35,962 nt of DNA. Source: Bacteroidetes bacterium 4572_112 (GTDB lineage: Bacteria > Bacteroidota > Bacteroidia > Bacteroidales > UBA1556). The notes beneath the pieces are model-generated. The model was not told the DNA's origin and made no database searches. It saw nothing but the letters and a program-made list of their open reading frames with translations. Positions 1-35,962 of this stretch are shown one piece after another (positions within the stretch are counted from its first letter, which is position 1; each line of letters begins with the position of its first letter). The stretch spans positions 1 to 35,962 of the forward strand of contig NIUZ01000039.1 of the NCBI GenBank assembly GCA_002254285.1. Reading direction: 5' to 3'. A program made the translations under genes and the position numbers.

Positions 1-113
1 AGCCTTACAGAGATGGATGTATATTGGGAAGAAGCTAAAAAGTTTGATTAACTGCAACACTTTTTTTTATTTTAAACTATCTTCGCTTAAATTAACTAAT
101 ATAAATACTTGAA

Positions 114-932
114 ATGCGCATATCTTTACTACTCCTTTCTTTTCTTATTATCGTTAATGGATTCTCTCAAAGTGCTTCATCAGATAGTATTGAGAGCTGT
201 AAGGTTAATGGCAAATATTTTAAAGAGATTGCTACAGATTTCCCCAAATTAATTATCAGCCCCATAAAGTGGAGTGGGGGAGAATGGATTGCTGCTGGAG
301 CAGTGCTAGGAGCAGGCGCATTATTATATACTCAGGACAAAGTCATTGCCGAGTGGTGGCAAAGCAATAGAACAGATGCTTTGGATGATGCTAATACATA
401 TTTCTTTGATCCTTACGGAAAGATGTATTATACCGCCCCTTTGATGGGAGGCTTATATCTTTATGGTGTATATGCCGACGATAATAAGAGCAAAAGAGTG
501 GCTATGGATTTTGTGCAGGCAACTATTTATTCCTCTGTGGTGGTAACTGTGATTAAACATCTAGCTCATCGCCAGCGACCATATCAAACCGACCCACTAA
601 ACCCTTACTTATGGGATGGCCTATCTACCGATGATTGGGGTCATACAAGTTTTCCTTCGGGGCATTCAATTACTGCTTTTACATTTGCTGCTGTGGTTGG
701 AACTCATTATAAAGAAACAGTATGGGTGCCAGTAGTAGCTTATAGCTTAGCTGTACTGGAAGGTGCTTCGCGAATGTATGCCAACAAACATTGGAGCTCC
801 GATGTGCTTATTGGTAGCGCACTTGGTTATGCCATTGGTACTTTTGTTGTAAACCAAAATCATTGCAAACTTAAAGCTATGCCTATTATTAGTACTAATT
901 TTACTGGTATTGGGTTTTCTTATGGATTGTAA
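114..932 (+). CDS. PAP2-superfamily phosphatase, membrane/secreted
   Basis: Signal peptide-like N-terminus; PAP2 motifs KHLAHRQRP, PSGHS and SRMYANKHWSSDV. Confidence 0.88.
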   Translation: MRISLLLLSFLIIVNGFSQSASSDSIESCKVNGKYFKEIATDFPKLIISPIKWSGGEWIAAGAVLGAGALLYTQDKVIAEWWQSNRTDALDDANTYFFDPYGKMYYTAPLMGGLYLYGVYADDNKSKRVAMDFVQATIYSSVVVTVIKHLAHRQRPYQTDPLNPYLWDGLSTDDWGHTSFPSGHSITAFTFAAVVGTHYKETVWVPVVAYSLAVLEGASRMYANKHWSSDVLIGSALGYAIGTFVVNQNHCKLKAMPIISTNFTGIGFSYGL

Positions 933-1019
933 TTGGTGAGCTGTAATTGGTGGAGAGTATTAAATTCCAAATACCATCTAAACTAATATAAATTGTTGGC
1001 TAGTGTCTGCACATTATAA

Positions 1020-1102
1020 GTGAGCTTATGACTCAAAGTTATCAGCTCACTCTGCCTTGAGCGTGGAATTAGACTCGGCGTGTTTTGGAAACACACCGAG
1101 TC
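1020..1102. repeat. 83-bp double-hairpin dispersed repeat, copy 1
   Basis: About 73/83 identical, without gaps, to 5065-5147; hairpin gtgagcttatgact/agttatcagctcac plus hairpin gactcggcgtgttt-tgg-aaacacaccgagtc. Confidence 0.85.
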
Positions 1103-1128
1103 TTTCAACGTTGAACAGTCATTCCTGG

Positions 1129-1165
1129 CCGTTTGAGGTTATACTTTTAACCCCTAACGGTTTTT
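1129..1165 (+). terminator. Terminator-like hairpin with T run
   Basis: ccgtttgaggtta / taacccctaacgg imperfect stem followed by ttttt. Confidence 0.5.
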
Positions 1166-1187
1166 ATAAATAATATATTGAATTTTG

Positions 1188-1218
1188 TTTGTAGTTTAAA
1201 TAATATTAGTTACATTTG
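1188..1218 (+). promoter_or_regulatory. Bacteroidetes-type promoter (-33 TTTG, 19-bp spacer, -7 TACATTTG)
   Basis: TTTG at 1188-1191 and TAnnTTTG match at 1211-1218. Confidence 0.55.
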
Positions 1219-1509
1219 CAGTACTAAATCACAAATGTAAAAAATGTAAAATGCTAACTACAAGCCTACAAGCCATAGACTATTATTATGTGATGCCCTT
1301 AACGATTCTATTTTTAGAGAAAACAGAATATACACAAAAAGAATACCCAATTATTATATAAAAGGAAAAGGATTTACGTAAATTACAAGCTCCCTCAGTA
1401 GAATAATAAAAATTTAAAGATTTATTTTTTCATATACATATAATGAGGGTAGTATGATTAAATAAGCAAAAAAACAATGTAATTTACTATTTATATAAAA
1501 ATTGAAATA

Positions 1510-2803
1510 ATGGAAAAAATATTTTATTTACTATTAATTGCTATAATAACCACTATTAATGCGAATGCACAAACTAATATTGACAATTCCTACTTCAGTG
1601 CAAATCTACCAACATATCATTGGGATATCGGTGGTAGTCCATATCTTATTGAGGATAAAATTATAGTTCCTTTTGGCTCAAACCTTATTATTGAACGAGG
1701 AGTAGAAGTATTGTTTCAGGGACACTATTTTATTGACATAAAAGGCTAAATAAATGCAATTGGAACTACCTGATGATAGGATAATTTTTACGTCAATAGA
1801 TGGGCCATGGAATGGTATTCGATTCGATTTTTCGGATGGCGTACCTCCTACTCCTTCAAACTTACATTATTGTGATATATCTAATTCAAAAAAATATGGA
1901 ACAAATTGTGGTTCACCTGATCCTGAAAGTTCAGGCGGGGCAATTTATATAAGATCTTTTTCAGACCTTGAAATTAGAGAATGCGATATATTTGAGAATG
2001 TAGCCATGGGACATGGTGGAGCAATAGCCGTTTTTGACAACAGTAATCCATTAATTGAAAAAAATGCAATACATATTAATTATGCAGGGCATAAAGGTGG
2101 TGGATTGAGTATTATTAATGCAAGTAGCCCAAGTATTAAAGGTAATAGGTTATACGAAAACGAAAGTGATAAAGGGGGAGGAGCGATTTTTGTTGGAACA
2201 GTTGGTGGTAGTTCATGTAGTCCTAATATTATAGGGAATGTCATTTCAAAAAACTCAACAAATGGTGTAAATAATACGCATGGAGAAGGTGGCGCTATAT
2301 TTATATGTAACTCTAAATCAAAATTGATAGATAATACTATAGATAATAATAACCCCAACCCAATTCCAGGTTTTATTTCTTCAACAGATTATCATTTATC
2401 ATCAGCCTCACCTTGTATAAATGTGGGTTTTAATTCTGTACCTATGACTACAATAGACTTAGATGGTTTTCAAAGAATAATGAATGGAACAACCGACTAT
2501 GGTTGTTACGAATTTGGCTCTACTCCTCCGGCACGACGAAGTGACCCTAATTCTTTAGTTGCCAATGATGATATTACCATATATCCTAACCCTGCTACCG
2601 ACTTTTTAATTATAAATACAGCCTCTGAGCAAAATGTTGATATTTCTATTTATTCCATGTCTGGTCAAAGGGTTTATTTGTCAGAAAGTTGTTTAATTAG
2701 TGGCGAAAAAATAATTTCTATTTCAGATATTAAACAGGGTGTTTATATTATTAAATTGCAAACTCAAAATACTAGCATAAATAAAAGAATTATTATTCAA
2801 TAA
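1510..2803 (+). pseudogene. Right-handed beta-helix protein with T9SS type A sorting domain, disrupted by an in-frame stop plus a frameshift
   Basis: ORF 1510-1749 (signal peptide, ...HYFIDIKG*) continues as INAIGT in the same frame after the stop, then as DDRIIFTS in the frame of ORF 1754-2803; C-terminus IYPNPATDFLIINT...GVYIIKLQT. Confidence 0.75.
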
Positions 2804-2891
2804 ATACTAATAATATGAAGCATGCACAATTGAATAATTATTCAATTGTGGAGAGCTTTATATATAGAGTATTAATAAAAACATAAACATT

Positions 2892-4979
2892 ATGAAAAAC
2901 ATAATTTTAGTTATAATATCCTTAATATATTTTAATGTCCTATATGCTCAAGTCCCAAGTTTTGAATGGATGAAGAGTAATGAGGGCTATCAAGGTAGTG
3001 TGGACCTTAGTAGTATGGAAATTGCTTCAGGAGGTAATATTTATTCTATAGGAAGTTTTAATGGTACGGTTGATTTTAATCCCAATCCAGCAGTTTTTTA
3101 TAATTTGACTTCAACTCCATATATGAATTCTTACTATATACAAAAGTTGGCCCCAAATGGTAATCTGGTTTGGGTAAAAACCATAGATATTACTATGGGA
3201 AGTCTTCGTTCTATAAAAATTGATGATAATGATAATTTGATTATTAGTGGAGGATTTAAGGATTCCGTTGATGTTGACCCTAGTACTGCTGTTAGTATGC
3301 TATACTCAAATGGTGATTATGATGTTTTTATATTGAAGCTAACTGCCAATGGTGATTTCCTTTGGGCAAAGTCTTTAGGAGGAATTGCAGATGACGTAAT
3401 TCAAGATATTACTATTGATTTGCAAGGCAATATATATTCCCATGGTTCTTTTAAAGATACTGTAGATTTTGACCCGGGACCGGGTGTATGTATTCATGGT
3501 ACAAATTATGCACCACCCCCTAGTCCACATCCACTTCGCAATCCATTTATTCAAAAGCTCGACAAAGATGGCAATTTTGTATGGGCCAAAACTTTTGTAT
3601 GTGGAGAGGGAAGTTCATCCATGGGTTATACAATAGATACAGACTCTGATGATAATGTATATTGTGCAGGTTATTATTTTGGTACTAATATAGATTTTGA
3701 CCCGGGTATTGGAGTAATTAACCCACCAGCCAATAATAGCAGTATGTATTTTGTAAAGCTCGATAGTATGGGAAGCTTTGTATGGACTAGGTTTTCTTCT
3801 AATACTGCTCCACTTGGCTATGGGGGTTATGCTAGCCCAAATGCAATGAAAGTAGATAGATTTAATAATATCTTTATTACAGGATATTCAGCCTTAAGTA
3901 TTGATTTTGACCCAGGACCTGATACTTTATTGCTTAATTCAAACACTTTTATACAAAAGTATAATGAAAATGGAGATTTCCTTTGGGCAAAAGCCTATGG
4001 TTATGGTGATGATCCATTGAGTATTACAACTGATACCTTTGGTAATGTATATTCTGCTGGTCGTTTTATAGATTCCACATACTTAGACCCTGTGTCAGAT
4101 ACCCTTGTTTTTCATAATAATGGAGTTGATGGTGCGTACATACAAAAGTTAAATACCAATGGAGAGCTTTTATGGGCAGGAATATTGCAAGGTAGTTGGG
4201 GATACTCTATAGCATTTGATATATTTGTGGATAATGCTGAAAATGTATTTTTAGCAGGAGTGTATGCAGGAACGGTTGATTTTGACCCAGGAGTAGGGGT
4301 TCAAAATAAAATAGCAGTAAGTTTAAATTATGGCGACTCCTACATCTTAAAACTAAGCCAATGCAAAATCCTCAGTACTGATTATGTAACAGCCTGCGAT
4401 AGCCTCACCTGGCTCGATGGAGTTACCTATTATGAATCGGGTTCAACGGCATATTTTACCATGCCAAGCTCCACAGGTTGCGATTCGGTAATTTGTCTTT
4501 CGCTTAATATTCCTAGCATTGATAATAGCATAAGCATTGGTGACTATGGCGGTAGTTTTACTGCCAATCAGAGCAACGCTAGCTACCAGTGGCTCGATTG
4601 TAATAATTCATTATCAGCCCTTGCTGGCGATACTTTGCAAACTTATATTCCAACGCTAAATGGCGATTATGCAGTGGAGCTTAATGTAGATGGTTGTATT
4701 GATACTACGGCCTGTGTGCATATTGGCAATGTAAGCATCGATGAGCTTTGGGGCAATAGCATTATGCTCTACCCAAATCCTAACTCTGGCGAATTTATGC
4801 TCGACCTAGGCAATATAGAAGCCACAGAAGTAAAAATACTAAACACAATGGGGCAAGTGATTTTTGTAGCACAAAACCCCAAAGACCAATATTATAATAC
4901 CGACTTGCAATCAGGAATTTATTTCATGGAAATTCGTAATAATAATGGTAGTGCAACTATTAAGTTTGTGGTGAATTAA
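2892..4979 (+). CDS. Secreted beta-propeller-like (SBBP-like repeats) protein with T9SS type A sorting domain
   Basis: Signal peptide; about seven repeats of (G/D)xVDFDPGxGV...IQKL...G(D/N)(F/L)LWAK; C-terminal LYPNPNSGEFMLDL...GIYFMEI. Confidence 0.85.
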   Translation: MKNIILVIISLIYFNVLYAQVPSFEWMKSNEGYQGSVDLSSMEIASGGNIYSIGSFNGTVDFNPNPAVFYNLTSTPYMNSYYIQKLAPNGNLVWVKTIDITMGSLRSIKIDDNDNLIISGGFKDSVDVDPSTAVSMLYSNGDYDVFILKLTANGDFLWAKSLGGIADDVIQDITIDLQGNIYSHGSFKDTVDFDPGPGVCIHGTNYAPPPSPHPLRNPFIQKLDKDGNFVWAKTFVCGEGSSSMGYTIDTDSDDNVYCAGYYFGTNIDFDPGIGVINPPANNSSMYFVKLDSMGSFVWTRFSSNTAPLGYGGYASPNAMKVDRFNNIFITGYSALSIDFDPGPDTLLLNSNTFIQKYNENGDFLWAKAYGYGDDPLSITTDTFGNVYSAGRFIDSTYLDPVSDTLVFHNNGVDGAYIQKLNTNGELLWAGILQGSWGYSIAFDIFVDNAENVFLAGVYAGTVDFDPGVGVQNKIAVSLNYGDSYILKLSQCKILSTDYVTACDSLTWLDGVTYYESGSTAYFTMPSSTGCDSVICLSLNIPSIDNSISIGDYGGSFTANQSNASYQWLDCNNSLSALAGDTLQTYIPTLNGDYAVELNVDGCIDTTACVHIGNVSIDELWGNSIMLYPNPNSGEFMLDLGNIEATEVKILNTMGQVIFVAQNPKDQYYNTDLQSGIYFMEIRNNNGSATIKFVVN

Positions 4980-5064
4980 TAATTGGTCAAATAAGTTTTC
5001 TTAATTGTATAAGCGTCAGTGTCGTTCAAAGCGACGCCAACGCTCAGCTCTGCTTTCGGAGCTA

Positions 5065-5147
5065 GTGAGCAGATGACTCGAAGTCATCAGCTCATTGTGC
5101 CTTGAGCATGAAATCAGACTCGGCGTGTTTTGGAAACACACCGAGTT
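5065..5147. repeat. 83-bp double-hairpin dispersed repeat, copy 2
   Basis: Same length and about 88% identical to 1020-1102, with both hairpins conserved. Confidence 0.85.
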
Positions 5148-5160
5148 TATATAACAAATA

Positions 5161-5195
5161 GCGAAGCCTTCTCTTTGAGCGAAGGCTTCGCTTTT
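5161..5195 (+). terminator. Rho-independent terminator-like hairpin
   Basis: Perfect 11-bp stem gcgaagccttc/gaaggcttcgc followed by tttt. Confidence 0.7.
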
Positions 5196-5467
5196 AGCTA
5201 TGTATTTACTAATTCTAAAAAAAAACTTCTAAAAAAAAAGATACCGACTGTTCCCAGCCGGTATATCCCCTAACAAAATGAAAAAATTATTTACCAATAT
5301 GTCTCCACACATTGGAACGAGACAACCCGGGAGGGTTATGTCACGCTACTCTATTTGTTTACTAAATCCGTAGCAAAAGTATTATAAAAATCTTTATAAA
5401 TGACGAAAAAGTGAAAAAAATAACAAATTATTGCTTAAATGTTAAAGTGGTGGTGCAAATAATAGAT

Positions 5468-6244
5468 TTACAGTAATTTAGAGATGATGGCCAATGCTAC
5501 TCCCAGAATAATTGTAATAAGTTTGTAAATATTGAATCTATGAGAAGTGTTTGATTCAAATAAAATAGTGGTAGAAACGTGTAAAAATATACCTACTAGT
5601 ATTGCCATGATTATTTTATAAAGATACTCAATTGGGATGTCAATCACCTTACCGATAATTTCCCCAGTTGCAGCGCCAAGTGGTGCTGCTAATGCAAAAA
5701 TCATTATCAATACATATGATTTTGTTTTTGAAAGACCTGCTGATAAAAATAAACCCATAAGAGCTAATGCGATGGGTACTTTATGAATAATAATTCCTAT
5801 TAATAAAGTATGTTGTGTATGTTCGTGAGTATGAAAATGGTCAGCAAAAGGCATTCCTTCGAAAAAAGCATGTATGCTTATTCCAATTAATAGGGCATAG
5901 GGCGAAATTGCTAATACTTGCTGATGAGCTTTCTCGTGAGCTTCCTCATGAATATGGTGATGGTCGTCGTGATGAGATGTACAATGCCCATGACCATGCT
6001 CCACACCGCCAGATAGGAACTCTATAAATAATTGTATAAAGAAGCCAAGCAGCACAAAATAACCAAGCATTGAATTATACTGCCCATTAAAAATATTTGG
6101 AATAATATGAGTGAAAGACACCGTTAAAAGGTATGCTCCACTGAAGGAAAGAAGTAATTGCAGAGCCTTGTCTTTGATATTGAACTTTACTACTATAAAG
6201 GCACTTATAATTACGCTAAAAAATAATACTATAACACTTAACAT
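5468..6244 (-). CDS. ZIP family metal transporter
   Basis: His-rich loop GHGHCTSHHDDHHHIHEEAHEKAH; HAFFEGMPF and HKVPIALALMG ZIP motifs; start placed at MLSVIV because the upstream part of the ORF overlaps a terminator hairpin. Confidence 0.88.
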   Translation of the reverse strand: MLSVIVLFFSVIISAFIVVKFNIKDKALQLLLSFSGAYLLTVSFTHIIPNIFNGQYNSMLGYFVLLGFFIQLFIEFLSGGVEHGHGHCTSHHDDHHHIHEEAHEKAHQQVLAISPYALLIGISIHAFFEGMPFADHFHTHEHTQHTLLIGIIIHKVPIALALMGLFLSAGLSKTKSYVLIMIFALAAPLGAATGEIIGKVIDIPIEYLYKIIMAILVGIFLHVSTTILFESNTSHRFNIYKLITIILGVALAIISKLL

Positions 6245-6283
6245 CTCTTCTTTATTTAAACTTATGTATTTACAAAAGTACAA

Positions 6284-6315
6284 AAAAAAACCACCTCCAA
6301 AAGGAAGTGGTTTTT
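6284..6315 (-). terminator. Terminator-like hairpin downstream of korB
   Basis: aaaccacctcc-aaaa-ggaagtggtttt with T/A tracts on both sides. Confidence 0.6.
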
Positions 6316-6337
6316 GTATTATTTATGACTTATTATA

Positions 6338-7351
6338 TTATAATTCGAAAGTGTTTCCGCTATTAATTAAGTCAGTCATGTTTTTGATTTTAGATTTACC
6401 TTGTACATCAGAAATCTGAAGTTCCATTAGGTCGTTGTAAGTATGAGTTTTGTAGGCTCTAATTACACCAACAGCTACTGGTAATTCAGGAAGCGACATT
6501 CTAGCTAAAAGGAAAGCCATAGTGTTGTCTTCAGCTTTTGCATCATGAACAAGAATATCGTCCATAGTGTATCCGTCTTCACCAATTGTTACAGATTTAA
6601 TTTTTAAACCTTCAAGTACAAGACCTTTTTCTTTGTCCTTACCGAAAAGCATTTTCTCGCCATGCTTAATGTAAATTTGATTGTCGGCACGAGTTACTTT
6701 ATCAGTAATCTCTTTGTGAGTATTATTATTAAAAATAACACAGTTTTGAAGAACCTCAACCAAAGAAGCACCTTTATGCTTAGCAGCCTCAATGAAAATC
6801 TCTTTCATTTCCTTAGGGTTAGTATCAACAGCACGAGCGAAGAAAGTTCCTTCAGCTCCCATTGCCAACTCACCTGGTTTGAAAGGGTGTTCAATTGTTC
6901 CAAAAGGAGAAGTTTTAGTCTTCTGTCCTAGTGGAGTAGTTGGAGAATACTGTCCTTTTGTAAGGCCATAAATCTGGTTATTGAAAAGGATATAGTTAAC
7001 ATCAAGGTTACGACGTAGGATATGGATAAAGTGGTTACCACCAATTGCCATACTATCGCCATCACCAGACATAATCCAAACACTAAGTTCAGGATTAGCT
7101 AATTTTACTCCCGAAGCAATTGCTGCAGCACGTCCGTGAATACCATGGAAACCATAAGTGTCAACATAGTAAGGGAAACGTGATGAACAACCAATTCCTG
7201 AAACAAAAACTAGGTTTTCTTTCTTTACGCCAATCTCTGGCAATGTATTCTGAATAGATGCTAGTATAGAGAAATCTCCACATCCAGCACACCATTTTAC
7301 TTCTTGATCAGATACGAAATCTTTTCTTGTATATTGTTTAATCTCAGTCAT
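6338..7351 (-). CDS. korB: 2-oxoacid:ferredoxin oxidoreductase subunit beta
   Basis: WCAGCGDFSIL; SGIGCSSRFPYYVDTYGFHGIHGRA; SGDGDSMAIGGNH TPP-binding motifs. Confidence 0.93.
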   Translation of the reverse strand: MTEIKQYTRKDFVSDQEVKWCAGCGDFSILASIQNTLPEIGVKKENLVFVSGIGCSSRFPYYVDTYGFHGIHGRAAAIASGVKLANPELSVWIMSGDGDSMAIGGNHFIHILRRNLDVNYILFNNQIYGLTKGQYSPTTPLGQKTKTSPFGTIEHPFKPGELAMGAEGTFFARAVDTNPKEMKEIFIEAAKHKGASLVEVLQNCVIFNNNTHKEITDKVTRADNQIYIKHGEKMLFGKDKEKGLVLEGLKIKSVTIGEDGYTMDDILVHDAKAEDNTMAFLLARMSLPELPVAVGVIRAYKTHTYNDLMELQISDVQGKSKIKNMTDLINSGNTFEL

Positions 7352-9195
7352 TATTTAGCCTCCAAAATTTCGTTAAACTTGTCTTTTAATTCTGAAACCA
7401 TAAATGGTTGTGCTTCTATTTTATTGTACTTCTCATAATCAAATTCAGGAAGAGAATAACGTAAGTGATTAGCAAACTGTCCAGAGTTTAGTTCACATAC
7501 AAGAATTCTTTTGTATTTCTTGAAAATATCAGCAGTATCATTTGGTAGAGGGAATATGTAGTTGAAATTAGTAAAACCAATCTTAGCATCACTATTCTCT
7601 TTAACTTCGCTAAATGCGTCATAAAGCACACCATGCGAGCTACCCCAACCTACAATTAGTAAGTCACCTTCTTGATCGCCATATACATGCTGTGCAGGAT
7701 ATGAGTCAGCAATTTTGTCAATCTTAGCAGCACGAAGAGTAGTCATAAGAGCGTGGTTTTCTGGATCGTGAGATACAGAACCTTTGCCATCTAATTTCTC
7801 AAGACCACCAACACGGTGCTCATTACCTTCAGTACCTGGCCATGCCCATGTACGAACGAAATTCTCGTCGCGCTCAAATGGTAAATAGTCAGCATTTGCT
7901 TTTGCTATTTTAGGAGTAATTGATGGCATATCGTCCATATTAGGAATCTTCCATAATCCTGAACCATTACCTAGGTAACTGTCAGTATGAAGGATAACAG
8001 GAGTCATATGCTCAACAGCCATCTTAGTAGCAGCATAAGCATAATCAAAACAGTCAGCAGGACTAGAAGCAGCAATTACAGGAATTGGAGCTTCACCATT
8101 ACGACCCCAAAGAGATTGTAAAAGGTCAGTTTGCTCAGTTTTTGTTGGAAGACCAGTAGAAGGTCCACCACGCATTACATTCACAATCACAAGTGGAAGC
8201 TCAGTAATACAAGCAAGACCAAGAGCCTCACTCTTTAGACTTAAACCTGGACCCGAAGTAGTGGTAACAGCAAGGTTACCAGCATATGCAGCTCCTATTG
8301 CAGAGTTAATACCAGCAATTTCGTCTTCAGCTTGGAAAGTCTTTATATTTAAAGATTTATGCTTCGATAATTCAGCAAGAATTTCGGTAGCAGGAGTAAT
8401 AGGGTATGAACCTAAGAAAAAGTTCAAGCCTGATTTCTCAGCAGCAGCCATTAAACCCCATGCAGTAGCAGTATTTCCCATAATGTTACGGTACTTACCA
8501 CTTTTGTTCTCATTAGGAAGAACGATATATGTTGTTGATAATACTTCAATAGTATCAGCAAAATTATACCCAGCTCTTAAAATCTTAATGTTTGCATCTG
8601 CAATAGATGGCTTTTTAGCGAACTTAGAAGTGATAAAGTCTTCGCTAAGTTTAATATCTCTATTAAACATGTATGCAAGTAAACCTGTTATAAACTGATT
8701 TCTTGTTTTGTCAATAGTCTTTGAATCAAGACCTGTTTCTTTCAAAGTTAATCTACACTGAGTAGTAACAGGAGCTTCAACCACAATAAAGCCATCTAGT
8801 GAACCATCCTCAAGACGGTTAGTAGTAAGTTTAGCTTTTTTGAAAGCCTTTGCATTAAAACTGTCAGAGTCAAGAACGATTGTTCCGCCAGGTTTAACAT
8901 GCTTAAGGTTGTACTCCAGTGCAGCAGGGTTAAGTGCTACTAACACGTCAGCCATATCACCAGAGGTATTGATGTCTGCATGTCCAATATGAACTTGAAA
9001 ACCAGAAACTCCAGCTATTGTTCCTTGCGGAGCGCGAATTTCTGATGGGAAATCAGGGAAAGTTGCTAGGTCGTTTCCTAAAATAGCTGCTACATCAGAG
9101 AACTGAGTTCCTGATAATTGCATGCCATCTCCAGAGTCACCTGCAAACTTTATAACTATCCTTTCGACTTCGATTTTTTTGTTATTAGTCGCCAT
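7351..9195 (-). CDS. korA: 2-oxoacid:ferredoxin oxidoreductase subunit alpha (gamma-alpha fusion)
   Basis: FAGDSGDGMQLSGTQF gamma domain, GSYPITPATEI, QAEDEIAGINSAIGAAYAG; TAATG overlap with korB; start placed at MATNNKK. Confidence 0.93.
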   Translation of the reverse strand: MATNNKKIEVERIVIKFAGDSGDGMQLSGTQFSDVAAILGNDLATFPDFPSEIRAPQGTIAGVSGFQVHIGHADINTSGDMADVLVALNPAALEYNLKHVKPGGTIVLDSDSFNAKAFKKAKLTTNRLEDGSLDGFIVVEAPVTTQCRLTLKETGLDSKTIDKTRNQFITGLLAYMFNRDIKLSEDFITSKFAKKPSIADANIKILRAGYNFADTIEVLSTTYIVLPNENKSGKYRNIMGNTATAWGLMAAAEKSGLNFFLGSYPITPATEILAELSKHKSLNIKTFQAEDEIAGINSAIGAAYAGNLAVTTTSGPGLSLKSEALGLACITELPLVIVNVMRGGPSTGLPTKTEQTDLLQSLWGRNGEAPIPVIAASSPADCFDYAYAATKMAVEHMTPVILHTDSYLGNGSGLWKIPNMDDMPSITPKIAKANADYLPFERDENFVRTWAWPGTEGNEHRVGGLEKLDGKGSVSHDPENHALMTTLRAAKIDKIADSYPAQHVYGDQEGDLLIVGWGSSHGVLYDAFSEVKENSDAKIGFTNFNYIFPLPNDTADIFKKYKRILVCELNSGQFANHLRYSLPEFDYEKYNKIEAQPFMVSELKDKFNEILEAK

Positions 9196-9459
9196 TTTTA
9201 AATTATATATATTTAATTTTATGTGTTTTATTTCCACGACAAATGTAAAAGAATTATCCTATACTTTACTAAGGATTTGATGCGTTTTTTTTGTGATTAA
9301 TGTTTGTATTAAAATATGGAATATGGCAGCTTTTGTAAATTCATGTAAAAAGCTTGATTTTGAACATGTTCAAGGGCGTTATAATAATAACATTTTTGTT
9401 AGTAATTAGTGTAATGCATTGAATGAAAGTATTGTAAGTGTTATGTGTAAAAAAAATAG

Positions 9460-9478
9460 TTTTAACTTATTGTTAAAA
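9460..9478. promoter_or_regulatory. Perfect 7-5-7 palindrome between the divergent korA and ferredoxin genes
   Basis: TTTTAAC-TTATT-GTTAAAA. Confidence 0.4.
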
Positions 9479-9540
9479 TAAAAGTGTGCCAAAAAGTTAA
9501 AACAGCCTTATTTAGAAACGTTATAAATATTGATAAGGTC

Positions 9541-9570
9541 TTTGTTAAGTTCAAACATTATATATCTTTG
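9541..9570 (+). promoter_or_regulatory. Bacteroidetes-type promoter for the ferredoxin gene
   Basis: TTTG at 9541-9544, 18-bp spacer, TATCTTTG at 9563-9570. Confidence 0.6.
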
Positions 9571-9616
9571 CAGCGTTTTAAGAAAATAATATTATTAACA
9601 TAAAAATTATAGCATT

Positions 9617-9784
9617 ATGGCTTATGTAATTAATGACGATTGTACAGCTTGTGGTACTTGTATTGATGAGTGTCCTACTGAAGCAATTTCTGAAGGAGAT
9701 ATTTACGTAATTGACGCAGACTTATGTACTGACTGTGGTTCTTGCGCTGATGTTTGTCCAGTTGAAGCAATTTCTCCTGAATAA
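9617..9784 (+). CDS. 2[4Fe-4S] ferredoxin, 55 aa (absent from the supplied ORF track)
   Basis: MAYVINDDCTACGTCIDECPTEAISEGDIYVIDADLCTDCGSCADVCPVEAISPE: two CxxCxxCxxxCP motifs. Confidence 0.95.
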   Translation: MAYVINDDCTACGTCIDECPTEAISEGDIYVIDADLCTDCGSCADVCPVEAISPE

Positions 9785-9802
9785 CATCCGATATAGATCT
9801 TT

Positions 9803-9839
9803 AAAAAGCCCTTTCCTATTTGGATTGGGCTTTTTTTTA
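9803..9839 (+). terminator. Rho-independent terminator
   Basis: aaaaagccc...gggctttttttt. Confidence 0.8.
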
Positions 9840-9879
9840 TGTGATAATAATTTTAAGAAATAATACATATTTTAAAGCA

Positions 9880-10221
9880 ATGCAATACACAAATAAACAC
9901 GTTAGAAGACAGAATAGATTGTTAAATAAAGAAGCGGCAGTGACACTATTAGATACTGCTTTTTGTGTGGTTGGCAAAACAAATGTTATTTCTAATCAAT
10001 TTACCACAGAGTATCAATCGGTAATCCTTGATTGTGAGGCAAGTATTAAAATCGAAACTGATGAAAAAGTAAAAGCTTTAAGGCTATTAATTAAAAAATA
10101 CTCGCCAAACGATATTGAATTAGGCGATGAGTATATTAAGAAATCCTTTGAACATACAGGCGTGATAAAGCTTAGTGTTAAAGATTGGTCGGGTAAAAGC
10201 AAAGCCACTAAAAACAGCTAA
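9880..10221 (+). pseudogene. Pyridoxamine 5'-phosphate oxidase-like (FMN-binding) family protein with apparent internal in-frame deletion
   Basis: N-terminal VRRQNRLLNKEAAVTLLDTA is joined directly to the family's C-terminal part FCVVGKTNVISNQFTTEYQSV...ALRLLIKKYSP...EYIKKSFEHTGVIKLSVKDWSGK; the central FMN-binding part is absent. Confidence 0.6.
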
Positions 10222-10278
10222 TAATTGCTAATCAAAAAAACATACTTTTGCACTAATAAATTTTTCAAATAGCATATT

Positions 10279-10890
10279 ATGGATCAAATACAGTCAATAT
10301 TACTAAAACGTTGTGTGGTGGAGTTCTCAAAACTGCCAGGTATTGGTAAAAAAACTGCCTTGCGATTAGCTATTCACCTACTTAAGCAAAAGCCTGATTA
10401 TGCTGTTTCTTTGGGGAATTCTATTATTGACTTGCGCCAGAATATTAATTTCTGCAAAAAATGCCATAATATTTCTGAAGGTGATTTCTGCGAAATTTGT
10501 AATGGAGTGAAAAGAAATCATTCGCAAATATGTGTGGTAGAAAACATTCAGGATGTGCTTTCTGTTGAAAATACCATGCAGTTTAATGGAACCTATCATA
10601 TCCTTAATGGTGTAATTTCGCCAATGGATGGCGTGTCTCCTTCTGACCTCAATATTGAAAGCTTAATCAATAGAGTGGAAGATGATGATATTGATGAAAT
10701 AATATTAGCATTGCCAACTACAATTGAAGGCGATACTACAAGCTTTTTTCTGTATAAAAAACTTGCTTCCTCAGTAAGCTCATTTACATCAATTGCACGT
10801 GGTGTTTCTGTGGGTGACGAATTAGAATATATTGATGAGCTAACCCTTGGCCGCTCTATTCTGAACAGGGTTCCTTATGCAGGTAAATAA
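10279..10890 (+). CDS. recR: Recombination mediator protein RecR
   Basis: FSKLPGIGKKTALRLA; zinc finger CKKCHNISEGDFCEIC; Toprim ICVVENIQD; LPTTIEGDTTSFFLYKKL. Confidence 0.93.
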   Translation: MDQIQSILLKRCVVEFSKLPGIGKKTALRLAIHLLKQKPDYAVSLGNSIIDLRQNINFCKKCHNISEGDFCEICNGVKRNHSQICVVENIQDVLSVENTMQFNGTYHILNGVISPMDGVSPSDLNIESLINRVEDDDIDEIILALPTTIEGDTTSFFLYKKLASSVSSFTSIARGVSVGDELEYIDELTLGRSILNRVPYAGK

Positions 10891-11114
10891 AAGCTTGTTG
10901 TCGGCAGAAAATTATAAGATTTTCAGGTGTTATTATATGCTAAAATATTGAATAAAATTAGTGTTAATAAATGTGAAAATCAAAATATTCACTCTTTAGT
11001 ACTCATAATCAAATAGATATATACTTGTTTTAAAATTGAATTTTTACTGATATTCGTCACCATTTCTGTTGAAAAAATAGCTATTTTTACGCCTTATAAT
11101 ACATTAAGATATTT

Positions 11115-11807
11115 ATGGCAATATTATCACATATAAGTAATTGTGAAGACGGTAATGACACAGGAAATTGTTTTAAAGTGCTTACTGAAGAGGAGCAAAC
11201 CCTACTTGAAAACAACCTAACCGAAATCCAATTTACTAAAGGAGAAACCATTGTAAAACAAGGTACAAAGGCGTCTGATATTCTTTACTTAAAAGAGGGT
11301 TTGGTGAAGATAGGTATTAGTAGTGGGGAGAATAATCTAATTATTTGTGTTAAGACTAAGAACCATTTTATTGGTACTGAAAATATATACGGATACGACT
11401 ATCATCCTTACACTGTTACAGCTCTTGAGGATTCAATGATTTGTTTTATTGATATAAGTGCAATCCGACAATTATTAAAGCAGAATAACACCTTTAATTC
11501 AGAAATGTATAAGGTTATCACAAGTAATTCACTAATTACTTATGATAGATTTTTCTCTTTAACTCAGAAGCAACTTCATGGTAGGTTTGCTGATATATTA
11601 CTTTGCTTAAGTAAGAATGTGTTTAAAGCTCAGAAATTTGATCTTCCTTTAAGCCGTAAGGACTTAGCTGCTCTTACAGGTATGGCACCAGAGAGTGTTA
11701 TTAGGATTATTAAAGATTTCAAAACTGATAAAATTATTGCAACCAAAGGAAAACGAATAGAAATACTAAATCAACTTTTATTAGAGAAGATTAGTACTGT
11801 AGGTTAA
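11115..11807 (+). CDS. Crp/Fnr family transcriptional regulator
   Basis: cNMP-binding-like beta roll (GETIVKQGTKASDILYLKEGLVKI); HTH LSRKDLAALTGMAPESVIRIIKDF. Confidence 0.88.
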   Translation: MAILSHISNCEDGNDTGNCFKVLTEEEQTLLENNLTEIQFTKGETIVKQGTKASDILYLKEGLVKIGISSGENNLIICVKTKNHFIGTENIYGYDYHPYTVTALEDSMICFIDISAIRQLLKQNNTFNSEMYKVITSNSLITYDRFFSLTQKQLHGRFADILLCLSKNVFKAQKFDLPLSRKDLAALTGMAPESVIRIIKDFKTDKIIATKGKRIEILNQLLLEKISTVG

Positions 11808-11832
11808 TTTGGTTTTTAAACGATATATTAAG

Positions 11833-11862
11833 AAGAGGATAATCTGATTATCCTCTTTTTTT
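11833..11862 (+). terminator. Terminator of the Crp/Fnr gene
   Basis: aagaggataatc-t-gattatcctctt plus T run. Confidence 0.8.
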
Positions 11863-11929
11863 GTGCATATAAAAATGGATTTGTTTCTATAGAATACGTA
11901 ATATCAATTTGGTATAAATCCGTAATGCA

Positions 11930-11966
11930 AAAAAAGAGAATGTTTAATTAAAAACATTCTCTTTTT
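11930..11966 (-). terminator. Terminator downstream of floA (potentially bidirectional)
   Basis: aaaaagagaatgttt...aaacattctcttttt. Confidence 0.75.
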
Positions 11967-11995
11967 ATATATTTGAAATAAGCTCTAGAGCTTAT

Positions 11996-13003
11996 TTATT
12001 TTATTTTATTTCCGCCAGACTTAGGCTTGGCAATAGACTCACGCATGCTTGTGTCTGCTTGTATATTCTGGAATTTATAATAATCCATAATTCCCATGTT
12101 TCCATTACGGAATGCTTCTGACATAGCTTTAGGAACTTCGGCTTCAGCTTCAATAACTTTAGCACGGGCCTCTTGAGCCTTAGCTTTCATTTCCTGCTCC
12201 AATGCTACAGCCATAGCTCTACGCTCTTCAGCTTTTGCCTGGGCAATGTTTTTATCAGCCTCAGCTTGATCCATCTGAAGTGCTGCTCCAATATTTTTTC
12301 CTATATCAATATCAGCAATATCAATTGATAAAATCTGGAATGCTGTTCCTGCATCTAATCCTTTTTCAAGAACTAATTTAGAAATTACATCAGGGTTTTC
12401 TAATACTTTCTTATGATTCTCTGACGAACCAATAGAACTAACAACGCCCTCGCCAATACGAGCAAGTACGGTATCCTCACCAGCTCCACCAACTAATTGT
12501 TCGATATTTGCTCTTACTGTTACTCGGGCTTTAGCAATAAGCTGAATTCCATCTTTTGCAACAGCAGTTACAGGAGGAGTGTTAATAACCTTAGGATTTA
12601 CCGACATTTGTACAGCTTCTAATACATCTCTACCAGCAAGGTCAATTGCCGTAGCTATATTGAAAGTAAGATTCATATTAGCCTTGTCAGCAGAAATAAG
12701 TGCGTTTACAACCAACTGAATATTACCACCAGCTAAAAAGTGAGCCTCAAGCTGATCACGAGTGATGTCGATACCTGCTTTCTTAGAGGTAATCATTGCG
12801 TGAACAATGCCTCCTGGAGGAACCTTACGGAAACGCATCATAACTAATTGAAGAAGATTTACAGGAACACCCGATACTGCGGCTTGAAACCATAGATTAA
12901 TAGGTATAATGTAAAAGAAAAGTAATAGAGCAATGATGCCTACCACGAAGAAAACTGCCATGCCAGCCATTGACTGAGCAAGAATTAAAAGTAATGTGTT
13001 CAT
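11996..13003 (-). CDS. floA: Flotillin-like protein FloA
   Basis: [57 protein letters not shown] and [45 protein letters not shown]. Confidence 0.93.
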
Positions 13004-13004
13004 A

Positions 13005-13472
13005 TTATTTGATTAATGGTTTTACAATGATTTCGTTTCTATCGGTGCTAATAATCTCTATCTCTGTTTTGGGATCAAGGAATCCAGTATCTGATTTTCC
13101 TTCCAAAGTTTTATTCCCTATTCTAATAGTTCCCAGTGGAGTCAATCGAGAAATAGTTATTCCTGTATCTCCAATGTTAATAGTCTCTCTATAATCCTCT
13201 TTTACTGAAGAATCAATACTGTTTTTTAACTCGACTCTACGCCACGATTTCTGCTTTATAATAGTGAATAAAGCGATGGTTAGAATGCTGAAAATTAGAA
13301 ATGTATTTATATGAGCTTCAATAGCATAACCTTCGCTATAGGGTAAGTATATTGCGTAAATCAGCAATAAGCCACCTAAGATGCCAAGTATGCCACCAGG
13401 TACAAATAGTACCTCTGCAATAATAAATGCTAATGCTATTACTACAAGCCCAATTATTAGAATCCAAAACAT
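13005..13472 (-). CDS. NfeD family protein
   Basis: TM segments, then C-terminal OB-like [44 protein letters not shown]; adjacent to floA. Confidence 0.88.
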
Positions 13473-13575
13473 ATTTTGTGATATTAATTAAGTGTACTAA
13501 AGTATAAAATATTCTAATATACTTTAAAGGTATTTTATGTATTTTTACTTCATTAATTAAATAATAGATAAATTA

Positions 13576-14601
13576 ATGAATAACCAATACGGGAAAATTG
13601 CAAGGTATGCTAAGTTGCGGTATGCTAGTATATTAATGCTGATAGTTATAAGTATAGGAACTAGTGGTTTTATGATACTTGAAGACTTAGATTTTATTAA
13701 TGCACTATATTTAAGTGTTATTACTATTTCTACTGTTGGTTTTAGCGATGTATTGATTACAACTATTGCTGGTAAAATATTTACAATCATGCTTATAATG
13801 ATTGGTTGGACAGGCTTTGCATATGCAATATCAGTAATTACATCACATTTTGTAGAAGGAGGAATGGGGAATATTATTTATAAATATCGTCACAAAAATT
13901 TATTGAAGAAGATGAAGAATCATACAATTTTAGTTGGATATGGCCGTAATGGTAGTCAGGCAGCTGAGGAATTAGCAAAACGAAATAGTGAGTTTGTGGT
14001 TATTGAAAAATCTCATGAGCTTATTCTTGCAAGTTTGAGCAAAAGGGTAGAGTTTGTAGAAGGTGATGCTACCGAAGATGATATATTATCAGAGGCTGGA
14101 ATAGAGAAAGCAAAATCGATAATTATAACCTTGCCTTTGGATTCTGATAATTTATTTGTGACAATAACAGCTAGGGCACTGAATCCTAAAATTCAGATTA
14201 TAACTCGTGCAGCAAGTGATTCGGCAGAAAAGAAATTATTGATAGCTGGTGCAGACGAGGTAGTTATGCCGGAGTATGTTGGTGGCTCACATATGGCAGC
14301 TATGGTTAGTTCGGTGGATGTTGTACACTTTTTGGATCATATATCGCTAAGCGGTGAAGCAGATACTAACCTTGTGGAGATTGTCTGTGGCGAATTGCCA
14401 AAGGATCTTATTAATAACACAATATTTGAATTGGGAGTACGTACCAAAAGTGGTGCTAATATTGTTGGTTTCAAAACTGCTAATGGAGATATTGTTACCA
14501 ACCCAACTCCAGATACTAAAATACAAGCAGGCTCTAAACTATTTGTACTCGGTAACCCTGAGCAAATAGCTAAAATGAAGAAGATACTTAGGCTATCGTA
14601 A
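13576..14601 (+). CDS. Ion channel with RCK/TrkA_N-TrkA_C domains (putative K+ channel)
   Basis: Pore TISTVGFSDV; Rossmann ILVGYGRNGSQAAEELAKRNSEFVVIEK; GDATEDDIL; TrkA_C tail. Confidence 0.88.
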   Translation: MNNQYGKIARYAKLRYASILMLIVISIGTSGFMILEDLDFINALYLSVITISTVGFSDVLITTIAGKIFTIMLIMIGWTGFAYAISVITSHFVEGGMGNIIYKYRHKNLLKKMKNHTILVGYGRNGSQAAEELAKRNSEFVVIEKSHELILASLSKRVEFVEGDATEDDILSEAGIEKAKSIIITLPLDSDNLFVTITARALNPKIQIITRAASDSAEKKLLIAGADEVVMPEYVGGSHMAAMVSSVDVVHFLDHISLSGEADTNLVEIVCGELPKDLINNTIFELGVRTKSGANIVGFKTANGDIVTNPTPDTKIQAGSKLFVLGNPEQIAKMKKILRLS

Positions 14602-14616
14602 AATACAGGTATTTAA

Positions 14617-14885
14617 TAATTTTTTACCAATCTTTACCACCCTTTACAACTTTTTACCTTTTTCAAAAAGGCTAAAGGCTAAAGGCTAAAGGCTAAAGGC
14701 TAAAGGCTAAAGGTTAAAGGCTAAAGGCTAAAGGTTAAAGGCTAAAGGCTAAAGGCTAAAGGGTAAAAAAGGCTAAAGGCTAAAATTCAAAGTCTAAAGT
14801 ATAGTCCTTACAAACCTTTACTACCCTTTACAACTCTTTACCACTTTTTACAATCCTTTACAACTCTTTACTATTTCTTACCACC
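14617..14885. repeat. Compound satellite: 10-bp (CTTTACCANY) repeats flanking 7-bp (GGCTAAA)n
   Basis: 14 contiguous heptamers at 14670-14767 (variants GGTTAAA, GGGTAAA), two more at 14771-14784; decamer-phased blocks on both sides. Confidence 0.92.
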
Positions 14886-16041
14886 TGCCACTTTGGTTAA
14901 ACCTTTTTATTATAGAATTGGTTTCGCTTTTGATATCGTGCATGAATTGTAATGCGCGTGTTTTTAGCTCTTCATTTCCGTTATGGTTTGCATAAACAAA
15001 CAGAAAAGGGATTATTGTGTTTATCATTATCAAATCAAAAGAGCTACTTCCGAATTTCTTTTTTACATTCTTGGTTTTCTTTCCAAAGACATAATGATCT
15101 TCCCAATATTCGGAGGTTTCTATTTCGAATAAAGCTTGTAATTCCTTAAGCTTATCAATGGCAATTATTTTCGAAAACAGATGTGATGATTTATGTATCA
15201 AAGAAGCAAACTGTGCTATGCGAATGCTGGGAAAATTTACAGGACGCATTCTCATAAATTTCCATTGATATGAGTATACTGATTGTAAATTATGCTTCTT
15301 TTTCAGAAATAAATACTCGTTTTGCAAAGCCGTGGAATATTCATCCTTTAGATTAGGATTTATAAGCGACGACTGACCAAAAAGTATTGCTTCAATCTGA
15401 AAGATATTGTCTTTATATTTTGCTAATGTGCTAAGGGGGGTACTGCTTGCCAACTGCTCAAAAGGGTCAGAGTTTATATTAAATCCAAAATTGCGAGCAA
15501 GTGCTATATAAAATGTTTCTTCCCAATTATTCTTGTTCTTTATAAGTGATGCTTCAATTTGCTCAGTCTTGAATTCGAGGCGTTCGATAAGTAGCCTTTC
15601 GAGCCAAGCGTCTTTTATAAAGCTGTCGACATTGCCTATTTGCTTTGCGCATGGTATCCAATCTCTGGAGCCTTGTAAGTCTTTATATTTGGCATACTGA
15701 CTAAGGTTGAATTTACCTTTTAGTTCCAACACTTCGAGCCTATTTCCTCCTTTGGTAGTAATCTCCTCATCGTGGTCGTATACCACATGCAGTATTACTG
15801 AGTCGTAAGCTGAATCCTTATTATGATTATGTCTATGCCAATCTGATGATTTTATGTGCATTTCCACACTGCCATTCCATTCGGTGCCATCAATAATAAG
15901 TTTTGCGCCTAAGAAATCGGGTCCCGAATTTGTGTTTAATATTCCTGTATTAATAACTTTAATACTCAAACCATCAGCAGTAAAAAGATCGCCTGTGTAA
16001 TTCTTATGTTTCCATATATAATAAAGGAAATCTTCGGTCAT
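14878..16041 (-). CDS. DUF2851 family protein
   Basis: MTEDFLYYIWKHKNYTGDLFTADGLSIKVINTGILNTNSGPDFLGAKLIIDGTEWNGSVEMHIKSSDWHRHNHNKDSAYDSVILHVVYDHD. Confidence 0.85.
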   Translation of the reverse strand: MTEDFLYYIWKHKNYTGDLFTADGLSIKVINTGILNTNSGPDFLGAKLIIDGTEWNGSVEMHIKSSDWHRHNHNKDSAYDSVILHVVYDHDEEITTKGGNRLEVLELKGKFNLSQYAKYKDLQGSRDWIPCAKQIGNVDSFIKDAWLERLLIERLEFKTEQIEASLIKNKNNWEETFYIALARNFGFNINSDPFEQLASSTPLSTLAKYKDNIFQIEAILFGQSSLINPNLKDEYSTALQNEYLFLKKKHNLQSVYSYQWKFMRMRPVNFPSIRIAQFASLIHKSSHLFSKIIAIDKLKELQALFEIETSEYWEDHYVFGKKTKNVKKKFGSSSFDLIMINTIIPFLFVYANHNGNEELKTRALQFMHDIKSETNSIIKRFNQSGRW

Positions 16042-16052
16042 GGATTAGGGTA

Positions 16053-16457
16053 TTAAATATGGATTTGATTATTTCTATGGTCAATAATAATAAGTTGCAG
16101 AATGAATAATACTCCAACGGATATTATGCTATAATAAGTTATGCTGCTAATGCCTATTGATTTGAAACTTAGTGTATTGAAGTAGTCAAAACTAGGAATG
16201 TATTCAGAGAGTGAAATGCTACTACTTTGAGGCATCATTAGCATAGCATAAGAAATAAGTGAGATAATAATTAAAGAAATTATATACCAAGTATTTCTTG
16301 ATATTAATGGTGCTATTTCTGTGGAGGTTTGTTTTTCTACAGAAATTTTGACCATAATATTTGATGTAAAATCAAGGCTAGGGGTTTCAATATTATCATT
16401 ACTGAAAACCTTTTTTGCTATTTTATCTATTCTGCTATCTGTTTTCATATACGTCAA
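16053..16457 (-). CDS. Small membrane protein co-transcribed with the sigma factor (possible anti-sigma/regulatory)
   Basis: Overlaps the 3' end of the sigma gene; two TM segments; no recognised family. Confidence 0.5.
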   Translation of the reverse strand: MTYMKTDSRIDKIAKKVFSNDNIETPSLDFTSNIMVKISVEKQTSTEIAPLISRNTWYIISLIIISLISYAMLMMPQSSSISLSEYIPSFDYFNTLSFKSIGISSITYYSIISVGVLFILQLIIIDHRNNQIHI

Positions 16458-17019
16458 TTATTTCTTTAGGAAGCTGCTTTCTTAATATAATCATAAGCTT
16501 TTGCCTGCTTCTATGAATTTTAACCTTTATGCTATTTGCTTTATGTCCAGTAATGTCAGCAATCTCTTGCATCGACATATCTTCATAATAGTACAAAGTT
16601 AATATAAAAGCTTCTTCCTTATCGAGTTTTTTTATACTTGATTTTATTTGAGAATTGAATTCATTATTTTCTAAAATATCCATAGTTGAATCCATATCAG
16701 CAAATTCGTACTCATCAATATTAATGCTGCTTAGTGAGTCGCTATGTCTCTTTATGCTTTTCAGTTTGTCGAGGCTTGTGTTATAAGCAATACGATATAT
16801 CCACGATGAGAATTTTGCCTCGCCTTTGAATTTTGCCAAGGATTTATAAATTTTCAGAAATGTATCCTGTGCAGCTTCCTCGGCATACTCTTTATCTTTT
16901 ATAATTCTATAGCATAAGGTAAAAACAAGATTCTTATACCTATCAATAAGTATAGAGAATGCGTTATCCTCACCTTTCAGCACCTTATCAATGTAGTATT
17001 GGTCGTTGTTATTGCTCAT
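16435..17019 (-). CDS. ECF RNA polymerase sigma factor
   Basis: Region 2 RYKNLVFTLCYRIIKDKEYAEEAAQDTFLKIYKSLAKFKGEAKFSSWIYRIAYN; region 4 EAFILTLYYYEDMSMQEIADITGHKANSIKVKIHRSRQKL. Confidence 0.92.
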   Translation of the reverse strand: MSNNNDQYYIDKVLKGEDNAFSILIDRYKNLVFTLCYRIIKDKEYAEEAAQDTFLKIYKSLAKFKGEAKFSSWIYRIAYNTSLDKLKSIKRHSDSLSSINIDEYEFADMDSTMDILENNEFNSQIKSSIKKLDKEEAFILTLYYYEDMSMQEIADITGHKANSIKVKIHRSRQKLMIILRKQLPKEIIDVYENR

Positions 17020-17065
17020 CTATAGTATAGACTTTGGTTATCTATGTTTGGTTACAGTTTTTCTT

Positions 17066-17226
17066 AAGGCTAAAGTGGGAAAAGGCTAAAGGCTAAAGTA
17101 AAAAAGGCTAAAGGCTAAAGTAAAAAAGGCTAAAACTCAAAGTATAAAGTGAAAAGTATAGTCCTTACAAAGCTTTACCATTCCTTACAATTCTTTACTA
17201 TTTTTCACCAACCTTTACATTTCAAA
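17066..17226. repeat. Second compound heptamer/decamer repeat island, related to 14617-14885
   Basis: aaaggctaaaggctaaagtaaaa units, then decamer-phased ccttacaaag ctttaccatt ccttacaatt ctttactatt; shared segment tatagtccttacaaa. Confidence 0.85.
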
Positions 17227-17350
17227 GCAAAGGCTGAGGCTGAAGTCCTAATTAATAATTAAACATTAATAATTACAAATGTAACCGATTCAGAAAAAAC
17301 ATCGTCATAAGTCACGAGAGCAAAGTTATAAATTTAATAAACATAATATT

Positions 17351-17701
17351 ATGGGAGATTTTTTTATTGTATTAGTCATTTTCGGTTCAATATTCGGAGT
17401 TTTTTACCTTCATTATAATACCCGCAATAGAGAGCGAATGGCTTTAATAGAGAAAGGTGCTGATGCAGGTATATTTTTTAGTAAAAAAGAAAAGCGCATT
17501 ACTCCAGTATGGAAAGTACTGACATTAAACCTTGCATTATTGCTCATGGGAGTTGGAATAGGGATTGTTTTTGGTGCCACACTTGGTGAATATACTGCTA
17601 TGGGAAGTGAAATTACTATGCCGGGCTCAATATTCTTTTTTGCAGGCACGGGCTTATTAGTTGGTTATTTTATTTCTAGAGATTTTGATAAGGTAAAATA
17701 G
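17351..17701 (+). CDS. DUF6249-like small membrane protein
   Basis: FxYLHYNTRNRERMALIEKGAD...; TM segments. Confidence 0.6.
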   Translation: MGDFFIVLVIFGSIFGVFYLHYNTRNRERMALIEKGADAGIFFSKKEKRITPVWKVLTLNLALLLMGVGIGIVFGATLGEYTAMGSEITMPGSIFFFAGTGLLVGYFISRDFDKVK

Positions 17702-17716
17702 AAATTTAGCTAAAAT

Positions 17717-17757
17717 AAAAAAGCATCTTCAATTTAATTATTGAAGATGCTTTTTTA
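17717..17757. terminator. Bidirectional terminator
   Basis: aaaaaagcatcttcaa-tttaatta-ttgaagatgctttttt. Confidence 0.8.
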
Positions 17758-17784
17758 TTTTTTAATGAAAGATAATTGCAAATA

Positions 17785-19224
17785 TTACTTAGCCAATAGG
17801 TCCTTAATAATGTCACCAGCACCCATACTAGGACGAGTAGCATTAGCGTCATAGATGTTTCCTTGAGGGTCAAAAATCATAAAACGAGGTATTCCGTTTA
17901 CTTTATAAAAGTTTTGGATAGTTTCGTTCTGACCTGCCCATACTTGAACACCTTTTAGCTCTTCGTCTTTTACCATCTGCTGCCAAGGCTGCTGCTCTCT
18001 ATCAACAGATATTGACATAAATACAATATCTTGTCCTTTGAACTCTTCTTCTAAACCTTTTAGTACAGGAATCTCTGCTTTACAAGGGCTACACCAAGTT
18101 GCCCAAATATCGATATATATCCACTTGCCTTTAAATTGCTCAAAAGTAACAGCATTGCCATCCATATCAACTAACTGAATCTCTTTAGCAGGAGCTCCTT
18201 TGTCTAAATGCTTCCATTCAGCTAATTTGTCAGTTATGTTTTGTACTAAAATATCATTTGTACAAGTCTTTGTAAAAGCATCCCAATATAAATCCTTATC
18301 AGTGCTACCACGGTAGTCTACTTGATCGTATACGCTTTTGTAAGCAAGAATACTCTTAATTGTACTATTTTCTATTTTAGAATTAATAATACTCATTTGA
18401 TAGTTTGCGTATGAAACATATTCTTTCTGAATATTCTCATCTTCATAAAAAGCACCATTGTCTGTCCTTAAGTAACTTTGGAGAAATTCAAGGTAAATAG
18501 GAAGAATAACAAGCTCTTCATTATTTAAATCAACCTCAGCAAGGTAAGTGTCAAATTCTGGTGTTAAATTAACTTTATTATCACCTTCTAATTTATGAAT
18601 ATAGTTATAGTAATCAGGGTATATGCGGTGGAGAATAGCCCATTCGTATATAGCTCTAGAGTTCTCTATTTTTATAAAGTATGGGTCGATATTAGCATTG
18701 CCTTTTTGTAAGGCAGCAAGTTCGTCAGCATGCAAAGCACGAGCAGAGTCAAGCGAATTCATGGCAGCTTTTTCTTCTTGTCCCATAAGGCTCATCAATG
18801 ATTGATTAAGCTTGTCAGAAATGTTTTTAGAACGCAATAAGTAGTCATTATATATAGGTGCATTTCCACCAAACTTAATTGTTTGATAAAAACTACCAAC
18901 TCCCTTTGCATTAATTAATAATGAATCACCAGGGCGAGTATATAAAGTGATTTTTGGACGACCACCCACAAAATTTAATTCAAAATATTCAGGCTTATCT
19001 ATATTCGCTTCAAAAATAATATCTCCATTTTCGTTAACCTTAATAGTATCTCCGGCTATTTGAAAAGGGGAGGTGCTTTTAATAACAGCTTGTACTCCTT
19101 CGTATTCTTCAAAACTAATTTTTATAACAGTTTTATTCGACTTTTCGTTATCTGTATTACACGAAAAAAGAAATAATAACATTGCGAAAATGCTTAGCGA
19201 TAATACGCTTTTTGATGTGTTCAT
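17785..19224 (-). CDS. Lipoprotein with TlpA/thioredoxin-like domain (N-terminal DUF4369-like region)
   Basis: Lipobox-like LLFLFSCN; IDIWATWCSPCKAEIPVLKGLEEEFKGQDIVFMSISVD. Confidence 0.88.
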   Translation of the reverse strand: MNTSKSVLSLSIFAMLLFLFSCNTDNEKSNKTVIKISFEEYEGVQAVIKSTSPFQIAGDTIKVNENGDIIFEANIDKPEYFELNFVGGRPKITLYTRPGDSLLINAKGVGSFYQTIKFGGNAPIYNDYLLRSKNISDKLNQSLMSLMGQEEKAAMNSLDSARALHADELAALQKGNANIDPYFIKIENSRAIYEWAILHRIYPDYYNYIHKLEGDNKVNLTPEFDTYLAEVDLNNEELVILPIYLEFLQSYLRTDNGAFYEDENIQKEYVSYANYQMSIINSKIENSTIKSILAYKSVYDQVDYRGSTDKDLYWDAFTKTCTNDILVQNITDKLAEWKHLDKGAPAKEIQLVDMDGNAVTFEQFKGKWIYIDIWATWCSPCKAEIPVLKGLEEEFKGQDIVFMSISVDREQQPWQQMVKDEELKGVQVWAGQNETIQNFYKVNGIPRFMIFDPQGNIYDANATRPSMGAGDIIKDLLAK

Positions 19225-19240
19225 ATTGCTAATAGTTTAG

Positions 19241-19386
19241 TGTGGGTTGGGTATTATAATAAAAAAGGCAATATTAACTAAAATATTGCCTTTTTCTTAT
19301 AAAATTATTGATTTGTGGGTTGGGTATTATAATAAAAAAGGCAATATTAACTAAAATATTGCCTTTTTCTTATAAAATTATTGATT
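19241..19386 (-). repeat. Perfect 73-bp tandem duplication carrying two identical terminator hairpins
   Basis: Two copies (19241-19313, 19314-19386) of tgtgggttgggtattataataaaaaaggcaatattaactaaaatattgcctttttcttataaaattattgatt. Confidence 0.95.
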
Positions 19387-20694
<1,308 letters not shown>

Positions 20695-20871
20695 TTAATA
20701 AAACGTGTTTTATAATCGATATGCAAATATATAAAAAAAGAAGGCTGTTATTTGCGTAACAATACAGGCTCAATGTTACTTTAATGTTAAGCTTTCATAA
20801 ATATCAATTAATCGATTGATTTTTGTTCGCAATGAGTGATTTAATAATTTTCTGAAACTCAATAATTGTTT

Positions 20872-20879
20872 TATCTTTG
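20872..20879 (+). promoter_or_regulatory. -7 element (TATCTTTG) upstream of the PatB gene
   Basis: TAnnTTTG match 27 bp upstream of the start; -33 element weak. Confidence 0.4.
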
Positions 20880-20905
20880 ATTTCTTAATTAAAATACTAA
20901 TAGAA

Positions 20906-22087
20906 ATGAGCAAATATAGTTTCGATAAAACCACCAACCGCAAAGGTACTAATAGCGTAAAATACGATTTACTGGAAAAGCTTTACGGCAAAGAGAACCT
21001 TATACCGATGTGGGTAGCGGATATGGATTTTGATACTCCTTCATTTATTTTTGAAGCTATCGCTAAGCGAGCACAGCATCCAATATTGGGTTATACATTC
21101 CGTGACGAAAGCTATAATTTGAATATTGTGGAATGGCTTCAGAAAAGACATCAATGGAAAATAGAGCCTACGCAAATATCGTTTACTCCTGGGGTAGTGC
21201 CAGGTTTGCTTATGGCCATGGAAGCGGTATCGAATATTGGTGACGAAATTATAGTTCAAACTCCTGTTTACTTTCCGTTTTTTACTACCATAAAGAAAAA
21301 TGGGCGTATTATGCTCAATAATGATTTGAAGAAAGTAAATGGTAACTATAGAATGGATTTCGATAATTTGAAATCAATAATTACTCCCAAGACAAAGGCT
21401 ATAATTATTAGCAATCCGCATAACCCTGTTGGCCGTGTGTGGACTTTACAAGAGCTAAACGAGCTTGTGGATATCTGCTATGATAATGATATTAAAATCA
21501 TTAGTGACGAAATTCACTCCGATATAGTTTTTGCTCCCAACAAACATATTCCCATAAGCTCTGTTTCGGATAAAGCTGCGGAAATATCAATGGTATTTAT
21601 GGCTCCAAGCAAAACTTTTAATATCGCTGGGCTTTCTACTTCTTTTGTTGTGATAGAGAATAAAGCATTATTTGTCAAATACGAACAGCGCCTCGATGCA
21701 CTTCATCTATGGCAAGGAAATATATTTGGAAATGTAGCAACTCAAGCAGCCTACTCTGCACAAGGAACAGAATGGCTAGGGGAGATGCTAACTTATTTGG
21801 AAGAAAATATTGATTATGCTATTGGTTATATTAACGATAGAATCCCCCAAATATCAGTTCATAAACCTGAGGCAACTTACCTGCTTTGGTTTGATATGAA
21901 AGAATATGGCATGTCGCATAAGGAACTTACAGATTTCTTTATTAATGATGTGGGAATCGCCATAAATCAAGGAAGGATATTTGGCAGTGGAGGTGATGGC
22001 TATGTTAGACTGAATGTTGCTACATCACGAGAGATAGTTATGCAGGCTCTGAATCAATTGGAAAAGGCAATTAAGTCACGTAAATAG
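20906..22087 (+). CDS. PatB/MalY-type PLP-dependent aminotransferase (putative cystathionine beta-lyase)
   Basis: MWVADMDFDTPSFI, NPHNPVGRVW, SDEIHSDI, APSKTFNIAGLSTSF. Confidence 0.93.
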   Translation: MSKYSFDKTTNRKGTNSVKYDLLEKLYGKENLIPMWVADMDFDTPSFIFEAIAKRAQHPILGYTFRDESYNLNIVEWLQKRHQWKIEPTQISFTPGVVPGLLMAMEAVSNIGDEIIVQTPVYFPFFTTIKKNGRIMLNNDLKKVNGNYRMDFDNLKSIITPKTKAIIISNPHNPVGRVWTLQELNELVDICYDNDIKIISDEIHSDIVFAPNKHIPISSVSDKAAEISMVFMAPSKTFNIAGLSTSFVVIENKALFVKYEQRLDALHLWQGNIFGNVATQAAYSAQGTEWLGEMLTYLEENIDYAIGYINDRIPQISVHKPEATYLLWFDMKEYGMSHKELTDFFINDVGIAINQGRIFGSGGDGYVRLNVATSREIVMQALNQLEKAIKSRK

Positions 22088-22144
22088 AATTCATGTAAAT
22101 AGAATTCATGTAAATAGAATTCATGAATTCTATTTACGTGACTT
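22073..22144. repeat. Perfect 22-bp inverted repeat with three direct copies of a 15-mer, overlapping the 3' end of the PatB gene
   Basis: aagtcacgtaaatagaattcat (22073-22094) / atgaattctatttacgtgactt (22123-22144); gtaaatagaattcat x3 at 22080-22124. Confidence 0.95.
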
Positions 22145-22156
22145 CTATCAACATGA

Positions 22157-22714
22157 TCATATATACTTAATCGTATCTAATTGACTATTCATATCTGTTT
22201 TACTTTGATCCACACCACCAATAATTGTACATATTTTTAGTTTCATTCCACAGAATTCAATAATTTGTTTATTAAACATATTTTTAAGCCTTCTGTTTGC
22301 ACCAGTAATCTTATAGTAGAATGATGGAGCACCTGTGGAGGTGAAAATGCTAACTTTTTTGTTAGTAAGAAGACCTTTTGGACGAGAATTGACATAGGTA
22401 AAGGCGAAACCTTTTGATAAGTTCCAATCAATAAAATTCTTTAGTATAGCTGGCATACTTCCCCACCAATATGGAAATACAAAAACAATTTCGTCAGCAT
22501 TGCTAATCTTTGTTTGAAAGAACTCCATGGACTTAGTTGTAACTAAATCGTTTGCTCTTTCATAGGTGAAAAATGGCTGCTGATGTTCGCAGTTATACAA
22601 ATCTAGCACCTCAACTTTATGATTTTTAGATTCAGCCGATTCTTTATACTTATTTGTCATAGCAAAAGAGAAACTCTCCTTTATGGGATTTGCTACTATT
22701 ATTAATATATTCAT
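22157..22714 (-). CDS. Flavodoxin-like-fold NAD(P)H oxidoreductase (quinone reductase family)
   Basis: MNILIIVANPIKESFSFAM, DEIVFVFPYWWGSMPAILKNFIDWNLSKGFAF, STGAPSFYY. Confidence 0.88.
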   Translation of the reverse strand: MNILIIVANPIKESFSFAMTNKYKESAESKNHKVEVLDLYNCEHQQPFFTYERANDLVTTKSMEFFQTKISNADEIVFVFPYWWGSMPAILKNFIDWNLSKGFAFTYVNSRPKGLLTNKKVSIFTSTGAPSFYYKITGANRRLKNMFNKQIIEFCGMKLKICTIIGGVDQSKTDMNSQLDTIKYI

Positions 22715-22789
22715 AGTAATATTGATTGTTTGAATTTATTATTAGCACAAAGATAGCTAAAGTGAGAGCAGGAGGATGTAATAGAAATC

Positions 22790-22827
22790 ATGTAGTAGAT
22801 AGAATTCTTGAATTCTATCTACTACAT
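22790..22827. repeat. Perfect 18-bp inverted repeat related to 22073-22144
   Basis: atgtagtagatagaattc-tt-gaattctatctactacat. Confidence 0.95.
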
Positions 22828-22831
22828 AAAA

Positions 22832-22859
22832 AAAACGACCACCAAAGGGCAGTCGTTTT
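22832..22859 (-). terminator. Terminator of the nqr operon
   Basis: aaaacgac-caccaaagggca-gtcgtttt. Confidence 0.65.
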
Positions 22860-22881
22860 CATATATATTATAATTCGATTA

Positions 22882-24141
22882 TTATCCTCCGAAATCATCA
22901 AAGGCAATCATCTCATCTGGTACACCAAGGTCTTCCAACATTTTAAGAACGGCATCGTTCATCATTGGAGGTCCACAAAGGTAATACTCAATTTCTTCTG
23001 GCTCTTCCATTTTCGATAGGTAGTTGTCGAGGATTATCTGATGGATAAATCCTACATAACCTTCCCAATTATCTTCTGGAGCAGGCTCCGAAAGTCCAAT
23101 ATGGAATTTGAATTGTGGGTTATCTTTTTCAATAGCCCTAAACTCATCCACATAGAATAGTTCTCTTAACGAGCGACCACCATACCAGAAAGTAGCTTTA
23201 CGATCTGTTTTCTGAGTTAAGTATTGATCGAATATATGCGAGCGCATAGGAGCCATTCCGGCACCACCACCAATAAACATCATCTCGCGCTTGGTATCCT
23301 TAATAAAGAACTCACCATAAGGTCCCGAAACCATAACTTTATCACCTGGCTTAAGGTTAAATATGTATGAAGAGCAAATTCCTGGGTTTACCTTAGCAAA
23401 ACCTTTATTCTTAGCATCCCACGGTGGAGTTGCAACACGAATATTAAGTTTCACAATATCACCTTCAGCAGGGTGGTTAGCCATAGAATATGCACGGTAT
23501 ATTGGCTCTGGATTTTTCATCACCAAATCCCACATATTAAAGTTGTCCCAATCGGCTTTATAGTCGTCACCAATAACCATATCTTTATAATTAACAGTGA
23601 TTTTAGGAACATCAATCTGAATATATCCACCTGAGCGGAAATCCATATGCTCGCCTTCAGGAAGACGTACCGTAAATTCCTTAATAAATGTAGCAACAGA
23701 TTCGTTAGAAACCACTTCGCATTCCCATTTCTTAATTCCGAATATCTCAGCTGGTACGCCAATACTCATATCGTTACGAACCTTCACCTGGCAACCAAGT
23801 CGCCAATGATCAGAAGCCTCTTTACGAGTAAAAAATCCTTTTTCAGTAGGAAGAATATCTCCACCACCATCAAGCACCTGTACTTTACACATTCCGCAAG
23901 TACCACCACCACCACAAGCCGATGGAAGGAAGATTTTCTCTTCGGTCATCTTGGCCAATAGTGTACCATCAGGATCAGTTTCTATTTCTTTTTCGCCATT
24001 AATAGTAAGCTTTACCTTTCCTTGAGGAGTAAGCTTTTTCTTTGCATATAGCAATATGCTCACCAATAGAAGCATTACGCCCAAAAAGGCTACAACGCTT
24101 ATTATAATTATGGTAGAGGTTGAAATTTCTGCTAATATCAT
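22882..24141 (-). CDS. nqrF: Na+-translocating NADH:quinone reductase subunit F
   Basis: 2Fe-2S LPSACGGGGTCGMCKVQV...LGCQ; FAD motif RAYSMAN; GGGAGMAPMRSHI; YYLCGPPMMNDAV. Confidence 0.95.
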   Translation of the reverse strand: MILAEISTSTIIIISVVAFLGVMLLLVSILLYAKKKLTPQGKVKLTINGEKEIETDPDGTLLAKMTEEKIFLPSACGGGGTCGMCKVQVLDGGGDILPTEKGFFTRKEASDHWRLGCQVKVRNDMSIGVPAEIFGIKKWECEVVSNESVATFIKEFTVRLPEGEHMDFRSGGYIQIDVPKITVNYKDMVIGDDYKADWDNFNMWDLVMKNPEPIYRAYSMANHPAEGDIVKLNIRVATPPWDAKNKGFAKVNPGICSSYIFNLKPGDKVMVSGPYGEFFIKDTKREMMFIGGGAGMAPMRSHIFDQYLTQKTDRKATFWYGGRSLRELFYVDEFRAIEKDNPQFKFHIGLSEPAPEDNWEGYVGFIHQIILDNYLSKMEEPEEIEYYLCGPPMMNDAVLKMLEDLGVPDEMIAFDDFGG

Positions 24142-24151
24142 ATCTTTAAAA

Positions 24152-24769
24152 TTATAATTTTATACCCATAAATGTCATGAAAGCAATACCCATAATACCT
24201 GTAATTACGAAAGTAATTCCTAGGCCACGTAGTGGAGCAGGTACGTTTGAATACTGAATCTTCTCGCGAATAGCAGCAATCGCTACAATAGCCATAAACC
24301 AACCTACACCCGAACCAAGTCCGAATACTGTTGCCTCGGCAATGTTTTGATATTCTCGCTGTTGCATAAATAATGATCCACCAAGTATTGCACAATTTAC
24401 TGCAATAAGAGGAAGGAAAATTCCTAGTGATGCATATAATGAAGGAGAGAATTTCTCAACAATCATTTCCACAAGCTGTACCATTGATGCTATAATGGCA
24501 ATAAACATGATAAAGCTAAGGAAGCTAAGGTCTATAGTAGCATACTCTTCGCCCATCCACTGCAATGCGCCAGGCTTAAGAAGGTATTCGTTCATAAGGT
24601 AGTCAACAGGTACTGTAATTATCAAAACGAAAATTACTGCTGCACCAAGTCCTACCGATGTTTTTACTGTTTTCGATACTGCCAAATAGGAACACATTCC
24701 AAGGAAGTACGCAAACACCATATTGTCTACAAATATGGATTTTACAAATATATTTACTAAATCTTGCAT
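24152..24769 (-). CDS. nqrE: Na+-NQR subunit E
   Basis: VFAYFLGMCSYLAVSKTVKTSVGLG; LIAVNCAILGGSLF. Confidence 0.95.
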   Translation of the reverse strand: MQDLVNIFVKSIFVDNMVFAYFLGMCSYLAVSKTVKTSVGLGAAVIFVLIITVPVDYLMNEYLLKPGALQWMGEEYATIDLSFLSFIMFIAIIASMVQLVEMIVEKFSPSLYASLGIFLPLIAVNCAILGGSLFMQQREYQNIAEATVFGLGSGVGWFMAIVAIAAIREKIQYSNVPAPLRGLGITFVITGIMGIAFMTFMGIKL

Positions 24770-24795
24770 ATTAATTTCTTTAAAATATTATCAAA

Positions 24796-25257
24796 TTAAT
24801 CTTCAACTAGGTCAGTATTGCGCGAGCGCTGAATCCAAATAATAGTTGCAACAGCAAATAGAGCCATTGGTGGTAATAATACCAAACCATTATTTACATA
24901 TCCTAAATCATAAAATGAGTCAGGGATAATTTTCATTCCCATAAGTGATCCTGTTCCGAATAACTCACGGAAAAAAGCCACTGCAACAAGTATCCATGCA
25001 TATCCTGCACCGTTTCCTAGTCCATCGAGGAAAGCAGGCCAAGGTTTGTTTGACATAGCAAATGCCTCAAAACGTCCCATGATAATACAGTTGGTAATAA
25101 TAAGTCCAACAAATACCGATAGCTGCTTGCTTACATCATAAGCGAAGGCTTTAAGTACTTGGTCAACAAGGATTACCAGTGCCGCAATTACTACTAATTG
25201 AACAATGATACGAATACGAGAAGGAATTCCGTTTCGCATGAATGAGATCACCATTAC
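24796..25257 (-). pseudogene. nqrD: Na+-NQR subunit D, apparently lacking its N-terminal region/TM1
   Basis: Homology begins abruptly at [60 protein letters not shown]; the expected N-terminal NPITVQVLGICSALAVT-type segment is not in the window; further upstream the reading frame is nqrC DNA out of frame. Confidence 0.75.
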
Positions 25258-25927
25258 ATGTAAGTGTACTTCCTGATATAGCATCAATACCATTTATGGC
25301 ATCAATATCCGATTGGTTTGCAACGCCACCTTTTATCACAGATACCGATACAAATTTATCATCTTTAAAAATCTGTTTTCCAATAAATCTGTTAGTAAAG
25401 TCAGGTAGAATAATCTCTGCTCCAAGTCCAGGAGTTTCGCTATCGTGTCCAAAATTTACTGCTGCCACAGTGTTTTTGTCAGAATCTAATGAGATGTTTC
25501 CATAAATAGGACCCCAAAGTCCTTTTCCAAATAGTGGAATTATATAGAAAGTTTCTCCATTATTATTCATAACAAACAATGGCATTGCTGTAATGTTTTT
25601 AGAATTAGCATTATATAATGCTGTTTTTAGATTTACGTCAAAAGCACGAGTAGTACCTGTAAGTTCGCCATTGGCAAAGGTGCTAATCTCTTCTCCTTTT
25701 TCGTTTATTATCACCTCTTTAACAAGGTGCTTTTTGTATAAGTCAGCTGCTGTAGTTGCATCAGCTGCCACACCTATTGATCCCAATAGGTTGATCATTT
25801 TTTCGTTTTGCTTATTTTTATCCTGCAAAGGTTTTAGCGCAAGATTGGCTGAGGTAAGAATTACCGCTACCAATACCACCATAACCGAAGCATAAATAAA
25901 AATGTATGAATTACTATTCTTGTTCAT
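25163..25927 (-). pseudogene. nqrC: Na+-NQR subunit C, C-terminus replaced by out-of-frame nqrD sequence
   Basis: Homology runs through [14 protein letters not shown] (about 25252), then [28 protein letters not shown] is the alternative frame of nqrD. Confidence 0.75.
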
Positions 25928-25947
25928 ATCGTTAAATTATTTAATGG

Positions 25948-27099
25948 TTAAGCGCTAAGTTTAGCACGTTTAAGTCTTTTCTTTATGTTTGAATCCACCA
26001 CGTAGAAGTCAATTGTTGGAGCAAATACGTTCATAAATAGTATTGCCAACATTACACCTTCTGGATAAGCAGGATTTAGCACCCTTACAAGTATAGCAAT
26101 GAATCCGGCCAAGAAGCCATAAATCCATTTTCCTGTTTCGGTTTGTGCTGCTGTTACTGGATCGGTAATCATAAATACACCACCAAAGGCAAATCCACCA
26201 ATTAGGATATGCTCCCAAGGACATAATTGTAAGTATGTATTGTCAGGGAATGATCCTGATAATAAGTGAAGAATTCCTCCCATTGCGATACCTCCCACGA
26301 AGAACGATAACATCAATTTCCAATTTCCTACTCCTGTTACCAATAGTATAAAGGCGCCTATTGCCAAAGCAATAATTGAAGTCTCACCAATGGATCCTGC
26401 GTAGTTTCCTACTATCATTTCCATATGGCTAATTCCGGCACCATGTCCTGCTGTAAGCTCTGCTAGTGGAGTTGCTCCTGAGAAAGCATCAGCTTTTTCG
26501 GCAATCCATACTTTGTCACCACTCATTGCTGAAGGGTAAGCGAAGAATAATACTGCTCTTGTTAATAGGGCAGGGTTTACAATGTTCATCCCTGTACCTC
26601 CGAAAACTTCTTTTCCGAAAATAACAGCAAAAGCTACTGCCACAGCAACCATCCATAATGGAGTAGATACTGGTACAATTAGCGGAATAAGCATTCCCGA
26701 TACAAAGAAACCTTCGTTTACTTCGTGACCTCTGCCTTGGGCAAACATTATCTCAATTCCCAATCCTACTACATAAGTAACAATGATGATTGGTAGCACT
26801 TGCCATAATCCATAAACAAAGGCATCCATTATAGATGCTGTTTCGCCAATGGAAGTAAAATGCATATTTCCAGCATTCCACATTCCGAAGAATAAAGCTG
26901 GCATCATGGCTATTACAACCATAAACATTGAGCGCTTCATATCCACACCGTCTCTGATGTGACTTCCCGATGTTGTAACTACGTCGGGAGTATAAAATAA
27001 AGTATCAGCGGCGTCATACATAGAGTGAAAAGCCTGAAACTTTTCTCCCTTTTGCACGTGAGGCTTTATATTGTCTAATATATTTCTTATAAATTTCAT
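25948..27099 (-). CDS. nqrB: Na+-NQR subunit B
   Basis: SGATPLAE FMN-Thr motif; GKEVFGGTGMNIVNPALLTRA; EGFFVSGMLIPLI. Confidence 0.96.
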   Translation of the reverse strand: MKFIRNILDNIKPHVQKGEKFQAFHSMYDAADTLFYTPDVVTTSGSHIRDGVDMKRSMFMVVIAMMPALFFGMWNAGNMHFTSIGETASIMDAFVYGLWQVLPIIIVTYVVGLGIEIMFAQGRGHEVNEGFFVSGMLIPLIVPVSTPLWMVAVAVAFAVIFGKEVFGGTGMNIVNPALLTRAVLFFAYPSAMSGDKVWIAEKADAFSGATPLAELTAGHGAGISHMEMIVGNYAGSIGETSIIALAIGAFILLVTGVGNWKLMLSFFVGGIAMGGILHLLSGSFPDNTYLQLCPWEHILIGGFAFGGVFMITDPVTAAQTETGKWIYGFLAGFIAILVRVLNPAYPEGVMLAILFMNVFAPTIDFYVVDSNIKKRLKRAKLSA

Positions 27100-27119
27100 T
27101 ATCGATAAATTATCATTAA

Positions 27120-28466
27120 TTAACTCATTTCCTTACGTAATTCATCAAGACCCTCGCGGAGTACTTTCTGAATGTCAATTTTAGAAGTACTGATGTATTC
27201 GCATAATGCTATATCCTCTTCATCAACTTCGTAAATTCCCAAATTCTCCATCATATCTATATCATTAATCATAATCGATTTGATAAGTTGAATAGGGTAT
27301 ATGTCCATAGGGAAAACCTTCTCCATCTGTCCTGTAAAAACAAAAGCACGCTCACCACCGTTCATATTAGTGTTTAGAGTGTACTCTTTGTTTGGACTTA
27401 ACCACGAGAAAGCTGTTCTGTAAAAACTATGCTTTTTAGGACTTGGAATTAACCAACCGAAAAACTCAAATATATTTCCTTCAGGAATTACTGTTAATGA
27501 GTTATGGTAGTAAGAAAGTGAGCCCTTAGGTCCAATATTGCTACCAGTAAGTACATTACCACTAATGATTCTAACAGGGTTCTCAGTTTTAAGTTTTCCT
27601 TCAATAATTTCAGCAATACAAGCACCACGGTTCACCTTATAGTATTGAGGCTCTTTAACCTCAGAACCTGTCAATGCAATTGTAATTTCAGGTTTGTACT
27701 CGCCAGTTAGGAATAAATTACCAATGGTGGCAACATCCTGAGCTTGTACTACCCATACAATCTCACCTTTATTAATTGGTGATACATGATGAATCTGAAT
27801 CCCTACATTTCCTGCTGGGTGAGGCCCAGAGAAAGTGTTGATTTCTACATTCTTAATATCTTTAAGGAAAGAACTAGTTTTGGAACTAATTCCTAAGTTT
27901 ACTTTTCCTTCAGTAAGTTTTGCCAGAGCATCAACTCCTGCTTGAAAGGCCTCTTCTAAGCCCGCAAGGCTGAAATCCAAATCAGCCGCTAGTGGAGCGC
28001 TATCAAAACCAGATATAAATACTGATTTTGGCTTATCCTCAGGATTTGCTACAACAGTATACGGACGTTGGCGGACCAAAGACCAAAGGCCACTTTCTAA
28101 AAGTTGCTCTTTGATTGCTTTTGCATCCAGAGTTGAAGGTTGAGCTTTGCCGAAAGAAACAAAATCGTTGCTGCCATCGGCCTCAATCTTTATCTCAAGC
28201 ATTTTACGCTTTGCACCTCTAACTATTTCAGTAATTGTACCACTAACTGGGGATGGGATTTTTACGTACTCCCTTTTTTTATCAAAGAAGACAGGAGCGC
28301 CTCTTTTTACTTTGTCTCCCACTCTTGCTGACAGTTTTGGCAGCATCCCGTGAAAGTCGGTAGGTTTTAATGCATAATGACTTGTATTTATTTCTTGCAC
28401 TTCTTTTTGCGCAGTTCCTACAAGTTTTATGTCATAACCTTTCTTTATCTTAATATTCATTGACAT
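27120..28466 (-). CDS. nqrA: Na+-NQR subunit A
   Basis: KGYDIKLVG; LIRQRPYTVVA-like LVRQRPYTVVANPEDKPKSVFISGFDSAPLAADLDF; GPHPAGNVGIQIHHVSPIN. Confidence 0.96.
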   Translation of the reverse strand: MSMNIKIKKGYDIKLVGTAQKEVQEINTSHYALKPTDFHGMLPKLSARVGDKVKRGAPVFFDKKREYVKIPSPVSGTITEIVRGAKRKMLEIKIEADGSNDFVSFGKAQPSTLDAKAIKEQLLESGLWSLVRQRPYTVVANPEDKPKSVFISGFDSAPLAADLDFSLAGLEEAFQAGVDALAKLTEGKVNLGISSKTSSFLKDIKNVEINTFSGPHPAGNVGIQIHHVSPINKGEIVWVVQAQDVATIGNLFLTGEYKPEITIALTGSEVKEPQYYKVNRGACIAEIIEGKLKTENPVRIISGNVLTGSNIGPKGSLSYYHNSLTVIPEGNIFEFFGWLIPSPKKHSFYRTAFSWLSPNKEYTLNTNMNGGERAFVFTGQMEKVFPMDIYPIQLIKSIMINDIDMMENLGIYEVDEEDIALCEYISTSKIDIQKVLREGLDELRKEMS

Positions 28467-28479
28467 AAGAAAACTATGA

Positions 28480-28506
28480 TTGTTAACACTTTAACACCTT
28501 TGTTAA
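28480..28506. promoter_or_regulatory. Overlapping palindromes resembling a Rex-type operator, upstream of nqrA
   Basis: TTGTTAA-CACT-TTAACA (28480-28496) overlapping TTAACA-CCTT-TGTTAA (28491-28506), starting 14 bp upstream of the nqrA start. Confidence 0.45.
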
Positions 28507-29254
28507 ACCTAACAAAAGTGAATTATATAATACTACAAATATGGTAAAAAAAATTAAGTCATCACTACTTAATAGTTAAATAAAAACGGTTAAAAAACTA
28601 ACATTTCTCATAAAATAACATAAAGTATCAGAAAATGAAGATATTATAATCAAATAGTTATAAGAATAACAGCTAAGTTTATTTAATAACAACGCCTTAT
28701 TTAGAATAGTAAACTTCTTTGAAAATTAAAGTGTTTTTGTTTTTTTTATTTGGCTATTATAAATAGTGTTTTTACAAGAGCCAAGTTTAATTTGTGATTA
28801 TTTGCGCGGACTAATTGTAATTATTGGGATAAATTTTCCACTTATGTAATACTAAATATTTATAAATGGTATATACACTAAGTATTATAAAATACAGTAT
28901 ATCAAATATATAAAGGATTATATTGCTTGCCTATGATTTTGTATATGGTTAATTATTTGTAATGAAATATTTTGCAGATTGACTAAAATCAATTACTTTT
29001 AGAAATATTTTGGTAGGTAAATTGTTCTCTGAATTTATGCTAATTTATAATATGAGATAAGTTACTTTCTTAGGTGTTTTGTCTTTGTGTTCAAATATAT
29101 CTAACATCATTATAAATAATACTGATAAATGAGAGTAGTTTATTACTTTTGTGAGCACAAATAGAAAAAGTCTGTGTTGAATTTTGTTGTTACAAAAATA
29201 GCAAGACATTTATTTGGTTTGAATATTAATAGGTTTAATTATAATAATAGTTTT

Positions 29255-29749
29255 ATGAAATTCAAGAACATTTTTGTTGCTTTTCTTGTGATATTGTTGG
29301 GGTGGATGCTTCTGACGTGGTCATTGGAACTGCAGAGTATATTGCTCGGTGTTGGAATTTCGGCAGTATTGTCGTTATTGCTCTGCGGTAGTTGTACTCT
29401 TTTTAATGAGATTAACCTTACACCTAAGGCTTTTGCTTATTCTTTTTGGTACTTAATTGTATTTCTAATAGAGTTGGTTAAAGCTAATATTGATGTAACG
29501 CGAAGAGTGCTTTCGCCTTCAATGCCTATAAATCCAGGTATTGTGAAAGTAGAGACTACTCTAAAATCTAAAATGGCTCGTTTGATTCTTGCTAACTCTA
29601 TCACATTAACGCCAGGTACATTTACCATTGAGATAAATGACGACGCGCTTTATGTGCACTGGATTGATGTTGAGAGTGATGATGTAGAAGGCGCAACGAA
29701 AGCGATAGTAAGTAAATTTGAAAAGTTATTGGAGGTAATGTATGGATAA
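29255..29749 (+). CDS. MnhE/MbxA-like subunit
   Basis: FWYLIVFLIELVKANIDVTRRVLSPSMPINPGIVKVETTLKSKMARLILANSITLTPGTFTIEI; start chosen at MKFKNIF. Confidence 0.9.
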   Translation: MKFKNIFVAFLVILLGWMLLTWSLELQSILLGVGISAVLSLLLCGSCTLFNEINLTPKAFAYSFWYLIVFLIELVKANIDVTRRVLSPSMPINPGIVKVETTLKSKMARLILANSITLTPGTFTIEINDDALYVHWIDVESDDVEGATKAIVSKFEKLLEVMYG

Positions 29750-30002
29750 TATAGTTATTTATATTGCTTTAGTAATGTTGATGGTAACATTATTAGCAGG
29801 GCTGATAAGGTTTGTAAAAGGACCTTCGGTAGTAGATAAAGTTGTGGGCTTTGATTCCATGACAATCACCTCTTTGGTGATGATTGGTGTTATAGCTTAT
29901 TTGTCGAATCGTGCTATTTATTTAGACGTAGCAGTGGTATATGGCTTCCTTAGTTTCTTAGGAGTTATTATTGTTGCTAAATATATACAAGGAGGACTAT
30001 AA
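29742..30002 (+). CDS. MnhF/MbxB-like subunit
   Basis: RFVKGPSVVDKVVGFDSMT...YLDVAVVYGFLSFLGVIIVAKYI. Confidence 0.9.
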   Translation: MDNIVIYIALVMLMVTLLAGLIRFVKGPSVVDKVVGFDSMTITSLVMIGVIAYLSNRAIYLDVAVVYGFLSFLGVIIVAKYIQGGL

Positions 30003-30003
30003 T

Positions 30004-30381
30004 ATGGGCGAGACAATAAAATTAATCGGTGAAATATTTCTGTTAATAGGTTCATTTAGCCTTATGACAGCAGCTGTAGGTTTACTACGTATGCCAGATG
30101 TATATAATAGAGTGCAAACAGGTACTAAAGCTTCTACTTTGGGAGCATTAATGTCGTTTGTAGGCTTAGCAATGATGAGTTTTGATCATTGGCAAGAAAC
30201 AAACTGGGTAGGTAGATTCTTGGTTTTAGTGATTTTCATTCTTCTTACAAATCCAGTTTCGTCACATGTGTTGATGCGTGCTGCTTATGCTATGAAAATA
30301 CCTTTATCAAAGCTTACTTCAGTAGATAAACTAAAGGAAGATATTAATAATAAAGTTTTGGAGGAACCTAAAGATGAATAG
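30004..30381 (+). CDS. MnhG/MbxC-like subunit
   Basis: GSFSLMTAAVGLLRMPDVYNRVQTGTKASTLGA; VILLTNPVSSHVLMRAAY-like. Confidence 0.9.
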   Translation: MGETIKLIGEIFLLIGSFSLMTAAVGLLRMPDVYNRVQTGTKASTLGALMSFVGLAMMSFDHWQETNWVGRFLVLVIFILLTNPVSSHVLMRAAYAMKIPLSKLTSVDKLKEDINNKVLEEPKDE

Positions 30382-30631
30382 TGAAATGATATATAGCTTA
30401 ATAGCTATCGGAATAGGTATTCTTATGTTAATAATGGCAGTAATTGCTATTCTTAATGATAAGTTATCTGTAGCAGTTATAGCTGCTGGTGTTGTTAGTT
30501 TATTTGCCTCAGTACTGTTTTTATTAATGGCGGCTCCCGATGTTGCAATGACAGAAGCTGCTATTGGTAGTGGACTTTCAACTTTAATTTTCTTTTATGT
30601 ATTAAATAAAATCAAAAGACAAAATGCTTAG
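30374..30631 (+). CDS. DUF4040/MbhD-like subunit
   Basis: LMAAPDVAMTEAAIGSGLSTLIFFYVLNK. Confidence 0.88.
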   Translation: MNSEMIYSLIAIGIGILMLIMAVIAILNDKLSVAVIAAGVVSLFASVLFLLMAAPDVAMTEAAIGSGLSTLIFFYVLNKIKRQNA

Positions 30632-31331
30632 AAATTTTTTAATAGCATTAGTTTTGGCTAGCTTTGGATTCATATTTCTGAATCTATATAATAGCTATGA
30701 GCCAAAAACTGAGCTTACAGGTATTGCAGCCCATTATGCAGAAAATGGTGCTAGTGAAGTTGGTGCAGCCAACCTTGTTACTGCTGTGGTGGTTTCTTAT
30801 CGTTCTTTTGATACTTTAGGAGAAATTACCATACTATTCCTTACCGCTGCTATCATCTCTTTCTTCTTGAAATTGAGCAACGAGGACGAAAATAAAGTTA
30901 TTATCCACAAAGGAACTTCAGAAATTCTTAAAACAGCTTCTCAACTCCTTATACCCCTCATATTCTTATTTGGAGTGTATGTGTTCATCAACGGACACCT
31001 TACTCCCGGTGGAGGTTTTCAGGGAGGTGCGATTATAGCATCAGGAGTAGTATTAGCTATTATGGCTAATCCTAATATGACCATCAACCATACTGTAATA
31101 GTGTGGGTAGAAAGTCTGTCGGGTGTTACAGTGGTAATAATTGGTGTACTAGGAATTATCCTTGGTGGTGGTTTCCTTGATAGTACGCTAGATGGATATG
31201 GCCTTGGTGAATTTGGAACTGTTTTTAGCGCAGGTACTATCCCTGTTATCTATAGCCTTGTAGGCTTAAAGGTAGGAGCAGAGATTTCAAATATCTTGAA
31301 TAAATATCAAAAATCACAAAAAGAATCATAG
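30624..31331 (+). CDS. MnhB/MbhE-F-like subunit
   Basis: VVSYRSFDTLGEITILFLTAAI (MbhE-like) then FINGHLTPGGGFQGGAIIASGVVLAI (MnhB). Confidence 0.88.
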   Translation: MLRNFLIALVLASFGFIFLNLYNSYEPKTELTGIAAHYAENGASEVGAANLVTAVVVSYRSFDTLGEITILFLTAAIISFFLKLSNEDENKVIIHKGTSEILKTASQLLIPLIFLFGVYVFINGHLTPGGGFQGGAIIASGVVLAIMANPNMTINHTVIVWVESLSGVTVVIIGVLGIILGGGFLDSTLDGYGLGEFGTVFSAGTIPVIYSLVGLKVGAEISNILNKYQKSQKES

Positions 31332-31333
31332 AT

Positions 31334-31714
31334 ATGGAAACTTTGGAATTAGGAAAAATAGGATTACTTATCGGTTTCTTGCTAGTGATAGTTGGTTTCT
31401 GGGGTATCCTTCAACAGAAAAACATTATTAAGATTATTGTGAGCTTCACAATTCTTAATACAGGTATAAACTTAGTAATGGTTGCTTTGGGCTATATTAA
31501 AGGTCGCACAGCTCCTATTATTGATGACTCAGTGGAGCAATTAGCTAATCACAATGTGATAAATGCTATTGTCGATCCTGTGCCACAAGCTCTTGTACTT
31601 ACGGCTATTGTTATTGGTTTTGGTGTTACATCATTACTATTAGCATACGCAATGAAGCTTTTTAGAGCTAAGAAAACATTAGAAATTAATCAGTTTAACG
31701 ATTTGAAATGGTAG
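31334..31714 (+). CDS. MnhC/NuoK-like subunit
   Basis: NLVMVALGYIKGRTAPI...IVDPVPQALVLTAIVIGFGVTSLLLAYAMKL. Confidence 0.92.
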   Translation: METLELGKIGLLIGFLLVIVGFWGILQQKNIIKIIVSFTILNTGINLVMVALGYIKGRTAPIIDDSVEQLANHNVINAIVDPVPQALVLTAIVIGFGVTSLLLAYAMKLFRAKKTLEINQFNDLKW

Positions 31715-34700
31715 ATCCAATTTTTATAGTAGTTGCTGCTCTAGGAGTAGGCTTCTTAATCGGTATCTTAGGGAAATTGGGAAAAACTTTTACCGGTTTG
31801 TTATCCCTTCTTACAATTGCTTTTATGACTTACGTTTCCGCAGGTTGGCTTTTAGCCTTCTATTCAGGAAGCCAAGTGGCAGAAGTAATCACCACCGCAG
31901 GTTTTCAAGCACCATTCTCCATTAGTTTACTAATGGGATATAATGAGGCTTTCCTTACAACAATAGTCAATTTTATGGGCTTACTTGGTGGAATTTATTT
32001 ATTCTTCAACTTTGGTCGTAAAGGTCGAAACGCTTACGTTGTTTATATCGTTTTCCTTATGGGATTAAACGTTGTGATAATGAGTCGTGACCTTTTTAAC
32101 CTTTTTGTATTCCTCGAAATTACTTCGATTGCTACAGCAGGACTTATCCTTATTGAGGATGGTAACCGTACCGTAGGTGCTGGTTTTAAATATATGCTAG
32201 CTACTTCGGTAATATCAAGTATTTTCCTTTTGGGAATTATATTTATATACTTCTTTACAGGCACTCTTAGTCTTGAGGATTTATATAATAATGCAAACCT
32301 TCAGAATGCGGGTGGCGCAATAGCAATTTTCCTTGTGATGGTTGCTGCCATACTAGAAATGAAACCTTTTCCTGCCAATGGTTGGGGACTGGATGTTTAT
32401 GAAGGCTCGCATCAAGGTTTCTCAGCGTTAATTTCTACTGCTACAGCTACAGCATCTTTTTATATGCTATATAAGATATTGCTTATTGCAGGTGCTGCTT
32501 GGAATTACCCTATCGCACTTATCGGTGCATTCACCTTTATCGGTGCCAACCTTTTTGCAGTAAAACAAAAGTATGCTCGTCGTATGTTATCTTATTCTTC
32601 AATTGGTCAGCTAGGTCTTTTGATGATGATAATGGGACTTAGAGAGTATTTAGGCGATAACCTTAACTTTATTGTTGTTACAGTTCTTCTTACCAATGTT
32701 CTTGCTAAATCAGGTTTCTTCTGGTTAATTGGAATGGTAAAAGCTCTTAAACTTAAAGAATGGGCAATTATTCGTCGCAAGCCGTTTATGCTTTTCCTAA
32801 TGGGAGTATTTATTTTTGCTCTTATCGGATTTCCTCCATTCCCTTCTTTCTTTGGAAAATGGGAGTTTATCATGAGCCTAGCTAAAGTTGGTGGTTTCAG
32901 CTGGATTGCTGTTATCCTTATAGGTTCATTCTTTGAGGCAATATATTTATTCCGCTGGTACGGGATGGCTGTTAAAGGTGAAGATATTTATGATAACCTA
33001 GAATTTAAAACTAAGTTAAATAAACTTATTCCAGTTGGAATAGTAACTGCACTATTATTTATTATCGGATATTTTTCAGCACAATATACAGAAGCTGGAG
33101 CAATGATTAACTTCATTCCTTTCATATTTGTATTGGTATTATTTGCTGTTGACAAACTTCCTTTAATGGTTAAAAACATAGCTTCAATAGCTGCTTTGGC
33201 TCTTCATTTTTATATGATTTATCCAAACTTAGCTGGCGACAATCTTCGCTTGATATTTGAAGTAATATTTATGGTTGGTGGTATTCTTACCCTAATCGCA
33301 GGTTTCTCTTATAAAGGTGTTCGTCGTGGTTTTTATCCAGTAGCAATTCTTATGTATGCTGGTTTAACTGCTATTATCGAAGCTCATACAACTCTAGGGT
33401 TCTTCTACGGTTGGGAGTTAATGACTGCAGGTTCTTACTTCCTTATTATAAGAGGTAAAAAATCTATGCCACATGCTCTTAGTTATATGTTATTTAGTAT
33501 TGCTGGTGCTTATGCTATCCTTGCAGGATTTAGTATTGCAGGTATTGGATATACTGATTTCAATTTAGATATTCTTAATAATATTCAATATTTCCCAAAT
33601 TGGGCTTATGGTTTATTGCTGGTTGGTTTCTTAACCAAAACAGCTTCTATCGGTCTTCATATTTGGTTACCTGGTGCTCACGGTGAAGCCGAGAGTGATG
33701 TATCGCCAATGGTATCAGCTATATTACTTAAAGCTGGTGTATTTGGAGTAGTACTTACTCTTATCGGAATGACTAAGTCAGATTTTGATCTGAGCACTCT
33801 AGCATATATACTTGGTTGGATTGGTGCTCTTACTGCTTTGGTTGGAAATATCGGAGCTGTATTCCAAGAAGATGCTAAGCGTTTGCTAGCTTATTCTTCA
33901 ATTGGTCAGCTAGGTTATATCATTTTTGCTTTCGCAATTATGACTCACTTGGGTTGGTTAACAGGTTTTACTTATACAATCAATCACTTTATGTATAAAG
34001 CAGTACTCTTCCTTACAATAGGAGCAGTGGTATTGCGTACAGGTACTCATAATATGTACGAAATGGGTGGTTTGATTAAGAAAATGCCTTTCGCTTTTGT
34101 AGCTGTATTAATTGGAATTATCGCTCTATCGGGTGTGCCGCCTTTGTCAGGTTTCACAGGTAAATGGTTATTCTATAATGCTGTAATCGAAAAAGGTTGG
34201 TACTTCCAAGGAACAATAGTTTTCTTCTCTGGTGGATTGGCTTTCTTATATCTTTTCCGCTTGATTCATACTATATTCTTGGGTCAGTTGAAAGATAATC
34301 ACCGCGAGTTGAAAGAGATTTCTATTTGGTTCTTAATACCAATATATACTCTTATTGCAGGTTTGATGGTGTTTTCTGCCAAGCCACAATGGGTATTACA
34401 ACCTCTAGGCGAAATTATTGCCAACTACTTCCCTAATGGAGGTTTACGTTGGGACGGTGCTTTTGCATACACTCAGCTAGGACATTGGACTGGTACAGGA
34501 GTTATGATCACAATTGCAACAGTATTTGTAAGTATTCTTATTATACTTAAAATGCTTACTCGCAAAGCACACAAACTTGAACAATTTGATGTGGTATTCT
34601 CAGGCGAGCGTCCTGAAAGACCAGAAACTACACATATAGCATACAATATGTACGCAGGATTCTATAAAGCTGTTTGGCCATTAACTCTTCCTTATTTCGA

Positions 34701-34848
34701 GAAATTTTGGGAGTGGGCAACAAATATAGTTCATGAGACTGCAGGATTCGGACGTCGTGTTTATAGCGGTAACGGACAAGCTTATATGTTACATATTGTT
34801 CTATTTATTATTGTTTTATTCTTTATAACAATTGGAGGAAGTTTATAA
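31708..34848 (+). CDS. Fused tandem antiporter-like (MrpD/NuoL-N-like) subunit, two modules (H-H' fusion)
   Basis: Module 1: FVFLEITSIA, EMKPFPANGWGLDVYEGSHQGFSAL, RRMLSYSSIGQLG, NVLAKSGFF. Module 2: YGWELMTAG, KTASIGLHIWLPGAHGEAESDVSPMVSAILLKAG, AKRLLAYSSIGQLGY, NHFMYKAVLF. Confidence 0.92.
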   Translation: MVDPIFIVVAALGVGFLIGILGKLGKTFTGLLSLLTIAFMTYVSAGWLLAFYSGSQVAEVITTAGFQAPFSISLLMGYNEAFLTTIVNFMGLLGGIYLFFNFGRKGRNAYVVYIVFLMGLNVVIMSRDLFNLFVFLEITSIATAGLILIEDGNRTVGAGFKYMLATSVISSIFLLGIIFIYFFTGTLSLEDLYNNANLQNAGGAIAIFLVMVAAILEMKPFPANGWGLDVYEGSHQGFSALISTATATASFYMLYKILLIAGAAWNYPIALIGAFTFIGANLFAVKQKYARRMLSYSSIGQLGLLMMIMGLREYLGDNLNFIVVTVLLTNVLAKSGFFWLIGMVKALKLKEWAIIRRKPFMLFLMGVFIFALIGFPPFPSFFGKWEFIMSLAKVGGFSWIAVILIGSFFEAIYLFRWYGMAVKGEDIYDNLEFKTKLNKLIPVGIVTALLFIIGYFSAQYTEAGAMINFIPFIFVLVLFAVDKLPLMVKNIASIAALALHFYMIYPNLAGDNLRLIFEVIFMVGGILTLIAGFSYKGVRRGFYPVAILMYAGLTAIIEAHTTLGFFYGWELMTAGSYFLIIRGKKSMPHALSYMLFSIAGAYAILAGFSIAGIGYTDFNLDILNNIQYFPNWAYGLLLVGFLTKTASIGLHIWLPGAHGEAESDVSPMVSAILLKAGVFGVVLTLIGMTKSDFDLSTLAYILGWIGALTALVGNIGAVFQEDAKRLLAYSSIGQLGYIIFAFAIMTHLGWLTGFTYTINHFMYKAVLFLTIGAVVLRTGTHNMYEMGGLIKKMPFAFVAVLIGIIALSGVPPLSGFTGKWLFYNAVIEKGWYFQGTIVFFSGGLAFLYLFRLIHTIFLGQLKDNHRELKEISIWFLIPIYTLIAGLMVFSAKPQWVLQPLGEIIANYFPNGGLRWDGAFAYTQLGHWTGTGVMITIATVFVSILIILKMLTRKAHKLEQFDVVFSGERPERPETTHIAYNMYAGFYKAVWPLTLPYFEKFWEWATNIVHETAGFGRRVYSGNGQAYMLHIVLFIIVLFFITIGGSL

Positions 34849-34850
34849 TT

Positions 34851-35765
34851 ATGACAAATTTTTCAAATATTGGATATACATTACTTGGTTTATTTTTAGT
34901 ACTAAACTGGGGAATGTTGATGAGCGCAACTTTTAGAAAGATTGTTGCTCGCGTGGCTGGACGTCACGGAATACCAATTTATCAACCATGGATTGATCTT
35001 GTAAAGAATGCTGGTACTCGTACCACTCTTTCGCATGGTGTAATGTTCTACTTAGGGCCTGTTTTTCGCCTTACTGGAGCTGTTGGTATGTTTTTATTTA
35101 TGCCTGCTCTTGTAGGAGTTGGTAATGATCATTGGTTAAACTTTTCATTCCAAGGCGATATAGTTCTTGTTCTTTACTTCCAACTGTTTGGAATGTTGGG
35201 AATGGCTCTTGGTGCTGGTGAAGGTGGACAACCTCACTCTGCTATCGGTATTGGTCGTGGTTTGGCGCAACATGCTGCTATTGAGCTTCCTTTAACTTTA
35301 GGAATACTCTCTTTGGCTATTCAATATCAAACTCTATCATTGGTTGATATTGCAAATGCTCAACAAGGTGGATTTTTGAATTGGTCGTTATTTACTAACC
35401 CAATAGCTTCAGCAGCAATATTACTTGCAGCTCTTGGTGCTATGGGTCACTCACCATTTAACTTGGTGAAAGCTCCTAACGAAATTCCTATTGGCCCTCC
35501 AACAGAATATCATGGTAGTTACCTAGGTATACTAATGTCTAGTGGTGCTATTATCCACGTTATGGAAGCAGCATTATTTATGAACCTTGTGTTCGGTGGT
35601 GCTACTAACTGGATTGAGTTTATTATAAAAACATTCCTAATTTATTTCTACTCTGTATTTGTGGGCGTTGTATTCCCCCGTTTCAGAATAGAGCAGTCAG
35701 TGGTTTGGTTCTTCAAACTGCCACTAGTTTTAGGAATAATCGCTATTTTAATCTATAGTTTTTAA
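34851..35765 (+). CDS. NuoH/MbhM-like membrane subunit
   Basis: GIPIYQPWIDLVKNAGTRTTLSHG; SPFNLVKAPNEIPIGPPTEYHGSYLGIL; FPRFRIEQSVVWFFK. Confidence 0.9.
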   Translation: MTNFSNIGYTLLGLFLVLNWGMLMSATFRKIVARVAGRHGIPIYQPWIDLVKNAGTRTTLSHGVMFYLGPVFRLTGAVGMFLFMPALVGVGNDHWLNFSFQGDIVLVLYFQLFGMLGMALGAGEGGQPHSAIGIGRGLAQHAAIELPLTLGILSLAIQYQTLSLVDIANAQQGGFLNWSLFTNPIASAAILLAALGAMGHSPFNLVKAPNEIPIGPPTEYHGSYLGILMSSGAIIHVMEAALFMNLVFGGATNWIEFIIKTFLIYFYSVFVGVVFPRFRIEQSVVWFFKLPLVLGIIAILIYSF

Positions 35766-35776
35766 TTTAGAGTATT

Positions 35777-35962
35777 ATGTCAGAAATAGATATGAATGAT
35801 AAGATGAACGAATTGCTTAAAAAGGCAGAGGTTAATTCTTCTACCAAAGAGGCAAAATCATTTGTTCGTCCTGAAGATGAAGAGAGAGAAGTAATTGCTC
35901 CCGATGGATCTATAATTAAAGTAAATCCTATTTACGATTACTTTAGTGGAGAAAAGCCAACT
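35777..35962 (+). CDS. Partial CDS, next gene of the operon (product not identifiable)
   Basis: ATG 11 bp after the NuoH-like gene; open to window end: MSEIDMNDKMNELLKKAEVNSSTKEAKSFVRPEDEEREVIAPDGSIIKVNPIYDYFSGEKPT. Confidence 0.7.
   Translation, partial: MSEIDMNDKMNELLKKAEVNSSTKEAKSFVRPEDEEREVIAPDGSIIKVNPIYDYFSGEKPT

Follow-up and report, generated by a model that had tools for sequence, protein, structure and literature searches.

Several complexes that carry antiporter-type modules have been described. In the membrane-bound sulfane sulfur reductase (MBS, earlier MBX; PDB 6U8Y) of Pyrococcus furiosus, the proton path has been assigned to E138, E219, K250, H330, and K393 of MbsH and to E128, K217, K248, H336, and K399 of MbsH' (PMC7684303). 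Loop 1 of MBS contacts the redox arm, and the three-Cys cluster itself reduces polysulfide, with C25 being dispensable (PMC7684303). The MBX of Thermotoga maritima is a published unfused bacterial MBX (PMC9431562). NuoN of E. coli depends on its TM8 Lys, K247, as K247A leaves about 10–13% of the NADH oxidase activity, and most pumping is retained in the TM7 mutant K217A (PMC13073174).

The window analysed in this work is contig NIUZ01000039.1 (positions 1–35,962; 35,962 nucleotides) of Bacteroidetes bacterium 4572_112 (assembly GCA_002254285.1). At 31708..34848 on the forward strand, it encodes an MbsH-MbsH' fusion (HH') of 1046 aa that starts with ATG and is read in a single unbroken frame. 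HH' is the distal MbsH joined to the proximal MbsH' of a complex of the MBX/MBS type, an ancient relative of respiratory complex I. With a probability of roughly 60%, we read this complex as a redox-driven pump where module 2 is canonical and module 1 is rewired. A description of a fused MbsH-MbsH' was not found in the open-access literature that was searched, which by itself does not prove that there is none.

The two modules of the fused protein

The original prediction of a 1046-aa tandem fusion of two antiporter modules is borne out by the single frame and by two stretches of PF00361 in the HH' ORF. Module 1 (residues 1–461; 31708..33090, forward strand as are all features of this gene) is MbsH-like with 14 helices, and its best PDB match is MbsH (6u8y_H, E 2e-32). 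Module 2 (residues 465–1046; 33100..34848) is MbsH'-like with 16 helices and a lateral helix, and its best PDB match is MbsH' (6u8y_X, E 9e-56). Loop 1 (residues 958–980; 34579..34647) is the TM15-16 loop of module 2. The best NCBIfam models are PRK08377 ('subunit N') for the first half and PRK08668 ('NADH dehydrogenase subunit M') for the second half, where both matches are under the model cut-offs and both titles are identical to the PDB titles of the two MBS chains. The defence-system models gave zero matches.

Structure prediction of the halves, which had been proposed as a check, yielded an AF2 model with a pLDDT of 83.9 and a pTM of 0.86. Each half of the model matches chains of 6u8y and Mrp; MbsH', MbsH, MrpD, and NuoN are among the known structures that were matched. 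Both hydropathy and the AF2 model, from which the helices of both modules were also assigned, exhibit a very short loop between the last helix of module 1 and the first helix of module 2. The joining of the two chains thus requires no change of topology.

Taxonomic distribution of the fusion

HH' could be a frameshift, read-through, or assembly artefact that joins two genes, since H and H' are two genes only a few bases apart in the other MBX operon of the same organism. This reading is refuted by the conservation of the single frame, and its probability is practically nil. One open frame of about 1045 aa is found in 35/393 genomes of the order (28/325 among the good ones) and in other phyla. 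One of the genomes of the order that have it is a single contig, and in RefSeq a homologue from a complete plasmid is listed as a single CDS. The original prediction had proposed to check whether other Bacteroidetes encode the halves as one or two genes; they are one gene in those 35 genomes, and two genes in the second operon of the genome of the window (contig C173).

Full-length HH' was identified in one frame in 13 of the 99 relatives (49–89% identical), and two more are split by contig ends. In a genome collection, the fused protein is a single ORF of about 1040–1080 aa. In an even sample of the phylum, HH' was found at a strict cut-off in 1/396 genomes, which is the genome of the window itself. 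The host groups in the genome collection are Bacteroidota, Neomarinimicrobiota, Spirochaetota, and alpha-, beta-, and gamma-Proteobacteria. Second fused paralogues, which open frames of about 1126 aa suggested in four genomes (G062, G001, G071, and G008), were rejected as split genes with a stop between them; the intergenic stop was established in the DNA of those that were read.

A branch with full support unites all fused proteins in both the module 1 tree and the tree of both modules. A single fusion is the simplest reading of this single branch. The HH' fusion is real and old.

Operon organisation and genomic surroundings

The operon has the order E-F-G-D-B-C-[HH']-M-J-K-L-X, and the contig of the window ends inside J. 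All of its genes within the window are on the forward strand. The first subunit is MrpE/MbsA-like (29174..29749; PF01899; start codon uncertain), followed by MrpF/MbsB-like (29742..30002; PF04066), MrpG/MbsC-like (29971..30381; PF03334; start codon uncertain), MbhD-like (MbsD; 30374..30631; PF13244), a fused MbhE and MrpB (MbsE-like; 30624..31331; PF20501 and PF04039), and MrpC/NuoK-like (MbsG; 31334..31714; PF00420) subunits. Downstream of HH' are a NuoH/MbsM-like membrane anchor (34851..35765; PF00146) and the start of the J subunit (35777..35962), which is cut by the window end and whose N-terminus matches the complete J of a relative (L027).

K, L, and X of this operon are absent from the assembly owing to the contig end, and the sole L found there belongs to the other operon. 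M, J, K, L, and X are located downstream of HH' wherever the contig extends far enough, except in the stand-alone group described below. In the operons of relatives, M-J-K-L-X is complete, with N as the first domain of X. The redox arm (M, J, K, L, and N) is thus seen as M and the start of J in the window and with all of its parts in relatives. In the relative L027, the gene after X (3825–4811, reverse strand) encodes a dihydroorotate dehydrogenase-like protein of about 328 aa (PRK07565), which occupies the same position in the fused operons of other Bacteroidota loci.

The genome of the window also carries a second, unfused MBX operon (contig C173, locus L026, 7981–18990) with the order E-F-G-D-B-C-H-H'-M-J-K-L-X, in which H has the canonical TM8 Lys and a Glu at TM7+2.

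A gene group resembling Na+-NQR (22882–28466, reverse strand) is divergent to the MBX operon in the window; it comprises an NqrF-like oxidoreductase and, by reading, NqrA/NqrB-like ORFs. Two ion-pumping redox systems are thus placed side by side. The reverse strand at 6338–9237 encodes a 2-oxoacid:ferredoxin oxidoreductase (POR_N/POR and TPP_enzyme_C), which is a possible source of reduced ferredoxin.

Redox arm

In every fused locus with a J subunit, the first Cys of the proximal-cluster motif is Gly and the other three Cys are kept. The L subunit of relatives keeps only two of the four Ni-ligand Cys (RxC and the Cys of the C-terminal CPPxxR). Relatives therefore exhibit the three-Cys proximal cluster and the two-of-four Ni ligands that are also found in MBS. 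A group 4 [NiFe] hydrogenase (MBH) was ruled out, since the L subunits of relatives do not have all four Ni-ligand Cys. The X subunit of relatives (about 600 aa) begins with a NuoI-like ferredoxin domain, and its FAD and NAD(P) domains are GltD/NfnB-like. HH' of the window is not part of a stand-alone Mrp, as M and J lie downstream and loop 1 is present. By analogy with MBS, the reaction is most likely an NAD(P)H- or ferredoxin-linked reduction of sulfane or disulfide that would be coupled to ion pumping.

Charged residues of module 2

Residues of both modules were assigned by alignment to MbsH and MbsH' of PDB 6u8y. Module 2 exhibits the full H' charge axis of MBS: the TM5 Glu E570 (33415..33417), the TM7 Lys K644 (33637..33639), the TM8 Lys K675 (33730..33732), the TM11 His H760 (33985..33987), and the TM12 Lys K819 (34162..34164), which corresponds to MbsH' K399. 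H760 is the second His of an HxxxH pair, so it is not H336 itself. This set is kept in 31/31 fused proteins, with the TM12 Lys replaced by Arg in five.

The TM5 Glu had been predicted in both halves, and both are present (E137 and E570). The lysines named as TM12-type in LAKSGFF and MYKAVLF exist as K334 and K764, but they belong to TM11, where they correspond to MbsH K338 and MbsH' K344, respectively. The true TM12 lysines, K384 and K819, are other residues, and both halves have them.

Charged residues of module 1

The charge axis of MbsH (E138, E219, K250, and K393) is only partly found in module 1. The TM5 Glu E137 (32116..32118; MbsH E138), the TM7 Glu E217 (32356..32358; MbsH E219), and the TM12 Lys K384 (32857..32859; in GFPPFPSFFGK; MbsH K393) are kept, and so is the TM11 Lys K334 (32707..32709). 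At the position of the TM8 Lys, T248 (32449..32451) aligns with MbsH K250, as anticipated by the original prediction, and the alignment of fused homologues has Thr, Ser, or Ala there and never Lys (31/31). K256 was considered as a displaced TM8 Lys and rejected; its counterpart in the MbsH alignment is R258, and a basic residue at the end of TM8 is nothing unusual.

A further residue, which had escaped the original prediction, is K219 (32362..32364), located at TM7+2 where MbsH has E221. The E217-x-K219 pair is invariant, and each of E137, E217, K219, K334, and K384 is conserved in 31/31 fused proteins. The signature around K219 is E[LM]KPFPANGW with single exceptions among these 31 proteins. 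By alignment, the fused family is marked by a missing TM8 Lys combined with the presence of K219. The AF2 model places K219 in the TM7 break, directly past the helix end at 217, a position from which it may substitute for the TM8 Lys.

Two other proposed peculiarities of module 1 hold for the window but lose their significance in comparison. The HxWLP motif is confined to module 2, but its absence from module 1 is not a special loss, since P. furiosus MbsH, with its TM7 Glu E219, itself has LNAW (NxW) there. The NH before the Lys is also limited to module 2 in the window, where V326/N330 occupy the TM11 His positions of module 1, but 27/31 fused homologues have this His, so its loss is mainly a trait of the genus of the window. 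The modules have indeed diverged, and part of this divergence is the ordinary difference between MbsH and MbsH'.

Having dropped the TM8 Lys while the Glu of TM5 and TM7 and the Lys of TM11 and TM12 stayed invariant, module 1 would pump otherwise or not at all. It might no longer have a central pumping path and serve as a spacer, structural as well as coupling, that sits between module 2 and the MrpB/E/F/G-like Na+ module, with K219 only balancing the charge of E217. The Lys that is gone in 31/31 fused proteins is essential in NuoN (PMC13073174), the TM11 His of module 1 is lost too in the genus of the window, and the TM8 Lys has likewise disappeared from module H in other bacterial MBX, where H' mostly keeps it. 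However, the invariance of five charged residues (E137, E217, K219, K334, and K384) across several phyla, including the stand-alone subclade, is unexpected for a mere spacer, and the scaffold role that the original prediction had offered is hence rather unlikely.

The other role that it had offered, transport of a different ion such as Na+ by module 1, is distinctly improbable. Genes of the Mrp sodium module are present in the operon, the Na+-NQR operon adjoins it, and the altered charges of TM7 and TM8 could shift selectivity. However, the Na+ path of MBS has been proposed in the MrpB/E/F/G-like module, outside MbsH (PMC7684303), and a Na+ site was not identified in module 1. The preferred reading is that of a rewired module 1.

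Loss of the TM8 Lys beyond the fusion

In a wider set, 45/45 sequences with Lys at TM7+2 (ExK) are without the TM8 Lys. It is normally retained where an MbsH-like protein has ExE, the exception being one locus (L134) with ExE and Thr, and some ExA proteins have Glu or Gly at this position. An unfused clade of Clostridia, Acholeplasma-like bacteria, and a deltaproteobacterium shares both ExK and the TM8 loss, so these changes were not caused by the fusion. They have at most two origins on the tree, which is below the reach of significance, and the pairing of ExK with TM8 loss is thus not a statistically significant covariation. Unfused MbsH that lack both the TM8 Lys and K219 (Glu or Gly, and L134) suggest that the Lys may be dispensable in this module.

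In the unfused MbsH of five loci (L068 and L071–L074; some Spirochaetes, Zixibacteria, and one Bacteroidetes genome), the TM8 Lys is replaced by Glu. The MbsH' of several of these loci has Arg in place of the TM8 Lys, which alters the same axis.

The stand-alone subclade

Seven fused proteins (L060–L066) from Rhizobium, Microvirga, the Chelatococcus group, Paraburkholderia, and Burkholderia are encoded in operons that comprise E, F, D, G, B, and C but none of M, J, K, L, and X. A complete plasmid of Rhizobium (NZ_CP063398.1, 437775–450828; L136) is annotated with the same redox-less layout. Some of these operons are located on plasmids of root-nodule bacteria. The main L-subunit matches in six stand-alone genomes are 28–34% identical, as expected of complex I NuoD, and those in two redox-linked genomes are 65% identical. 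Loop 1 is missing in all seven stand-alone proteins and present in 23/23 of the others that reach the C terminus. Without redox subunits and loop 1, the Rhizobium/Burkholderia subclade has the features of a stand-alone Mrp.

The stand-alone proteins nest inside the redox-linked clade in the whole-protein tree (96 and 97). Trees that hold the redox-linked proteins together were rejected for the whole protein at p-AU 0.029, for a group picked after the tree was seen, and module 1 alone gave a p-AU of 0.255, which is not significant. This nesting, with the redox arm and loop 1 missing, indicates that a redox-driven complex probably reverted to a plain stand-alone antiporter in this subclade. The pattern of TM8 and K219 is unchanged in the stand-alone proteins and is thus independent of redox coupling.

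Proposed mechanism

In relatives with the complete operon, the NuoI/GltD-like X is the probable entry point of electrons from NAD(P)H or ferredoxin. These would pass to J, where a sulfane or disulfide substrate would be reduced at the three-Cys iron-sulfur cluster. The resulting change may reach the membrane arm by way of M and of loop 1 in module 2. Module 2 would pump protons by the canonical Glu/Lys/Lys/His/Lys path. In module 1, where the TM8 Lys is gone, the middle charge is most likely supplied by the invariant K219 of the TM7 break, which would make module 1 a rewired pump and not a dead one. A more specific version, where the middle Lys moved from TM8 to the TM7 break (E217-x-K219) and altered the coupling of module 1, and where the subclade went from a redox pump to a plain cation/proton antiporter, is tentative, with the odds somewhat against it as a whole.

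Comparison with known systems

Which charged residues pump in the modules of complex I, MBH, MBS, and Mrp is debated, and so is how the modules are coupled. HH' is a natural test case for the working of antiporter-type pumps.

MBS of P. furiosus shares the subunit set and the order of parts with the fused operons. Both also have the TM7 Glu in H, loop 1 and the lateral helix in H', the three-Cys proximal cluster in J, and an L subunit with two of the four Ni ligands. However, H and H' are separate chains in MBS and one chain here, and MbsH has K250 and E221 where the fused protein has T248 and K219. MbsJ keeps the dispensable C25, whereas Gly is found there in the fused operons. Unlike in MBS, the N of the bacterial operons is part of X, joined to an NAD(P)H oxidoreductase.

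The unfused bacterial MBX has a gene set in common with the fused operons, including the NuoI/GltD-like X, and the J and L motifs of C173 are the same. It differs in its separate H and H', and C173 has the TM8 Lys and the TM7+2 Glu. One genome therefore carries a matched pair of MBX complexes, where the unfused one has the canonical TM8 Lys and the fused one lacks it but has K219.

NuoN/NuoM of complex I and MrpD/MrpA of Mrp exhibit the common antiporter-module fold and the same charge axis as module 2, but they are separate chains. NuoN has a TM7 Lys and an essential TM8 Lys (PMC13073174), unlike module 1.

The stand-alone fused Mrp of Rhizobium, Paraburkholderia, and Chelatococcus has the same HH' and the same module 1 pattern, without M, J, K, L, X, and loop 1. 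In this subclade, the membrane arm has stayed while both the redox arm and loop 1 are gone, which provides a second natural comparison. The usual evolutionary direction is from Mrp to complex I, and the subclade, if the reading of its history is true, represents the reverse.
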